The notes beneath the pieces were generated by a model. It was not told where the DNA came from, did no database searches, and worked only from the letters and a program-made list of their open reading frames with translations. From Nakamurella panacisegetis (lineage in GTDB: Bacteria; Actinomycetota; Actinomycetes; Mycobacteriales; Nakamurellaceae), in the NCBI RefSeq assembly GCF_900104535.1, contig NZ_LT629710.1, positions 4,003,501 through 4,067,500 of the forward strand: a stretch of DNA of 64,000 bases, in the 5' to 3' direction. This document shows positions 1 to 64,000 of the stretch, piece by piece. A program made the position numbers and the translations under genes. Each line of letters opens with the position of its first letter. Positions within the stretch are counted from its first letter, which is position 1.

Positions 1-1104
1 GCCGATGTTGGCCTTCATCCGGGGATCGCGGGCGTACTCGTTCCACATGTAGTCGCGGTCCTCGTCGCTCACCATCTCCAGGGTGAGCTCGTCGTGGTTC
101 CGCAGGAAGATCCCCCACTGGGCCGAGGACGGGATCGGCGGCGTCTGGGCCAGGATCTCCGAGATCGGGAACCGCGACTCCCGGCGCGCGGCCATGAAGA
201 TGCGCGGCATCAGCGGGAAGTGGAAGCACATGTGGCACTCGTCGCCGCCCACGGCCGGGTCGCCGTAGTAGTCGACGACGTCCGACGGCCACTGGTTGGC
301 CTCGGCCAGCAGGATGCGGCCGGGATACTCGTCCTCCACCACCTTGCGGCAGCGCTTCAGGAACGCGTGCGTCTCCGGCAGGTTCTCGCCGTTGGTGCCC
401 TCACGGACGTAGAGGTAGGGCACGGCGTCCAACCGGAACCCGTCAACGCCCAGGTCGAGCCAGAAGCGCATGACGTCGATCATGGCGTCGCCGACGGCCG
501 GGCAGTCGAAGTTGAGATCGGGTTGATGAGCGAAGAAGCGGTGCCAGAAATACTGTTTGCGGACCGGGTCGAACGTCCAGTTGCTGGGCTCGGTGTCCAC
601 GAAGATCACCCGGGCGTCCGGGTAGCCCGCGTCGTGGTCGGCCCAGACGTAGTAGTCGCCGAACGGACCGTCGGGATCGTTGCGCGACTCCTGGAACCAG
701 GTGTGGCTGTCGCTGGTGTGGTTCATCACGAGGTCGGTGATGATCCGGATGCCGCGCTCGTGACAGGCCTGGATCAGCGCCGCGAAGTCCTGCACCGTCC
801 CGAATTCGGGCAGCACCTTGCGGTAGTCGCGGATGTCGTACCCGCCGTCCCGCAACGGTGAGTCGTAGAACGGCGGGATCCACAGGCAGTCGACCCCGAG
901 CCAGGCCAGGTAGTCGAGCTTCTCGATGAGGCCGCGGATGTCGCCGGTGCCGTCGCCGTTGGAGTCGAAGAAGGTGCGGACCAGCACCTCGTAGAAGACG
1001 GCCCGCTTGTACCACTCCGGGTCGGTCGACAGGGCGCTGTGGCCGGGGTCGGGACCCGGTTGGTGATCAGTGTGCGCTACGGCGCGTCCGACGGACTCGG
1101 TCAT
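1..1104 (-). CDS. treS: Trehalose synthase (maltose alpha-D-glucosyltransferase), C-terminus cut by window edge
   Basis: A GH13 enzyme that interconverts maltose and trehalose in the cytoplasm and feeds maltose units into the GlgE glucan pathway. The visible 368 residues cover the (beta/alpha)8 catalytic barrel. They show the early [20 protein letters not shown] block, [13 protein letters not shown], the nucleophile in [11 protein letters not shown] (Asp226), the acid/base in [11 protein letters not shown] (Glu268) and the transition-state Asp338 in LRNHDELT. Full-length relatives are about 580-600 residues, so the end of the barrel and the C-terminal beta domain lie off the window; there is no stop before position 1. 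The ATG start is preceded by an AGGAAGG ribosome site. It lies 95 bases downstream of glgE in the same direction, probably in one operon. In relatives the maltokinase is either next to treS or fused to it, which cannot be seen here. Confidence 0.95.
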
Positions 1105-1199
1105 GCCCACCTTCCTTGATGCGTTGCCTGCGGACGTGCGGCGGTTTTGTTCGAGCAGTACCCAGGACAGCCGGGGGGCAACCGGGTCGGAGGAAGCGG

Positions 1200-3233
1200 T
1201 CAGTATCGCCGCACCGTGAGAATGTGGGCCACGCGGCTGGCCGGCTCCAGACCGACTGTGTCGCGCCCCGTCCAGTGGTACACGTCGCCGGAGAGCTGGT
1301 CGACCACCTGGAAGCTCTCGCCCCAGTTCAGACCGAGTGCCGGAAGGTGCAGATCGGTTTGGCCCCAATGCGATCCGGTCGAGACCAGACAGACCACGAC
1401 CAGGATCACGTCGTCGGTCGCCTCGTCCCGTCGGGAATAGCAGAGCAGCGAGTCGTTGGAGACGCCGTGGAACCACAGGCCCCGCAGGTGCTGGAGTGAG
1501 CGATGTTCCCGGCGTATCTCGTTCAGCCGCTGGATCAACGGCTCGAGCGACTCGCCGCGGTCGAGCGCGGCCTGGTAATCACGCGGACGCAGCTCGTACT
1601 TCTCCGAGTGCAGGAACTCCTCGCTGCCCGGCCGCACCGCCTCGTGCTCGAACAACTCGTACCCGGAGTAGCAGCCCCAGCTGGGCGACATGGTGGCGGC
1701 CAGCACGGCCCGGATGGCGAACATGGCCTGGCCGCCGAACTGCAACGACGCGTGCAGGATGTCGGGGGTGGTGGGAAAGAAGTTGGGCCGCATGTGATCG
1801 GCCGAGTTGACCAGTTCGACGCCGTAGTCGGTGAGTTCCTGCTTGCCGGTCCGCCAGGTGAAGTACGTGTACGACTGGGTGAACCCGATCCGGCCGAGTT
1901 CGTGCATCATGGCCGGCTTGGTGAAGGCCTCGGCCAGGAAGATCACCTCGGGGTGGTCGGCGTGCACCTGGCCGATCAGCCACTCCCAGAAGTTGATCGG
2001 CTTGGTGTGCGGGTTGTCGACCCGGAACACGGTGACGCCGTGCGTGATCCAGAACCGGACGATCCGCAGCACCTCGGCGTACAGGCCGGCCGGGTCGTTG
2101 TCGAAGTTGATCGGATAGATGTCCTGGTACTTCTTGGGGGGATTCTCGGCGTAGGCGATCGACCCGTCCGGACGGGTGGTGAACCAGGCCGGGTGCTCGG
2201 ACACCCACGGGTGGTCGGGGGCGCACTGCAGGGCCAGGTCGAGGGCGACCTCGAGTCCGAGCTCACGGGCCGCGGAGACGAAGTCGTCGAAGTCGTCGAT
2301 CGTGCCCAGCTCGGGGTGCACCGCGTCATGGCCGCCGGCCGCGGATCCGATGGCCCACGGTGACCCGACGTCACGCGGGTCGGGGTTGACGGTGCCGCCG
2401 GGCTCGGCCGGATTGTTGCGGCCCTTGCGGTTGATCTCGCCGATCGGGTGGATCGGCGGCAGGTACACGATGTCGAAGGCCATCCGGGCGATCCGGGGCA
2501 GTTCGGCGGTCGCGTCGGCGAAGGTTCCGTGCCGCAGCGGCAGCCCGTCGGCGTCGACCTGGGCCCCGCTGGAACGGGGGAAGAACTCGTACCAGGAACC
2601 GAACTCGGCCAGCGGGCGGTCGACCCACACCTGGACCGGGGTGGAGCGGGTGATCAACTCCCGGATCGGATCGGCGACCAGCACCGGCCAGAGCTCGCCG
2701 GACAGGGCCGGTCCGATGCGCTCGGCCACCGGCAGGTACCGGTTTCGCAACGCGGTGACGGCGGACTTGATCGCGGCGGCGTAGCGCTGCCGGGGGCGGC
2801 GTCCGATCCGTTCCAGCAGCAGCGCGCCGGTCTCCAGGTCGTTCGCCATCTCCTCGCCCGACTGCCCGACGGCCGCCTTGGCCTCGACCGCGTGCCGCCA
2901 GGTGCCCAACGGGTCGCTCCAGGCCTCGATGACCAGGCTCCAGGTGCCCTGCCGGTCGGGTGTGACCTGGGCGTGGAACCGGTCGGTGCCCGGAACGCCC
3001 GGCACCATGCGCTGCAGCGGCACGACCGCCGGTGGGGCCTTGCGCCGACCGGGGGTGCTGCGGTCGACGGCGCCCGGCGGCGGCTTGAAGACGACGTTCG
3101 CGGCCACGGCGTCATGTCCCTCCCGGAACACGGTCGCCGCCACCTCGATCACGCCTCCGACCACTGCCTTGGCGGGGTAACGACCCCCGGCCACGCTCGG
3201 GGAAACATCTATCAATCCGATTCGTCCGGCCAC
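1200..3233 (-). CDS. glgE: Alpha-1,4-glucan:maltose-1-phosphate maltosyltransferase
   Basis: GlgE transfers maltosyl units from maltose-1-phosphate to the non-reducing end of alpha-1,4-glucans (GH13 subfamily 3). The protein is 677 residues, normal for the family. The N-terminal beta-sandwich domains come first, then the barrel with [21 protein letters not shown]-type substrate loop, the nucleophile in [13 protein letters not shown] (Asp406) and the acid/base in [12 protein letters not shown] (Glu435). The conserved HTKP stretch after the nucleophile is a good GlgE discriminator from other GH13 enzymes. The GTG start is chosen because a TAGGTT -10 hexamer ends six bases before it, which implies a leaderless transcript. 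Its neighbours treS (downstream) and glgP (divergent) support a role in glucan synthesis from trehalose. Confidence 0.95.
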
Positions 3234-3239
3234 GGCGTC

Positions 3240-3245
3240 AACCTA
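3240..3245 (-). promoter_or_regulatory. Candidate -10 hexamer of glgE, leaderless arrangement
   Basis: TAGGTT on the minus strand, followed by six bases and the GTG of glgE. No convincing -35 hexamer. The rest of the divergent glgE-glgP region (3246-3518) shows nothing else I can name. Confidence 0.5.
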
Positions 3246-3518
3246 CCCGGGAGGACCCAGCCCGGGGACGGTCCCGCCTACCGAGGCGAGTCGCCCGTTC
3301 GGATGATGTCCCGTTCGACGGGCGACCGTTCGAGCTCGCTCCGTCCGTTCGCACGGTCCCCGCAACACCCGCCCGTGCGCAACCTGCGGCGTGTCGGGCC
3401 TCCACCTGCCGGTCCGGGGAGGGTCGATGCTGAATCGATCAGGAGGACGATCCCGCACATTGGTTACATTTGGTTGAACAAGTACCCGGATGAAATTCGC
3501 GAACGGGGTCGGACCCGC

Positions 3519-3524
3519 TAGATT
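3519..3524 (+). promoter_or_regulatory. Candidate -10 hexamer of glgP, leaderless arrangement
   Basis: TAGATT, followed by six bases and the GTG start of glgP. There is no Shine-Dalgarno sequence between the hexamer and the start codon. Confidence 0.5.
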
Positions 3525-3530
3525 GCCCCC

Positions 3531-6110
3531 GTGAAGGCTCTTCGACGGTTCACCGTCCGCCCCCAGTTGCCCGAGCCGCTTCAGCCGCTCGGGGCGCTCA
3601 TTCGTAATCTTCGTTGGTCCTGGCACCCCGCCAGCCAGGACCTGTTCGCCGATATCGACCGCGGGCTGTGGGAGCGCTTCGAGGGCGATCCGCTCAAGCT
3701 CCTCGGTGCGGTGTCTGTCGCCCGATTGGAGGAGTTGGCGCAGGACCATCACTTCCTGGACCGCATGCACGGGTTGGCCGGCGACCTGCAGTCGTACCTG
3801 ACCGAGCCGCGCTGGTACCAGCACCAGATCGACACCGCTCCGCCCGGCGTCGTCCTGCCGCGCGCGATCGCCTACTTCTCGATGGAGTTCGGGGTCTCCG
3901 AGGTGCTGCCGATCTACTCGGGCGGCCTTGGCATCCTGGCCGGGGATCACCTGAAGTCCGCCTCGGACCTCGGCGTCCCGATCATCGGTGTCGGCCTGCT
4001 GTACCGCTACGGCTACTTCTGGCAGTCGCTGTCGGCCGACGGGTGGCAGCAGGAGCACTACCCGGCCCACGACCCGCAGGGTCTGCCGATCGAGCGGGTG
4101 CTGGGGGCCGACGGTGAGCAGCTGTCGGTGACCGTCCCGATGCCCGGAGGCCGGCAGCTCACCGCGCGGATCTGGCAGGCCAGCGTCGGACGGGTGCCGC
4201 TGCTGCTGCTGGACGCCGACAACGAGGCGAACGACGACGAGCTGCGGTCCACCACCGACCGGTTGTACGGCGGCGACCAGGACCACCGCATCAAGCAGGA
4301 GATCCTGCTCGGGGTCGGCGGCGTCCGCGCGGTCAACGCCTTCACCGAAGCCACCGGCCATGCGGCGCCGGAGGTTTTCCACATGAACGAGGGCCACGCC
4401 GGCTTCCTCGGCCTCGAGCGCATCCGGTCCTTGATCGAATCCGACGGATTGACCTGCAACGAGGCCGTTTCGGCGGTGCGTGCGGGCACGGTCTTCACGA
4501 CCCACACCCCGGTCCCGGCCGGCATCGACCGCTTCCCGGTCGACCTGGTCCGTCACTACCTCGACGGCGACGGCGACGGCCAGTCGCGACTGCTGCCGGG
4601 CCTGCCGGTTGACGAGGTCATCGCCTTCGGCGCCGAGGACGACCCGTCCCGGTTCAACATGGCGCACATGGGCCTGCGGCTGGCCCAGCGGGCCAACGGC
4701 GTGGCCAAGTTGCACGGCGTGGTGTCCCGCGAGATGTTCGCCGGCCTCTACCCGGGCTTCGAGCCCGACGAGGTGCCGATCGGATCGGTCACCAACGGCG
4801 TCCACCTGCCGACGTGGGCCGCCCGGGAGATGTACGACGTCGCCGGCGATATGTCCGACTGGCAGGACCTGGCCTCGGCCTCCGACTGGCCGGCCGCCGG
4901 GCGCGTCAGCTCGGAGCGCCTCTGGGAGTTGCGGCAGACGCTGCGGGGCCGCCTGGTCACCATGGCCCGTTCGGCCGTCAAGCAGTCCTGGTTGCTGCGC
5001 GGCAGTTCCACCGCCGAACTGGGCTGGACCGAGACGATCCTGGACCCGCACATCCTGACCATCGGGTTCGCGCGTCGGGTGTCCACCTACAAGCGCCTCA
5101 CCCTCATGCTGCGTGACCCGGCCCGGTTGAAGGCGATCCTGCTCAACCCGGATCGCCCGGTGCAGATCGTCATCGCCGGCAAGGCGCACCCGGCCGACGA
5201 GTACGGCAAGCGGTTCATGCAGGAGATGGTCCGGTTCGCCGACGACGCCGGAATCCGGCACCGCATCGCGTTCCTGCCCGACTACGACATGGGCATGGCC
5301 TCGGTGCTCTGCGCCGGCGCCGACGTCTGGCTGAACAACCCGATCCGACCGCAGGAGGCCTCCGGCACGTCGGGGATGAAAGCCGCCCTGAACGGGTCGC
5401 TGAACCTGTCGATCTCCGACGGCTGGTGGGACGAGCTGTTCGACGGCCAGGACGGCTGGACGATCCCGACGGCGGACGGCGTCGCCGACGAGAACCGCCG
5501 CGACGACCTCGAGGCGTCGGCGCTGTACGAACTGATCGAGAAGCGGGTCGCGCCGCTGTTCTACAGCCGCGGGGCGGACGGGCGGCCCGACGGCTGGGTC
5601 GACCTGGTCCGGCACACCTTGTCCTACCTCGGCCCGCGTGTGCAGGCGACACGGATGGTGCGCGACTACGTGAACCAGTACTACTCGCCGGCCGCGACCT
5701 TCAGCCGGGCCACCACGGCCGATCTGACCGTGGCCAAGAGCCTGTCGGCCTGGAAGGACACCGTCCGGGAGGCCTGGCCGCGCATCCGCGTGACCAGCGT
5801 CGACACCTCGGGCATCGGGTCAGAGCCGTCGCTGGGCAACGTGATGACGGTGCGGGCCTCGCTCGACCTGGGTGGCCTCACGCCGGACGACGTCCAGGTG
5901 CAGGCGGTGACCGGGCGGGTCGACGCCACCGAGCAGCTGCACGACATCGTCACCACGACCATGACGTTCGTCGGTGACGCCGAGGGTGACCGCTACGAGG
6001 CTCAGCTCCCGCTGACCCTGTCCGGGGCCGTCGGATACACCGTTCGGGTTCTGCCCAAGCACGACCTGCTGGCGTCCTCGGCCGAACTCGGGCTGGTCAC
6101 CACCGCCTGA
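3531..6110 (+). CDS. glgP: Alpha-glucan (glycogen/maltodextrin) phosphorylase
   Basis: A GT35 phosphorylase that releases glucose-1-phosphate from alpha-1,4-glucan ends using pyridoxal phosphate. The 859 residues begin with the extra N-terminal domain found in the short bacterial alpha-glucan phosphorylase subfamily (WSWHPASQDLFADID at the start). The catalytic half holds AYFSMEFGVSEVLPIYSGGLG, VFHMNEGHAGFLGLERI and the PLP lysine in EASGTSGMKAALNG (Lys617). It is divergent from glgE and convergent with glgX, so synthesis, phosphorolysis and debranching genes sit together. The GTG start is supported by the closely spaced -10 hexamer. The exact preferred glucan cannot be read from sequence. 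Confidence 0.95.
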   Translation: MKALRRFTVRPQLPEPLQPLGALIRNLRWSWHPASQDLFADIDRGLWERFEGDPLKLLGAVSVARLEELAQDHHFLDRMHGLAGDLQSYLTEPRWYQHQIDTAPPGVVLPRAIAYFSMEFGVSEVLPIYSGGLGILAGDHLKSASDLGVPIIGVGLLYRYGYFWQSLSADGWQQEHYPAHDPQGLPIERVLGADGEQLSVTVPMPGGRQLTARIWQASVGRVPLLLLDADNEANDDELRSTTDRLYGGDQDHRIKQEILLGVGGVRAVNAFTEATGHAAPEVFHMNEGHAGFLGLERIRSLIESDGLTCNEAVSAVRAGTVFTTHTPVPAGIDRFPVDLVRHYLDGDGDGQSRLLPGLPVDEVIAFGAEDDPSRFNMAHMGLRLAQRANGVAKLHGVVSREMFAGLYPGFEPDEVPIGSVTNGVHLPTWAAREMYDVAGDMSDWQDLASASDWPAAGRVSSERLWELRQTLRGRLVTMARSAVKQSWLLRGSSTAELGWTETILDPHILTIGFARRVSTYKRLTLMLRDPARLKAILLNPDRPVQIVIAGKAHPADEYGKRFMQEMVRFADDAGIRHRIAFLPDYDMGMASVLCAGADVWLNNPIRPQEASGTSGMKAALNGSLNLSISDGWWDELFDGQDGWTIPTADGVADENRRDDLEASALYELIEKRVAPLFYSRGADGRPDGWVDLVRHTLSYLGPRVQATRMVRDYVNQYYSPAATFSRATTADLTVAKSLSAWKDTVREAWPRIRVTSVDTSGIGSEPSLGNVMTVRASLDLGGLTPDDVQVQAVTGRVDATEQLHDIVTTTMTFVGDAEGDRYEAQLPLTLSGAVGYTVRVLPKHDLLASSAELGLVTTA

Positions 6111-6132
6111 TCTCGTCCAGGTCCCACCCCGC

Positions 6133-6171
6133 CGCTGCGCGGGTCCGAGTTCCTCTCGGACCCGCGCAGCG
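6133..6171. terminator. Bidirectional hairpin terminator between glgP and glgX
   Basis: A perfect 17-bp stem (core CTGCGCGGGTCCGAG with its complement) and a five-base loop TTCCT. It lies in the 73-base gap between two convergent stop codons. There is no long T tract on either side, as is common in high-GC actinomycetes. Confidence 0.8.
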
Positions 6172-6183
6172 TTCGTTCCCCGG

Positions 6184-8346
6184 TCAGTCGCCGTCCTTGA
6201 GGTGCATATCGTCCTCGGAGGTGCGGTGAGCGCGGAAGAGCCACAACGTCCGTCCGGGCATGGTCATCTCGACCCCGGCCGACAGCGGAGTCGGATCCAC
6301 CGGGGCGCCGGTCGGCCCGTCGGTGTCCAGCACGGGGGTGTACGCCTCGCCGTAGGGCGCCCCGGGCAGGACGATCTCGATGGGTTCTGGGTCAGCGTGC
6401 AGTACGAGCAACCACGAGTAGTCGGTGAGCACTCCGCCGATCGGGGAGTGGCCGCGGACGTCGGCTCCGTCCAACCACATCTGCAGCGTGCGCCGGTCCG
6501 CGTCGAACCAATCGGCGTCGGTCATCGGCCGCCCACTCGGCCCGAACCAGACCAGGTCGGCCACCCCGTCCCCGCCGACCGGGGCCCGGCCTTCGAAGAA
6601 CTCGCCCTGGTGCAGCGCCGGTGACTCGGCCCGAACGGCCAGGGTGCGCCGGACGAAGGCCAGCATCCGGGCCGATTCCGAGTCGCCGCCGTCGTCCGGC
6701 GCGGTCAGGCCGGACCAGTCGACCCAGCTGACCGGGTTGTCCTGGCAGTAGGCATTGTTGTTGCCCTGCTGGGTGCGCCAGAGTTCGTCACCGGCCAGCA
6801 GCATCGGGGTGCCGGTGGCCAGCAGCATCGTCGCGACGATGTTCCGGGCCTGCCGGGCTCTGATCTCGGCGATGCCCGGATCCTCGGTCGGTCCCTCGAC
6901 TCCGTAGTTGGCCGACCGGTTGTTGTCCGTGCCGTCGCGGTTCTTCTCGCCGTTGGCCTCGTTGTGCTTGTTGGCGTACGTGACGACGTCGCGCAGGGTG
7001 AAGCCGTCGTGGGCGGTCACGAAATTGACCGAGGCCCAGGGTCCGCGGGTCCCGCCGAACAGGTCCTCCGAGCCGGACAGGCGGTATCCGAGTTCCCGGA
7101 CCCCGCCGACACCCCGCCAGAAGTCCCGCACACAGTCGCGGAAGCGGTCGTTCCATTCGGCCCACTGGGCCCCGAACCGGCCGACGGCGTATCCCTCGCC
7201 GGTGGCGTCCCAGGGTTCGGCGATCAGCTTGCAGCGGGACAGGACCGGGTCGGCCGCGATGGCGGTGAGCAGCGCCGAGCCGGCGTCGAAAGCGCCGCCG
7301 CCCGGTCGTCCCAGGACCGAGGCCAGGTCGAACCGGAACCCGTCGACGCCCAGGGTGGTGGCCCAGTGCCGCAGTGAGTCGGTCACCATCCGCACGACGG
7401 TGAGGGAGCGCGGATCGAGGGTCAGGCCGGTCCCGGTGAGGTCGTGGCCCGGCTCGAGGTAGTAGGTGTCCGGGGCCAGCCCGCGCCAGGACAGCTCCAC
7501 CGGCAGATCCGGCCCGCCCTCGCAGGTGTGGTTGTAGACGACGTCGAGGATGACCTCGATCCCGGCGTCGTGCATGGTGTCCACCAGATGGACGAACTCG
7601 GCCAGCTCCTGGCCGGGCGCGGACGAATACCCCGGGTGCACGGCGAAGAACGACAGGGTCGAATATCCCCAGTAGTTCTTCCGCCCGGTGGCGTACAGGC
7701 CGGGCTCGGCGGTATGGGCGTGAACGGGCAGCAACTGCAGCGTGGTGACGTTGAGACGACGGAGGTGGTCGACCATCACGGGGTGGGCCAGGCCGGCGTA
7801 GGTGCCGCGGAGGGCGGGCGGGATCCCCGGGTGCAGGCGGGTCAGGCCGGCCACGTGCGCCTCGTAGACCACCGTGTGCTCCCACGGAATGCGTGGCCGG
7901 CCGGGCCGTGCCCGGACCGGGTCGACGACGATGCCCAGCGGCACCTTGCCCAGGGTGTCGACCCCTGCGGCGGATGCGGCCATCAGGTCGTAGTCGGTGG
8001 AATCGATCCGCAGGGCATACGGGTCGAGCAGGATCTTGCTGTGGTCCCGGCCGTGCACCCGGTACCCGTACCGTTGCCCGGACCGTACGCCCGGCAGGAA
8101 GGTGTGCCAGATCCCGTACCGCCGGTCCTGCATGGCGATCGACCGCTCGTCGCCCAGTGCGTCGACCAGGCACAGATCCACCGACTCGGCCCCGTCGGCG
8201 ACCACGGCGAAGTTGGTGCCCCGGTCGGTGAGAGTCGCCCCCAGCGGGAACGGCTCACCCGGGAACGGACTCGATCCGGCCGGGACCGGAGCCGGCGCGC
8301 GGGTCGGTACCGGGTGGACAGGAGCGGGTTGGGTGACGGACGACAT
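6184..8346 (-). CDS. glgX: Glycogen debranching enzyme
   Basis: An isoamylase-type GH13 enzyme that hydrolyses alpha-1,6 branches left after phosphorylase action. The 720 residues match the usual GlgX length. An N-terminal CBM48 beta-sandwich (PFPLGATLTDRGTNFAVV) precedes the barrel with EVILDVVYNHTCEGG, nucleophile VDGFRFDLASVLG (Asp340), acid/base KLIAEPWDATGEGY (Glu377) and VTAHDGFTL (Asp447), then LAGDELWRTQQGNNNAYCQDN. The ATG at MSSVTQPAP is chosen because a GGGAG ribosome site precedes it. The frame stays open far upstream, but that region overlaps the divergent ABC gene and has no family similarity. It pairs functionally with glgP across the shared terminator. Confidence 0.94.
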   Translation of the reverse strand: MSSVTQPAPVHPVPTRAPAPVPAGSSPFPGEPFPLGATLTDRGTNFAVVADGAESVDLCLVDALGDERSIAMQDRRYGIWHTFLPGVRSGQRYGYRVHGRDHSKILLDPYALRIDSTDYDLMAASAAGVDTLGKVPLGIVVDPVRARPGRPRIPWEHTVVYEAHVAGLTRLHPGIPPALRGTYAGLAHPVMVDHLRRLNVTTLQLLPVHAHTAEPGLYATGRKNYWGYSTLSFFAVHPGYSSAPGQELAEFVHLVDTMHDAGIEVILDVVYNHTCEGGPDLPVELSWRGLAPDTYYLEPGHDLTGTGLTLDPRSLTVVRMVTDSLRHWATTLGVDGFRFDLASVLGRPGGGAFDAGSALLTAIAADPVLSRCKLIAEPWDATGEGYAVGRFGAQWAEWNDRFRDCVRDFWRGVGGVRELGYRLSGSEDLFGGTRGPWASVNFVTAHDGFTLRDVVTYANKHNEANGEKNRDGTDNNRSANYGVEGPTEDPGIAEIRARQARNIVATMLLATGTPMLLAGDELWRTQQGNNNAYCQDNPVSWVDWSGLTAPDDGGDSESARMLAFVRRTLAVRAESPALHQGEFFEGRAPVGGDGVADLVWFGPSGRPMTDADWFDADRRTLQMWLDGADVRGHSPIGGVLTDYSWLLVLHADPEPIEIVLPGAPYGEAYTPVLDTDGPTGAPVDPTPLSAGVEMTMPGRTLWLFRAHRTSEDDMHLKDGD

Positions 8347-8436
8347 GCGGTGATTCTCCCGGTTCGGCCAGTCAGGTGATGACAGGGGTGGGGCGCGGCG
8401 TGGAACGCCGCACACCGGAACCACTTCCTGGTAGGA

Positions 8437-8442
8437 CACAAT
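8437..8442 (+). promoter_or_regulatory. Candidate -10 hexamer of the orphan ABC ATPase gene
   Basis: CACAAT with seven bases to a GTG at 8450. The hexamer overlaps an earlier in-frame ATG at 8441, which favours the GTG as the true start. Confidence 0.35.
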
Positions 8443-8449
8443 GGCCCGC

Positions 8450-9256
8450 GTGACGATGACGATCCGGCCCGGCGCCGATTCCGTCCTGCACTTGTGGGAC
8501 ATCACGGTCCGCCGCGGCAAGACCCTCCTGCTCGACAGCCTCAGCTGGAATGTGAACGCCGACCATCGGTGGGTGATCCTCGGGCCCAACGGCGCCGGGA
8601 AGACCACCCTGCTGCAGATCGCGGCCGCCCAGATGCACCCGACGTCTGGTCGGGCGCACGTGCTGGGTGAACGGCTCGGCGCGGTCGACATGATGGCGCT
8701 GCGGTCCCGGATCGGTCTGTCCTCCGCCGCGCTGGCCGCGCGGGTCCCGGCGGAGGAGACGGTGATCGACGTCGTCGTGTCGGCCGGGTACGGCGTACTC
8801 GGCCGGTGGCGGGAACGGTACGACGAGATGGATTTCGACCGGGCCCGCGAACTGCTGGAGGCCATGGGCATCTCGCGGCTGGCGGACCGGCTGTACGGGA
8901 CGCTGTCCGAGGGCGAGCGGAAACGGGCCCTGGCCGCCCGGGCCCTGATGACCGACCCGGAACTGCTGCTGCTCGACGAACCGGCCGCCGGGCTCGACCT
9001 CGGCGGGCGGGAGGACCTGCTGGCCCGGCTGTCCCGGCTGGCTCTGGACCGGGCGGCCCCGGCGACCGTGCTGGTCACCCACCACGTCGAGGAGATTCCG
9101 CTGGCGTTCAGCCACCTGCTGCTGTTGCGCGAGGGCCGGGTGGTCGCCGCCGGACCGATCGAGGAGACCCTGACCGCCTCGGCGCTGTCCGAGACGTTCG
9201 GCATGCCCCTGTTGCTGGACCGGCGGGACGGCCGGTTCTTCGCCCACGCCAACTAG
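8450..9256 (+). CDS. Orphan ABC-type ATP-binding protein
   Basis: A single nucleotide-binding domain of about 268 residues. It shows Walker A GPNGAGKTT, the signature LSEGERKRALAARAL, Walker B ELLLLDEPAAGLD and the switch histidine in VLVTHHVEEIP. The family resembles ATPases associated with metal or siderophore uptake, and also soluble ModF/YlmA-like proteins without a membrane partner. No permease or binding protein is adjacent, so the substrate is unknown. The start is uncertain between ATG 8441 and GTG 8450; I prefer GTG because a -10-like hexamer covers the ATG. It is divergent from glgX and 37 bases upstream of the enoyl-CoA hydratase. Confidence 0.85.
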   Translation: MTMTIRPGADSVLHLWDITVRRGKTLLLDSLSWNVNADHRWVILGPNGAGKTTLLQIAAAQMHPTSGRAHVLGERLGAVDMMALRSRIGLSSAALAARVPAEETVIDVVVSAGYGVLGRWRERYDEMDFDRARELLEAMGISRLADRLYGTLSEGERKRALAARALMTDPELLLLDEPAAGLDLGGREDLLARLSRLALDRAAPATVLVTHHVEEIPLAFSHLLLLREGRVVAAGPIEETLTASALSETFGMPLLLDRRDGRFFAHAN

Positions 9257-9293
9257 AGATCACCTCACCCATCCATCCCGCGCGGAGGTCGTT

Positions 9294-10079
9294 GTGCCGG
9301 AAACCGAATTCGTCAGGCTCGAGGTCGACGGCGCCGTCGGGGTGATCCGGCTCGACCGGCCGCCGGTCAACGCCATCAACTCCCAGGTGCACGCCGACCT
9401 GCTGGCGGTGGCCCGGGAGGCGGCCGGGCGCACCGATATCCGGGCCGTCGTGGTCTACGGCGGCGAGCGGGCCTTCGCGGCCGGCGCCGACATCAAGGAG
9501 ATGGCCGAGCAGACACCGGAGACCATCGCCGGATTCGGGGCGACCCTGACCGCCGCCGTCGACGCCGTCGCCCGGTTGCCCAAACCGGTGATCGCGGCGG
9601 TCACGGGATACGCGCTCGGCGGGGGATGTGAACTCGCCCTGGCCGCGGACTTCCGGGTGGTGGCCGACGACGCCCGCATCGGCCTGCCCGAGATCACCCT
9701 CGGCGTGTACCCGGGGGCCGGCGGCACCCAGCGGCTGCCCCGGCTGATCGGCGTGTCCCTGGCCAAGGAACTGATCTTCACCGGCCGGTCGGTGACCGGG
9801 TCAGAGGCGGCCGAGATCGGCCTGGCCAACGCGTCGGTGCCGGCCGGGGAGGTCTTCGACACCGCGATGAAGATGGCCCGCCGGCTGGCCGCGGGGGCGA
9901 CCCTGGCCATCGCGGCGGCCAAACGGGCCATCGACGACGGCATGGACACCGACCTGGCCGGCGGGCTGGAGATCGAGAGCGCCGGATTCGCGGCACTGTT
10001 CGCCACCGCCGATCAGAAGGCCGGCATGCGGTCGTTCCTCCAGGACGGGCCGGGCAAGGCCACCTTCACCGGAGCGTGA
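9294..10079 (+). CDS. Enoyl-CoA hydratase/isomerase family protein
   Basis: A crotonase-fold protein of 261 residues, probably hydrating 2-enoyl-CoA thioesters in fatty-acid or branched-chain acid breakdown. It has AFAAGADIKEMA forming the CoA pocket and oxyanion hole, GYALGGGCELALAADFR with the first catalytic-type Glu, and IGLPEITLGVYPGAGGTQRL with the second. Both acidic positions of true hydratases are therefore present. The GTG start has a GGAGG ribosome site eight bases upstream. Its stop overlaps the next gene by four bases, suggesting translational coupling with an apparently unrelated methyltransferase. The chain-length preference cannot be told. Confidence 0.9.
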   Translation: MPETEFVRLEVDGAVGVIRLDRPPVNAINSQVHADLLAVAREAAGRTDIRAVVVYGGERAFAAGADIKEMAEQTPETIAGFGATLTAAVDAVARLPKPVIAAVTGYALGGGCELALAADFRVVADDARIGLPEITLGVYPGAGGTQRLPRLIGVSLAKELIFTGRSVTGSEAAEIGLANASVPAGEVFDTAMKMARRLAAGATLAIAAAKRAIDDGMDTDLAGGLEIESAGFAALFATADQKAGMRSFLQDGPGKATFTGA

Positions 10080-11302
10080 GTGCCGGCTACCGGTTCAGCC
10101 GGTCCGATCTGGACTACCTGACCAGTGCGGCCGGGGCGGATGCCCTGGCCGGGGCGGCGGACCGGCCACTGACCGAGGCCAGCCTGCTGACCGACCTCAC
10201 CGCGCTGCGCCGCCTGGTCGGCGGCGCGGCCGCCGCCGTGGCCGAGACCGTGCGCCTGCGGCGACGGGCGGCGGACAAGCTCGGCCCCGGGGCCTCGCGT
10301 TGGCTGTTCACCGACGAAGCGCTGCAACAGGCCACCCCACTTCCGGTCGCCCAGCACCGCGCGCGGCGGCTGCGCGGCTTCCCGGTGCACGATCTGACCT
10401 GTTCGATCGGCTCCGACCTGGCCGCGCTGATCCCCGGCTGTGCACCGGCCATCGGCTCCGACCTCGACCCGATCCGGGTGCGGATGGCGGCCCACAACCT
10501 GACCGTGTCCGGACTCGGGTCGCCGGTGCTGGTGGCCGACGCGCTGGCCAGGGTCGACCGCGGCCTGCTCCCGTACGCCGACCCGGCCCGCCGGGAGGCC
10601 GGAGGACGTCGGATCACCTCGGTGGACACGATGCCGTCGGTGGCCGACCTCGACCGTGTGCACGCGGCCCGGCCGCCGGTGCTGCGGCTGCCGCCGGGGA
10701 TCGACTACGAAACCCTGGCCCGGCCCGGGGAGGTGGAGGTCGTCTCCCTCGACGGCGGCGCCCGGGAGGCCGTCCTCTGGCCGTCCGAACTGGCCCTGGT
10801 GGCCCGACGGGCCACGATGCTGACCTCGGACGGGGGGCACGTCCAGGTGACGAGCGACGACCCGGACGACATCCCGGCCGGGCCGGCTCCGGACGCGCTG
10901 GTCGGCTCCTGGATCGTCGATCCGGACGCGGCCGTGGTCCGGGCGCACCTGGTCCGGCACTACGCGGCCCGGCACGGCCTGACCCAGCTCGATCCGCACC
11001 TGGCGTACCTGTCCGGACCAGCCGTTCCGGCCGGCGTCCGGGGATTCCAGGTACTGGACGCCGCCCCCTACACGGTGGCCACGGTCGGCGGATGGATCCG
11101 CCGGGACGGGACCGGGACCCTGGAGATCAAGCAGCGGGGCACCCCGGTCATCCCCGACGAACTGCGCAAACGCCTCCGGCCGACGATGACGAGGGCCACC
11201 ACGGTGGCCCACACCCTGGTGATCGCGCGGATCGGGGACCGGGCGTGGGCGTTCTGGTGCCGCGCACGGGTCGGGACTGCCCCGGTCGGCCCCGTAGGCT
11301 GA
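10076..11302 (+). CDS. THUMP-like class I SAM-dependent methyltransferase
   Basis: A 408-residue actinobacterial protein with a central Rossmann methyltransferase core. The SAM-binding strand is HDLTCSIGSDLAAL, followed by GSDLDPIRVRMAAHN as the acidic second motif. The C-terminal part resembles the THUMP-like domain annotated in this family. Substrate is unknown; related folds modify RNA, so an RNA target is a reasonable guess but only that. The GTG start overlaps the stop of the hydratase gene (GTGA arrangement). The last codons contain the -10 hexamer of hisA. Confidence 0.75.
   Translation: MSAGYRFSRSDLDYLTSAAGADALAGAADRPLTEASLLTDLTALRRLVGGAAAAVAETVRLRRRAADKLGPGASRWLFTDEALQQATPLPVAQHRARRLRGFPVHDLTCSIGSDLAALIPGCAPAIGSDLDPIRVRMAAHNLTVSGLGSPVLVADALARVDRGLLPYADPARREAGGRRITSVDTMPSVADLDRVHAARPPVLRLPPGIDYETLARPGEVEVVSLDGGAREAVLWPSELALVARRATMLTSDGGHVQVTSDDPDDIPAGPAPDALVGSWIVDPDAAVVRAHLVRHYAARHGLTQLDPHLAYLSGPAVPAGVRGFQVLDAAPYTVATVGGWIRRDGTGTLEIKQRGTPVIPDELRKRLRPTMTRATTVAHTLVIARIGDRAWAFWCRARVGTAPVGPVG
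11295..11300 (+). promoter_or_regulatory. Candidate -10 hexamer of hisA/priA
   Basis: TAGGCT, eight bases before the GTG of hisA and inside the last codons of the methyltransferase gene. It suggests hisA can be transcribed on its own as a leaderless message. Confidence 0.45.
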
Positions 11303-11308
11303 TCGCTC

Positions 11309-12028
11309 GTGACCTTCGAACTCCTCCCCGCAGTTGACGTTGCCGACGGGCAGGCCGTGCGCCTGGTCCAGGGCCGCGCCGGTACCGAGACCACGTACGG
11401 CGCGCCGTTGGACGCCGCGCTGGCCTGGCAGGCCGACGGTGCGCAATGGATCCACCTGGTCGATCTGGACGCCGCCTTCGGGCGCGGCAGCAACGCCGCC
11501 CTGCTGGCCGAGGTGGTCGGCATCCTGGACGTCAAGGTCGAGCTCTCCGGTGGCATCCGGGACGACGCGTCCCTGGAGGCCGCGCTGGCCACCGGATGCA
11601 CCCGGGTGAACATCGGCACCGCCGCGCTGGAGAACCCGGACTGGTGCGCCTCGGCCATCGCCCGCTACGGCGACCAGGTGGCGGTGGGGCTCGACGTCCG
11701 CGGCTCGACGCTGGCCGCGCGGGGCTGGACCCAGGACGGCGGCGATCTCTGGGAGGTGCTGGCCCGGCTGGACCAGCAGGGCTGCTCGCGCTACGTCGTC
11801 ACCGACGTCACCAAGGACGGCACCCTCCGCGGGCCGAACATCGAACTGCTGCAGCAGGTCTGCTCGGTCACCAAGGCCCCGGTGGTGGCCAGCGGCGGCG
11901 TGTCCTCGCTGGCCGACCTGGTGGCCCTGGCCGCGCTGGCCCCGATCGGGGTCGAGGGCAGCATCGTCGGCAAGGCGCTCTACGCGGGGGCCTTCACCCT
12001 GCCCGAGGCGCTCGCCGCCGTCGCCTGA
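11309..12028 (+). CDS. priA: Phosphoribosyl isomerase (HisA, probably dual-function PriA)
   Basis: Isomerises ProFAR to PRFAR in histidine synthesis. In many actinobacteria the same enzyme (PriA) also performs the TrpF step of tryptophan synthesis. The 239-residue TIM barrel shows the two catalytic aspartates in [15 protein letters not shown] and [15 protein letters not shown]. Phosphate loops are ELSGGIRDD and [10 protein letters not shown]. No trpF occurs near the trp genes here, which supports dual function, but a trpF elsewhere in the genome cannot be excluded. hisH, normally the partner of hisF, is not in the window. GTG start, preceded by a TAGGCT hexamer. Confidence 0.9.
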
Positions 12029-12124
12029 GCTCCGCGGCTACGCTGGCGGAGCGGCGGGTGAGCCTCGCCGCGAGGACGAGGCAGGAGCGGCGATGAACGC
12101 GGGCGCGAAGGGCCAGGAATCACG

Positions 12125-12913
12125 ATGAGTGTTGCCATCCGGGTGATCCCGTGTCTGGACGTGTCCGAGGGACGCGTCGTCAAGGGGGTCAACTTCGTCG
12201 ACCTGATCGACGCCGGGGACCCGGTCGAGATGGCCCGGCTCTACGACGCCGAGGGGGCCGACGAGCTGACCTTCCTGGACATCACCGCCACCAGTGACAA
12301 CCGCGACACCGCCTACGACATGATCCGGCGGACCGCCGAGCAGGTGTTCATCCCGCTGACCGTCGGGGGTGGGGTACGGACCACGGCCGACATCAACGCG
12401 TTGCTGCGGGCCGGGGCCGACAAGGTGTCGATCAACTCTGCGGCGGTGGCCCGCCCGGAGTTCCTGTCCGAGGCGGCGGCCCGCTTCGGGTCGCAGTGCG
12501 TGGTCATCGCCATCGACGCGCGACGTACCGCCGACCCCGGGTGCGCCAGCGGTTTCGAGGTCACCACCCACGGCGGCCGCAAGGGGACCGGTATCGACGC
12601 CCTGGACTGGGCGCGCCGGGCCGAGGAGGCCGGGGCCGGGGAGATCCTGCTCACCTCGATGGACGCCGACGGCACCAAGGCCGGGTTCGATCTGGCCATG
12701 CTGGCCGCCATCCGGGCCGCCGTCTCGGTGCCCCTGATCGCCTCCGGTGGAGCTGGGACGCTCGGTCACTTCCCGGAGGCGGTCGCAGCCGGGGCCGACG
12801 CCGTACTGGCCGCATCCGTGTTCCACTTCGGGACCTTCCGCATCGACCAGGTCAAGGCGGAACTGGCCGCCGCCGGCCTCCCGGTCCGGCGCATCAAGGT
12901 GGGGGCGTCATGA
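12125..12913 (+). CDS. hisF: Imidazole glycerol phosphate synthase, cyclase subunit
   Basis: HisF uses ammonia supplied by HisH to convert PRFAR into imidazole glycerol phosphate and AICAR. The 262-residue TIM barrel begins [21 protein letters not shown] with the first catalytic aspartate, and has the second in [10 protein letters not shown]. Phosphate-binding loops are LTVGGGVRT and LIASGGAGT. Length is standard. It starts 96 bases after hisA with an AGGA site close to the ATG and overlaps hisI by four bases. HisH must be encoded outside this window. Confidence 0.95.
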
Positions 12914-13239
12914 CGGCCGAGCAGATCGCCGGACTGAAATACAACGAGGCCGGGCTGGTCTGCGCCGTGGCGCAGCAGTACGACAGCAAAGAGATCCTGA
13001 TGGTGGCCTGGATGGATGCCGAGGCCGTCCGCCGGACGGTGGAGACCCGGCGGGCCACGTACTTCTCCCGGTCCCGGAACGAGTACTGGGTCAAGGGCGA
13101 GACGTCAGGGCACACCCAACGGGTGGTCGAGGTGCGGCACGACTGCGACGGGGACGCCCTGCTGGTCCTGGTCGATCAGACCGGCGCCGCCTGCCACACC
13201 GGAAGCCGCACCTGCTTCGACGACGGCCTGCTGGGCTGA
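12910..13239 (+). CDS. hisI: Phosphoribosyl-AMP cyclohydrolase
   Basis: Opens the adenine ring of PR-AMP, the third step of histidine synthesis. It is a 109-residue single-domain enzyme, not fused to HisE. Metal and active-site motifs are [39 protein letters not shown] and the cysteines in [12 protein letters not shown]. The ATG overlaps the hisF stop (ATGA), so the two are translationally coupled. It ends 22 bases before the convergent GNAT gene, with no hairpin between them. Confidence 0.95.
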
Positions 13240-13261
13240 GGTCAGCTCCGGCGGGCGGCCC

Positions 13262-14023
13262 TCACGGGGACACCCGGTAGTGGTAGCGATGGTGCTCGGT
13301 GAAGCCGAGCCGGTCGTACAGGGCCAGCGCGGCGGTGTTCTCCCGGTCGACCTGGAGGTACACGCTGTGCGCGCCGTTCGCCGCGGCCCAACGGTTCAGC
13401 TCGCCCATCAGGTGACGCCCGACGCCGGAACGCCGGCGCGCCCGGTCCACCGTGACCGCCGTGACGCCGAGCCAGCCGTCGGTGATCACACCCCGGGCCA
13501 CCCCGGCCTGCCCACGCTCGTCCGTCACCGATGCGAACACCGGGCCGTCCGCCTCCACCAGCACGGCGACGGCGTTGGGCGGCAACGGCTTTCCGCGGTA
13601 GTGGTAGCCGTCGAGCCAGTCGGCGGTCGGTGTCGGCGAGAATTCGGCGGCGGGCAGGCCGGGCACCGGGGGACAGGCCGCCAGCAGGTCGGGGACGGCG
13701 GCGGTCATCACGGCCACGCTGGTGTACCCGCTCCATCCACGGTCCCGCAGTTGCCCGTCGAGGACGGCCAGCGGCGAACCCGGCTCGTCGTCGGGCAGCT
13801 GGAACCTGGCCGGCCGGTCCTGCTCGGCGTAGAACGACCGGACGACCCCCAGTGCCTGGTCGAGGTCGCACCCCGGAGATCCGATGGGCAGCACCGAGTT
13901 CGCCCGGTCGGTGAAGCCGCCGCCGGAGCGCAACAGCCATCCGCCCAGCCGCCGGACGGTGGTGCCCCGCCATCCGTGGGCGGCGATGGACTCGAGTTCG
14001 AGAACGGTGGGTGCGGGGCGCAT
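13262..14023 (-). CDS. GNAT-family N-acetyltransferase
   Basis: A 253-residue protein with the acetyl-CoA fold in its C-terminal half: GVTAVTVDRARRRSGVGRHL carries the R/Q-x-x-G-x-G/A pyrophosphate loop, and NTAALALYDRLGFTEHHRYHY is the final GNAT helix and strand. The N-terminal half (GWRGTTVRRLGGWLLRSGGGF) resembles a group of two-part actinobacterial acetyltransferases related to Rv0428c; the substrate is unknown. The ATG is selected because TAGGCT lies exactly seven bases upstream. The reading frame continues upstream, but that part overlaps the trpE start region. It is divergent from trpE. Confidence 0.8.
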   Translation of the reverse strand: MRPAPTVLELESIAAHGWRGTTVRRLGGWLLRSGGGFTDRANSVLPIGSPGCDLDQALGVVRSFYAEQDRPARFQLPDDEPGSPLAVLDGQLRDRGWSGYTSVAVMTAAVPDLLAACPPVPGLPAAEFSPTPTADWLDGYHYRGKPLPPNAVAVLVEADGPVFASVTDERGQAGVARGVITDGWLGVTAVTVDRARRRSGVGRHLMGELNRWAAANGAHSVYLQVDRENTAALALYDRLGFTEHHRYHYRVSP

Positions 14024-14030
14024 TCCCCGA

Positions 14031-14036
14031 AGCCTA
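14031..14036 (-). promoter_or_regulatory. Candidate -10 hexamer of the GNAT gene
   Basis: TAGGCT on the minus strand, seven bases before the ATG. The leaderless arrangement decides the start. Confidence 0.45.
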
Positions 14037-14097
14037 GGGCGGCCCGCCGATCGGGCATGGACCGGACCGTGTCGCCGCAGGCGGCAGAATGACCGGC

Positions 14098-15693
14098 ATG
14101 GCACTTCCAGCGGCAACGCAAGAACGCCCGCCCTCGGCGGGCGCAACCGGCCGGGGCTCGGCTTCACTCGGCGACGTCTGGCCCACCCGGGAGCAGTTCC
14201 GGGCGCTCGCCGCGGACCGCCGGGTCATCCCGGTGACCCGGCGACTGCTGGCCGACTCGGTCACCCCGGTCGGCCTGTACGCCACGCTGGCCGCCGGCCG
14301 GGACGGCACGTTCCTGTTGGAATCGGCCGAGCACGGGAAGTCCTGGTCCCGCTGGTCCTTCGTCGGGGTACGGAGCGCCGCCGCCCTGACCGAACTGGAC
14401 GGACAGGCGCACTGGCTCGGCACGCCGCCGGTCGGACTGCCGGACGACGGTGACCCGCTTCTCGCACTGGCCGAGACCTTGCGCCTGCTGCACACCGAGC
14501 CGCTGGCCGGGCTGCCGCCGTTGACCGGTGGGCTGGTCGGTTACCTCGGGTACGACATCGTGCGGAGGCTGGAACGCATCGGGACCGACGGCGGCGGACC
14601 GCCCGACGAGTTGAAGGTGCCGGAACTGGTGATGCTGCTGGCCACCGATCTGGCCGCGTTGGACCACCACGAGGGCGCGGTCACGCTGATCGCCAACGCC
14701 GTCAACTGGGACGCCACCGACGAACGGGTCGACGCGGCCTACGACGACGCGGTCGCCCGGCTGGACGCCATGACCACGGCGCTGGCCGCCCCCGCCGTCC
14801 TGCCGGCCGGGGTGTTCGAGCAGCCCGAGCCGGTGTTCACCCGTCGCACGGACGGCACCGACTACCAGCAGATGGTCGAGGTCGCCAAGGAGCACATCCG
14901 CGCCGGCGACGCGTTCCAGATCGTCCTGTCGCAGCGGTTCGACGTACCGACCGCGGCCGAGCCGCTGGAGATCTACCGGGTCCTTCGGGCCACGAATCCC
15001 TCGCCGTACATGTACCTGGTGCAGTTGCCGACCCCGAGTGGCCGGCCCCTGGCCGTGGTCGGTTCCTCGCCGGAGGCCCTGGTCACCGTCCGGGACGGTC
15101 ACGTCACCATGCACCCGATCGCCGGGACCCGCCCCCGCGGGTCGACCGAGGAGGACGACGTCCTGCTGGCCAAGGACCTGCTGGCCGACCAGAAGGAACG
15201 CAGCGAACACGTCATGCTGGTCGACCTGGGCCGCAACGACCTCGGCCGGGTCTGCTCCCCGGGCACGGTCAACGTGGTCGACTTCTTCACCATCGAGCGG
15301 TACAGCCACGTCATGCACATCGTGTCGACGGTGACCGGCCTGCTGGCGCCCGGCCGCACCGCCTTCGACGCGCTGACCGCCTGCTTCCCGGCCGGGACGC
15401 TCTCCGGCGCGCCCAAACCGCGCGCGATGCAGATCATCGACGACCTGGAGCCGGCCCGCCGGGGCATCTACGGGGGAGTTGTCGGCTACCTCGACTTCGC
15501 CGGCGACGCCGACACCGCCATCACCATCCGTACCGCCGTGCTGATCGACGGCGTGGCCCACGTCCAGGCCGGGGCCGGGGTGGTGGCCGACTCGGTACCG
15601 GCCAACGAGGACGCGGAGTGCCAGAACAAGGCGGCCGCGGTCATCCGTGCCGTGGCCGCCGCCGGCACCCTGCGTCCGGCCGGGACGAACTGA
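14098..15693 (+). CDS. trpE: Anthranilate synthase component I
   Basis: Converts chorismate to anthranilate using ammonia from a glutaminase partner (TrpG), which is not in the window. The 531 residues contain the N-terminal feedback region with [16 protein letters not shown], whose LLES element binds tryptophan in characterised enzymes, so feedback inhibition is likely. The chorismate-binding domain has [35 protein letters not shown] and [18 protein letters not shown]. Two starts are close, ATG 14089 and ATG 14098. I choose the second because CAGAAT sits seven bases upstream of it and overlaps the first. No leader peptide with tryptophan codons is visible upstream. Confidence 0.95.
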
Positions 15694-15694
15694 C

Positions 15695-16432
15695 ATGACG
15701 TCACCCGATGCGCGGGCGGGCCGCCGACGGCCGGCTGTCCTGGGCCTCCTGGTCATCCTCGGGGCCGCGGCCGCAGCCTCGGCGTCCGGCCTGACCTGGT
15801 GGACCCAGACCCACGTCGATGCCCTGGCCGGCGCCCTGACCACCAAGGCGACCGGCTCGCGTACCGATTCGCTGCTGCTGCCGGTCGCGCTCATGGCTCT
15901 GGCCGGGCTGGGCGCCGCGCTGGCCACCACCGGGATGCTGCGCCGGGGCGTCGGTGCTCTCCTGCTGCTGGGCGGCCTGTGGTCGGCGGCGGCGTCGGTG
16001 GCCGGCCTGGTCTCCGCCCCGGCCGTGCTGACCACCGACCTGACCCGGCCGGCCGAATCGTCAGGCGCTCCGCAGGTGCATGTCATCGGTCCGCTGCTGG
16101 GTGTTCTCGGCGGTGGGCTGATCGCCACGGCCGGAGTGCTGGTCGTCCTCGGGTACGGGAGCCGCAAGGGACTCGGCGCCCGGTACGAGGCGCCGACCAG
16201 ACGCCGGACCGGCGCACCGTCCGTGGCCGAGCTCGATCCGGCGTCCGACCCGAACGTCGCGGTGAGCTGGTGGAAAGCGCTGGACGCGGGTCTGGACCCC
16301 ACCGGATCGGGCCGGCGGGCGGACACCGGCGACCCGACCGCCGAGCCCGACCCGACCGAGGACGGCGATCCGACCCGTTCGCGTCCGCCCGCTCGACCGG
16401 GGGTGTCGGACGACATCACCCGGGGCGGCTAA
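15695..16432 (+). CDS. Trp-operon-associated membrane protein
   Basis: A 245-residue protein of the actinobacterial family found between trpE and trpC. Four hydrophobic segments are visible: VLGLLVILGAAAAASASGL, LLPVALMALAGLGAALATTG, GVGALLLLGGLWSAAASVAG and IGPLLGVLGGGLIATAGVLV. A WW pair sits after the first helix. The C-terminal 70 residues are polar, rich in Asp, Pro and Thr, and probably cytoplasmic. It starts one base after the trpE stop. Function is unproven; its fixed position suggests a tryptophan-linked role such as transport or regulation, but that is inference. Confidence 0.85.
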   Translation: MTSPDARAGRRRPAVLGLLVILGAAAAASASGLTWWTQTHVDALAGALTTKATGSRTDSLLLPVALMALAGLGAALATTGMLRRGVGALLLLGGLWSAAASVAGLVSAPAVLTTDLTRPAESSGAPQVHVIGPLLGVLGGGLIATAGVLVVLGYGSRKGLGARYEAPTRRRTGAPSVAELDPASDPNVAVSWWKALDAGLDPTGSGRRADTGDPTAEPDPTEDGDPTRSRPPARPGVSDDITRGG

Positions 16433-16440
16433 CATAGGTG

Positions 16441-16461
16441 CGACGGATCACTGATCCGTCG
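16441..16461. terminator. Hairpin between the Trp membrane gene and trpC
   Basis: A perfect 9-bp inverted repeat, CGACGGATC and its complement, with a three-base loop ACT, nine bases after the membrane-protein stop. No T tract follows. It may attenuate read-through from trpE into trpC or protect the upstream mRNA end. Confidence 0.45.
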
Positions 16462-16580
16462 GGACAAACCGCCCGCGCTCCGACTCCTCGGCGGCGTGGA
16501 GGGTCCGCAGGATCGAAGGTGGTCCGGTTCACCCGGATTCCTCGGCCGCAGGCCCCTGATTGTCACAAGGAGACGAGCCG

Positions 16581-17390
16581 GTGAGCGTGCTGGACGCGAT
16601 TCTCGAAGGTGTGCGGGAGGATCTCGCGGCTCGGGAAATCGCCGTCCCGCTGGCCCAGGTCAAGGCGGCCGCCGCGGCCGCACCCGCTCCGTTGCCCGCG
16701 CTGGCCATCCTGCGGGAACCCGGGGTCGGGGTGATCGCGGAGGTCAAACGGTCCAGCCCGTCCAAGGGACGGCTGGCCAGCATCGCCGATCCGGCGGCCC
16801 TGGCCGTCGCGTACGCCGCCGGAGGGGCCAGAGCCATCTCCGTGCTGACCGAAGGGCGCCGCTTCGGGGGCTCCCTGGCCGACCTGGACTCGGTCCGGGC
16901 CGCGGTCGACATCCCGGTGCTGCGCAAGGATTTCATCGTCTCGCCCTATCAGGTGCACGAGGCCAGGGCGCACGGCGCCGACATCGTGCTGCTGATCGTG
17001 GCCGCGCTGCCCCAGCCGGTGCTCCACGGCCTGCTGGAACGGGTCGAGTCCCTCGGGATGACGGCCCTGGTCGAGGTGCACACCGAGGACGAGGCCGACC
17101 GGGCGCTCAACGCCGGAGCCCGGGTCATCGGCGTCAATGCCCGCGATCTGACCACCCTGCACGTGGACCGTGACGTGTTCGCGCGCATCGCGCCCGGGCT
17201 GCCGTCGGACGTCATCACGATCGCCGAATCCGGTGTCCGCGGCACCGCCGATCTGTTGGCCTACGCCGGCGCCGGCGCCCATGCCGTCCTGGTCGGGGAA
17301 GGCCTGGTGACCAGCGGCGACCCGCGCGCCGCAGTGGCCGATCTGGTCACCGCGGGTTCCCACCCGTCCTGCCCGCGGCCGTCCCGCTGA
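16581..17390 (+). CDS. trpC: Indole-3-glycerol phosphate synthase
   Basis: Closes CdRP to indole-3-glycerol phosphate. The 269-residue TIM barrel carries the catalytic lysines in [13 protein letters not shown] and [12 protein letters not shown], the Glu and Asn in VIGVNARDL and IAESGVRG, and the phosphate loop at VLVGEGLV. It is monofunctional, not fused to TrpF, unlike the enterobacterial enzyme. The GTG start has an AAGGAG site eight bases upstream. It is separated from trpE by the membrane gene and a hairpin, and from trpB by 124 bases. Confidence 0.95.
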
Positions 17391-17408
17391 CCGGTTCGCA
17401 CGGCGCCG

Positions 17409-17423
17409 GACCGGTCACCGGTC
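17409..17423. promoter_or_regulatory. 15-bp perfect dyad upstream of trpB (possible operator)
   Basis: GACCGGT-C-ACCGGTC, a perfect odd palindrome in the 124-base trpC-trpB gap. It could be a regulator site for the trpB-trpA-lgt group. The regulator is unknown. Confidence 0.3.
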
Positions 17424-17514
17424 ACGAAGGCGCTCCGCGGTGCGGCAGTATGTCGAGTGGCCGAGGAGTGGTCGGCCGCAGCGATGACCGACCGAGTTTG
17501 GAGCCGATTCGTCC

Positions 17515-18894
17515 GTGACCGTCAACGGTGATTCACCAGTTCAGACGCCGTCCAGCAGCGTCCGCCCGCCCCGGCCCGACGGGCTGCCCCGGCCGTCCGA
17601 TGGGATCGGCGGCACCAGCCACGACCCCGACGAGCGGGGCTACTACGGCACCATGGGTGGTCGCTGGTTGCCCGAGGCCCTGGTCGGCGCGCTCGACGAG
17701 GTGTGGGACTCCTACAGCAAGGCCCGCCTCGACCCGGACTTCCTGGCCGAACTCGACCGGCTGGCCCAGGACTACGCCGGGCGGCCCAGTCCGGTCACCG
17801 ACGCCGAGCGACTGACCGCCTACGTCGGCGGTGCCCGCATCCTGCTCAAGCGGGAGGATCTGAACCACACCGGCAGCCACAAGATCAACAACGTGCTCGG
17901 CCAGGCGCTGCTGACCAAACGCATGGGCAAGACGAGGGTGATCGCCGAGACCGGCGCCGGCCAGCACGGCGTGGCCACGGCCACCGCCGCTGCGCTGCTC
18001 GGGTTGCAGTGCACGATCTACATGGGTCGGGTGGACACCGAGCGGCAGGCCCTCAACGTGGCCCGGATGCGCCTGCTCGGCGCGGAGGTGATCTCGGTCG
18101 ATTCCGGCTCGGCCACTCTGAAGGACGCCATCAACGAGGCGTTCCGCGACTGGGTGACGAACGTGGAGACGACCTACTACCTGTTCGGCACCGTGGGCGG
18201 ACCGCACCCGTTCCCGCTGATCGTCCGGGACTTCCAGCGGATCATCGGGCTGGAGGCCCGCCAGCAGGTGCTGAACCTGACCGGACGGCTACCGGACGCG
18301 GTCGTCGCCTGTGTCGGTGGGGGCTCCAACGCAATCGGCGCGTTCCATGCCTTCCTCGACGACGCCGACGTCCGGCTGGTCGGGATGGAGGCCGGCGGCG
18401 ACGGTATCGAGACCGGCCGGCACGCCTCGACCATCAGCGGCGGCAGCGTCGGCGTGCTGCACGGCGCGCGGTCGTTCCTGCTGCAGGACGAGGACGGCCA
18501 GATCATCGAGTCGCACTCGATCTCGGCCGGCCTCGACTACCCCGGCGTCGGCCCGGAGCACGCCCACCTGGCCGAGATCGGCCGGGCCGAGTTCCGGTCC
18601 ATCACCGACACCCAGGCCATGGACGCGTTCGCTCTGCTGAGCCGGACCGAAGGGATCATCCCGGCCATCGAGTCGGCCCACGCCGTGGCCGGCGCACTGG
18701 ACCTGGCCCGCGAGATCGGGCCCGGCGGCATCGTGCTGATCAACGTGTCCGGCCGCGGGGACAAGGACATGGAGACGGCCATGGAGTGGTTCGGCCTCGG
18801 CTCGGCCGAGACGGCCACGCCGGCGCACGCCATCGCCGACGTCGAACTGATCAACGCCCCGACCGCCCCGTCCGACCCGAAAGCAGCGCAGTGA
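17515..18894 (+). CDS. trpB: Tryptophan synthase beta subunit
   Basis: Condenses indole with serine using PLP. The 459-residue protein has the PLP lysine in [11 protein letters not shown] (Lys123), the glycine-rich phosphate loop [14 protein letters not shown] and the ammonium/indole-tunnel region [18 protein letters not shown]. It is longer than the common 400 residues because of about 40 polar residues at the N-terminus, before [15 protein letters not shown] where family similarity starts. The annotated GTG could therefore be too far upstream, but no better start with a ribosome site is visible. Its TGA overlaps the trpA ATG by one base. Confidence 0.95.
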
Positions 18895-19700
18895 TGTCCG
18901 GACTGCAGGAAATCTTCGCCGCCACCCGCGCGGAAGGGCGTGCCGCCCTGATCGGCTACCTCCCGGCCGGTTTCCCGACGGTCGACGCGTCGGCCGACAC
19001 ACTGATCGCGATGATCGCCGGTGGCTGCGACCTGGTCGAGGTCGGCGTGCCGTTCTCCGACCCGGTACTCGACGGCCCGGTCATCCAGGCGGCCGCGGAA
19101 ACCGCGCGTGCCAACGGCTTCCGCCTCCGCGACACCTTCACCGTTGTTCGCCGGATCACCGAGGCGGGTGGACGGGCGGTGGTCATGTCGTACTTCAATC
19201 CGATCCTGGCCTACGGGGTCGACAACTTCGCCCGCGACCTGGCCGCCGCCGGCGGCCTCGGGGTCATCACGCCGGACCTGATCGTCGACGAGGCCGGCCC
19301 CTGGCTGGCCGCGACGTCCGCGCACGGTATCGACCCGATCTTCCTGGTCGCGCCGTCGTCCTCGGCCGAACGGATCAGCGTCACCGCCGCGGCCACCCGC
19401 GGCTTCCTCTACGCCGCCTCCACCATGGGCGTCACCGGGGCCCGTGACCAGGTGTCGTCCTCGGCGCCGGATCTGGTCGCCCGGTGCCGCGCGCTGACCG
19501 ATCTGCCCATCGGCGTCGGGCTCGGAGTCCGGACCGGCGCGCAGGCCGCGCAGATCGCCGGGTTCGCCGATGCCGTGATCGTCGGATCGGCGTTCACCTC
19601 GGCCGCCGAGCAAGGCCCGGCCGCGGTCGCGGCCCTGGCCGCCGACCTGGCCGAGGGCGTGCGCTCGGCCCGTCGGACCACCGCGACGGCCGGCGCATGA
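18894..19700 (+). CDS. trpA: Tryptophan synthase alpha subunit
   Basis: Cleaves indole-3-glycerol phosphate to indole, which is passed to TrpB through the tunnel of the alpha2beta2 complex. The 268-residue TIM barrel has the catalytic Glu in CDLVEVGVPFSDP, the catalytic Asp in the loop DPVLDGPVIQ and the mobile loop STMGVTGAR. Length is standard. The ATG overlaps the trpB stop (TGATG), and its own stop overlaps lgt by four bases, giving a tightly coupled three-gene unit. Confidence 0.95.
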   Translation: MSGLQEIFAATRAEGRAALIGYLPAGFPTVDASADTLIAMIAGGCDLVEVGVPFSDPVLDGPVIQAAAETARANGFRLRDTFTVVRRITEAGGRAVVMSYFNPILAYGVDNFARDLAAAGGLGVITPDLIVDEAGPWLAATSAHGIDPIFLVAPSSSAERISVTAAATRGFLYAASTMGVTGARDQVSSSAPDLVARCRALTDLPIGVGLGVRTGAQAAQIAGFADAVIVGSAFTSAAEQGPAAVAALAADLAEGVRSARRTTATAGA

Positions 19701-20812
19701 ACGGCCTCCTGACCCAGGGGGTCACCTACCTGGCCGACATCCCGTCGCCGCCGCGCGGGGTGCTCCACCTCGGGCCGCTGCCGCTGCGGGCCTACGCCTT
19801 CTGCATCATCATCGGCATCGTGGTCGGTGTGCTGTGGGGCAACCGGCGGTTCGTGGCCCGGGGCGGTCGGCCGGGACGCGTGACCGACATCGCGGTGTTC
19901 GCCGTGCCGTTCGGCCTGATCGGCGGCCGGCTCTACCACGTCATCACCGACAACGAGCTGTACTTCCGCCCGGGCAAGAACCCGTGGCGGGCCTTCGCGA
20001 TCTGGGACGGTGGTCTCGGCATCTGGGGGGCCATCGCGCTGGGCGGGTTCGGGGCCTGGCTGGGGTGCCGGTACTACAAGGTGCCGCTGTCGGCCTTCGC
20101 CGACTCGGTCGCCCCCGGTGTGATCGTGGCCCAGGCCATCGGCCGCCTGGGCAACTACTTCAACCAGGAGCTGTTCGGCGCCAAGACTTCTCTGCCCTGG
20201 GGTCTGGACGTCTACCTGCGGACGCCGGGCGGTGTGGCCGGCACTCTCGCCCAGTGCCCGGCCGTGCCGGAATTCCCGACGGACTACATCAAGGCCACCC
20301 CGACCGTGCTGTGCGGGACCTACCAGCCGACCTTCCTCTACGAACTGCTGTGGAACCTGCTGATCGCGGCCGTGCTGGTCTGGGCCGACCGGAAGTTCCG
20401 GCTCGGCCGCGGGCAGGTGTTCTGGCTCTACGTCGCCGGCTACACCCTCGGCCGCGGCTGGATCGAAATGCTCCGCATCGACACGGCGAACCATTTCCTG
20501 GGCCTGCGGATCAACGTGTTCACCTCGATCATCATGTTCGTGGTAGCCGTGGTCGTCCTGTTCGTGCGCCGCCACGTCGGGCGCGAGGATCCGGCGCTGC
20601 TCCAGGGCCGGCCACCGAAGGTGGAACCTGACCGATCGGGGACCGGCGGCGAGGCGGACTCCGACCTGGCGGCCCGGCCCCGGGACGACGGCGAACCGAG
20701 CGACGAACCGCGTGTCAAGACCACCGTTTCGGAGCAATCGACGCCCGAAACGGGCGCCGCCGGGGAAATACCGGCCGGTAGCACCGCTGATCAGCGTCCT
20801 GACGCGGAATAG
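19697..20812 (+). CDS. lgt: Prolipoprotein diacylglyceryl transferase
   Basis: An inner-membrane enzyme that transfers diacylglycerol to the lipobox cysteine of prolipoproteins, the first step of lipoprotein maturation. Of 371 residues, the first 290 hold about seven transmembrane segments with AYAFCIIIGIVVGVLWG, the conserved IWGAIALGGF helix and the signature GRLGNYFNQELFG. The last 80 residues are a polar Asp/Glu/Pro/Thr-rich tail, typical of actinobacterial Lgt but of no known function. It is coupled to trpA by a four-base overlap. Two likely substrates in this window are LivK and the lipoprotein at 45508. Confidence 0.94.
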   Translation: MNGLLTQGVTYLADIPSPPRGVLHLGPLPLRAYAFCIIIGIVVGVLWGNRRFVARGGRPGRVTDIAVFAVPFGLIGGRLYHVITDNELYFRPGKNPWRAFAIWDGGLGIWGAIALGGFGAWLGCRYYKVPLSAFADSVAPGVIVAQAIGRLGNYFNQELFGAKTSLPWGLDVYLRTPGGVAGTLAQCPAVPEFPTDYIKATPTVLCGTYQPTFLYELLWNLLIAAVLVWADRKFRLGRGQVFWLYVAGYTLGRGWIEMLRIDTANHFLGLRINVFTSIIMFVVAVVVLFVRRHVGREDPALLQGRPPKVEPDRSGTGGEADSDLAARPRDDGEPSDEPRVKTTVSEQSTPETGAAGEIPAGSTADQRPDAE

Positions 20813-20830
20813 TTGCGTCGAGCGGCCAGG

Positions 20831-20867
20831 ATCACCTGTGGGAAAGCCCAGCGGTGATGTTTGTTTT
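20831..20867 (+). terminator. Intrinsic terminator after lgt
   Basis: Stem ATCACC/GGTGAT with an inner TGGG/CCCA helix (a two-by-two internal loop between them), followed by the T-rich stretch GTTTGTTTTG. One of the few terminators here with a U-tract. Confidence 0.7.
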
Positions 20868-20879
20868 GCGCGAGTCCTG

Positions 20880-20885
20880 TAATCT
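20880..20885 (+). promoter_or_regulatory. Candidate -10 hexamer of gltB
   Basis: TAATCT just after the lgt terminator. If used, the gltB message has a leader of about 255 bases. No clear -35 box. Confidence 0.3.
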
Positions 20886-20914
20886 GCCGTTAACTAGGCC
20901 ACCGTCGTCCTGGT

Positions 20915-20968
20915 GACCCAGAGCCGGTTCGTTTCGGCCGACGCGGCGGCCACCATCGTCGCTGGGTC
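20915..20968 (+). other. Structured segment in the gltB leader
   Basis: GACCCAG at 20915-20921 pairs perfectly with CTGGGTC at 20962-20968, enclosing a smaller GGCCG/CGGCC hairpin. The remainder of the leader (20969-21130) has another weak GGCG/CGCC pairing but no coding sequence I can support. It does not match a riboswitch class that I can recognise by eye. Confidence 0.35.
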
Positions 20969-21148
20969 CCGGTTGGCACGTCGGCGGTGATCCCACTGAT
21001 GTCGCCCTGCCCTACTCCAGGCGTTCCCGGTGGGCGGTAGCACCGCGCTCCACCTCGCACTGCCGAGAAACTCACATCACCACTTGCTGCCCTTCGCCCC
21101 TCCTGACGGAGCGGAAGAAGCGGCAGCGTCGACGACGGGAGGCTTGCC

Positions 21149-24100
21149 GTGAAGTACTCGGCAATTCCGGGTCCCCAGGGCCTGTACGACCCAGCATTCG
21201 AACGCGACTCGTGCGGCGTGGCCGCCGTCGCCGACATCAAGGGCCGTCGCAGCAACAAGATCGTGGCCGATGGAATCACCGCCCTGATCAACCTGGAGCA
21301 CCGCGGCGCCGCCGGCGCCGACCCGGCCGTCGGTGACGGGGCCGGGATCCTGTTCCAGGTGCCGGAGGGTTTCCTGCGTGCCGTCGTCGATTTCGATCTG
21401 CCCGTCGTCACCGGGGCCAACTCGCCCGACGGGTGCGCGTTCGCGGTCGGCACGGCGTTCCTGCCGCAGGACGACTCGGAGCGAGCACGGGCCAAGGAAC
21501 TGATCAGCCGGATCGCCGACGAGGAGAACCTCGAGGTGATCGGCTGGCGTGAGGTCCCCACCGACCCGATCGGCTCCGGCGTCGGGAAGATGGCGCTCGA
21601 CGTCATGCCGGTGTTCGAGCAGCTGTTCCTGGCCGGCCCGAAGGACCAGGCCGGCCACCGACCGTTCGGCGTCAAGCTGGACCGCCTGGTCTACCCGCTG
21701 CGCAAGCGCGTGGAACGGGAGACCGCCGAGCAGGGCATCGACGTGTACTTCCCGTCGCTGTCCAGCCGCACCCTGGTCTACAAGGGCATGCTGACCACCC
21801 AGCAACTGCCCGACTTCTACGACGACATCCGCGACCGGCGGGTGGAGAGCGCGATCGCCGTCGTGCACTCGCGCTTCTCCACCAACACCTTCCCGGCCTG
21901 GCCGCTGGCCCACCCGTTCCGGTTCATCGCGCACAACGGCGAGATCAACACGGTGCGCGGCAACCGGAACCGGATGCGGGCCCGTGAGTCACTGCTGGCC
22001 AGCGACCTGATCCCGGGAGATCTGAACCGGATCTTTCCGATCAACTCGGCCGAGGCGTCCGATTCGGCCTCCTTCGACGAGGTCCTGGAGCTGCTGCATC
22101 TGGGCGGTCGGTCCCTGCCGCACGCCGTGCTGATGATGATCCCGGAGGCCTGGGAGAACGGCCGCGAGACCATGGACCCGGCGGTCCGGGGCTTCGCCGA
22201 GTTCCACGCCTCCCTGATGGAACCGTGGGACGGCCCGGCTTGTGTCACCTTCACCGACGGGCGACTGCTCGGCGCGGTGCTGGACCGCAACGGGCTGCGT
22301 CCCGGACGGTGGTGGCTCACCAGCGACGACACCGTCGTGTTGGCCTCGGAGGCCGGGGTGCTGTCCATTCCGCCGGAGAAGATCGTGGAGCGGGGCCGGC
22401 TGCAGCCGGGCCGGATGTTCCTGGTCGACACGGTGGCCGGCCGCATCCTGGACGACACCGAGGTCAAGGCCGAACTGGCCGCGGAACATCCGTACTCCGA
22501 GTGGGTGCACGCCGGGCTGGTCCCGTTGGACGAGCTGCCCGCCCGCGAGCACGTGATCACCTCCCACGACGCCGTGCTGCGCCGTCAGCAGGTCTTCGGG
22601 TACTCCGAGGAGGACCTGCGGATGCTGCTGACCCCGATGGCGCGTACCGGGGCCGAGGCGATCGGGTCGATGGGGACCGACACTCCCGAAGCCGTCCTGT
22701 CGGCCCGGCCGCGGCTGCTGTTCGACTACTTCTCACAGTTGTTCGCGCAGGTCACCAACCCGCCCTTGGACGCCATCCGCGAGCAGATCGTCACCAGCAT
22801 GTCCAGCGTCATCGGGCCCGAGGCGAACCTGCTCGACCCGTCGCCGTCGTCGTGCCGGCAGATCTCCCTGCCGTTCCCGGTGATCGACAACGACGACCTG
22901 GCCAAGCTGATCGGGGTCAACTCCGACGGCGACATGCCGGGCTTCGCCGCCGCCGTCATCTCCGGCCTGTACGAGGTCGACGGCGGGGGAGCGGCCCTTG
23001 GCGCGGCCCTGGAGCGGTGCCGCCGGGAGGCCGACGCCGCCATCGAGGCCGGTGCGCGCATCCTGGTGCTGTCCGACCGGGACTGCGACGCCAAGCGCGC
23101 GCCCATCCCGTCGCTGCTGCTCACCTCGGCCGTCCACCAGCACCTGGTCCGGCAGAAGTCCCGCACCAAGGTCGCGCTGATCACCGAGACCGGCGACGCC
23201 CGCGAGGTCCACCACGTCGCCCTGCTGCTGGGGTACGGCGCCGGCGCGGTCAACCCGTACCTGGCGCTCGAGTCGGCCGAGGACCTGGCGGTCGCCGGTC
23301 TGCTGGGCGACGTCCGTCCCGCGGCCGCCGTCAAGAACACCATCTACGCCCTCGGCAAGGGCGTGCTCAAGGTGATGAGCAAGATGGGCATCTCCACCGT
23401 CGGTTCCTACCGGCAGGCCCAGGTGTTCGCGGCGTTCGGCATCGACGAGAGCGTGCTCGGCGAGTACTTCACCGGCACCACCTCCCGCACCGGCGGCAGC
23501 GACCTGGATGTCATCGCGGCCGACATCCTGGAGCGTCACTCCCTGGCCTTCGTGTCCAACACGGCGGTGCGCGAGCACCGCGGTCTGGAGATCGGCGGCC
23601 AGTACCAGTGGCGGCGCGAAGGGGAGATCCACCTGTTCAACCCGGAGACGGTCTACCTGCTGCAGCACGCGACGAAGACCAAGCAGGTGTCGGTGTTCCG
23701 CCGCTACACCGACACGGTCGACGAGCTGTCCCGCAAGGGTGGGACCCTCCGCGGCCTGTTCGGCCTGCGCACCGATGTACGGACGCCGATCCCGCTGACC
23801 GAGGTCGAGCCGGTGGAGGACATCGTCAAGCGGTTCGTCACCGGGGCGATGTCCTACGGTTCCATCTCGATCGAGGCGCACGAGACGCTGGCCATCGCGA
23901 TGAACCGGCTCGGCGGACGCTCCAACACCGGCGAGGGCGGCGAGGACATCGAGCGGTTGCTCGACCCGCGGCGCCGATCGGCCATCAAACAGGTGGCGTC
24001 CGGACGGTTCGGCGTCACCAGTGCCTACCTGGTCAACTCGGACGAGATCCAGATCAAGATGGCCCAGGGGGCCAAGCCGGGTGAAGGCGGCCAGCTGCCC

Positions 24101-25732
24101 GGCAACAAGGTGTACCCGTGGATCGGCAAGACCCGGCACGCCACCACCGGCGTCGGGCTCATCTCGCCGCCGCCGCACCACGACATCTACTCGATCGAGG
24201 ATCTCAAGCAGCTGATCCACGACCTGCGGAACGCGAACCCGCGGGCCAACGTGTCGGTCAAGCTGGTCGCCGAGCCGGGTGTGGGCACGGTCGCCGCCGG
24301 TGTGGTGAAGGCGCACGCCGATCTGGTCATCATCGCCGGGTACGACGGCGGCACCGGCGCCGCCCCGTTGACCTCGCTCAAGCACACCGGACAGCCCTGG
24401 GAACTCGGCCTGGCCGAAGCGCAGCAGACCTTGCGGCTCAACGGGTTGCGCGAACAGGTGCGACTGCAGGCCGACGGCGGCCTCAAGACCGGCCGGGACG
24501 TGGTCATCGCGGCTCTGCTGGGCGCCGAGGAGTTCGGGTTCGCCACCGCGCCGCTGGTGGTGGCCGGCTGCGTCATGATGCGAGTCTGCCACCTGGATAC
24601 CTGCCCGGTGGGCATCGCCACCCAGAACCCGGTGCTGCGCGAGCGGTTCACCGGCACGCCGGAGTTCGTCGAGACGTTCTTCCTGTTCCTGGCCGAGCAG
24701 GTGCGCGAGTACCTGGCCGCCCTCGGATTCCGGTCGATCGACGAGGCCGTCGGCCACGCCGAGCTGCTGGACATCGCCCCGGCGGTCGACCACCACCGGG
24801 CCCGCGGCCTCGACCTCGCGCCGTTGCTGGCCGTGGCCGATGTCGACGCCGGGCACCGATGCACCAACCCGGCCAAGCACGACCTGAGTCAGACCCTGGA
24901 CGCCCGTTTCATCGAATCGTGTGCGCAGACCCTGCACGACGGTTCGCCGGTGGAGCTGGAGTTCGACGTCCGCAACGTCGACCGCACGGTCGGAACGATG
25001 CTCGGCTCCGAGGTCACCCGCCGCTTCGGTCCGGAGGCGCTGCCGCAGGACACCATCCGGATCGCGCTGACCGGAACCGCCGGTCAGTCGCTGGGCGCGT
25101 TCCTGCCCCGGGGCATCACGTTGACCCTGACCGGGGACGCCAACGACTACGTGGCCAAGGGGCTGTCCGGCGGTCGGATCGTCGTCCGGCCGGCGGAGAA
25201 CTCGCCGGCCCAGGCGCCCGGGGCGAAGACCCAGGTGATCGCCGGCAACACCATCGGCTACGGCGCCACCTCGGGCGAGCTGTACCTGCGGGGCCGGGTC
25301 GGCGAGCGTTTCGCCGTCCGCAACTCGGGGGCCCTGATGGTCACCGAAGGCACCGGCGACCACGCCTTGGAGTACATGACCGGCGGGCGGGTGGTCATCC
25401 TCGGCCGTACCGGCCGGAACGCCGCGGCCGGGATGAGCGGTGGCATCGCCTACCTGCTCGACGCCGATCACGCCCGGATCAACAAGGAGCTGGTGGACGT
25501 CGAACCGCTGGAGCTGGACGAATTCGTCTGGCTCGGCGAGGTCATCGCCGACCATGTGCGGTACACCGGCTCGCCCATCGGCCGGCGACTGCTGGACTCC
25601 TGGGAGACCGAGTCGGCCCGTTTCTCGCGGGTGATGCCGCGGGACTACAAGCGGGTGCTCGAACTGCAGGCCAAGGCCGAGGAAACCGGCGTCGACGCCG
25701 ACGAACTGATCATGGAGGCGACCCGTGGCTGA
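21149..25732 (+). CDS. gltB: Glutamate synthase, large (alpha) subunit
   Basis: The NADPH-dependent GOGAT large subunit, which transfers the amide nitrogen of glutamine to 2-oxoglutarate. It is 1527 residues, the standard size. A 21-residue propeptide precedes the N-terminal glutaminase nucleophile Cys22 ([15 protein letters not shown]). The central domain, the FMN synthase barrel with [19 protein letters not shown], the 3Fe-4S cysteines Cys1141, Cys1147 and Cys1152 ([15 protein letters not shown]) and the C-terminal GXGXG beta-helix ([29 protein letters not shown]) follow in order. GTG start with a GGGAGG site. It overlaps gltD by eight bases. Confidence 0.97.
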
Positions 25733-27176
25733 CCCCAGCGGCTTCTTGAAGTACGACCGCAAGACCCCGGCCCGGCGGCCGGTGCCGTTGCGGCTGCGCG
25801 ACTGGAACGAGGTCTACGAACCGTTCAGCGAGGGCGAGACCAAGATCCAGGCCGCCCGCTGCATGGACTGCGGAATCCCGTTCTGCCACCAGGGTTGTCC
25901 GCTCGGCAACCTGATCCCGGAGTGGAACGAACTGGTCCGCACCGGCCGCTGGGACGATGCCTCCGACCGGTTGCACGCGACCAACAACTTCCCGGAGTTC
26001 ACCGGACGGTTGTGTCCGGCGCCGTGCGAGGGATCCTGCGTGCTCGGCATCGGGGACGACCCGGTGTCGATCAAGGTGGTCGAGCAGCAGATCGCTGACC
26101 GGGCCATCGCCGGCGGCGGCCTGGCGCCCCGTCCGGCAGCGATCTTCACCGGCAAGAAGGTGGCGGTCATCGGCTCCGGGCCGGCCGGCCTGGCCGCGGC
26201 CCAGCAACTGGCCCGCGCCGGTCACGAGGTGACCGTGTTCGAGCGCGACGGGCGCATCGGCGGCCTGATGCGGTACGGCATCCCGGAGTTCAAGATGGAC
26301 CGGGCTGTGCTGGATCGGCGGCTGGAGCAGATGAGCGCCGAGGGCGTCCGCTTCATCACGCACTGCGCCGTCGGCACCGACCTGTCGGTGAACGACCTGC
26401 GGCGCAACTTCAACGCCGTGGTCATCGCCACCGGCTCCACCGTCCCGCGGGAGCTGCAGGTGCAGGGCCGCGAGCTGGCCGGGGTCGAACTGGCCATGGA
26501 CTACCTGGTGCAGGCCAACAAGGTGCTGGAAGGCACCGCGGGCACCGTCCCCGCCCTTGATGCGGCCGGAAAGCACGTCGTCATCATCGGCGGCGGCGAC
26601 ACCGGGGCCGACTGCTACGGCACCGCGCTCCGGCAGGGTGCCGCGTCGGTGACCCAGCTGGACATCCACGTCCAGCCCCCGGTCACCCGTCATCCGTCCA
26701 CCCCGTGGCCGGTGTACCCGCTGCTGCTGCGCACCTCGGCCGCCCACGAAGAGGGTGGCCAGCGCGTGTTCGGGGTCAACTCGACGTCGTTCGAGTCCGT
26801 CGACGGGCGTGTCTCGGGCATTCACCTGGTCGAGGGCAAGCGGGTGGGTGGCGGCTTCATCCCGTCGGCCGGCACCGAGAAGCACATCGAGGCCGACCTG
26901 GTGCTGCTGGCGCTCGGGTTCGTCGGGCCGGAGCGCGAGGGTCTGCTCGACGAGCTGGGCATCGACATCTCCGGCCGGGGCACCGTCAACCGGGACGACG
27001 ACTACATGACCAACATGCCCGGCGTCTTCGTGGCCGGCGACGCCGGTCGCGGGCAGTCACTGATCGTGTGGGCCATCGCCGAGGGTCGCAGCGCGGCCGC
27101 CGGCGTGGACGCCTACCTGTCCGGTGGCTCCTCCCTGCCCGACCCCCTCGAGCCCACCGCCGTCGCCCTGCGCTGA
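25725..27176 (+). CDS. gltD: Glutamate synthase, small (beta) subunit
   Basis: Supplies electrons from NADPH to the large subunit through FAD and two 4Fe-4S clusters. The 483-residue protein has the N-terminal cluster cysteines in [18 protein letters not shown] and [18 protein letters not shown]. The first Rossmann motif [21 protein letters not shown] binds FAD, and [21 protein letters not shown] binds [26 protein letters not shown] closes the FAD site. The GTG start lies inside the end of gltB, so the subunits are co-translated in a 1:1 pattern. The palindromic element that follows may end the transcript. Confidence 0.97.
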
Positions 27177-27188
27177 CCGCCCCCACCC

Positions 27189-27272
27189 CGGCGTGGATCA
27201 ACTTCGCAGGCCTGGACGAAAGTGAACACTTCCGTCACTCCAGTCCCAAACCGGCGAAGTTGATCCACGCCG
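27189..27272. repeat. 84-bp palindromic element with perfect 19-bp arms
   Basis: Arm 27189-27207 (CGGCGTGGATCAACTTCGC) is the exact reverse complement of 27254-27272. The 46-base centre holds a second, imperfect dyad (GACGAAAGT ... ACTTCCGTC). It begins 13 bases after the gltD stop. It could fold into one long hairpin and act as a terminator. The perfect arms, absence of coding and location just behind a gene also fit a REP- or MITE-type mobile palindrome. No second copy is in this window. Confidence 0.8.
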
Positions 27273-27404
27273 ACCGGTCCAGGCCGGGGGGAATCGGGTC
27301 GCCTGCGAACGGCATTCGGGCACAGGGGATGTCCGTACGGCGACAGGTTGCCGAACTCCCCGGGGTGCTGTGACCCCGATGACGGAATCGGTTCAGAAAA
27401 CCGC

Positions 27405-27410
27405 TAGGCT
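27405..27410 (+). promoter_or_regulatory. Candidate -10 hexamer of pyk
   Basis: TAGGCT, six bases before the ATG of pyk. No ribosome site intervenes, so a leaderless message is likely. TGACGG 19 bases upstream is a possible -35. Confidence 0.5.
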
Positions 27411-27416
27411 GCAGCT

Positions 27417-28835
27417 ATGGATCGTCGCGCAAAAATCGTCTGCACCCTTGGCCCCGCCACCTCTTCCGAGGAAGCAATCACCTCGTTGATCGAGGCCGGC
27501 ATGAACGTCGCCCGGATGAACTTCAGTCACGGCGACTACGCCGACCACCAGGCCGTGCACGGTCACGTGCGGTCCGCTGCCCTCAAGCTGGGCCAGACCG
27601 TCGGCATCCTGGCCGACCTGCAGGGCCCGAAGATCCGGCTCGGCCGGTTCGCCGACGGCCCGCACAACTGGGAGACCGGCAGCCAGGTCACCATCACGGT
27701 CGACGACATCATCGGCACGGCGGACCGGGTGTCCACCACCTACAAGGGGCTGGCCAACGACGCCCGTCCGGGCGATCGTCTGCTGATCGACGACGGCAAG
27801 GTCGGACTGGTCGTCACCACGATCGACGGCAACGACGTCAACTGCACGGTCACCGAAGGCGGGCCGGTCTCCAACAACAAGGGGATCTCGCTGCCCGGGA
27901 TGAACGTCTCCGTCCCGGCCATGTCCGAGAAGGACATCGCGGACCTGAAGTTCGCGCTGTCGCTGGGGGTCGACTTCATCGCCCTGTCGTTCGTCCGCTC
28001 GCCGGCCGACGTCGACCTGGTGCACGCCGTGATGGACGAGGTCGGCGCCACGCGCGTCCCGGTCATCGCCAAGCTGGAGAAGCCGGAAGGGGTGGCGAAC
28101 CTCGAAGCCATCGTCCTGGCCTTCGACGGCATCATGGTCGCCCGTGGCGACCTGGGTGTGGAATTGCCGCTGGAGCAGGTCCCGCTGGTGCAGAAGCGCG
28201 CGGTGCAGATCGCCCGCGAGAACGCCAAGCCGGTCATCGTCGCCACCCAGATGCTCGACTCGATGATCGAGCACTCCCGTCCGACCAGGGCCGAGGCCTC
28301 CGACGTCGCCAACGCGGTGCTCGACGGCGCCGACGCGGTGATGCTCTCCGGCGAGACGTCGGTCGGCAAGTACCCGTTCATCACGGTGGCCACCATGGCT
28401 CGCATCATCGAAGCGGTCGAGGCCGAGACGACCAGCGTCCCGCCGCTGACCCACGTGCCGCGAACGAAGCGCGGAGTGCTCTCCTACGCCGCCCGCGACA
28501 TCGGGGAGCGCCTCGAGGCGAAGGCCCTGGTGGCCTTCACCCAGTCCGGGGACACCATCCGCCGCCTGGCTCGGCTGCACACCCACCTGCCGCTGCTGGC
28601 GTTCACGCCGCTGGAGGCGACGCGCAACCAGCTGGCGCTGACCTGGGGGACCAAGACGTTCCACGTCGCCGCGGTCGACTCCACCGACCTCATGGTGGAG
28701 CTCGTCGACGAGGCCATGCTGCAGGTTCCGGGCTACCACGAGGGCGACACCGTGATCATCGTGGCCGGCTCGCCGCCCAACACCGCCGGTTCCACCAACC
28801 TGATCCGGGTGCACCGGTTGGGTTACAAGGACTGA
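27417..28835 (+). CDS. pyk: Pyruvate kinase
   Basis: Catalyses phosphoenolpyruvate + ADP to pyruvate + ATP, the last step of glycolysis. The 472-residue protein begins MDRRAKIVCTLGPATSS and has NFSHGDY, the active-site IAKLEKPEGVANL with the catalytic lysine, IMVARGDLGVELP for Mg2+ binding and VATQMLDSMIEHSRPTRAEA. The C-terminal allosteric domain (LVAFTQSGDTIRRLARLHTH) is present, so effector control is likely, though the effector is not readable. It is monocistronic by layout, with a leaderless promoter in front and an intrinsic terminator behind. Confidence 0.96.
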   Translation: MDRRAKIVCTLGPATSSEEAITSLIEAGMNVARMNFSHGDYADHQAVHGHVRSAALKLGQTVGILADLQGPKIRLGRFADGPHNWETGSQVTITVDDIIGTADRVSTTYKGLANDARPGDRLLIDDGKVGLVVTTIDGNDVNCTVTEGGPVSNNKGISLPGMNVSVPAMSEKDIADLKFALSLGVDFIALSFVRSPADVDLVHAVMDEVGATRVPVIAKLEKPEGVANLEAIVLAFDGIMVARGDLGVELPLEQVPLVQKRAVQIARENAKPVIVATQMLDSMIEHSRPTRAEASDVANAVLDGADAVMLSGETSVGKYPFITVATMARIIEAVEAETTSVPPLTHVPRTKRGVLSYAARDIGERLEAKALVAFTQSGDTIRRLARLHTHLPLLAFTPLEATRNQLALTWGTKTFHVAAVDSTDLMVELVDEAMLQVPGYHEGDTVIIVAGSPPNTAGSTNLIRVHRLGYKD

Positions 28836-28854
28836 CCGTCCGAATCCTCGCGCG

Positions 28855-28889
28855 CGGCGGGCCCCCCAATCCCGGGGGCCCGCCGTTTG
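28855..28889 (+). terminator. Intrinsic terminator after pyk
   Basis: A perfect 12-bp stem CGGCGGGCCCCC/GGGGGCCCGCCG with a seven-base loop, followed by TTTGT. It starts 20 bases after the stop codon. Confidence 0.85.
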
Positions 28890-28954
28890 TGATTTCCGCC
28901 CGCGGCCGGCCGGGCGCCCCGCACCGTCCGGCGGACGGCCGACCCGGGGGCCGA

Positions 28955-28960
28955 TACGGT
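28955..28960 (+). promoter_or_regulatory. Candidate -10 hexamer of tesB
   Basis: TACGGT, seven bases before GTG 28968. It overlaps an alternative upstream GTG at 28959, which favours the downstream start. Confidence 0.45.
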
Positions 28961-28967
28961 GATCGGC

Positions 28968-29876
28968 GTGAATGACAACGACTCACCGCCCGCAGCGGAA
29001 CGGTCCGAGGCCGAAGGCCGCGCCACCACCGCCGCTCTGATCCGGCTGCTCGACCTGGAACGCCTGGAGGACAATCTCTTTCGTGGCGTGTCGCCCGAGA
29101 ACTCGACCATGCGGGTGTTCGGAGGACAGGTGGCGGCCCAGGCACTGACCGCGGCCGGACGTACGGTCCCACCGGATCGACGGGTGCATTCGCTGCACGC
29201 CTACTTCCTGCGGCCCGGCGATCCGCGCGTTCCCATCGTCTTCGACGTCGACCGCACCCGGGACGGGCAGTCGTTCACCACCCGCCGGGTGATCGCCATC
29301 CAGCACGGCAAACCGATCTTCACCCTGTCCAGTTCCTTCCAGCTCGACCAGCCGGGGGTGGACCACAGCGACCCGATGCCGGTCGTGCCGCGGCCGGAGA
29401 CCCTTCCCACTTTCGCCGAGCGGATGCAGGCGGCGCCCCAGCCGGCGGGCCTGGGCCGGGTTCCGCGCCCCTTCGACGTCCGCTACGTCAACGATCCGCC
29501 GTGGGCGAGTGATGCCGAGCCCCGGTCCGAGGTCAGGAATCAGGTGTGGTTCCGCAGTTTCGGCGCCCTTCCGGACGATCAGCTCCTGCATGTGTGCATG
29601 CTGGCCTACCTGTCCGATCTGACCCTGCTCGATTCGATCCTGGCCACCCACGGGCTGGGCTGGTCGACCTCGAGGCTCTCCTTGGCCTCGCTCGATCACG
29701 CGATGTGGTTCCACCGCCCGATCCGGGTCGACGACTGGGTGCTCTACGACACGCATTCGCCCAGCGCCTCGGGATCTCGCGGGCTGGCGATGGGGCACTT
29801 CTTCGCGGCCGACGGCGCCATGCTGGCCACGGTGGTGCAAGAGGGACTGGTCCGGGTGGGGGTCGCGCCGGCATGA
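28968..29876 (+). CDS. tesB: Acyl-CoA thioesterase II
   Basis: Hydrolyses acyl-CoA to free acid and CoA. The 302-residue double-hotdog protein has NLFRGVSPENSTMRVFGGQVAAQAL and the Asp/Thr/Gln catalytic set of TesB: Asp in YLSDLTLLDSIL, the region LASLDHAMWFHRPIRVDDW, and Gln in ATVVQEGLVRV. Length matches TesB (about 290). The start is placed at GTG 28968 because the -10-like hexamer would otherwise lie inside the coding region. Its stop overlaps the antiporter gene by four bases. The same pyk-tesB adjacency is familiar from mycobacteria. Confidence 0.92.
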   Translation: MNDNDSPPAAERSEAEGRATTAALIRLLDLERLEDNLFRGVSPENSTMRVFGGQVAAQALTAAGRTVPPDRRVHSLHAYFLRPGDPRVPIVFDVDRTRDGQSFTTRRVIAIQHGKPIFTLSSSFQLDQPGVDHSDPMPVVPRPETLPTFAERMQAAPQPAGLGRVPRPFDVRYVNDPPWASDAEPRSEVRNQVWFRSFGALPDDQLLHVCMLAYLSDLTLLDSILATHGLGWSTSRLSLASLDHAMWFHRPIRVDDWVLYDTHSPSASGSRGLAMGHFFAADGAMLATVVQEGLVRVGVAPA

Positions 29877-31033
29877 CGCTGGTCGGCCTGGCGGTGGTAC
29901 TGGCCGTCGGGCTGGTCGGCCCGCTGCTGGCCACGCCGGCCCGGCTCCGGCTACCGGTGGTGGTCGGTGAGATGGTGCTCGGCGTCGTCGTCGGGCGTAC
30001 CGGGTTCGGCTGGGTCCATCCCGACGACCAGGTGCTGTCGTTCCTGGCCACGGTCGGTTTTGCCCTGGTCATGCTGGTGGCGGGCAGCCACGTGCCGGTC
30101 CGGAACGCGACCCTCCGCTCTCAGCTGGGCCGGGGGTTGCTGCTCGCCGCCCGGGTCGGGGTGTTGGCGGTTCCCATCGGACTGCTGATCTCCGGGGTGG
30201 CCGGGACCGGTCACGGGCTGTTGTACGCGGTGCTGCTGGCCTCGAGCTCGGCCGCGCTGGTGATGCCGGTGATCGACGGCGCCGCCCTGACCGGGAGCCG
30301 GGTGACGGCCACCGTGGTGCAGGTGGCGGCGGCCGACACGGTGTGCATCGTGGCCTTGCCGTTGGCCGAGAACCCGTCCAAGGCACTCGGCGCGGCGGCC
30401 GGGGCACTGGCCGTCATCGCGGCCGGCGCCGTGGTGGCCGGGGTGATGACCGTCATCGCCCGGACCGGGACCCTTCGTCGTCTGCAGCAGTTGTCCAAGC
30501 GCCGGCACTTCGGCCTCGAGCTCCGCTGGAACCTGATCATCCTGTTCTCGCTGGCCGGGCTGGCCCAGGCGGTCGGGGTGTCGGTGATGCTCGCCGGGTT
30601 CGTCTCCGGGATCGTGCTCGCCAGCCTGGGTGAGCCCAGAAGGCTCGCCAAACAACTGTTCTCGGTCAGTGACGGGTTCCTCGCCCCGGTGTTCTTCGTC
30701 TGGCTGGGCGCCTCGCTCGATCTGCGGGCGATCGGCGGCCACCCGAAGATGCTGCTGGTCGCCGGTCTGCTGGCCCTGGGAACGGCCGGCGTGCACGCCG
30801 CGGTCGTGCTGGCCGGTCAGCCCTTGCCGTTGGCCCTGTTGGCCGGAGCGCAGCTGGGGGTGCCGGTGGCGGCGGTGACGATCGGCACGAACACCGGTCG
30901 ATTGGCGCCGGGGGAGGGCGGCGCGATCCTGGCGGCCGCGCTGGTGAGCATCGCGGTGACCAGTGTGGCCTCCGCGTTCGCGGCCCGGCCACCCCGAGGG
31001 CCGGGGCCGGCTTCACCCGCATCCGAGGGCTGA
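29873..31033 (+). CDS. CPA2-type cation:proton antiporter
   Basis: A 386-residue membrane protein of the Na+/K+:H+ exchanger (KefB/CPA2) family. About 11-12 hydrophobic segments are visible, starting MTLVGLAVVLAVGLVGPLLATP. LPVVVGEMVLGVVVGRTGFGW matches the conserved second helix, ASSSAALVMPVI lies in the ion-path region and APVFFVWLGASLDLR is the typical late helix. No cytosolic TrkA-N nucleotide-binding domain follows, so it is a short form. Expression is coupled to tesB by an ATGA overlap. The transported ion cannot be assigned. Confidence 0.85.
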   Translation: MTLVGLAVVLAVGLVGPLLATPARLRLPVVVGEMVLGVVVGRTGFGWVHPDDQVLSFLATVGFALVMLVAGSHVPVRNATLRSQLGRGLLLAARVGVLAVPIGLLISGVAGTGHGLLYAVLLASSSAALVMPVIDGAALTGSRVTATVVQVAAADTVCIVALPLAENPSKALGAAAGALAVIAAGAVVAGVMTVIARTGTLRRLQQLSKRRHFGLELRWNLIILFSLAGLAQAVGVSVMLAGFVSGIVLASLGEPRRLAKQLFSVSDGFLAPVFFVWLGASLDLRAIGGHPKMLLVAGLLALGTAGVHAAVVLAGQPLPLALLAGAQLGVPVAAVTIGTNTGRLAPGEGGAILAAALVSIAVTSVASAFAARPPRGPGPASPASEG

Positions 31034-31153
31034 AGACCCGGCGTGTGGTCTCGGCGGTGGCTGCGACGGCCCGGACCGGCCGGCGCCCGGTGGTGGACGT
31101 GCCGCCACGTGGTTGACGCGTCGGCATGTCGTTGACGGGCCGGCCTGTCACAG

Positions 31154-31227
31154 TGCCCCCGGTCAGACTCGAACTGACACTGCACGGGATTTGAATCCGT
31201 TTCCTCTGCCAATTGGGATACGGGGGC
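31154..31227 (-). tRNA. tRNA with anticodon CAA (Leu by anticodon), class I shape
   Basis: Read on the minus strand, a full cloverleaf can be drawn. The acceptor is GCCCCCG/CGGGGGC with discriminator A. The D arm has a TCC/GGA stem and a loop with AATTGG. The anticodon arm is ACGGA-TTCAAAT-CCCGT with one A-C mismatch next to the loop, and the anticodon is CAA. The variable loop is only five bases (GCAGT). The T arm is GTCAG-TTCGAGT-CTGAC. CCA is not encoded. Leucine tRNAs normally have a long variable arm, so the identity is unusual and may not be ordinary tRNA-Leu. Confidence 0.8.
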
Positions 31228-31251
31228 AGGACCCGCGAGCGGGTCGGGGGA

Positions 31252-31257
31252 AGCTTA
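31252..31257 (-). promoter_or_regulatory. Candidate -10 hexamer of the tRNA gene
   Basis: TAAGCT on the minus strand, 24 bases upstream of the mature 5' end. A short GACCCGC/GCGGGTC dyad (31230-31245) lies between it and the tRNA, in what would be the 5' leader. Confidence 0.4.
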
Positions 31258-31452
31258 CCTGCCCTCCGACCGTGGATTCGACTCGTCGTTTGCGACCCGT
31301 CAGGCGGAGTCGATCGTCACACCGGATGGGGCGGTTTCGCCTCCTGGCGGAGGCTGACCGTCACACAGGAGTTACATCGCCTCGGTAGGCTCCCTGCGCG
31401 GCCGAATTCGCGGCCCAGTCCGAGAACCGGGCACAAACGCAGGAGGTGGCTG

Positions 31453-32037
31453 ATGACCAGTCCGCGTCGCGTTCTCATCGCCGAGGACGAGGCCCTGATC
31501 AGGCTGGACCTCGCCGAGATGTTGGCGGAGGAAGGGTTCGAGGTGGTCGGCGAAGCCGGCGACGGCGAGGAAGCCGTCGCGCTCGCGATCAAGCTGAAAC
31601 CCGATCTGGTGATCCTGGACATCAAGATGCCGAAGAAGGACGGCATCGACGCTGCGGCGGAGATCGTCGCCGGGCAGATCGCCCCGGTGGTGATGCTGAC
31701 CGCGTTCTCGCAGCGGGATCTGATCGAACGGGCCAGGGACGCCGGGGCCATGGCATACCTGGTGAAGCCGTTCTCGCCGGCCGATCTGCTGCCGGCCATC
31801 GAACTGGCGGTGGCGCGCTATGCCGAGATGGTGGCCCTGCGTGAAGAGGTCACCGATGTGACGGCGCGTCTGGAGACCCGGAAGTTGATCGACCGGGCGA
31901 AGGGCCTGCTGATGACGAACCAGAAGATGACGGAGCCGGAGGCGTTCCGCTGGATCCAGCGGACGGCGATGGATCGCCGCACGTCGATGCAGGCCGTCGC
32001 CCAGGCCGTACTCGACGGGCTGGGTGCGAAGGCCTGA
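31453..32037 (+). CDS. pdtaR: ANTAR-domain response regulator (PdtaR)
   Basis: A cytoplasmic response regulator of the Rv1626/PdtaR type. The 194 residues contain an N-terminal receiver domain with phospho-acceptor Asp56 (LVILDIKMPKKDG) and Lys105 (YLVKPFS). A short coiled linker and a C-terminal ANTAR domain follow (LIDRAKGLLMTNQKMTEPEAF, then the three-helix core to the end). ANTAR proteins bind paired RNA hairpins and prevent transcription termination. The cognate PdtaS histidine kinase is not in the window. The ATG is set by a perfect AGGAGGT site six bases upstream. The tRNA gene precedes it divergently and the liv operon follows. Confidence 0.93.
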   Translation: MTSPRRVLIAEDEALIRLDLAEMLAEEGFEVVGEAGDGEEAVALAIKLKPDLVILDIKMPKKDGIDAAAEIVAGQIAPVVMLTAFSQRDLIERARDAGAMAYLVKPFSPADLLPAIELAVARYAEMVALREEVTDVTARLETRKLIDRAKGLLMTNQKMTEPEAFRWIQRTAMDRRTSMQAVAQAVLDGLGAKA

Positions 32038-32051
32038 CGTCGATCGCCGTC

Positions 32052-32079
32052 GGGCCTGCTCCCAGTTGGGTGCAGGCCC
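32052..32079 (+). terminator. Hairpin after pdtaR
   Basis: GGGCCTGC/GCAGGCCC perfect 8-bp stem with an additional CCC/GGG pairing in the loop, 15 bases after the stop. No T tract follows. Confidence 0.55.
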
Positions 32080-32344
32080 TGCGGCGAAATCGCGGGCCCG
32101 GAGGCAAGGACGTGGCACGGCAGCCGGGCGCCCGCAAATGTTACGGCCGTGTGCTGGTTGGACGCGATTTGGTCACGATCGGTCTCGCGGTGGGCCGGAC
32201 CGGTTCCACATAGCCGCGAAAGCGTTACCGTCCTCCCTTGCGGTGGCCCGGCTTGTGTGACACACATAGCTGATCCCCGTCCGCTATGTCCGTTAGAAAG
32301 TCCGATCTTCGATTCGAAGGTCGACAAACGAAGGAGAAACGTCA
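32080..32344 (+). other. livK upstream region
   Basis: No coding sequence is evident. It holds the TGTGTG-A-CACACA dyad described separately, two CACATAGC repeats 56 bases apart (32207 and 32263) and an AAGGAG ribosome site before the GTG. Promoter hexamers are not clear. Confidence 0.4.
32254..32266. promoter_or_regulatory. 13-bp perfect dyad upstream of livK (possible operator)
   Basis: TGTGTG-A-CACACA, about 80 bases before the livK start. It resembles GntR/FadR-type half-sites but the regulator is unknown. Confidence 0.35.
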
Positions 32345-33640
32345 GTGCGGAGTAGTTCTCTGGCGAAAATCGCCGCAATCGGAGTGGTGGGTGCGATGGC
32401 TCTGGCCGCGTGCTCGAACTCCAGCACCGCGAGCTCGTCCTCATCGGCCGCCCCGGCCGCCAGCCCCGGTGCCCCGGCATCGAGCGCCGCCCCGGCCGCC
32501 AGTTCCGGGTCGGCCTCGGCCAGCTCGGCCCCGTCCAGCGCCGCCGCCGGCGGTGGGCTCGGCGGAGGCGGCACCACGATCAAGATCGCGTTCCAGGGAC
32601 CGTTGTCCGGCGACAACCAGCAGCTCGGCATCAACGAGGTCAACGGCTTCCGCCTGGCCATCTCCGAGGCCAACGCCTCGGGCAAGCTCGGCTTCACCCT
32701 GGCCGGCATCGAGTCGGACGACCAGGGCGCCCCGGACAAGGCTCCCGCCGCGGCCGCGAAGATCCTGCAGGACAGCGCCGTCGTCGGCGTCATCGGGCCG
32801 AGCTTCTCCGGTGCCACCAAGGCGGTGGGCAAGACCTACGGTGACGCCGGTCTGGCCATGATCACCCCGTCGGCCACCAACCCGACGCTGAGCACGCTCG
32901 GCTTCACCACCTTCCACCGCATCGTCCCCTCGGACAACGTGGAGGGCACCCAGGGCGCCGACTGGTTGGCCACCAAGGGCATCAAGACGGTCTACGTCAT
33001 CGACGATCTGTCCGATTACGGCAAGGGCGTCGCCGACGCCATGGAGAAGGAACTGACGGCCAAGGGCGTCAAGGTCACCCGCCAGGGTGTCGACGCCAAG
33101 ACGACCGACTACACCGCCTCCGCTCAGGCCGTGCAGTCCTCGGGTGCCGGCGCCCTGTTCTACGGCGGTTACGACGCTCAGGCGGCGCTGTTCGCCAAGG
33201 CGCTCAAGGCGGCCGGTTACAAGGGTCTGACCGTCACCGGCAACGGTGGCAAGTCGTCGGTGTTCACCACCGGCGCCGGTGCGGCCGGTAACGGCTGGTA
33301 CTTCACCTGTGGTTGCCTCGACGCCACCACGGCTCCGGCGGCCAAGGCCTTCACCGCGGCGTACACCAAGATGTTCAACACCCCGCCGTCGACCTACTCG
33401 CCGGAGGCGTACGACGCCACCAACGCCCTGATCGAAGCGATCAAGGCGGCCAAGGGCGCCGGTTCCATCACCAAGGCCAGCGTCGAGACCGCGGTCAACG
33501 CGTTGGACTACAAGGGCATCACCACCGAGGTCAAGTTCGAGAAGTCGGGTGAGGTCTCCGCCTCGGTGCAGACCGTCAACCTGTACCAGCAGAAGAACGG
33601 CGCGATCGTGCTCCTGGGCAACATCAAGGACCAGAAGTAA
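32345..33640 (+). CDS. livK: Branched-chain amino acid ABC transporter, substrate-binding lipoprotein
   Basis: The extracellular binding component of a Liv-type (HAAT) importer. A signal peptide of 22 residues ends in the lipobox LAAC with Cys23 as the lipid site. About 50 residues rich in Ser, Ala and Pro follow as a flexible tether. The Peripla_BP_6 fold then starts at TIKIAFQGPLSGDNQQLG and includes GVIGPSFSGATKAVGKTY and TPSATNPTLSTLGFTTFHR, typical of Leu/Ile/Val-binding proteins. The 431-residue length is slightly long because of the tether. GTG start with an AAGGAG site. First gene of livKHMGF; the true ligand could be another amino acid or amide. Confidence 0.93.
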   Translation: MRSSSLAKIAAIGVVGAMALAACSNSSTASSSSSAAPAASPGAPASSAAPAASSGSASASSAPSSAAAGGGLGGGGTTIKIAFQGPLSGDNQQLGINEVNGFRLAISEANASGKLGFTLAGIESDDQGAPDKAPAAAAKILQDSAVVGVIGPSFSGATKAVGKTYGDAGLAMITPSATNPTLSTLGFTTFHRIVPSDNVEGTQGADWLATKGIKTVYVIDDLSDYGKGVADAMEKELTAKGVKVTRQGVDAKTTDYTASAQAVQSSGAGALFYGGYDAQAALFAKALKAAGYKGLTVTGNGGKSSVFTTGAGAAGNGWYFTCGCLDATTAPAAKAFTAAYTKMFNTPPSTYSPEAYDATNALIEAIKAAKGAGSITKASVETAVNALDYKGITTEVKFEKSGEVSASVQTVNLYQQKNGAIVLLGNIKDQK

Positions 33641-33681
33641 TCGCCCAGCAGTGAATGCTCCGGCACGACAAAGCAAGTGAT

Positions 33682-33725
33682 GAGAGGTGTCGTCGGTCTG
33701 CATCCGCGGACCGGCGGCACCTCTC
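33682..33725 (+). terminator. livK-livH intercistronic hairpin
   Basis: GAGAGGTG/CACCTCTC outer stem with an inner CGGTC/GACCG stem, 41 bases after livK. There is no T tract. In similar operons such hairpins give more binding-protein mRNA than permease mRNA by partial termination or 3'-end protection. Confidence 0.55.
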
Positions 33726-33800
33726 GTGCATACTGCCGGACAACGCTCGGCCTGGTCCCGTCCTACTTCTCATCGGCCCCTGGAAGGTTGACCTCTCCCG

Positions 33801-34748
33801 ATGACCGAATTCTTCAATTACCTGATTGCCGGCCTGACCCGTGGCTCGATGTACGCGCTGATCGCGCTCGGCTACACGTTGGTCTACGGCGTCCTCCAGC
33901 TGATCAACTTCGCGCACAGCGAGGTGTTCATGTCCGGAGCCTTCGGCAGCTACGCCATCGTGCACTGGATCGTCGGGAGCGGCGCTGACACACCCACCTG
34001 GGTCGTCGTCGTGGCCCTGGTCCTCGGCCTGGTGGCCGGTGCGGCCACCGGCGCCGCCGTCGCGTGGTCGCTCGAACGCGTGGCCTATCGGCCGCTTCGA
34101 AGACGGGGAGCTCCGAAACTCGCATTCCTGATCAGCGCCATCGGAATGTCCTTCTTCCTGTCGGCCTTGGCCGGCAAGCTGTTCGGCCGTCTGCAGAACA
34201 ACTCGTTCCCGTCCTACTTCGACATCAACAAGCACGTCGTCGACGTCGGCCAGGTGCACATCGACCTGATCCAGGTCATCCTGATCGTGTCGGCCGTCAT
34301 CATGATGATCTTTCTCGACCGTCTGGTGTCGGGTACGAAGCTCGGCCGCAGCATCCGCGGCGTGGCCGAGGACGCTCCGACGGCCGCTCTGATGGGGATC
34401 AACATCGACAAGACCATCTCGCGCACGTTCGTCATCGGTGGTGCTCTGGGCGGTGCCGCCGGGTTCCTGTTCGGCACCGCGTTCTCCCTGTCCAACACCA
34501 TGGGCTTCCAACCAGGGATCAAGGCCTTCGCCGCGGCCGTGCTCGGCGGCATCGGAAACATCCGGGGGGCGATGATCGGTGGACTCCTGCTCGGCGTCAT
34601 CGAGAACCTGATCCCGACCTTCCCCTGGTGGTCGAGCCCCTGGATCGGCATCAAATGGACCGATGCAGTGGCATTCGTGCTGCTCATCAGCGTTCTGGTG
34701 TTCCGGCCGACCGGTCTGCTGGGCGAGCGCCTTGGACGTGCGGCATGA
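33801..34748 (+). CDS. livH: Branched-chain amino acid ABC transporter permease LivH
   Basis: One of the two transmembrane subunits of the Liv importer. It is 315 residues with about eight hydrophobic helices. Conserved stretches are YALIALGYTLVYGVLQLINFAHSE near the start, KLGRSIRGVAEDAPTAALMG (the cytoplasmic EAA-like loop contacting the ATPases) and AAVLGGIGNIRGAMIGG. The ATG start is preceded by a weak AAGG site. Its stop overlaps livM by four bases. Normal length, in contrast to its partner. Confidence 0.93.
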   Translation: MTEFFNYLIAGLTRGSMYALIALGYTLVYGVLQLINFAHSEVFMSGAFGSYAIVHWIVGSGADTPTWVVVVALVLGLVAGAATGAAVAWSLERVAYRPLRRRGAPKLAFLISAIGMSFFLSALAGKLFGRLQNNSFPSYFDINKHVVDVGQVHIDLIQVILIVSAVIMMIFLDRLVSGTKLGRSIRGVAEDAPTAALMGINIDKTISRTFVIGGALGGAAGFLFGTAFSLSNTMGFQPGIKAFAAAVLGGIGNIRGAMIGGLLLGVIENLIPTFPWWSSPWIGIKWTDAVAFVLLISVLVFRPTGLLGERLGRAA

Positions 34749-37024
34749 CGTCGATCAGCAAGAGCCCCGTGACGAAGAACGTCGGCGCGAAGAACCCGGT
34801 CGCCACCTTCTTCCAGAACCCGATCGTCACCCGGTTGCTGGCCTGTCTGGCCCTGGGAATCGTGCTGGCCGTCATCATCGGGCCGCAGGAGGGCAACTTC
34901 CAGGACATCGGCCTGGCCTTCCGGCAGGCCGTGTTCAGCCCCCGCGTGTTCGTCTTCCTGGCCATCGGCGTGCTGGTGTTCCTGGCCATCACGTTCTGGC
35001 CGTCGGTCGTGCCGTTCCTGGTGCGGCCCGGAGTCCGGCCGCTGCTGATCGGCGTGATCTCGCTGATCGCCGCGCACAGCCTGCTCAACTGGTACGACCA
35101 GCTCGGCAAGTTCGGGCCGCTGGCCGACGGAGTCAAGGCCAGCTCGCAGGTCAGCCCGATCACCCGGGCCTACTTCGGGTGGCTGTCCTGGACCCTGATC
35201 GTCGCCGTCCTGGTGGTGTGCGGGGTGGGGATCATCCTCGGGCTCCGCGTGCTGGGCTGGCTGACCGTGGCCATCGCGTTGTTCGGCATCTACGCGACCT
35301 ACACCGCGCACGCCGACGTGCTCAAGGTCGGCAAGGCGGTCGATCACTCCCTCGGCAGCGGCGCGACCATCTTCGCCTACCTGGCGGTGGTCGCAGCTGC
35401 GGTGACGCTGGCGTTGTCGCAGTCGCAGATCGCCGACTCCAAGGCGTTCGCCGACACCGTGATGGGATTCCGGCCCGGCCTTCCGCTGGCCGGCGTCGGG
35501 GTCGTGGTCGGTGTGCTCGGCTTCGGCTCGGCCACCTGGTTCTCCCCGTTGGCCAAGAACGCAACGCTGACCGACACCTCGACGATGCTCACCGGCAAGG
35601 GGCTCGCCCCCATCGCCGGGGCCTACCTGTCCTGGCTGGGCTGGGCGTTGTTCGCCGTGACCGTTGTGCTGGCCGTCGCCGCGACCTACCTGCGCAGCCG
35701 CATGCTCGGGTGGATCACCGCCGGGGTCGGGCTGGTCGCGATGTTGGTCACCGTGTACGTGCTCTATCTGATCAGCTCGCTGGGCGCGACGCTCGGACTC
35801 GACTCCTCGACCGGCCCGTGGCAGAACCTCGGGGCCGGCGGCTGGATGGGAGCGGCCACGTTCCTGCTGCTGGCCGGGGCGGGGTACATCGTCGCGTCGG
35901 TCGGTACGGTCAGGTTGCCGTCGGTGGTCCGCCGCTCGAAGTCCTCCGACGCGATCGGCGGCGGTTTCCTGAAGTCCCCGGGTGGTGCCAAGACGCTGTT
36001 CGTGGTGGCCGCGGCGGCCGCCCTGTTCTACCCGCCGACGGCCAACGGTTTCTGGCAGAACGTGCTGGTCACCGAGATCGGGGTGTACGTGCTGCTCGCG
36101 GTCGGCCTGAACGTGGTCGTCGGCTGGGCCGGTCTGCTCGACCTCGGCTTCATCGGCTTCTACGCCATCGGTTCGTACACCACGGCGTATCTGGTCGGGT
36201 CCCTGCCGGTGAAGCCGCCGTCATGGCTGCACATGTCGCCGTTGCTGGCCATCCCGTTCGCGATCCTGCTCTGTGTGATAGCCGGCGTACTCCTGGGCGC
36301 ACCGACCCTGCGGCTGCGAGGTGACTACCTGGCCATCGTCACGCTCGGATTCGGTGAGATCATCCGGATCTCCGCGGTCAACTCGGACGGCCTGACCAAC
36401 TCCACCCGCGGGCCCTCACCGTCGGTGCCGCACCCGGTCATCAACCTCGGGTTCTTCAAGATCACGTGGGGTCAGAGCTACCTGCAGTACTGGTATCTGC
36501 TGCTGTTCCTCGTGGTCGTGGTCGTCGTGCTGTTCCGCCGGCTGGAGAACTCGCGGGTCGGCCGGTCCTGGGCGGCCATCCGCGAAGACGAGATCGCCGC
36601 CCAGGCCACCGGTATCAACACCACCCGGGTCAAGCTGATGGCCTTCGCCATCGGTGCGTCGACCTCGGGCCTGGCGGGTGTGTTCTTCGCCAGTCAGGTC
36701 GGTTACTTCAACCCGGACAACTTCGTGTTGAACAACTCGATCCTGGTGGTCGCCTATGTCGTCTTCGGTGGCATGGGTTCGCTGCCCGGAGCCATCGCCG
36801 GCGCCGCCGTGCTGACCTGGCTCCCGGAGTTCCTCAAGGATCAGGTGCCGGCCGAGGACCGCCAGATCTGGATCGGTCTCATCGTCCTGCTGATGATGAT
36901 CTTCCGTCCGGGCGGTCTGATACCGGCCCGGCGCCGGCAGGCCGAACTCAAAGGCCTGCACGCGGACGAGAGTTCAGAGGTCACAGCCGTGCCCGAGGGC
37001 GAAGGTTTGGGAGCGAAGGCATGA
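34745..37024 (+). CDS. livM: LivM-type permease with a large duplicated N-terminal membrane module
   Basis: The second transmembrane subunit of the Liv importer, unusually long at 759 residues (LivM is commonly 300-430). The C-terminal part, from about residue 413, is an ordinary LivM: GLNVVVGWAGLLDLGFIGFYA, LRLRGDYLAIVTLGFGEIIR and the coupling loop RSWAAIREDEIAAQATGIN. The first 412 residues hold two starting helices and then two related four-helix units, about residues 94-235 and 242-395. Both units share RPG, an F-x-PLA loop, a Y-x-x-WL-x-W helix, an R-x-LGW helix and a final LG-x-G helix. The reading frame is continuous with uniform codon use, so this is a genuine extension, not a frame error. 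Confidence 0.88.
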   Translation: MTSISKSPVTKNVGAKNPVATFFQNPIVTRLLACLALGIVLAVIIGPQEGNFQDIGLAFRQAVFSPRVFVFLAIGVLVFLAITFWPSVVPFLVRPGVRPLLIGVISLIAAHSLLNWYDQLGKFGPLADGVKASSQVSPITRAYFGWLSWTLIVAVLVVCGVGIILGLRVLGWLTVAIALFGIYATYTAHADVLKVGKAVDHSLGSGATIFAYLAVVAAAVTLALSQSQIADSKAFADTVMGFRPGLPLAGVGVVVGVLGFGSATWFSPLAKNATLTDTSTMLTGKGLAPIAGAYLSWLGWALFAVTVVLAVAATYLRSRMLGWITAGVGLVAMLVTVYVLYLISSLGATLGLDSSTGPWQNLGAGGWMGAATFLLLAGAGYIVASVGTVRLPSVVRRSKSSDAIGGGFLKSPGGAKTLFVVAAAAALFYPPTANGFWQNVLVTEIGVYVLLAVGLNVVVGWAGLLDLGFIGFYAIGSYTTAYLVGSLPVKPPSWLHMSPLLAIPFAILLCVIAGVLLGAPTLRLRGDYLAIVTLGFGEIIRISAVNSDGLTNSTRGPSPSVPHPVINLGFFKITWGQSYLQYWYLLLFLVVVVVVLFRRLENSRVGRSWAAIREDEIAAQATGINTTRVKLMAFAIGASTSGLAGVFFASQVGYFNPDNFVLNNSILVVAYVVFGGMGSLPGAIAGAAVLTWLPEFLKDQVPAEDRQIWIGLIVLLMMIFRPGGLIPARRRQAELKGLHADESSEVTAVPEGEGLGAKA

Positions 37025-37938
37025 GCGTCGCAACAGATACCAGGGATGTCATCTACGACATCGACTCGGTCACCCTCCGGTTCGGCGGCGTGACCAGCTT
37101 GAACAACGTCTCCATGAAGATGTACCGGGGCGAGATCCTGGCCGTCATCGGTCCCAACGGTGCCGGCAAGACCTCGCTGTTCAACTCGCTGACCGGCGTG
37201 TACACCCCCCAGGAGGGGAGCATCAACCTCGCCGCCCGGGTCGGTGACCACCCGGTCAGCGTGCTGGGCCAGAAGACGCACGTCGTCAACCGGCTCGGCG
37301 TCGCCCGGACGTTCCAGAACATTCGGCTGTTCCCGGCACTGACCGCTCTGGAGAACGTCAAGGTCGGCGTCGAGACGCGTCAGCGGTCCGGCCCGATCGC
37401 GTCGATGCTGGGCATGCCCTGGCAGCGACGGGAGGAGCGCGAGAGCTCCGAGCGGGCGTTCGAGTTGCTCCACGAGGTCGGCCTCACCTCGCGGGCCAAC
37501 GAGCTGGCCGGGTCGTTGGCCTACGGTGAGCAGCGGCGGCTCGAGATCGCCCGGGCGTTGGGCACCAACCCCGGCGTGATCCTGCTCGACGAGCCGGCCG
37601 CCGGGACGAACCCGGCCGAGAAGCGGGATCTGGCCGCGCTGATCACGAAGATCAACCAGGACGACGGGGTGTCGGTCCTGCTGATCGAGCACGACATGAA
37701 GCTCGTCATGTCGATCGCCCACCGCCTGATCGTGCTCAACTTTGGCCAGAAGATCGCCGAGGGCACGCCGGAGCAGATCCAGAAGAACCCGGCCGTCATC
37801 GCCGCCTACCTGGGCAGCAGTGAAGAGGAGGCCGCCGACGAGCTCGCTCATGGCGACCTCCCGTCGGCCGGGCCCGCGTTGATCTCGTTCGACAAGAACG
37901 AACTCAGCGCCAACGACGTGACGGAGGGTCAGGCATGA
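37021..37938 (+). CDS. livG: Branched-chain amino acid ABC transporter ATP-binding protein LivG
   Basis: One of the paired ATPases of the Liv importer. The 305 residues contain Walker A GPNGAGKTS, the LivG-typical VARTFQNIRLF Q-loop, the signature SLAYGEQRRLEIARAL, Walker B VILLDEPAAGTNP and the switch His in LLIEHDMKLVM. About 45 acidic, polar residues extend beyond the normal LivG end, with no recognised domain. The ATG overlaps the livM stop and its TGA overlaps the livF ATG, so translation of the cassette is coupled. Confidence 0.94.
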   Translation: MSVATDTRDVIYDIDSVTLRFGGVTSLNNVSMKMYRGEILAVIGPNGAGKTSLFNSLTGVYTPQEGSINLAARVGDHPVSVLGQKTHVVNRLGVARTFQNIRLFPALTALENVKVGVETRQRSGPIASMLGMPWQRREERESSERAFELLHEVGLTSRANELAGSLAYGEQRRLEIARALGTNPGVILLDEPAAGTNPAEKRDLAALITKINQDDGVSVLLIEHDMKLVMSIAHRLIVLNFGQKIAEGTPEQIQKNPAVIAAYLGSSEEEAADELAHGDLPSAGPALISFDKNELSANDVTEGQA

Positions 37939-38651
37939 GTCTGCTGGAGGTCGACGACATCGAGGTGCGCTACGGCGCGATCAAGGCGCTCAAGGGCGTC
38001 AGCTTCGAGGTCGAGGAGGGCGAGATCGTCGCGCTGCTGGGAGCCAACGGCGCCGGCAAGACGACCACCCAGAAGACCGTGTCGGGCATGCTCCGCCCGG
38101 CCCTGGGTCAGATCCGGTACGACGGCCAGCGCATCGACGGCATCCCGGCCCACGAGCTGATCCACCTCGGGATCTGTCACGTGCCGGAAGGCCGTCACGT
38201 GTTCCCGCTGATGACGGTGGCGGAGAACCTGGAGATGGGGGCCTTCCGGTTCAAGAAGCCGGACGAGAAGGTGCTCGAGCACGTGCTGGAGCTCTTCCCT
38301 CGCATGCAGGAGCGCTACAAGCAGCAGGCCGGGACGTTGTCCGGCGGCGAGCAGCAGATGCTCGCCATCGGGCGGGCCCTGATGGGCAAGCCCCGGTTGC
38401 TGCTCCTGGACGAGCCGTCGATGGGGCTGGCCCCGCTGATCGTCAAACAGATCTTCGACATCATCAAGGAGATCAACGGCGAAGGCGTCACGGTGCTGCT
38501 GGTCGAGCAGAACGCCACCCAGGCCCTCGGCCTGGCCAACCGCGGCTACGTGCTGGAGACCGGCGAGATCGTGCTGACCGGTACCGGCCAGGACCTGCTG
38601 GCCGACGACCGGGTACGGGCGGCCTACCTCGGCGAGGAGATCGCCTCCTAG
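37935..38651 (+). CDS. livF: Branched-chain amino acid ABC transporter ATP-binding protein LivF
   Basis: The second ATPase of the Liv importer, 238 residues, normal for LivF. Motifs are Walker A GANGAGKTT, GICHVPEGRHVFPLMTVAENL around the Q-loop, the signature LSGGEQQMLAIGRAL, Walker B LLLDEPSMGLAP and VLLVEQNATQAL with a Gln-Asn after the switch Glu as is usual in LivF. It is the last gene of the operon and is followed by a strong hairpin terminator. Confidence 0.95.
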   Translation: MSLLEVDDIEVRYGAIKALKGVSFEVEEGEIVALLGANGAGKTTTQKTVSGMLRPALGQIRYDGQRIDGIPAHELIHLGICHVPEGRHVFPLMTVAENLEMGAFRFKKPDEKVLEHVLELFPRMQERYKQQAGTLSGGEQQMLAIGRALMGKPRLLLLDEPSMGLAPLIVKQIFDIIKEINGEGVTVLLVEQNATQALGLANRGYVLETGEIVLTGTGQDLLADDRVRAAYLGEEIAS

Positions 38652-38666
38652 GTCGGTTCATCCTCA

Positions 38667-38706
38667 GGCTGCTGCCCCGCTCCGTCCCCGGTGCGGGGCA
38701 GCAGCC
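38667..38706. terminator. Bidirectional terminator between livF and the thioesterase gene
   Basis: A perfect 14-bp stem GGCTGCTGCCCCGC/GCGGGGCAGCAGCC with a 12-base loop, located between the convergent stop codons. No long T tract. Confidence 0.8.
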
Positions 38707-38715
38707 GTTCCGGGC

Positions 38716-39144
38716 TCAGGTCGGCTTCACGGTCTGACGGATGATGCAGGTCAGGCGGGCCGTGCACACCCGCTGCCGGTCCTCGTTGCTGACCACGATC
38801 TCGAACGACGCGACGGTCCGGCCGACCTGCAACGGGGTCGAGACGCCGTACACGTAGCCGTCCCGCGCGGCGCGGTGGTGCGAACAGCTCAGCTCGATCC
38901 CGACCGCGGTGCCGGTCTGGCCGGCGGCCACCTGGGCGTGGAACGAGCCGAGCGTCTCGGCCAGCGCCGCGGTCGCGCCGCCGTGCAGCAGATCGAACGG
39001 CTGCCGATTCCCGACGACCGGCATCCGCCCGGCCACCCGCTCGGTGGACACCTCGGTCAATTCGATGCCGATGCGTTCGGCCAGTTCGCCGCGCATCGCG
39101 TTCGCCTGCTCGACGGTCAAGCCGTCCGTGGTTGCCTCGGTCAT
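38716..39144 (-). CDS. PaaI-family hotdog thioesterase
   Basis: A 142-residue single hotdog-fold protein, probably hydrolysing an acyl- or aryl-CoA thioester as a tetramer. The conserved block is NRQPFDLLHGGATAALAETLGS, which contains the Asn, the His-Gly-Gly oxyanion loop and the catalytic Glu of PaaI/HGG-motif thioesterases. The C-terminal strands (SNEDRQRVCTARLTCIIRQ) complete the fold. The ATG has a GGAG site about ten bases upstream. It is divergent from polA, separated by the damage-type polA promoter. Substrate unknown. Confidence 0.88.
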   Translation of the reverse strand: MTEATTDGLTVEQANAMRGELAERIGIELTEVSTERVAGRMPVVGNRQPFDLLHGGATAALAETLGSFHAQVAAGQTGTAVGIELSCSHHRAARDGYVYGVSTPLQVGRTVASFEIVVSNEDRQRVCTARLTCIIRQTVKPT

Positions 39145-39210
39145 CAGATTCCGCTCCAGGTCTGCCCTGCGTCGACGATGTCAGGTCGCCGAGCCTGCGG
39201 CCCGGGTCCC

Positions 39211-39232
39211 TGTCGGTGTTTAACCCTAGACT
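39211..39232 (+). promoter_or_regulatory. PafBC-type DNA-damage promoter of polA
   Basis: TGTCGGTG, then exactly eight bases, then the -10 TAGACT. This matches the RecA-independent damage promoter consensus known from mycobacteria (tTGTCRGTG-N8-TAnnnT). The polA GTG follows seven bases later. Confidence 0.85.
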
Positions 39233-39239
39233 CGGGCGC

Positions 39240-42095
39240 GTGATGGCCACTGCTGCACCAGGTACCGAATCCACGATCGCCGAGCCGGCGGCGCCCAAGA
39301 AGCCGGTGGCGCGTCCGAACCCCCCGGGCCGGAAGGCCCCCCGCGGGCAGACCCCGGCCGAGGCGAAGATCGCGGCCTCGAAGGCCGCCGCCCCGCGCAC
39401 TTCGCCGCTGTTGTTGCTGCTGGACGGGCACTCGCTGGCCTACCGCGCCTTCTTCGCGTTGCCGGTCGAGAAGTTCTCCACCACCACCGGGCAGCCGACC
39501 AACGCGGTGTACGGCTTCACCTCGATGCTGATCAACCTGCTGCGGGACGAACGTCCCACCCACGTCGCGGTCGCGTTCGACCTCTCCCGGCAGACGTGGC
39601 GCAGCGAGGAGTTCGCCGACTACAAGGCCAACCGTTCGACCTCGCCGGCCGACTTCAAAGGTCAGGTCGAGCTGATCAAGGAGGTACTGGCGGCGCTGCG
39701 CATCGACGTGCTGACGGCGGAGAACTTCGAGGCCGACGACGTCATCGCCACCCTGACCACCAAGGCCGAGGCCGAGGGCATGGAGGTACTGATCTGCACC
39801 GGGGACCGCGACGCGTTGCAGCTGGTCACCCCGGGGGTGACGGTCCTGTATCCCAAGCGAGGCGTGTCCGACATGACCAGGTTCACCCCCGAAGAGGTGA
39901 TGGACAAGTACGGTCTCACCCCGGCTCAGTACCCCGACTTCGCGGCCCTGCGCGGCGACCCATCGGACAATCTCCCCGGTATCCCGGGGGTGGGGGAGAA
40001 GACAGCCGCGAAGTGGATCCGCGATTTCGGCTCGCTGGGAGAACTGGTGGACCGGGTGGACGAGGTGCCCGGCAAGACCGGTGACGCCCTGCGCTCCGCG
40101 ATGTCCAGTGTGCTGCAGAACCGCCGGCTGACGCAGCTGGTGCGCGACGTCGACCTGACGGCCGATCCGGCGGCCCTCGTCGCACGGCCCTACGACCGGG
40201 AGGCCGTGCACGAGATCTTCGACAACCTGCAGTTCAAGGTGCTCCGCGAACGTCTGCTGGAGACGTTCGAGCAGGCCGATGTCACGAGCACGGCCGGGTT
40301 CGACATCAGCGGCGTCCGGCTGCGGCCCGGGCAGGTCGGCCCCTGGCTGGCCGCCCACGCCACCGGCACCGTCGGGCTGTCCATCCGGGGGCAGTGGGCC
40401 CCCGGTGGTGGTGACGTCAGCACGATGGCCGTGGCCGACGCGGCCGGGACCAGCGCGGTGATCGACGTGACCGCCCTCGACCCCGACGACGACTCCGCGG
40501 TCGCGGCCTGGCTGGCCGACGCGGACCGGCACAAGGTCGGACACGACCTGAAGACGCCGGTCAACGCTCTCTTCGGCCGTGGCTGGGCGGTGAACGGGAT
40601 CACCTGCGACACGGCCTTGGCCGCGTACCTGGCCCTCCCCGGTCAGCGGGCGTTCGACCTGGGTGACCTGGTCCAGCGGTACCTGCACCGCACCCTGGAC
40701 GCGGCCCCCGGGGACGACGCGCCCCAGCCCGAGCAGCTCACGTTGTCCTTCGAGACCGACGGAGCGGTGCCTGACCTCGACGCCGAGGAGGACCGCAAGG
40801 AGATGATCAAGGCGCTGGCCGTCATCGATCTGGCGTCCGCTCTGGAAGCCTCGCTGGCCGAGAGCGGTCAGCAGGCACTGCTGACCGACATGGAACTTCC
40901 GGTGATGGCCGTACTCGGGCGGATGGAGCGCACCGGAATCGCGGTCGACGTGCCCTACCTTCAGGACCTGCGCTCGACATTCGAGTCGGAGGCGAACACC
41001 GCCGCCCTTGCCGCGTACGCGGAGATCGGGCACGAGGTGAACCTCGGTTCGCCGAAACAACTGCAGGTGGTGCTCTTCGACGAGCTGAACATGCCGAAGA
41101 CGAAGAAGACCAAGACGGGCTACACCACCGACGCGGATGCGTTGACCTGGCTGCACGAGCAGACCGAACACCCCTTCATGACCCACCTGCTGCGCCACCG
41201 CGACGTCACCAAGCTGAAGACGACGGTGGAAGGGCTGCTGAAGGCGGTCAGCGAGGACGGTCGGATCCACACCACGTACCTGCAGACGGTGGCGGCCACC
41301 GGCCGTCTGTCGTCCACCGAACCGAACCTGCAGAACATCCCGGTGCGGACCGACGAGGGCCGGCAGATCCGGGCCGCCTTCGTGCCCGGGGCCGGTTACG
41401 AGAACCTGATCACCGCCGACTACTCGCAGATCGAGATGCGGATCATGGCCCACCTCTCCAAGGACGAAGGGCTGATCGAAGCCTTCCGGTCGGGTGAGGA
41501 TCTGCACACCGCGGTCGCCGTCCGTGCGTTCGGCGTCCCGGCGTCCGAGGTCACGCCGGAGCTCCGCCGCCGGATCAAGGCGATGAGCTACGGCCTGGCC
41601 TACGGTCTGTCCGCCTTCGGGTTGTCCGGTCAGCTGAAGATCAGCGTCGAGGAGGCCAGGGAGCAGATGGACGCCTACTTCGCCCGGTTCGGCGGCGTCC
41701 GCGACTACCTGCGAAGGGCGGTGGACACGGCGCGACTGGAGGGCTACACCCAGACGCTCTTCGGACGACGGCGCTATCTGCCCGACCTGACCAGTGACCA
41801 TCGCCAGCGGCGGGAACTGGCCGAGCGGGCGGCGCTCAACGCGCCGATCCAGGGCAGTGCCGCCGACATCATCAAGGTGGCCATGCTGAACGTGCAAGCC
41901 CGTTTCGACGCCGAGCGGCTGACCTCCCGGCTCTTGCTGCAGGTGCACGACGAACTGGTCTGCGAGGTCGCGCCGGGGGAGCAGGCCGCGGTGACGGCGG
42001 CCCTGCGGGAGGAGATGGCCGGAGCCTTCCCGCTGGACGTCGATCTCGACGTGTCGGTCGGGGTCGGCCGCAACTGGGACGCGGCCGCCCACTGA
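39240..42095 (+). CDS. polA: DNA polymerase I
   Basis: Fills gaps in excision repair and removes RNA primers. The 951-residue protein has a Lys/Pro/Ala-rich N-terminal stretch of about 50 residues and the 5'-3' exonuclease domain (LLLDGHSLAYRAFF, CTGDRDALQLV, GDPSDNLPGIPGVGEKTA). A 3'-5' exonuclease-like domain follows, then the family A polymerase with motif A ADYSQIEMRIMAHL, motif B RRIKAMSYGLAYGLSAFGLS and motif C LLLQVHDELVCEV. The proofreading domain lacks the Asp-x-Glu of Exo I (the strand reads TVGLSIRG), so it is probably inactive. GTG 39240 fits a leaderless start; ATG 39243 is equally possible. Confidence 0.95.
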   Translation: MMATAAPGTESTIAEPAAPKKPVARPNPPGRKAPRGQTPAEAKIAASKAAAPRTSPLLLLLDGHSLAYRAFFALPVEKFSTTTGQPTNAVYGFTSMLINLLRDERPTHVAVAFDLSRQTWRSEEFADYKANRSTSPADFKGQVELIKEVLAALRIDVLTAENFEADDVIATLTTKAEAEGMEVLICTGDRDALQLVTPGVTVLYPKRGVSDMTRFTPEEVMDKYGLTPAQYPDFAALRGDPSDNLPGIPGVGEKTAAKWIRDFGSLGELVDRVDEVPGKTGDALRSAMSSVLQNRRLTQLVRDVDLTADPAALVARPYDREAVHEIFDNLQFKVLRERLLETFEQADVTSTAGFDISGVRLRPGQVGPWLAAHATGTVGLSIRGQWAPGGGDVSTMAVADAAGTSAVIDVTALDPDDDSAVAAWLADADRHKVGHDLKTPVNALFGRGWAVNGITCDTALAAYLALPGQRAFDLGDLVQRYLHRTLDAAPGDDAPQPEQLTLSFETDGAVPDLDAEEDRKEMIKALAVIDLASALEASLAESGQQALLTDMELPVMAVLGRMERTGIAVDVPYLQDLRSTFESEANTAALAAYAEIGHEVNLGSPKQLQVVLFDELNMPKTKKTKTGYTTDADALTWLHEQTEHPFMTHLLRHRDVTKLKTTVEGLLKAVSEDGRIHTTYLQTVAATGRLSSTEPNLQNIPVRTDEGRQIRAAFVPGAGYENLITADYSQIEMRIMAHLSKDEGLIEAFRSGEDLHTAVAVRAFGVPASEVTPELRRRIKAMSYGLAYGLSAFGLSGQLKISVEEAREQMDAYFARFGGVRDYLRRAVDTARLEGYTQTLFGRRRYLPDLTSDHRQRRELAERAALNAPIQGSAADIIKVAMLNVQARFDAERLTSRLLLQVHDELVCEVAPGEQAAVTAALREEMAGAFPLDVDLDVSVGVGRNWDAAAH

Positions 42096-42154
42096 TCGCT
42101 ACCCGCTGACCGCCGCCCGTCGGGTACGCCGAGCCGGAAGCAAAGGAGTGCCGC

Positions 42155-42748
42155 GTGCTGCTGCCCAACCTCGTGGTCCAAGGAATCGTCGATGGGCGCG
42201 TCACGCACGTCTACCGCCGATGGGACGTCCCGCGGGCCAGAGCGGGGGGCCGGCAGCTGACGAAGCTCGGGCTGATCGCCATCGACGCGGTGGAGGAGGT
42301 GCCGAGCGTGGAGTCGATCACCGAGGCCGATGCGATCGCGTCCGGCGAGCAGTCGGTGGCGTCCCTGACGCGCTGGCTCATGAAGCGTCCCCAGGACCGG
42401 ATCTTCAAGATCTCCCTCCACTACGCCGGCCCGGATCCGCGGTGGGAACTGCGCGAACAGCTGCCGGACGAGGCGCAGCTGCGGAAGATCGACGCGGCCC
42501 TGGACCGGCTCGACGCAGCCAAACCCACCGGCCCGTGGACCCGGTTCATCCTCGGGTGGATCCGGGACAACCCGGCCGTCGTGTCCAAGGTGCTGGCCGC
42601 CCGGCTGGAGCGCGAGCTCCAGCCGATGAAGACCGACATCCGGAAGATGAAGGCGCTCGGACTGACGATCAGCCTGGACGTCGGGTACGAGCTGTCCCCA
42701 CGGGGAGCGGCCTACCTCGCCTGGCACGACGCGGCCCGGGCGGGCTAG
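42155..42748 (+). CDS. ASCH-like domain protein of unknown function
   Basis: A 197-residue protein. The first half (YRRWDVPRARAGGRQLTKLGLIAIDAVEEV, then ITEADAIASG) follows the ASCH/PUA-like pattern, in which a basic groove binds RNA or nucleotides. The second half is helical, mixed in charge, and I recognise no domain in it. The GTG start has an AAAGGAG site at proper spacing. It lies 59 bases after polA in the same direction and may be co-transcribed with it, which would place it under the damage promoter. Its TAG stop lies in an 18-bp tandem duplication. Function cannot be assigned. Confidence 0.7.
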   Translation: MLLPNLVVQGIVDGRVTHVYRRWDVPRARAGGRQLTKLGLIAIDAVEEVPSVESITEADAIASGEQSVASLTRWLMKRPQDRIFKISLHYAGPDPRWELREQLPDEAQLRKIDAALDRLDAAKPTGPWTRFILGWIRDNPAVVSKVLAARLERELQPMKTDIRKMKALGLTISLDVGYELSPRGAAYLAWHDAARAG

Positions 42749-42770
42749 CGGTCCCGGGCGGGCTAGCGGT
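42735..42770. repeat. 18-bp tandem duplication at the end of the ASCH-like gene
   Basis: Two exact adjacent copies of CCCGGGCGGGCTAGCGGT. The first copy supplies the last codons and the TAG stop; the second is non-coding and reaches the stop codon of the convergent methyltransferase gene. Confidence 0.9.
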
Positions 42771-43591
42771 CAGCCGAGACGACAGACGTAGATCGTCGTC
42801 CCCGGGAACAACTCGCCGCGCTCGGGCGACCACTGGCCCCAGACCCCGTCGAAGTCCTCCGGCCATTCGGGCTCGATCAGGTCCTGGAGGACGAATCCGG
42901 CCGCGACCAGCTCCCGGATCCGATCCCCGAGGGTCCGGTGATGCTCCACGTAGGCCGGTACGTCGTCCGCGTCCACCTCGACGTAGGGGGAGCGGTCGAA
43001 ATACGACTGGATCACCGTCAGGCCCCTCGGGCCCGGATCGTCCGGGAACATCCAGCGCATCGGGTGGGTGGCCGAGAAGGCGAACCGGCCATCGGGCTTC
43101 AGGATCCGGGCGACCTCCCGCATCGCCCCGGCCGAATCGGCGACGAACGGAATCGCCCCGAAAGCGCTGAACGCGATATCGAAGCTGCCGTCCCGGAACG
43201 GAAGTTCGCACAGATCGGCCTGCACCAGAGGCACGGTGATGCCGGTGCGGCCGGAAGCATCGGTCGCATGCCGCAGCATCCCGGCCGACAGGTCGAACGC
43301 GACCACTTCCGCACCTTCACGGCGGAGGTAACGCGCGCACGGTGCCGAGCCACAGCCGATCTCCAGGACGCGCCGCCCGGTCACGTCCCCGAGCAGGTGC
43401 GCCTCGGACTCCCGCACGTTCTCCGGGCACCACACGAAGTCGGCGTCACCGAGGAAGGCCCCGTGCTCGGCGTGGTAGTCGTCGGCGTCCGCGTCCCACC
43501 ACCGGCGGTTCGCCGAGCGGGACACCGGTTGGTCGGCCGCCCGCCGGCGCGGTCGGGTGGGTCCCAGCTGACGGCCGACGGATTCGCTCAC
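42770..43591 (-). CDS. Class I SAM-dependent methyltransferase
   Basis: A 273-residue small-molecule-type methyltransferase. Motif I is VLEIGCGSAPCARYLRREGA, motif II VVAFDLSAGMLRHA, and PLVQADLCELPFRDGSFDIAFSAFGAIPFV is the motif III/IV region typical of the methyltransf_11 group. The C-terminal third has aromatic residues that may shape the substrate pocket. The substrate is unknown. The GTG start at SESVGRQLG is preceded by CAGGAT and six bases; the open frame continues upstream through the rpsA leader and gene, which is a chance effect. It is divergent from rpsA. Confidence 0.85.
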   Translation of the reverse strand: MSESVGRQLGPTRPRRRAADQPVSRSANRRWWDADADDYHAEHGAFLGDADFVWCPENVRESEAHLLGDVTGRRVLEIGCGSAPCARYLRREGAEVVAFDLSAGMLRHATDASGRTGITVPLVQADLCELPFRDGSFDIAFSAFGAIPFVADSAGAMREVARILKPDGRFAFSATHPMRWMFPDDPGPRGLTVIQSYFDRSPYVEVDADDVPAYVEHHRTLGDRIRELVAAGFVLQDLIEPEWPEDFDGVWGQWSPERGELFPGTTIYVCRLG

Positions 43592-43660
43592 GCCGATATC
43601 CTGACACCTGGCCGGGCTCGCTCCGGCCGGGGTGATGCCTGTCGCTGACCCGTTCTGGCG

Positions 43661-43666
43661 TAAGCT
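43661..43666 (+). promoter_or_regulatory. Candidate -10 hexamer of rpsA
   Basis: TAAGCT, the same hexamer as before the tRNA gene. If used, the rpsA message has a leader of about 190 bases. Confidence 0.4.
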
Positions 43667-43688
43667 GACCCTTGCGATGTGGGTTCTG

Positions 43689-43713
43689 GCTGCCTCGGAA
43701 TGGAGTAGGCAGC
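43689..43713 (+). other. Leader hairpin of rpsA
   Basis: GCTGCCT/AGGCAGC perfect 7-bp stem with an 11-base loop. A second CCCGG/CCGGG pairing follows about 20 bases later. Such leader structures can serve S1 autoregulation, but there is no direct proof here. Confidence 0.35.
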
Positions 43714-43858
43714 AACTTTCACGGTCGTCCCGGGTCTCGATCCGGGCCGGCTCCACAACATCGACCCAGGTCGCACCGTGCGTGTCCACCCGGTCCGCGC
43801 GGCCGTAGTAGCCGGGCAATCCCGCCCACCAACCCATCCCGTCGGAGCAACCCAACAC

Positions 43859-45322
43859 ATGTCCGCACCCACCCGCACCGCCCCGCAGGTCGCCATCAAC
43901 GACATCGGGTCGGCCGAGGACTTCCTCGCTGCCATCGACGAGACGATCAAGTACTTCAACGATGGCGACATCGTCGAAGGCATCATCGTCAAGGTCGACC
44001 GCGATGAGGTTCTGCTCGACATCGGCTACAAGACCGAGGGTGTCATCCCCTCGCGTGAGCTGTCCATCAAGCACGACGTCGACCCCAACGAGGTCGTCAA
44101 GATCGGCGAGCACGTCGAGGCCCTCGTCCTCCAGAAGGAGGACAAGGAAGGCCGACTCATCCTGTCCAAGAAGCGCGCGCAGTACGAGCGGGCCTGGGGC
44201 ACGATCGAGAAGATCAAGGAAGAAGACGGCGTCGTCTCGGGCACCGTCATCGAGGTCGTCAAGGGCGGCCTGATCATCGACATCGGCCTCCGTGGGTTCC
44301 TCCCCGCGTCGCTGGTCGAGATGCGCCGCGTCCGCGACCTGCAGCCCTACGTCGGCCGTCAGCTGGACGCCAAGATCATCGAGCTGGATAAGAACCGCAA
44401 CAACGTCGTGCTCTCCCGGCGGCAGTGGCTCGAGCAGACCCAGTCCGAGGTGCGCAGCGAGTTCCTCAACCAGCTGGCCAAGGGCCAGGTCCGCAAGGGT
44501 GTCGTCAGCTCGATCGTCAACTTCGGCGCATTCGTCGATCTCGGCGGCGTCGACGGTCTGGTGCACGTCTCCGAGTTGTCCTGGAAGCACATCGACCACC
44601 CGTCCGAGGTGGTCGAGGTCGGCCAGGAGGTCACCGTCGAGGTTCTCGACGTCGACATGGACCGTGAGCGCGTCTCCCTGTCGCTCAAGGCCACCCAGGA
44701 AGACCCGTGGCGTCACTTCGCCCGCACGCACGCCATCGGCCAGATCGTCCCGGGTCGGGTCACCAAGCTGGTTCCGTTCGGTGCGTTCGTCCGCGTCTAC
44801 GACGGCATCGAGGGCCTGGTGCACATCTCCGAGCTGGCCGGTCGCCACGTGGAGATCCCGGAGCAGGTCGTCACCGTCGACGAGGAGATCTTCGTCCGCG
44901 TCATCGACATCGACCTCGAGCGTCGCCGGATCTCGCTCTCGCTGAAGCAGGCCAACGAGGGCATCACCCCGGAGACCGAATTCGACGAGGTCCGCGCGCA
45001 GTACGGCGTGGTCGACCACTACGACGAGGCCGGCAACTTCCTGCCGCCGGAGGGCTTCGACGTGGCCACCGGCGAATGGCTGGAAGGCTTCGACAGCCAG
45101 CGGGACGCGTGGGAGAAGCAGTACGCCGACGCTCACGCCGTCTACGAGTCGCACCTCAAGCAGATCGCGGCGGCCATCAAGGCCGACGCCGAGGCGGCCG
45201 AGCCGGCCAACTACTCGTCCGCGACGGTTTCGGCCGACGAGGCCGCGGCTGAGGCCCCGGCCGGGTCTTTGGTCGACGACGAGGCGCTGGCCAAGTTGCG
45301 CGAGAAGCTCGCGGGCAACTGA
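43859..45322 (+). CDS. rpsA: 30S ribosomal protein S1
   Basis: S1 helps the 30S subunit engage mRNA. The 487 residues carry four S1 OB-fold repeats at about residues 36-105, 122-190, 207-276 and 293-363, the actinobacterial arrangement; the enterobacterial protein has six. Repeats 3 and 4 are the most canonical (VNFGAFVDLGGVDGLVHVSELS and LVPFGAFVRVYDGIEGLVHISE). The last 120 residues are acidic and Ala-rich. The ATG at MSAPTRTAP is chosen over upstream in-frame codons because similarity begins just after it; the GGAG upstream is distant, so the ribosome site is weak. Confidence 0.95.
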   Translation: MSAPTRTAPQVAINDIGSAEDFLAAIDETIKYFNDGDIVEGIIVKVDRDEVLLDIGYKTEGVIPSRELSIKHDVDPNEVVKIGEHVEALVLQKEDKEGRLILSKKRAQYERAWGTIEKIKEEDGVVSGTVIEVVKGGLIIDIGLRGFLPASLVEMRRVRDLQPYVGRQLDAKIIELDKNRNNVVLSRRQWLEQTQSEVRSEFLNQLAKGQVRKGVVSSIVNFGAFVDLGGVDGLVHVSELSWKHIDHPSEVVEVGQEVTVEVLDVDMDRERVSLSLKATQEDPWRHFARTHAIGQIVPGRVTKLVPFGAFVRVYDGIEGLVHISELAGRHVEIPEQVVTVDEEIFVRVIDIDLERRRISLSLKQANEGITPETEFDEVRAQYGVVDHYDEAGNFLPPEGFDVATGEWLEGFDSQRDAWEKQYADAHAVYESHLKQIAAAIKADAEAAEPANYSSATVSADEAAAEAPAGSLVDDEALAKLREKLAGN

Positions 45323-45363
45323 TCGCGTCCCGGCCGTGATGGGCCGGGTGTGATCGACATCAG

Positions 45364-45409
45364 CAGCAAGAGGCGGGGCCGACCATCAGGTCGGTCCCGC
45401 CTCTTGCTG
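45364..45409 (+). terminator. Long hairpin terminator after rpsA
   Basis: A 21-bp stem with a single G-T wobble and a four-base loop ATCA, 41 bases after the stop. It is one of the strongest hairpins in the window. Confidence 0.85.
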
Positions 45410-45494
45410 TGCCGATCAACCGGACCGGATGGATCTGCCGACATCGGCCACCGAGAGGACGGCGGGTTGACCGAGGTTTGACCGGCTCGCGGCC

Positions 45495-45500
45495 TAGCGT
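45495..45500 (+). promoter_or_regulatory. Candidate -10 hexamer of the lipoprotein gene
   Basis: TAGCGT, seven bases before the ATG at 45508, just downstream of the rpsA terminator. Confidence 0.45.
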
Positions 45501-45507
45501 GGTTGCC

Positions 45508-46248
45508 ATGTACCGAACTGCCCGACACATCGGAATCGTTTCCACGCTGGCCCTGGCGCTGGCCCTGGCCGGATGCACTTCTGGATCAACCACCAAACGC
45601 ACGGTGACCGTGGTCAACACGGTGACCAGCGGGGCGGCCGCGTCGAAGCCGACCTCGAGCGTGGTCGTGGGCAGTCCGCCGACCTCGGCCAAGCCTTCGA
45701 CCAGCGCTCCGGCGAGCAGCACCACACCGAAGCCCACGAAGACGAGCCCGACCAAGACCAGTGTCACGGCGGCCCCGATCGTGAAGCTCGACCCACTGAA
45801 GGCGGACTGCACCGATCTGCTGACCGCGGACGACGTCAAGGCGGCCATCGGCGCCACCATCGGCAGCGCGACCAACCGCATCCGGCTCGGCGCCGGGGAC
45901 CGAGGGGCCACGGGCGCCATCCGCTGTCTCTACGGCAGCACGGACAAGGGCAAGACCGCTCCGGTTCGTGTCCGGCTGACCCAGTACTCGTCGGCCGCCG
46001 CAGCCAAGAAGCAGATCGGTGTCGACGTCGCGGCGGCGCAGGACGCGGGCGCGAAGGTCACCACGCCGACCATCGAGGGATATCCGAGTTCGCTGCAGCT
46101 CAAGGCGGGCGGCGTGATCGAGATGCAGTACGGCACGTGGACGTTGTCCCTGGCCGTCAGTGACAAGCTGGCCAGTGACGCCAAGTTGACCAGTGGTCTG
46201 CCGGACCTGGCCGGCCAGGTGTTGACTCGGCTGGTGAAGAACGGCTGA
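45508..46248 (+). CDS. Secreted lipoprotein of unknown function
   Basis: A 246-residue protein with a signal peptide and lipobox LAGC (Cys23), so it is lipid-anchored outside the membrane by Lgt. About 60 residues rich in Thr, Ser, Lys and Pro follow as a tether. A globular domain of about 150 residues then starts at DCTDLLTADDVKAAIG and carries a second Cys in GAIRCLYGST, which may form a disulfide with the first. This outline resembles several actinobacterial lipoprotein DUFs (for example DUF3558-like), but I cannot assign a family. It is a one-gene unit with its own promoter and terminator, between rpsA and coaE. Confidence 0.8.
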   Translation: MYRTARHIGIVSTLALALALAGCTSGSTTKRTVTVVNTVTSGAAASKPTSSVVVGSPPTSAKPSTSAPASSTTPKPTKTSPTKTSVTAAPIVKLDPLKADCTDLLTADDVKAAIGATIGSATNRIRLGAGDRGATGAIRCLYGSTDKGKTAPVRVRLTQYSSAAAAKKQIGVDVAAAQDAGAKVTTPTIEGYPSSLQLKAGGVIEMQYGTWTLSLAVSDKLASDAKLTSGLPDLAGQVLTRLVKNG

Positions 46249-46256
46249 CCCACGCC

Positions 46257-46295
46257 GAGCAAGGGGCCGGCCCGCGGGTCGGCCCCTTGCTCTTT
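46257..46295 (+). terminator. Intrinsic terminator after the lipoprotein gene
   Basis: A perfect 13-bp stem GAGCAAGGGGCCG/CGGCCCCTTGCTC, with an inner CCC/GGG, followed by TTTG. Confidence 0.85.
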
Positions 46296-46333
46296 GTCGG
46301 TCGGGACCGGCTCGAAGGCCGGGCGAGCGTCGT

Positions 46334-46528
46334 TCAGTGCGCGGCGAGCGGTGCCGGTGTTGCCGTCACGGGGCGCGGTACGACGTATGCGCGGTGCCGC
46401 GCCGGATGACGCCAGGAAGTGAACACACTCCGGTACACGACCTGGACGAAGGTGGCGACATGGACGAGCCCGGGGCGGCCGAGACGGTGTCGTCCTCGAA
46501 CGAGCGGTGCGGCGACGGTACTCGTCAC
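46334..46528 (-). CDS. Possible small protein (64 residues), hypothetical
   Basis: A short frame on the minus strand in the lipoprotein-coaE gap. In its favour is a perfect AGGAGG ribosome site five bases before the GTG start. The product is basic, rich in Arg, His and Val, with a mildly hydrophobic middle (GLVHVATFVQVVYRSVF) and no recognisable family. It could be real or a chance frame. The rest of the 444-base gap (46293-46333 and 46529-46680) shows nothing I can support. Confidence 0.35.
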   Translation of the reverse strand: MTSTVAAPLVRGRHRLGRPGLVHVATFVQVVYRSVFTSWRHPARHRAYVVPRPVTATPAPLAAH

Positions 46529-46692
46529 GATGTCCTCCTACTGGTGCGGTCCGGTCCAGCCCGCTGGGTCGAGCATCATCGACGCGATCAGAGCGCCCAC
46601 GAGAGCCTTTGATCACGCTACGTGAGAGTCTGAAGGCGCAGTCGGATGTCGTTCGGTGTGTCGTGTGGGCGTTAAGTGCAGGGAGGGACGAG

Positions 46693-47640
46693 ATGACCAT
46701 CACGGTCGCGGTGACTGGCGGTATCGGGGCGGGCAAGTCGACGGTCGCGGGGATGCTGGCCGCCAGGGGTGCCGTGGTGGTCGATTCCGACCGGCTGGCC
46801 CGCGAGGTGGTCGGGATCGGCACGCCCGGCCTGCTGGCCATCGAGCAGAGGTTCGGGTCGGCGATCATCGCCGGCGACGGGTCGTTGGACCGCGCCGCCT
46901 TGGCGGCCATCGTGTTCGCCGATGCCGGGGCGCGCAAAGACCTCGAAGGCATCACGCACCCGTTGGTGCGGGCCCGGTTCGAGGCCCTCCGGGCCGCGGC
47001 ACCCCCCGGCAGCGTCGTCGTCAACGACATCCCGTTGGTCACCAACCGTGACGTAGCCGCCGCCTTCCACCTGGTGGTCGGTGTCCGCGCACCGGACAAC
47101 GTCCGGGTCGCCCGGCTGATCGATCGGGGCCTGACCGAGGCCGATGCCAGGGCCCGGATGGCGACCCAGATCGATGACGAACTCCGGCGGTCTCTGTGCG
47201 ACGTCTGGATCGACAACGGCGGATCACCGGTCCAGGCCCGGCGTCAGACCGACCTGTTGTGGTCGCGGTTGGTCCAGTTCGCCGCCAACGTCGATGCCCA
47301 CCGGGTGGCGCCGGACGGTGACGGTTCCGTGGTCGCCTACCGGCCGGAATGGCCGCTTGCCGCCGCACTCCTGTCGGACCGGATCGAACGAGTCATCGGA
47401 GCCGGCCCGGTCCGTCACGTCGGACCGACGTCGCGTCCCGGTCAGCCGGCGATCGACTGCATCGAACTGGAGGTCGGGGTGGTCGGGCGGGACCAGGTCG
47501 AATCGTGGGCACCGGCGCTCGCCGAGGCCGGGTTCCCGCGGCGGCCCGACGCGCCGGAGCCGGCGCCGGGACGGCTCGACGTCGCGCACGGAAACGCCGA
47601 CCCAGGACGAAGTCTCAATCTCTACTTCACGGTGAGGTAG
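46693..47640 (+). CDS. coaE: Dephospho-CoA kinase with C-terminal GrpB-like domain
   Basis: Phosphorylates dephospho-CoA, the last step of CoA synthesis. Residues 1-200 are the kinase, with P-loop TGGIGAGKSTVAGML, the acidic substrate site VVDSDRLAREVV and ITHPLVRARF. Residues from about 205 to 315 resemble a GrpB/UPF0157 domain (YRPEWP, RHVGPTSRPGQPAIDCIELEVGV). The same fusion is known from mycobacterial CoaE, where the extra domain is longer. Here it is only about 110 residues and ends at a seemingly normal stop (SLNLYFTVR). The ATG start has a GGGAGG site six bases upstream. Confidence 0.92.
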   Translation: MTITVAVTGGIGAGKSTVAGMLAARGAVVVDSDRLAREVVGIGTPGLLAIEQRFGSAIIAGDGSLDRAALAAIVFADAGARKDLEGITHPLVRARFEALRAAAPPGSVVVNDIPLVTNRDVAAAFHLVVGVRAPDNVRVARLIDRGLTEADARARMATQIDDELRRSLCDVWIDNGGSPVQARRQTDLLWSRLVQFAANVDAHRVAPDGDGSVVAYRPEWPLAAALLSDRIERVIGAGPVRHVGPTSRPGQPAIDCIELEVGVVGRDQVESWAPALAEAGFPRRPDAPEPAPGRLDVAHGNADPGRSLNLYFTVR

Positions 47641-47694
47641 AACGGTTCGGCAGACCGGGGCCGGAGGCCGGGGCGACGCTCGGTCACAGGTGAC

Positions 47695-47716
47695 TGTCGG
47701 TGCCCCCGCGTAGCCT
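47695..47716 (+). promoter_or_regulatory. PafBC-type DNA-damage promoter of uvrB
   Basis: TGTCGGTG, exactly eight bases, then TAGCCT. The uvrB GTG follows after seven bases, giving a leaderless arrangement identical to that of polA. Confidence 0.85.
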
Positions 47717-47723
47717 GTGAAAC

Positions 47724-49904
47724 GTGGCATTCGCGACCGAACATCCAGTACTCGCCGTCTCCGAACATCGACCGGTGGGGGCCATTCCGCGCAGCAATGC
47801 GCGGTTCGAGGTCATCAGTGACTATCGCCCGGCCGGCGATCAGCCGACGGCGATCGCCGAGCTCGAGCGCCGCATCAAGGCCGGCGAGAAGGACATCGTC
47901 CTGCTCGGGGCGACCGGTACGGGCAAGTCGGCGACGACGGCGTGGCTGATCGAGAAGGTGCAACGTCCGACTCTGGTCATGGCGCCGAACAAGACGCTGG
48001 CCGCCCAGCTGGCCAACGAGTTGCGGGAGCTGTTCCCGAACAACGCCGTCGAGTACTTCGTGTCGTACTACGACTACTACCAGCCCGAGGCGTACGTCCC
48101 GCAGACCGACACCTACATCGAGAAGGACTCGTCGGTGAACGCCGACGTCGAACGCCTACGGCACTCGGCCACCATGTCGTTGCTCTCCCGCCGCGACGTG
48201 ATCGTGGTCGCGTCGGTGTCGTGCATCTACGGTCTCGGTACCCCGCAGTCGTACCTGGATCGCTCACTGCCGGTGAACGTCGGCATGCAGATGGACCGGG
48301 ACGCCCTCCTCCGTGCGCTGGTCGACATCCAGTACTCGCGCAACGACCTGGCCTTCACGCGCGGCGCCTTCCGGGTCCGCGGCGACACCGTCGAGATCAT
48401 CCCCGCCTACGAGGAACTGGCCATCCGGATCGAGTTCTTCGGCGACGAGATCGAGAAGCTCTATTATCTGCATCCGCTCACCGGGGACATCGTGCGAGAG
48501 GTCCCGGGCCTGCGGATCTTCCCGGCCACGCACTATGTCGCCGGTCCGGAGCGGATGGCCAAGGCGGTCGCCGCCATCGAGGACGAACTGGCCGGCCGGC
48601 TGGCGGAACTGGAGAAGCAGGGCGACCTCCTGGAGGCGCAGCGCCTCCGGATGCGAACCACCTACGACCTGGAGATGATCCGCCAGGTGGGGTTCTGTTC
48701 GGGGATCGAGAACTACTCCCGGCACATCGACGCGCGCGCCGCCGGAACCGCTCCGGCCACCCTGATCGACTACTTCCCCGAAGACTTCCTGCTGGTCATC
48801 GACGAGTCCCACGTCACGGTTCCGCAGATCGGCGCCATGCACGAAGGGGACGCGTCGCGGAAGCGCACGCTCGTCGATCACGGATTCCGGCTGCCGTCGG
48901 CCCTGGACAACCGTCCGTTGACCTGGGAGGAGTTCGCCGGCCGGATCGGGCAGACGGTGTACCTCTCCGCCACCCCGGGGCCGTACGAGTTGGGTCGGGC
49001 CGGCGGCGAGTTCGTCGAACAGGTCATCCGCCCGACCGGCCTGGTCGACCCCGAGGTGATCATCAAGCCGACGACCGGGCAGATCGACGACCTGATCGGT
49101 GAGATCCGCAAGCGGGTCGAGGTGGACGAGCGGGTCCTGGTCACCACTCTGACCAAGAAGATGTCCGAGGACCTCACCGACTACCTGCTGGAGATGGGCG
49201 TTCGCGTTCGGTATCTGCACTCGGAGGTCGACACCCTGCGTCGGGTCGAATTGCTCCGGGAGCTCCGGCTGGGGGAGTTCGATGTGCTGGTCGGCATCAA
49301 CCTGTTGCGCGAAGGTCTCGATCTGCCCGAGGTGTCGTTGGTGGCCATCCTCGACGCGGACAAGGAGGGGTTCCTGCGGTCCGGTACGGCACTGATCCAG
49401 ACCATCGGCCGCGCCGCCCGCAACGTCAACGGCCAGGTGCACATGTACGCCGACAAGATCACCCCGTCGATGGCTCGGGCGATCGAGGAGACGGACCGTC
49501 GGCGCGAGAAGCAGGTGGCCTACAACCTCGCGGCCGGCCTGGATCCTCAGCCGCTGCGGAAGAAGATCAACGACATCCTGGCCCAGGTGTACGCCGAGGC
49601 CGAGGATACGGCCGAGATCACCGCCTCCGGGTCCAAGGTGAAGCTCGGTGGGTCCGGACGGAACGCCTCCCGTGGACGGAAGGCGCCCGGAGAGGTCGGT
49701 GGTAGTTCGGGCGTGTTCGCCGGTCACTCCACGGCTGGGATGGCAAGGTCGGAACTGGCCGATCTGGTCCAGCAGCTCACCGATCAGATGATGGCTTCGG
49801 CTCGCGAGTTGCAGTTCGAACTCGCCGGCCGGTTGCGCGACGAGATCCACGAGTTGAAGAAGGAGATCAGGGACATGGACGCGGCTGGCGTCGGAGCCCG
49901 GTGA
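47724..49904 (+). CDS. uvrB: Excinuclease ABC subunit B
   Basis: The damage-verifying helicase of nucleotide excision repair; it is loaded by UvrA and then recruits UvrC. The 726 residues contain Walker [16 protein letters not shown], the beta-hairpin region [21 protein letters not shown] that inserts between the strands, motif [34 protein letters not shown] and QTIGRAARN. The C-terminal UvrC-binding UVR domain is [21 protein letters not shown]. About 40 Gly/Ser/Arg-rich residues separate the last two domains. The GTG start is set by the promoter spacing. Confidence 0.97.
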
Positions 49905-49956
49905 CGGCGGCCATCGTCCGAACGACACCACCTCGGTGCGGGACAGGGAGTTGGGC

Positions 49957-50397
49957 ATGAGCAACGCTGTGCAGGTCCAGATCGTGATCGACGCGAAGAG
50001 CCCGGCTGTGCTCGCCGAATTCTGGTCGGTGGCCCTCGGATACCGACTCGACGATCCGCCGCCCGGATTCGAGACCTGGGAGGAAGCGCTGATCGCTTCG
50101 GACGTCCCGCCGGACCGGTGGGACGACGCCAGCGCGATCGTCGACCCGCACGGCCCGGGGCCTCGGGTGTTCTTCCAGAAGGTGCCCGAGGCCAAGGCAG
50201 TGAAGAACCGGTTGCACATCGATGTCGGTGTAGGCCGCGGGATCGCCGACCCCGAGGTGCGCTGGGAAACGGTCCAGGGGCACGTCGAACGCCTGGTCGG
50301 TGTCGGGGCGACGGTGGTCGAGGAACGCAAAGGCGAATGGGGCGACCGCTGGATGGTGCTGCTTGATCCGGAGGGCAACGAGTTCTGCGTGCAGTAG
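49957..50397 (+). CDS. VOC (glyoxalase-like) family protein
   Basis: A 146-residue protein of the vicinal-oxygen-chelate superfamily with two beta-alpha-beta-beta-beta modules. VQIVIDAKSPAVLAEFWSVALGYRL opens the first and NRLHIDVGV the second, ending in VLLDPEGNEFCVQ. The usual metal-binding His is kept in the second module (LHIDV) and the final Glu in GNEFCV, but the first-module position reads IVIDA, so metal binding is doubtful. The ATG is set by an AGGGAG site. It lies 52 bases after uvrB; a functional link is not implied. Substrate unknown. Confidence 0.82.
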   Translation: MSNAVQVQIVIDAKSPAVLAEFWSVALGYRLDDPPPGFETWEEALIASDVPPDRWDDASAIVDPHGPGPRVFFQKVPEAKAVKNRLHIDVGVGRGIADPEVRWETVQGHVERLVGVGATVVEERKGEWGDRWMVLLDPEGNEFCVQ

Positions 50398-50409
50398 CCT
50401 GCCCGCCGC

Positions 50410-51363
50410 TCAGCTGGTGATGTCCTTGCGCCGGAACCGGAGCGTCGCGATCAGGACGAACACCAGCGCATAGGCCAGTCCGGCGAAGGCGCCGCGGATC
50501 ATGTCGTCCCAGCGGATCGGGTCGACCACCGCCCCGGTCCAGGCCAGCGAGTAGTGCGTCGGGAGCCAGTTGCGGATGCCGCCCAACGCGGTGATCTGGT
50601 CGAGGATCTGCGACAGGATGGACAGCAGTACGGCTCCGCCGACCGCACCGAGAGGCGCGTCGGTCACGACGCTCAGGAGGAAGGCCAGCCCGGCCACCCA
50701 GGTGAGTTGGACGGCCAGATACCCGACGACCACCAGGAGGCGCAGCAGTCCGGTCCCGGTGTCGAACTGGTCGCCGATCGGCGTCGACAACGGCCCGCTG
50801 CCATACGCGATCAATCCCACGACGTAGGCCGTGGTGGGCAGGATGACCAGGGCTGAGACGGACAGGAATCCGGCGACGAGGATCTTCTGACGCAGGAGCC
50901 GCACCCGGGGTACCGGCATCGCCAGTAGGTACCGCAGCGACGACCAGGACGCCTCCGATGCGATCGTGTCCCCGAAGAACAGGCTGATCACCACGATCAG
51001 CAGGAAGCTGGCCGAGAAGAACAGGGCCACCAGGGCGAAGTTGCCCGCGCCGGACTTGGCCAGGTCGACGAAGGACGTGCTGGTGCTGGAACGGTTGGAG
51101 TTGCTGCTGCCGAAGGAGAACGCCACGAGCAGGATCAGCGGCAGGATCACCATGAAGCCGAGGGACAGCTGGGTGCGCCGCCGGCGCAACTGACGCATGA
51201 GTTCCACCCGCACGGTCAGGGTGTGCCCGGCCCGGTAACCGGCCGGTACACCAGAGGCAGTGGCCGGGAGCGGCGGTCCCATGGAGGCCATCGTGCTGGC
51301 GGCCACGTCGCCCGAGTGGTCGTGACGATGGGCGGCGCCCGGACGGGCCTGGTCGTTCGTCAT
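50410..51363 (-). CDS. ABC-2 type transporter permease
   Basis: The membrane partner of the hydrolase-ABC fusion encoded just upstream. The 317-residue protein has a polar N-terminus of about 60 residues and then six hydrophobic segments, the first QLSLGFMVILPLILLVAFSFG. RYLLAMPVPRVRLLRQK is the loop typical of ABC-2 permeases between helices 2 and 3. A large extracellular loop rich in Ser and Asn (SSNSNRSSTSTSF) follows helix 1. The ATG overlaps the stop of the ATPase gene (ATGA), so the two are co-translated and probably form one exporter. The substrate is unknown. Confidence 0.85.
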   Translation of the reverse strand: MTNDQARPGAAHRHDHSGDVAASTMASMGPPLPATASGVPAGYRAGHTLTVRVELMRQLRRRRTQLSLGFMVILPLILLVAFSFGSSNSNRSSTSTSFVDLAKSGAGNFALVALFFSASFLLIVVISLFFGDTIASEASWSSLRYLLAMPVPRVRLLRQKILVAGFLSVSALVILPTTAYVVGLIAYGSGPLSTPIGDQFDTGTGLLRLLVVVGYLAVQLTWVAGLAFLLSVVTDAPLGAVGGAVLLSILSQILDQITALGGIRNWLPTHYSLAWTGAVVDPIRWDDMIRGAFAGLAYALVFVLIATLRFRRKDITS

Positions 51364-54300
51364 CGGGAACCTCCGGCGATGGGGTCGGCGGCGCCGACCA
51401 ATTCGAGGAAAACGTCCTCGAGACGATTCCGTGGGGCCGCCGTCCTGATTCCCACCCCGGCTCCGACCAGCGCGCTGACCGCGTCGGCCGGCCGGCACGA
51501 CCCGAGATCGGCGCGCAGCAGACCACCATCCCGCCGATCCAGGTCGGGGTCGTCCAGCTCGACCGCGCGCACGCCGGGCAGGGATCTCAGCACGGTGATC
51601 GCCCGGTCCGGATCGTCGACCGAGAAGACCATGTCACCGGAGGCCGAGACCATGTCGGCCACTGTCCCGGCCGCGATCGTGCGGCCCTGATGGACGACCA
51701 CGACATGACTGCACGTCTGCTCGACCTCGGAAAGCATGTGGCTGGAGACCAGGACCGTGCGTCCGGTCGCGGCGTATCCCCGGAGCACCTCGCGCATGGC
51801 ATGGATCTGGGGCGGGTCAAGGCCGTTGGTCGGCTCGTCGAGCAGGAGCAGGTCGGGTAGTCCGAGCATGGCCTGGGCGATGGCCAATCGTTGACGCATG
51901 CCCTGCGAGTACGTCTTGACCTTGCGGTTGATCGCCTTGCCGAGGGCGGCGATCTCCAGTGCCTCGTCGAGGTGGGCGTCGGCCCGCGGACGCCCGGTCG
52001 CCCGCCAGTACAGGTCGAGGTTGGCCCGGCCGGAAAGGTGCGGCAGGAAACCGGATCCCTCCACGAAACTCCCGATCCGGGCCAGGATCTCGGCCCCCGG
52101 GCGCACCCGCTGGCCGAACACCCTGATCTCCCCCGAGGTCGGGGTGATCAGACCCATCACCATCCGCAGGGTGGTCGTCTTGCCGGCCCCGTTGGGCCCG
52201 AGCAACCCCAGGACCTGGCCCGCCCCCACGGTGAAGGTGACGTCCGTCACCGCGGCCACGCCCCCGGGATACGACTTTCCGAGCCCGGTGATCACCAACG
52301 GCAACCGGTCCGCCGGCGACGGTGACGGCGCACCGGCGGCCGCCGGCGCCGGGCGGCGGGTACGGACCCGGCCACCCAGAACCAGCGCCACGACGGCGAT
52401 CAATGCCAGAACGATCAGGGCCACCAGCGTGCCGACCGGAATGTCTCCGGCCGACACCCGGATCCCGCCGACCTCGGGAACGGTGACGACGTGGACGTTG
52501 CCGGCCAGCCCCACGCGGTACACCGCCGGAGCAGTCGGCCCGGCATACGCCTGATCGGTGGTGGTCAAGGTGATCTCGATCCGCGAACCGGCCTCGACCT
52601 GCAGGGCCACGGCCGGGAGGTTGATCGTCACGGTCCTGGAGCTGCCGTCGGCCGGAAGACCGGTCAGGCGGACGGGCGCGACCGCGTTGCCGGCCAGGGT
52701 TCGCACACCGCCGGCGCTGATCTTGCTGATCGACGCGAACAGGACGGCACCGGAACGGTCGGACCCGGCGCTCTGCGGAAGCGACACGGACGAGACCGAG
52801 ACCGACACCGTTGGTGTCCCGGCGATCACCGTCAGGGCCTTCAGCGGAGCCGAGGTGAACCGGGCCACCTGGCCCGGGATACCGGACGACAACGCTGACA
52901 AGGCGTTGCCGGCCAACGCGGACAAGCCGGGGATGGCGGAGATCCCGGCTGGTGCGCCGCCGGGTGGATTCAGCACGGTCTGGGTCGCGCCGGTGAGCGG
53001 AATCGCTACCTCCGGCGTCCGGGCCGCTCCAGACACACCCAGATAGGCCGGCACCTGCAGCGTCCGGGTCCGGGCCACCCCGGTGTCGGACAGCGGGCCA
53101 TCGACGCTGTAGGAGAACGCCGTTGACGGCTTGGCGCCGATCCCGGAGAGGTAGTACGAGAACCAGTTGGTGATCCGGTCCTGGGTCACCTGGTCCGGAC
53201 TACCGCCGTCGTGACCGCCGTTGTACCAGGTCACAGCGACCGTGGTGCCGCGGGCGGCGATGGCGCGGGCGTTGGCGTCGGCCTGGTCGAGCCCGAAGAG
53301 GGTGTCTCGTTCGCCTTGGACGAGCAGGGTCGGGGCGGTGATCCGGCCGACCACCGCGGAGGGGCTCGAGCGGGCCAGCAGGGCGGACAGCGTCGAGTCG
53401 AGCATGCCGGTCTGCGCGGCGGTCGAATAGGCCGCGCACAGAGCCGGCATCAGCCGGCCGCAGCCGGTGGTGGTCGCCGACGAGGAGGCCGAGCCGTCGG
53501 TGACCGATCCGGCGTTCGGGTCCGGCGGTGCCGCGGTGGTGGACTTTCCCCGGCCGAACCCGGCGTCGCCGTTGTCGCTGGGCGCCGTCGTGCTGGTCGC
53601 GCCGCTCAGAGCGGATCCGGAGATGACGGAGGCCAGCAGATTCGCCGCCCACGACTTCTTGAATACTCCGTTCGAGCTGCCGTCGGCCTGCGCCGGGGTC
53701 CCGTCGGCGACGGCGCCGGGCGGGGCGACCGCGTTCGGGAACAGCGCGGTGGCCAGGTTGTTCCACGTGATCAACGGGGCCACGGCATCGATGCGGGGAT
53801 CGGTTCCGGCCAGCATGAGGGACAGCGCCCCACCGTAGGACGCGCCGGTGACACCGACCCGAGGATCACCCGGCCCGTCCAGCTGCACTTCTGGGCGAGT
53901 GGCCAGCCAGCTGACCAGCGCTCGGGCGTCGGGGACCTCGTATTCGAGCGAGTCGAGTGCGATCTGACCGGACGAGTGGCCGAATCCACGGGCGGAATAC
54001 GCAAGGACCACGAAACCGCGAGCGGCCAGCGTTCTGGCGTCGCCGGCAACGGACTGCTTCGATCCACCGAAACCGTGCGCCATCAGCACGGCCGGGGCGC
54101 GTCCGGATCCCGGCGGCAGGTAGAGCGTGGCGTCGATCTTCACCTGGCCGGTGACCCCCGGCCCGCCGGGCACCGAGATCGTCTCGTCCTGCGTCCGGAC
54201 GGCCGACGACGGTTCGGCGTTCTTCGGTGTTGCGACGAGCACGATGGCGGCCACGATCACCAGGGCCACCAGCGAGGCGAGCAATTTCCGGGTCCGACCG

Positions 54301-54383
54301 GCGAGCAGACGGTCCAGGCGCACCCTCACCTGCGCGGCCGGGTGGTGGACGCGGCGGCGATGATCAAGGGGCGCATCAGTCAA
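51360..54383 (-). CDS. Fusion of an exported alpha/beta hydrolase and an ABC ATPase
   Basis: A 1007-residue protein joining two functions. A helix at about residues 34-52 anchors an outside domain. This domain is an alpha/beta hydrolase of the X-Pro dipeptidyl-peptidase/S15 type, with Ser182 (GASYGG), Asp360 (QGERDTLF) and His391 (NGGHDGG), followed by a PepX_C-like beta domain. A second helix at about 650-670 returns to the cytoplasm. There the ABC domain has Walker A GPNGAGKTTT (Lys735), the signature YSQGMRQRLAIAQAM and Walker B LLLLDEPTNGLD. It is coupled to the permease gene. The start appears to be TTG; GTG at residue 19 is the alternative. No ribosome site is clear at either. The substrate is unknown. 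Confidence 0.87.
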   Translation of the reverse strand: MTDAPLDHRRRVHHPAAQVRVRLDRLLAGRTRKLLASLVALVIVAAIVLVATPKNAEPSSAVRTQDETISVPGGPGVTGQVKIDATLYLPPGSGRAPAVLMAHGFGGSKQSVAGDARTLAARGFVVLAYSARGFGHSSGQIALDSLEYEVPDARALVSWLATRPEVQLDGPGDPRVGVTGASYGGALSLMLAGTDPRIDAVAPLITWNNLATALFPNAVAPPGAVADGTPAQADGSSNGVFKKSWAANLLASVISGSALSGATSTTAPSDNGDAGFGRGKSTTAAPPDPNAGSVTDGSASSSATTTGCGRLMPALCAAYSTAAQTGMLDSTLSALLARSSPSAVVGRITAPTLLVQGERDTLFGLDQADANARAIAARGTTVAVTWYNGGHDGGSPDQVTQDRITNWFSYYLSGIGAKPSTAFSYSVDGPLSDTGVARTRTLQVPAYLGVSGAARTPEVAIPLTGATQTVLNPPGGAPAGISAIPGLSALAGNALSALSSGIPGQVARFTSAPLKALTVIAGTPTVSVSVSSVSLPQSAGSDRSGAVLFASISKISAGGVRTLAGNAVAPVRLTGLPADGSSRTVTINLPAVALQVEAGSRIEITLTTTDQAYAGPTAPAVYRVGLAGNVHVVTVPEVGGIRVSAGDIPVGTLVALIVLALIAVVALVLGGRVRTRRPAPAAAGAPSPSPADRLPLVITGLGKSYPGGVAAVTDVTFTVGAGQVLGLLGPNGAGKTTTLRMVMGLITPTSGEIRVFGQRVRPGAEILARIGSFVEGSGFLPHLSGRANLDLYWRATGRPRADAHLDEALEIAALGKAINRKVKTYSQGMRQRLAIAQAMLGLPDLLLLDEPTNGLDPPQIHAMREVLRGYAATGRTVLVSSHMLSEVEQTCSHVVVVHQGRTIAAGTVADMVSASGDMVFSVDDPDRAITVLRSLPGVRAVELDDPDLDRRDGGLLRADLGSCRPADAVSALVGAGVGIRTAAPRNRLEDVFLELVGAADPIAGGSR

Positions 54384-54426
54384 GGGTGCCAGAGAGCGGC
54401 GGCGGACGGTGACTGTCCCTGCGGGA

Positions 54427-54432
54427 TACGGT
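54427..54432 (+). promoter_or_regulatory. Candidate -10 hexamer of the S9 peptidase gene
   Basis: TACGGT, seven bases before the GTG start at 54440, in the 56-base divergent gap. Confidence 0.45.
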
Positions 54433-54439
54433 CGTCCGT

Positions 54440-56380
54440 GTGAGACCCGATGACATCGCCCAGCTGAAGATCCCCGGTCGACCCGCGATCACTCCGAACG
54501 GGGAGGTACTCGTCGCTGTCGCCACCTGCGAACTGGACGCCGACCGCTACGGCGGTTCGTTGTGGCAGTTCGGAGCGGCCGGAGGGCGCCGCCTCACCTT
54601 CGGTCCGCGGGACACGTCCCCCGTGCTGTCACCGGACGGGCACACCTTGGCCTTCCTCCGTTCGCCGGCGACCGGCCCCGCGCAGTTGCACGTCATCGAC
54701 CTGAACGGCGGCGAGGCGACGAAGCTCACCTCTCACCCGATGTCGGTGCAGCACCCGACTTTCTCGCCGTCCGGTGATCGGATCGCCTACGTCACCGCGG
54801 TGCCCGAGACGGGTCGCTACGGCACCGACGCCGAGGTCGGCGCCGAAGCCGAAGCGCCCCGACTGATCGACCGCCTCTCCTACCGGCGCGACGGCCGGGG
54901 CTTCCTGCTCGACCAGCCGGATCAGATCTTCGTCCTCGATCTCTCCGGCGACCGGGACGGCGAGCCGGTCGCCGTCACCCGGGAACCGGATCTGCGGGGC
55001 GTCCCGGTCTGGCTGGACCAGGATCGCCTGGCGTACGTCCGGGCGGCCCGCCCCGACCTTCCGCAGGCCGAGTTCGCGGTGGTCGCCGCGGATCCCGGGG
55101 GCTCCGAGCCGTCTCCCGGGGAGTTGCTGTGTGTGCTTCCGGGAAACGCCGAACAGGCGGTCGCGGTCGATGGCGACCTGTACTACCTGGGGGCGGAATT
55201 TGCCGGAATCGATTCGTCGGGGCGGACCACGGCGCTGTGGACGCTCCCGTCCGGCGCCGGCACGCCCCGGCGGATGACCGGCTGCGACGTCGAGGTCGAC
55301 GGCACCTGCCGGCCGGTCCGGCACGGTGACCACATGCTGGTCGCGGTGCTTCACCGGGGCACCGTCGGTGTACGCACCGTGGCGCTGTCGGCGGACCGAC
55401 TCGACCTCGAGGACCTGCCGGTGGTTCTCGGCGGCCCGCGGGTGGTTTCGGCCTTTGCCGCTGCGCAGGGCGTGCTGGCCGCGGTGGTGGCCGACCCGAG
55501 CAGTGCCGGCGAGGTGATCACCGTCGGGTTGGCGCCGGACGGTGCGCTCGCCGGGTCGGAACGGGTGCTCACCGAACTGGGCGCCGAGGTCCGGGCCGGT
55601 GGGCTGGCCCGCCAGATCGAGATCACGGCCAGCGCCCCTGACGGCTATCCGGTTCATGGCTTTTTGGTGCTGCCGTCGGGGGAGGGGCCGCATCCGGTCC
55701 TGTTGGATGTGCACGGCGGCCCCCACGCCGCCTACGGATGGGGTCTGTTCGACGAGGCCCAGGTGTATGCCGGAGCCGGGTACGCGGTGGTGCTGCCCAA
55801 TCCCCGCGGCTCGGCCGGGTACGGGCACGAGCACGGCCGGTCGGTGCTGGGGCGCCTGGGCACCATCGACGCCGACGACGTCCTGGCGTTGCTCGACGCA
55901 GCCCTGGCCCGGCCCGACCTCGATGCGTCAAGGGTCGGGGTGATGGGCGGTTCGTACGGCGGATTCATGACGTCCTGGCTGGCGTCGCACGCCCCGGACC
56001 GGTTCACCGCGGCCATCAGCGAGCGAGCGGTGAACGCCTGGGACAGCTTCGCCGGGTCGAGCGACATCGGTCACTACTTCGCCGAGGTGTACGCCGGTCC
56101 GACTCGCGAGACCCAGTGGCAGGCTTCGCCTCTGGCCTACGCCGACGACATCTCGCTCCCGCTGTTGATCATCCATTCCGAACATGATTGGCGGTGTCCG
56201 CTCGAGCAGGGCCAGCGACTGTACGTCGCCCTGAAGAAGCGGGGGGCCGAGGTGGAGATGCTGTTGTTCCCGTCCGAGGGGCACGAGTTGTCCCGGTCGG
56301 GGCGACCGCGTCATCGCCTGCAGCGGTTCGAGGCCATCCTCGCCTGGTGGGAGCGGTACCTACCGGTGGAACGACCCTGA
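54440..56380 (+). CDS. S9-family prolyl oligopeptidase/acylaminoacyl peptidase
   Basis: A 646-residue cytoplasmic serine peptidase with no signal peptide. The first 370 residues form a beta-propeller with repeated WD40-like TolB strands (SPVLSPDGHTLAFLRS, HPTFSPSGDRIAYV). The C-terminal alpha/beta hydrolase has the catalytic Ser505 in VMGGSYGGFMTSW, Asp583 in HSEHDWRCP and His615 in SEGHELSRSG. The order and spacing fit acylaminoacyl or dipeptidyl peptidases of family S9. It is divergent from the hydrolase-ABC fusion, so two peptidase-like hydrolases share one short promoter region. The leaderless GTG start is supported by TACGGT seven bases upstream. Confidence 0.93.
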   Translation: MRPDDIAQLKIPGRPAITPNGEVLVAVATCELDADRYGGSLWQFGAAGGRRLTFGPRDTSPVLSPDGHTLAFLRSPATGPAQLHVIDLNGGEATKLTSHPMSVQHPTFSPSGDRIAYVTAVPETGRYGTDAEVGAEAEAPRLIDRLSYRRDGRGFLLDQPDQIFVLDLSGDRDGEPVAVTREPDLRGVPVWLDQDRLAYVRAARPDLPQAEFAVVAADPGGSEPSPGELLCVLPGNAEQAVAVDGDLYYLGAEFAGIDSSGRTTALWTLPSGAGTPRRMTGCDVEVDGTCRPVRHGDHMLVAVLHRGTVGVRTVALSADRLDLEDLPVVLGGPRVVSAFAAAQGVLAAVVADPSSAGEVITVGLAPDGALAGSERVLTELGAEVRAGGLARQIEITASAPDGYPVHGFLVLPSGEGPHPVLLDVHGGPHAAYGWGLFDEAQVYAGAGYAVVLPNPRGSAGYGHEHGRSVLGRLGTIDADDVLALLDAALARPDLDASRVGVMGGSYGGFMTSWLASHAPDRFTAAISERAVNAWDSFAGSSDIGHYFAEVYAGPTRETQWQASPLAYADDISLPLLIIHSEHDWRCPLEQGQRLYVALKKRGAEVEMLLFPSEGHELSRSGRPRHRLQRFEAILAWWERYLPVERP

Positions 56381-56468
56381 CCGTCGGTGGCCTGTTCGGA
56401 GGCTCGGGATCGCGTCCGCAGTGAACTAGCTCACAAGATGTGAAAAGCACGTACGCGGGCCGGATGTG

Positions 56469-56480
56469 AACGGTACCGTT
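56469..56480. promoter_or_regulatory. Palindromic operator covering the -10 box of the TetR gene
   Basis: AACGGTACCGTT is a perfect 12-bp palindrome. The -10 hexamer TACCGT (56474-56479) lies inside it, and the ATG of the TetR gene follows seven bases later. A repressor bound here would block its own promoter. Confidence 0.65.
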
Positions 56481-56486
56481 TCGTTC

Positions 56487-57170
56487 ATGTCGGAGATCGT
56501 CGGTCTAGCGAACGTGCCGCGAGCGGCGTCGTCCCGTTTCGCGGCCATCGGGAAGCTCGGCTGTCCGGTCAGCACGGTCACTCGCCGTGGTGCCGGCCGC
56601 GAGGCCGCGATCTGTCAAGCCGTGGTCGAGCTGTTGAACGAGACGAGCTACGAATCCGTGACGATGGATGCCGTGGCGGCGCGCGCGAAAGCTTCGAAGG
56701 CCACCATCTACCGCCGCTGGTCCAACAAGAACGATCTGGTGGTCGATGCGCTGCGCCGGGTCTTCGAGGGTATGGACGACGTCCTGATCGACACCGGGAG
56801 CCTGCGGGACGACATCGTGGCCCGGATGCAGCGCCAGTTGCAGGATCCGGTCCTGCTGTCAGCCAACACGGCGGCGCTCAAGAGCCTGGTCTACGCCGCC
56901 TCCGACGACGAGGCGTTTGCGGCGTCCCTTCGCGAAACCCTTCGTGATGCCCAGTTCGCCGCGTTGCAGGGATTGCTCGACCGGGCCTTCCGCCGCGGAG
57001 AAGTGCGACGGCCGGTCGATGCGGCTCTGGTGTTCGAGGTCGCGCAGGCCCAGTTCTGCGCCCGCACCGGGGTCGACGCGAAGTGCGTCGACGCCGGGTA
57101 CGTCCAGCACCTGGTCGACGACGTGCTGATGCCGGTGATCCGGCACGCCGGGGCCATCCCGACGAGTTGA
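56487..57170 (+). CDS. TetR/AcrR-family transcriptional regulator
   Basis: A 227-residue repressor. The N-terminal HTH is VTMDAVAARAKASKATIYRRW followed by SNKNDLVVDAL, the standard TetR pattern. It is preceded by about 40 residues that include GAGREAAICQAVVELLNE. The C-terminal ligand domain (residues about 95-225) is helical with no identified ligand. The ATG start is chosen because the -10 in the palindrome is seven bases upstream; a GTG at 56466 would place the operator inside the gene. It sits 206 bases upstream of the MFS efflux gene in the same direction and very likely controls it and itself. Confidence 0.9.
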   Translation: MSEIVGLANVPRAASSRFAAIGKLGCPVSTVTRRGAGREAAICQAVVELLNETSYESVTMDAVAARAKASKATIYRRWSNKNDLVVDALRRVFEGMDDVLIDTGSLRDDIVARMQRQLQDPVLLSANTAALKSLVYAASDDEAFAASLRETLRDAQFAALQGLLDRAFRRGEVRRPVDAALVFEVAQAQFCARTGVDAKCVDAGYVQHLVDDVLMPVIRHAGAIPTS

Positions 57171-57302
57171 TTCCCACCTGATTTTCCGGGCGATTGTCGA
57201 AATCCAGTTGCCCGGTTCGACGTACGAGTAGTTCCCTGCTTCGGTGCCATGACGACGCGGTCAGCGGCAGCAAGACCCGGGCCGATGTCGGCCGTAAGCG
57301 AC

Positions 57303-57320
57303 TGTCGGTGCTCACCGACA
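57303..57320. promoter_or_regulatory. 18-bp palindrome upstream of the MFS gene (operator candidate)
   Basis: TGTCGGTGCTCACCGACA, a perfect inverted repeat with a two-base centre. Its left half is identical to the damage-promoter box TGTCGGTG, and eight bases after it comes CATGAT, a poor -10. A TetR-type operator is the simpler reading. Confidence 0.5.
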
Positions 57321-57331
57321 TGATGTTCTCG

Positions 57332-57351
57332 GTTCAGCTCGACTGCTGAAC
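57332..57351. promoter_or_regulatory. Second inverted repeat in the MFS leader
   Basis: GTTCAGC and GCTGAAC separated by six bases, 11 bases downstream of the first palindrome and 25 bases before the start codon. It could be a second operator or a small hairpin. Confidence 0.35.
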
Positions 57352-57376
57352 TGTCTCTCTCGACAAGGAGTCCCGT

Positions 57377-58954
57377 GTGACCAGTCCGACGACTGACCTG
57401 GAAAAATCGGGGTCCGTCAGCGACCTCGATCCGAAGCGATGGCTGGCGCTCATCGTCATCGGCATCGCACAGCTGATGGTGGTGCTCGACGCCACCATCG
57501 TCAACATCGCACTGCCCGATGCCGCGACCGCGCTGCACATCTCCGACGCCAACCGGCAGTGGATCGTCACCGCCTACGCCCTGCCCTTCGGTGCCCTGCT
57601 GCTCCTCGGTGGCCGCATCGGTGACTACCTCGGCCGCAAGAAGATCCTGATGATCGCCCTCGGCGGATTCGCCCTGGCCTCGGCCCTGGGTGGCATCGCC
57701 CAGGACTTCGTGATGCTGGCCGGCGCGCGCGCCCTGCAGGGCGTCTTCGCGGCCATGCTGGCCCCGTCGACCCTGTCGATGCTGACGGTGACGTTCCGCG
57801 ACCCGAAGGAGCGGGCCAAGGCGTTCGCCGTGTTCGGCGCGATCGCCGGCGGCGGCGCCGCCGTCGGTCTGGTCCTCGGCGGGCTGCTGACCGAGTACGC
57901 CACCTGGCGGTGGTGCCTCCTGGTGAACGTCCCGATCTCTGTGGTCGCCATCATCGGCACCTCGATCTACCTTCACGAGTCGAACACCGAACGGCAGGGG
58001 AGCTACGACGTCCTGGGTGCCCTGTTGGGAACCATCGGGCTGGGCATGCTGGTCTGGGGCTTCAACCAGGCCGCCTCTCATTCGTGGTCATCGCCGAGCA
58101 CCTGGGGCTGGCTGGTCGGGGCGGTCGTCCTGCTGGTGCTGTTCGTGGTGCTCGAGAGCCGCAACCCGCATGCCATCCTGCCGATGCGCATCCTCAAGGA
58201 CCGCAACCGAGCCGGCGCCTATGTCGTTGGCCTGCTGGTCGGCACCGGTCTGTTCGCGGTGTTCCTGTTCCTCACCTTCTTCCTGCAGGGCGTCAAGCTG
58301 TGGAGCCCGGTCCAGTCCGGCGTCGCGTTCCTGCCGTTCAGCGCCGGAGTCATCATCGGTGCCGGTGTCGGGTCACAGCTGGTGCTGAAGGTCGGAGCCA
58401 AGATCGTCGTACCGGCCGGTCTCATCCTCGGTGTCCTCGGCCTGGTCGTGCTCTCCCGGTTGACGCTCAGCTCCAGCTACGTGGGCACCATCCTGCCGGC
58501 CGTGCTGCTGATGTCCGTGGGCATGGGCTTCATCTTCATGTCCACCACCAACGTGGCGTTGCACGGGGTCGACGCCAAGGATTCGGGTGTGGCGAGTGCG
58601 ATGGTCAACACCACCCAGCAGATCGGTGGTTCGCTCGGAACGGCCCTGCTGAGCACATTCGCCGTCAGTGCCACCACGGCGTACATCGCCGGCCACATCG
58701 ACAGCGCGGCAACGGGTGCCGCCGTGCAGCTCTACCAGACGAATCCCAACGCCTTCGCGGCCGCGGCGGCCGTTCCGGATAGTGCGGCACAGAAGGCCAT
58801 GGTGCTGATCAACGCGGCCAGCACCCACGGGTACAGCGTTGCCTTCACCTGGGCCGCGGGTCTGTTCGCTCTGGCCACGGTCGCGTCGTTGCTGCTGATC
58901 AACGCCAGCAAGACGGACGCTGCGGCCGTCGAGCCGGGTCTGGCCATGGCCTGA
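57377..58954 (+). CDS. MFS drug:H+ antiporter, DHA2 (EmrB/QacA) family
   Basis: A 525-residue efflux protein with about 14 transmembrane helices. Helix 1 has the family motif VVLDATIVNIALPDA, the loop between helices 2 and 3 is the MFS motif A GGRIGDYLGRKK, and helix 5 carries the antiporter motif C region GAIAGGGAAVGLVLGG, followed by WRWCLLVNVPI. The GTG start has an AAGGAG site. The gene follows its probable TetR repressor across a region with two dyads, the usual set-up for substrate-induced drug or metabolite export. The substrate cannot be inferred. Confidence 0.92.
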   Translation: MTSPTTDLEKSGSVSDLDPKRWLALIVIGIAQLMVVLDATIVNIALPDAATALHISDANRQWIVTAYALPFGALLLLGGRIGDYLGRKKILMIALGGFALASALGGIAQDFVMLAGARALQGVFAAMLAPSTLSMLTVTFRDPKERAKAFAVFGAIAGGGAAVGLVLGGLLTEYATWRWCLLVNVPISVVAIIGTSIYLHESNTERQGSYDVLGALLGTIGLGMLVWGFNQAASHSWSSPSTWGWLVGAVVLLVLFVVLESRNPHAILPMRILKDRNRAGAYVVGLLVGTGLFAVFLFLTFFLQGVKLWSPVQSGVAFLPFSAGVIIGAGVGSQLVLKVGAKIVVPAGLILGVLGLVVLSRLTLSSSYVGTILPAVLLMSVGMGFIFMSTTNVALHGVDAKDSGVASAMVNTTQQIGGSLGTALLSTFAVSATTAYIAGHIDSAATGAAVQLYQTNPNAFAAAAAVPDSAAQKAMVLINAASTHGYSVAFTWAAGLFALATVASLLLINASKTDAAAVEPGLAMA

Positions 58955-58982
58955 CGGTCGGCTGACCGATCGCCAAGAGAAC

Positions 58983-59031
58983 GAGAGGGCCGGTGGCCGG
59001 AGGAGACTCCGGCCACCGGCCCTCTCTGTTT
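58983..59031. terminator. Bidirectional terminator between the MFS and MBL genes
   Basis: A perfect 20-bp stem with a four-base loop GAGA, followed on the plus strand by TGTTTTC. It lies between convergent stop codons. Confidence 0.9.
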
Positions 59032-59035
59032 TCGC

Positions 59036-59731
59036 CTACCAGCCCCGGGCCCGCCATTCGGCGAGGTGTGGGCGCTCGGCGCCGAGGGTGGTGTCATCGC
59101 CGTGCCCGGGATACACCCACGTGTCGTCGGGCAACCGGTCGAAGACCCGTTTGGTCAGGTCATTCATCAAGGAGGCGAAATCAGCCGGGGACGTGGTCCG
59201 GCCCGGCCCGCCGGGGAAGAGGGAATCCCCGGTGAACAGGTGGGCCGTGCCACCCGGGTCCTGGTAGAGCAGGGCCACCGAGCCCGGGGTGTGCCCGCGC
59301 AGGGCGATGGACTCGAGCTGGCACGACCCGAGCGGTACCGCGTCGCCCTGGCCCAGCGGTACGTCGGTCGGGACCGGCAGATCCGCCGCGTCGGGAGCGC
59401 CCGCGTAGAGGTTGGCTCCGGTCTGGCCGGCGATCGCGCCGAGGGCCTGCCAGTGATCCCGATGGGAATGCGTGGTGACGATGCTCCGCAGACGCGGGCG
59501 GTCCGGGCCGACCCCGAGCAGATCCGCGATGCGCTCGCTGTCGTTGGCCGCGTCCACCAGCAGGGCGTCACCGGTCTCCAGACAGGTCAACAGGTAGACG
59601 TTGTTGTCCGTCGGGCCGACCGACATCTTGGTGATGCTGATCGCGCCGAGACGGCGGGTCGATGGTTCACCCCGCGGTTCGACATGGCCGGTGTACAAGG
59701 GAGTTCCGTCGTCATGGGCGGTTGAGCTCAT
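59036..59731 (-). CDS. Metallo-beta-lactamase-fold hydrolase (glyoxalase II-like)
   Basis: A 231-residue hydrolase with the complete dinuclear metal site: TTHSHRDHW (HxHxDH), RGHTPGS, FTGDSLFPGGPG and VYPGHGDDT. This set is typical of glyoxalase II-like and related thioester or lactone hydrolases; the exact substrate is unknown. The ATG is selected because TAGGTT lies seven bases upstream on the minus strand, again leaderless. It lies downstream of the Gfo/Idh gene in the same direction, 48 bases away, and may also receive transcription from it. Confidence 0.9.
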   Translation of the reverse strand: MSSTAHDDGTPLYTGHVEPRGEPSTRRLGAISITKMSVGPTDNNVYLLTCLETGDALLVDAANDSERIADLLGVGPDRPRLRSIVTTHSHRDHWQALGAIAGQTGANLYAGAPDAADLPVPTDVPLGQGDAVPLGSCQLESIALRGHTPGSVALLYQDPGGTAHLFTGDSLFPGGPGRTTSPADFASLMNDLTKRVFDRLPDDTWVYPGHGDDTTLGAERPHLAEWRARGW

Positions 59732-59738
59732 GGGGCCA

Positions 59739-59744
59739 AACCTA
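59739..59744 (-). promoter_or_regulatory. Candidate -10 hexamer of the MBL hydrolase gene
   Basis: TAGGTT on the minus strand with seven bases to the ATG. Confidence 0.45.
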
Positions 59745-59779
59745 CAACGCGGTGTTCCGGGCTCCGCCGGAGGTTGGCG

Positions 59780-60826
59780 TCAGACCTCGACGACGCGGTG
59801 CTCTGCGGCCGAGATGCGCGCCTGGTCGATGATCCGGGCGGTCGCCACGGCGTCGTTCGGATCGACCGGTACCGGACCCTCGCCGCGAACGGCGGCGGCC
59901 GCCGCCGGGTAGAACCAGTCCCAGCGACCACGTTCGGAGGGCACCACCACCGTGCCGTCGGCTGTGGTCAGTCGGCCGAAGCCCGACGGCGGCTCGACGC
60001 CCCACGCGTCACCGAGCGTGCGGGGGCTGGCGCCGGACTTGAGTTGAGCCTCCTGCACGTCGAACCCGTCCACCAGATACCCGCCCCGGTCCCCGTTGAC
60101 CTGGAGTCGCGGGCCTTCCGCCGCGCTGGCCATCCCGGCGGCGATGGTGGAGAACACCCCGCCGGCGTGCTCGAGGTGCAGCTCCACCTCGTCCTCGGCG
60201 CCGCTGCCGGGCCGGATCGCGCGCAACTGGGCGTGGAGCCGGGCGACCGGACCGAACAACTGCAGGGCCTGGTCGATCAGGTGCGGACCGAGGTCGAGCA
60301 GCGTGCCGCCTCCGGTGCTCACCGCGGTGGCCCAGCCCGGCCGCACCGGACGGAGCCGGTCGATCCGGGAGACGAACCGGTGCACCCGGCCCAGCCGGCC
60401 GTCCGCGATCAACCGGCGGACGGTCAGGAAATCCGTGTCCCAGCGCCGGTTCTGATAGACGGTCAACATTCGCCCGGCGTCTCGGGCATGGTCCACGAGG
60501 CGCCGGGCCGCCGCCTCGGTCAGCGCGAACGGCTTGTCGACCACGACGTCCAGGCCCAGATCCAGCGCCCGGTGAGCCAGGTCCGTGTGTGTGGCCGGCG
60601 GGGTGGTGATCGTCACCGCGGCCACCCCGAGGTCGGGCAGTTCGGTCAGGTCCGACACGGCTCGGGCCGATGGCAACCGGTCGGCCACCTCGGCCCGTCG
60701 CCCGGGATCGCCGGTGACGACGGCCACCAGTTCGACGCCGTCGGCGCCGGCCAGCATCGGAGCGTGGAACACCCGGCCGCCCGATCCGTATCCGACCAGG
60801 GCCCAGCGCACGGGGGGAATCGTCAT
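59780..60826 (-). CDS. Gfo/Idh/MocA-family oxidoreductase
   Basis: A 348-residue NAD(P)-dependent dehydrogenase of the glucose-fructose oxidoreductase family. The Rossmann start is VRWALVGYGSGGRVFHAPML, and DVVVDKPFALTEAAARRLVD carries the conserved catalytic Lys-Pro. STGGGTLLDLGPHLIDQAL contains the substrate-binding Gly-Gly and the Asp-x-x-x-His pair. All active-site elements are present; the sugar or inositol substrate is unknown. The ATG at MTIPPV is preceded by CAGGAT and six bases. The frame is open further upstream but shows no similarity there. It is divergent from uvrA. Confidence 0.9.
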   Translation of the reverse strand: MTIPPVRWALVGYGSGGRVFHAPMLAGADGVELVAVVTGDPGRRAEVADRLPSARAVSDLTELPDLGVAAVTITTPPATHTDLAHRALDLGLDVVVDKPFALTEAAARRLVDHARDAGRMLTVYQNRRWDTDFLTVRRLIADGRLGRVHRFVSRIDRLRPVRPGWATAVSTGGGTLLDLGPHLIDQALQLFGPVARLHAQLRAIRPGSGAEDEVELHLEHAGGVFSTIAAGMASAAEGPRLQVNGDRGGYLVDGFDVQEAQLKSGASPRTLGDAWGVEPPSGFGRLTTADGTVVVPSERGRWDWFYPAAAAAVRGEGPVPVDPNDAVATARIIDQARISAAEHRVVEV

Positions 60827-60951
60827 GCGCTCATCCTGCCCGGTCCGGTGGTGCGGGTCGGCACCCCGGTGGACCGGCCGCCGGTGCCCGTCGACCCCGA
60901 CTTGAGGGCTACAACTCACTGTCACCGGCCTGACCTGCGTCGATGAGGCGC

Positions 60952-60973
60952 TGTCGGTGGTCGCACCTAGCAT
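60952..60973 (+). promoter_or_regulatory. PafBC-type DNA-damage promoter of uvrA
   Basis: TGTCGGTG, exactly eight bases, then TAGCAT. The uvrA GTG follows eight bases later. Confidence 0.85.
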
Positions 60974-60981
60974 GGGGAATC

Positions 60982-63900
60982 GTGACTGATCACCTCATCG
61001 TGCGGGGCGCCCGCGAGCACAACCTCCGCAACGTCGACATCACCCTGCCCCGGGATTCGATGGTGGTCTTCACGGGCCTCTCGGGCTCGGGCAAGTCCTC
61101 CCTGGCCTTCGACACCATCTTCGCCGAAGGTCAGCGACGCTATGTCGAATCGTTGTCGTCCTACGCCCGCCAGTTCCTCGGGCAGATGGACAAGCCGGAC
61201 GTCGACTTCATCGAGGGTTTGTCGCCCGCGGTGTCGATCGACCAGAAATCGACCTCGCGGAACCCGCGGTCCACCGTCGGGACCATCACCGAGATCTACG
61301 ACTACCTCCGTCTGCTCTACGCCCGGGTCGGGCATCCGCACTGCCCGGTCTGCGGCGAGATCATCTCCAAGCAGACGCCGCAGCAGATCGTCGACCGGGT
61401 GCTGGAGATGCCCGAGGGCACTCGGTTCCAGGTCCTGGCCCCCGTCATCCGGGAGCGCAAGGGCGAGTACGTCGACCTGCTGGTCGACCTGCAGTCCAAG
61501 GGCTACTCACGGGCCCGGATCGACGGAACGGTCCACCAGTTGACCGAACCGCCGAAGCTCAAGAAGCAGGAGAAGCACTCCATCGAGGTGGTCGTCGACC
61601 GGTTGGTGATCCGGGAGAGTGCGAAGCAGCGGATCACCGATTCGGTGGAGACTGGGCTCGGACTGGCCGACGGAGTGGTGATCCTCGAATTCGTCGATCT
61701 CGACGAAGATGATCCGGGCCGCGAGCGCCGGTACTCGGAGCGCCTGGCCTGCCCCAATGATCACCCGCTGGCGCTGGACGAGCTCGAGCCGAGGGCCTTC
61801 TCGTTCAACTCGCCGTTCGGCGCCTGCCCGGAGTGCACCGGGCTGGGCACCCGCAAGGAGGTCGACCCGGAGCTCGTCGTCCCCGACGGCCGCCTGTCGC
61901 TGGCCGAAGGGGCGATCCACCCGTGGTCGGTCGGCACCACCAGCGAGTACTTCGTCCGCCTGCTCGACGGCCTGGCCAAGATCATGGGCTTCTCGGTCGA
62001 CACCCCGTGGGACGACCTGCCGGCCGCGGCCCGCAAGGCCGTGCTGAACGGGTCGTCCGACCAGGTGCACGTCAGCTATCGCAACCGGTACGGCCGGCAG
62101 CGCTCCTACTACGCCGAGTTCGAGGGGGCCATCCCGTTCCTGGAGCGGCGGGCCCAGCAGACCGACTCGGAGTGGGCCCGCGACAAGTACGAGGGGTACA
62201 TGCGGGAGGTGCCGTGCCCGGTGTGCAACGGCACCCGGCTCAAGCCGGAGATCCTGGCCGTCACGATCGAGCACAGCGAGCAGGGCGACGTCAACATCGC
62301 GCAGCTCGCCGGCATGTCGATCAAGGAGGCGTTCGACTTCTTCCCCGGCCTGGTGCTCTCCGAGCGGGACCGGATGATCGCCGAGCGGGTGCTGAAGGAG
62401 GTCGCGGCCCGGCTCGGGTTCCTGCTCGACGTCGGGCTGAACTACCTGTCCCTGTCCCGGGCCGCCGCGACATTGTCCGGCGGCGAGGCCCAGCGGATCC
62501 GGTTGGCCACTCAGATCGGGTCCGGGCTGGTTGGTGTGCTGTACGTCCTCGACGAGCCGTCGATCGGGTTGCACCAGAGGGACAACCACCGCCTGATCAA
62601 GACGTTGACCCGGCTCCGGGACCTCGGCAACACACTGATCGTCGTCGAACACGACGAGGACACCATCCGCACCGCGGACTGGGTGGTCGACATCGGTCCC
62701 GGTGCGGGCGAGCACGGCGGCAAGGTCGTCGTGTCCGGCCCGGTGCAGGAGCTGATCGACTCGGAGGAGTCGATCACCGGCGCGTTCCTGTCCGGCCGGC
62801 GCGAGATCGCGGTGCCGCCGGTGCGGCGACCGATCGATCCGGCCCGCAAGCTCACGGTCGTCGGGGCGCGGGAGAACAATCTGCGCAACGTCACCGTCGA
62901 CTTCCCGCTGGGCACCCTCATCGCGGTCACCGGCGTCTCCGGGTCGGGCAAGTCGACGCTGGTCAACGACATCCTGCACTCGGTGCTGGCCAATCGGATC
63001 AACGGCGCCCGGACCGTGCCCGGCCGGCACACCCGCGTCACCGGCCTTGACCTGGTGGACAAGGTGGTCGGGGTCGACCAGTCGCCGATCGGACGCACGC
63101 CGCGATCCAACCCGGCGACCTACACCGGCGTCTTCGATCACGTCCGGAAGTTGTTCGCCTCGACCACCGAGGCCAAGGTCCGCGGTTACCAGCAGGGCCG
63201 GTTCTCGTTCAACGTCAAGGGCGGGCGCTGCGAGGCCTGCTCCGGCGACGGCACCCTGAAGATCGAGATGAACTTCCTGCCCGACATCTACGTGCCGTGC
63301 GAGGTCTGCAAGGGCGCCCGCTACAACCGCGAAACCCTGGACGTGCACTACAAGGGCAAGTCCATCGCGGATGTGCTGAACACCCCCATCGAAGAGGCGG
63401 CCGAGTTCTTCCAGCCGATCGGGGCGATCCACCGGCACCTCAAGACGCTGGTCGACGTCGGCCTCGGGTACGTCCGGCTCGGCCAGCCGGCACCGACCCT
63501 GTCCGGTGGCGAGGCGCAACGGGTGAAGCTCGGCAGCGAGCTGCAGAAGAGGTCAACCGGACGCACCGTGTACGTCCTCGACGAGCCGACCACCGGTCTG
63601 CACTTCGCCGATGTCGAGAAGCTGCTGATCGTCATCAACGGGCTGGTCGACAAGGGCAACACGGTGATCGTCATCGAGCACAACCTCGACGTGATCAAGA
63701 CGGCGGACCACATCATCGACATGGGCCCCGAAGGCGGATCCGGGGGTGGCCTGGTGGTGGCCACCGGCACGCCGGAGGAGATCGCCGCCAACCCGGACTC
63801 GTTCACCGGTGAATTCCTGGCCGGAATCCTTCGCGGCCGGGGCGCTCCGACCGACGGCGCGGTCAACGGACGCACCCCGGCGAAGAAGGCCCCGGTCAAG

Positions 63901-64000
63901 GCGGTCGCTGCCGCGACCAAGGGCCCGGTGACCAGAGCGACGGCCAAGACGAACGGCAGCGCCCCCAAGGCTCCGGCCAAGAAGTCCGCGACCCGCACCA
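60982..64000 (+). CDS. uvrA: Excinuclease ABC subunit A, cut by window edge
   Basis: The damage-recognition ATPase of nucleotide excision repair. More than 1006 residues are visible and no stop is reached. The first nucleotide-binding half has Walker [14 protein letters not shown] and the signature [17 protein letters not shown]; the second has [13 protein letters not shown] and [15 protein letters not shown]. Zinc-finger cysteines appear in [22 protein letters not shown] and, near the second half, CEACSGDG with CEVCKG. Normal UvrA ends just after AGILRGRG; here at least 50 Lys/Ala/Pro/Thr-rich residues follow ([15 protein letters not shown] and similar), a basic tail that may contact DNA. 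GTG start set by the damage promoter. Confidence 0.97.

Follow-up and report, generated by a model that had tools for sequence, protein, structure and literature searches.

A single gene in the soil actinobacterium Nakamurella panacisegetis joins a serine hydrolase to an ABC-2-type ATPase, with one transmembrane helix on either side of the hydrolase, and it overlaps the gene for an ABC-2 permease. It lies in the window, the 64,000-nucleotide stretch analysed here (contig NZ_LT629710.1, positions 4,003,501 to 4,067,500), and its features are collected in Table 1. The architecture, its single old origin, the near-invariance of the catalytic triad and ATPase motifs, the coupling to the permease and the predicted fold were all computed here. 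A sequence-only reading had described the uninterrupted frame without giving a strand, together with the ATGA overlap and the Ser182/Asp360/His391 set; each was found where that reading had placed it, the frame on the minus strand.

Table 1. Features of the fused gene and its neighbours in the window (residues are those of the frame with the TTG start).
Feature	Position	Strand	Remark
Fused gene, TM1 - PaL/S15-like serine hydrolase - TM2 - ABC-2-type ATPase	51360..54383	-	1007 codons
ATGA stop/start overlap of fused gene and permease gene	51360..51363	-
TM1, residues 30-51, N-terminus probably inside	54231..54296	-	AlphaFold helix
Alpha/beta hydrolase plus jelly-roll (PepX_C-like) domain, residues 63-640, probably extracytoplasmic	52464..54197	-
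Nucleophile Ser182, GASYGG elbow	53838..53840	-	Ser in 127/127 unique fused sequences
Triad Asp360, GERDTLFGL	53304..53306	-	Asp in 127/127 unique fused sequences
Triad His391, GGHDGG	53211..53213	-	His in 126/127 unique fused sequences
Cysteines C308 and C316	53436..53462	-	each Cys in 126/127 unique fused sequences
TM2, residues 650-673	52365..52436	-	AlphaFold model and hydrophobicity
ABC ATPase with C-terminal extension, residues 696-998	51390..52298	-
Walker A, GPNGAGKT	52176..52199	-	Lys in 127/127 unique fused sequences
ABC-2 permease, 317 aa, six hydrophobic segments	50410..51363	-	ABC2_membrane_2 and ABC2_membrane_4 above cut-off
S9 (acyl-peptide hydrolase-like) peptidase gene, neighbour	54440..56380	+	judged outside the system

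The search of full-length homologues that the sequence-only reading had suggested, for both architecture and permease pairing, found the fused frame in 129 of the 161 loci examined, all of which had been picked for matching, and the motif counts given here refer to 127 unique fused sequences and 32 single ones. In the hydrolase tree, the fused proteins form one clade, with a frameshifted and a truncated copy among its members; the fusion arose once, long ago. It occurs in several classes of Actinomycetota, not only in that of the host, in genomes of 6-10 Mb and also in genomes of 1.3-1.4 Mb (G041, G078), and its retention in the latter favours a general role. Hydrolase homologues are present in all 17 Nakamurella-family genomes searched, the window's own included, and 15 of these are single open frames of more than 1000 aa, the other two being frameshifted (G003) or cut by a contig end (G014). 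Of 120 loci, 117 have the permease gene downstream, no more than 600 bp from the match, and in the other three the contig ends first. Among 20 loci fetched from other classes, 10 are fused, and each of these 10 has the permease gene beside the fusion. Further, with loci cut off by a contig edge left aside, 117 of 127 fused loci show a 4-nt xTGA overlap with the permease gene (repeats of a locus counted separately). The tallies for the permease, S9 and uvrB were made by tblastn, the gene caller having missed some permeases; those for TerC and RES count gene clusters, from gene calls without loci L103-L105. One search for relatives covered the best 80 of 581. In a plasmid collection, two of the best 15 of 442 records, both actinobacterial, cover about 80% of the query, and the remaining records among the matches listed match the ATPase portion alone. 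Annotation obscures the family, a Tsukamurella record labelling the fused protein only as 'alpha/beta fold hydrolase', and no literature on this fusion was found among the matches listed.

The hydrolase carries Pfam Peptidase_S15 (residues 81-225, 75.3 bits, cut-off 23) and PepX_C (residues 505-618, 24.9 bits, cut-off 22.5). Its nearest solved relative is the lipase PaL (PDB 8yzn/8yzo, deposited as 'Lipase'), both by sequence (profile E 1.2e-33) and by fold, the predicted model aligning over 457 residues (Z 32.4, rmsd 3.1, 25% identity). PaL shares the hydrolase and jelly-roll over nearly the whole domain, as well as the nucleophile, Asp and His regions, whereas its crystallised chain of 505 residues is a lone hydrolase without an ABC ATPase. 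CocE, the alpha-amino acid ester hydrolases and the X-Pro peptidases have the same two-domain fold (Z 24.8-27.2, 15-18% identity), in solved chains of about 570-800 residues that likewise have no ABC ATPase. As a statement of function, the X-Pro dipeptidyl-peptidase label of the sequence-only reading is not supported. The S15 match is genuine, but PaL is closer, and the extra N-terminal domain of the X-Pro peptidases (residues 1-144 of 1lns, 1-154 of 6nff) is absent: the alignment of the model begins at chain residues 145 and 155, respectively, and upstream of it the fused protein has TM1 and a short tail alone. The S15/PaL fold serves ester, amide and peptide substrates alike, a point against the cargo-cleaving exporter favoured below. 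The one departure from the triad is an Asn in place of the His, in L168. Equivalents of C308 and C316 each occur in 23 of the 32 single sequences, and the two could possibly form an extracytoplasmic disulfide. Given the near-invariance of the triad, the two cysteines and both helices, the enzyme is probably catalytically active and outside the cell.

Both helices that had been noticed earlier are present in the AlphaFold model and are near-invariant across the unique fused sequences, TM1 as a hydrophobic segment in 121 and TM2 in 126 of the 127. Positive charge is greater before TM1 than after it in 125 of the 127, while the corresponding rule for TM2 (more positive on the ATPase side) holds in only 94. 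Together with the conserved cysteine pair and a hydrolase relative that carries three CWB2 cell-wall-binding repeats, these flanking charges back the outward hydrolase and inward ATPase proposed before, and the protein probably has its N-terminus inside, the hydrolase outside and the ATPase inside. How the domains sit relative to one another is uncertain in the full-length model (pTM 0.61), and the linker that joins TM2 to the ATPase, which is modelled with low confidence, varies widely in length and sequence.

The ATPase is complete, as had been claimed: it matches Pfam ABC_tran (residues 713-853, 105 bits), and an alignment of 39 sequences shows residues of the Walker A, signature, Walker B and H motifs in invariant or near-invariant columns. 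The best-matching solved structures for the fused protein as a whole, the ABCA lipid transporters followed by NosF, align to its ATPase, and the ABCA matches are typical of this class of ATPase at large and hold little information on the cargo. For the permease, there was no solved relative at E up to 1.

The reading that we favour, tentatively and with somewhat less than even confidence, is a homodimeric ABC-2 exporter that hydrolyses acylated or ester-containing cargo outside the cell. The two genes would yield an exporter in which each chain occurs twice, (hydrolase-TM-ATPase)2 plus (permease)2, which by analogy with the ABC-2 class is the most likely stoichiometry; outward transport would likewise follow from that class. 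The hydrolase would be tethered to the outside of the membrane with one helix on either side, TM2 running into the cytoplasmic ATPase. The permease would bring a hydrophobic compound, which is probably acylated or contains an ester, to the outer leaflet, where the tethered PaL-type serine hydrolase would cleave it, and cleavage could either render export irreversible or mature the cargo. Processing of cargo at the outer face is plausible; that the cargo is itself hydrolysed, and is lipidic, is something the data may hint at.

In the peptidase-containing ABC transporters (PCATs), an N-terminal, cytoplasmic C39 cysteine protease is fused to an exporter that has a membrane core of its own, and cargo is processed during export. 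The fused protein resembles them in having hydrolase and transporter on one polypeptide, and differs in that an outer serine hydrolase is attached to an ABC-2 ATPase, without the exporter's transmembrane core and without C39, a family absent from the 10 Pfam matches. According to the entry for TC 3.A.1.145 in PMC3924187 (Myxococcus Q1D520), an ABC-2 permease is fused to an M1 aminopeptidase and the authors take the hydrolase as a hint to the cargo. There too, as that entry has it, an ABC-2 exporter component is joined to a hydrolase, but the enzyme, a C-terminal zinc peptidase of the M1 family, sits on the permease and not, as here, on the ATPase (PMC3924187). A listing in the same source (PMC3924187) makes RagAB, of the Streptomyces Rag system, a candidate for a characterised member; by eye, no kinase/regulator operon was obvious in seven loci (three of Streptomycetaceae, four of family f20).

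A sister operon in the same genome (L002) bears on the nature of the cargo. It consists of a gene for a LolA/RseB-like protein, an ABC ATPase and an ABC-2 permease, the last two in the same order and with overlapping gene ends as at the fused locus, whereas the first gene encodes a separate protein where the fused locus has the fused hydrolase. Its ATPase is the genome's best other match to the fused ATPase (43% identity), and the two permeases are 33% identical. In the ATPase tree, the sister (LolA/RseB-like-linked) group is nearest to the fused clade, with the branch order of the groups not settled and several branches long. The LolA/RseB-like protein of this genome reaches 19 bits with the lolA model, whose cut-off is 112, and is without a Pfam LolA match, its counterparts in Actinomycetospora have no significant Pfam match, and the family profile matched no solved structure; it might loosely be placed as LolA-like. 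A sister transporter with such a protein in the hydrolase's place hints at lipidic cargo. A bolder version of the exporter, 'flip and clip', in which the outward lipase of a membrane-spanning ATPase edits each exported lipid, as an early-Actinomycetota inheritance serving envelope lipid maturation, is rather doubtful.

An unlikely alternative is a detoxification pump, in which the outer esterase would inactivate antibiotics or xenobiotic esters and the ABC-2 part would expel them, as in DrrAB-like resistance. DrrAB-type exporters pair an ATPase with a C-terminal extension and a separate ABC-2 permease, as here, and the subfamily model that fits the ATPase best is drrA (TIGR01188), at 180.2 bits under a curated cut-off of 312.45; the hydrolase fold is, moreover, common to the alpha-amino acid ester hydrolases and cocaine esterase. 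Ordinary DrrA is not known to have membrane helices or an outer enzyme. The inheritance looks vertical, with the hydrolase in every Nakamurella genome searched and uvrB included in the sequence fetched for each of the 17 Nakamurella rows, and genomes of 1.3-1.4 Mb have kept the fusion, both of which argue against a resistance function. So does the neighbourhood, where the permease is the only gene cluster that occurs in over 19 of 41 groups; annotation covered nine cluster representatives, of which three had no Pfam match, and a further, unnamed partner gene may exist.

The covalent join of hydrolase and ATPase through a transmembrane helix would also suit mechanical coupling, and wall-binding repeats on a hydrolase relative are in keeping with an ATP-gated enzyme, in which nothing would be transported and the ATPase and permease would pull the tethered hydrolase on, much as FtsEX activates wall hydrolases. 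The permease, however, matches ABC-2 families, with no FtsX family among its Pfam matches, and the variable, poorly modelled linker from TM2 to the ATPase would make a poor rod. We regard such gating as distinctly unlikely.

The sequence-only reading had itself envisaged a transporter that processes its cargo, or a cell-wall or peptide substrate, at the outer face, and the cytoplasmic S9 peptidase as third member of a possible peptide-handling trio. In its fullest form, this would be a peptide exporter that trims X-Pro dipeptides or leader peptides outside the cell together with the S9 peptidase. The S9 gene is divergent from the fused gene across 56 bp, as had been described (with the TTG start), the S15 and PepX_C matches lie above cut-off, and X-Pro peptidases align at Z 25.6-26.4. 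The greater closeness of PaL in sequence and fold speaks against this exporter, as does the distribution of S9, and no conserved gene for a small peptide happened to be noticed. The divergent S9 gene does not occur wherever the transporter does: it lies upstream in 46 of 120 loci, every one from Nakamurella or the Pseudonocardiaceae, and the 37 loci from other groups that have 4.5 kb or more of upstream sequence all lack it. It adjoins the fusion directly only in Nakamurella; the Pseudonocardiaceae have a TerC gene there, and in their loci with room TerC is kept more often than S9 (52 versus 37 of 56), all 37 loci with S9 also containing TerC. Set against the other neighbours, the S9 link looks like gene order retained in two lineages, although 14 of the 46 S9 loci lack uvrB within the sequence fetched, so that S9 has not been retained solely through the uvrB block, and a link may exist within these two lineages. 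The trio is weakly supported, and we consider the peptide exporter very improbable.

That the fusion is an artefact, a sequencing error merging two neighbouring genes, is negligibly probable and is rejected along with a chance frame, as nothing speaks for it but the unusual length and one split Nakamurella copy (L070, of G003), against the recurrence of the fusion in many independent genomes. That split is caused by a frameshift just past TM2, which may be a genuine mutation or an assembly error; the conserved linker continues in the other frame, and the copy is therefore not evidence for naturally separate genes. Among the 32 unfused loci are this frameshifted copy and one at a contig end. 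Split three-gene versions were looked for and none was found: around the other 30, no permease relative was hit and the few ABC matches are weak (at most 84 bits), and they look like lone relatives, some on short contigs. The start of the fused gene may differ from the mechanical TTG. Its first roughly 19 residues are not conserved among homologues, and residues 20 and 22 are encoded by GTG (54326, 54320), each a plausible alternative start, from which a shorter protein of about 986-988 aa may follow; the gap to the S9 gene would then be about 110-120 bp.

ABC ATPases are usually soluble or joined to the channel. Unlike these, the ATPase described here connects through a membrane helix to an extracellular enzyme. 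If that enzyme acts on the cargo, the family would be a compact case in which export and processing are coupled, and Ser182, being invariant, offers a handle, through covalent probes and an S182A mutant, for trapping the substrate of an orphan exporter.

The sequence-only reading had described one long frame joining an outward serine hydrolase to an ABC exporter ATPase. In the 5.01 Mb, single-contig genome of this Nakamurella the frame is indeed present, with Ser182, Asp360 and His391 at the residues claimed and an ATGA overlap between the fusion stop and the start of an ABC-2 permease gene. The protein matches the Pfam models Peptidase_S15 (75.3 bits), PepX_C (24.9, cut-off 22.5) and ABC_tran (105.4), and the partner permease matches ABC2_membrane_2 and ABC2_membrane_4. 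The mechanically assigned TTG start is weakly supported, as the first 19 residues show no conservation in the alignment of homologues and conserved sequence begins near GTG codons 20 and 22, which are likely alternative starts.

Coordinates of the fusion gene, its neighbours and related loci (L-numbers, loci compared; G000, the window's own genome)
Feature	Location	Strand	Remarks
Fusion gene	51360-54383	minus	1007 codons counted from TTG
Region of the TTG start	54320-54383	minus
ABC-2 permease	50410-51363		317 residues; start overlaps fusion stop as ATGA
S9 peptidase gene	54440-56380	plus	divergent from the fusion
Sister row: LolA/RseB-like protein, ABC ATPase, ABC-2 permease	L002:356-3367 = G000:C1 about 1514815-1517826		own genome; gene ends overlap
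Similar rows in Actinomycetospora	L111:4242-6499; L177:4336-6458		divergent beside the fusion
Split fusion, one Nakamurella genome	L070:5467-8471		frameshift directly behind TM2
Fusion of Halosaccharopolyspora lacisalsi	L168:7914-10745		Asn at triad His position
Hydrolase relative with CWB2 repeats	L214:4912-7773		class outside Actinomycetes

A sequencing error joining two genes can be dismissed, since the same fusion recurs in 129 of the 161 loci examined; these were picked for matching and are no random sample, and two of the 32 loci without it are a frameshifted copy and a contig end. Within Nakamurella's family the hydrolase part occurs in 17/17 genomes, own included, and in 15 of them lies in one open frame of more than 1000 residues, the exceptions being a frameshift just past the second membrane helix, TM2 (G003), and a contig edge (G014). 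The G003 frameshift, which splits the fusion at L070, may be a real mutation or an assembly error. Across the class sample, 44 of 197 genomes, own included, match at E <= 1e-150. These 44 span 14 families, and none of the open frames with the match is shorter than 793 residues; full reading of 25 showed every one to be fused, the remaining ones being judged from frame length. Five more genomes, at 1e-110 to 1e-150, hold single-hydrolase types only. At 1e-20, 73 of 296 genomes in the phylum sample matched, and among 20 loci fetched from other classes ten carry both domains in one frame, each with an adjoining permease, and ten are hydrolases lacking the fusion's ATPase. Named genomes, when scanned, gave 581 hydrolase relatives, and the best 80 of these come from Pseudonocardiaceae, Nocardiaceae, Streptomycetaceae, Geodermatophilaceae and others. 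Fusion and permease, with the 4-nt overlap, are retained in genomes as small as 1.3-1.4 Mb (L104, L105), and two class-sample genomes (G177, with L088 and L089, and G032) hold two copies each of a fused-clade hydrolase, those of G177 both fused and each with a permease. Lone hydrolase relatives (L188-L207, L219-L227) are mostly of about 500-800 residues, with several lying in longer mechanical frames, and no related ABC system is linked to them in the surrounding sequence.

The fused sequences point to one old fusion. A quick, midpoint-rooted tree, with support by SH-aLRT only, was built from 104 hydrolase domains, namely those of 72 of the 127 unique fused sequences and of all 32 single ones. 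It places the fused rows in a single starred group (98), which also takes in two nominally single rows, L070 (frameshifted) and L109 (truncated). A permease follows within 600 bp of the match end in 117/120 loci, the other three being contig ends, and a 4-nt stop/start overlap (ATGA 67, GTGA 48, TTGA 2) is found in 117 of the 127 fused loci not ending at an edge. An overlap of this kind suggests that the two proteins are made in balanced amounts, as subunits of one complex.

The description of the hydrolase as X-Pro dipeptidyl-peptidase-like holds as far as the S15 and PepX_C matches go, but the lipase PaL is closer. It is the closest solved fold to the predicted model (8yzn; Z 32.4, rmsd 3.1 over 457 residues, 25% identity), followed by cocaine esterase (Z ~27), X-Pro peptidases (26.4, 25.6) and alpha-amino acid ester hydrolases (24.8-26.3). 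Among the best 60 of 199 profile matches PaL is again far in front (E 1.2e-33), with cocaine esterase at ~3e-6 through its C-terminal part only. With PaL nearest by both measures, S15 is a superfamily label, and model and profiles together point to an ester or lipid, rather than Xaa-Pro peptides, as the more likely substrate.

Conservation of the working parts is nearly complete: none of the 127 unique fused sequences lacks Ser182, Asp360 or the Walker A Lys, and His391, Cys308 and Cys316 are each found in 126. The alignment around the Asn of L168 is otherwise clear, and its hydrolase is possibly inactive in a retained architecture. The claimed topology, with the hydrolase outside and the ATPase inside, is supported by the helices. 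Hydrophobic TM1 and TM2 are scored in 121 and 126 of the 127 sequences; the flank preceding TM1 is the more positive in 125, and that following TM2 in 94, which fits an inside N-terminus, an outside hydrolase and an inside ATPase. Independent support for the outside hydrolase comes from L214, a relative fused to three CWB2 cell-wall-binding repeats with no ABC ATPase, as CWB2 repeats work outside the cell. AlphaFold models of the hydrolase part (pLDDT 78, pTM 0.79) and the full length (pLDDT 81, pTM 0.61, placement of domains relative to each other being unreliable) were obtained, the latter giving the order helix 30-51, hydrolase and jelly roll, helix 650-673, ATPase.

Fusions of hydrolases with transporters are known in kind, as in the C39 peptidase exporters. 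In another, TC 3.A.1.145, an M1 peptidase domain is borne by an ABC-2 permease (PMC3924187), whereas here the ATPase subunit bears an outward serine hydrolase. Among the papers listed by searches of an open-access library, no outward serine hydrolase joined through a membrane helix to an ATPase subunit was found.

The sequence-only reading had also grouped fusion, permease and divergent S9 peptidase as a peptide-handling trio. The S9 gene is indeed upstream and divergent in 46/120 loci, namely 9/17 Nakamurella rows (with one locus counted twice) and 37 Pseudonocardiaceae, but only in seven of those nine rows is it near the fusion, at 145-364 bp from the match. In the Pseudonocardiaceae with S9 it begins 1.4-3.5 kb off, and a TerC gene is there in 37/37; where 4.5 kb or more of upstream sequence was available (56 Pseudonocardiaceae loci), TerC occurs in 52, S9 in 37 and uvrB in 27. 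In other groups S9 and TerC occur in 0/37 loci with room upstream. A RES-domain gene is present in 42 loci. S9 is thus retained less often than the unrelated TerC, and in two lineages only. In 14 of the 46 loci it is kept without uvrB within the fetched stretch, so it is not merely a passenger of uvrB, which counts against our reading of S9 as a neighbour outside the system. Its product resembles acyl-peptide hydrolases of the S9 type (8wt1, 5yzm) and could still share a pathway with the transporter.

A hint of the cargo comes from the sister row, whose ATPase is the fusion ATPase's best match elsewhere in its own genome (43%) and whose permease is 33% identical to that of the window. Its first gene encodes a 404-residue protein with a hydrophobic stretch at the N-terminus and has matches in 9/17 Nakamurella genomes (four at only 29-33% identity), adjoined by a related ATPase in 9/9. 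Of nine homologues, six match Pfam MucB_RseB (best 1.2e-5), five NCBIfam lolA (best 1.1e-6) and three the LolA Pfam model (best 0.029); the own genome's protein reaches 19 bits, where the cut-off for lolA is 112, and has none of these Pfam matches, and the family profile matched no solved chain. In the ATPase tree, which contains long branches and does not fix the order of groups, the sister-row group is nearest the fused clade by branch length. The first protein of the Actinomycetospora rows has no significant Pfam match and is recognised only because it resembles the Nakamurella protein. Proteins of the LolA fold have lipids or lipoproteins as ligands, so the sister row hints, short of proof, that this transporter branch may carry lipidic cargo.

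From the parts, their order and conservation, and the predicted fold, a mechanism can be tentatively proposed, which we rate as possible and a little short of probable. Two fusion chains and two permeases would form an exporter in which ATP binding and hydrolysis power the two permeases, so that a hydrophobic compound carrying an ester would be released at the outer face and cut there by the tethered pair of hydrolases. The tether would thereby provide one enzyme per ATPase, held near the exit.
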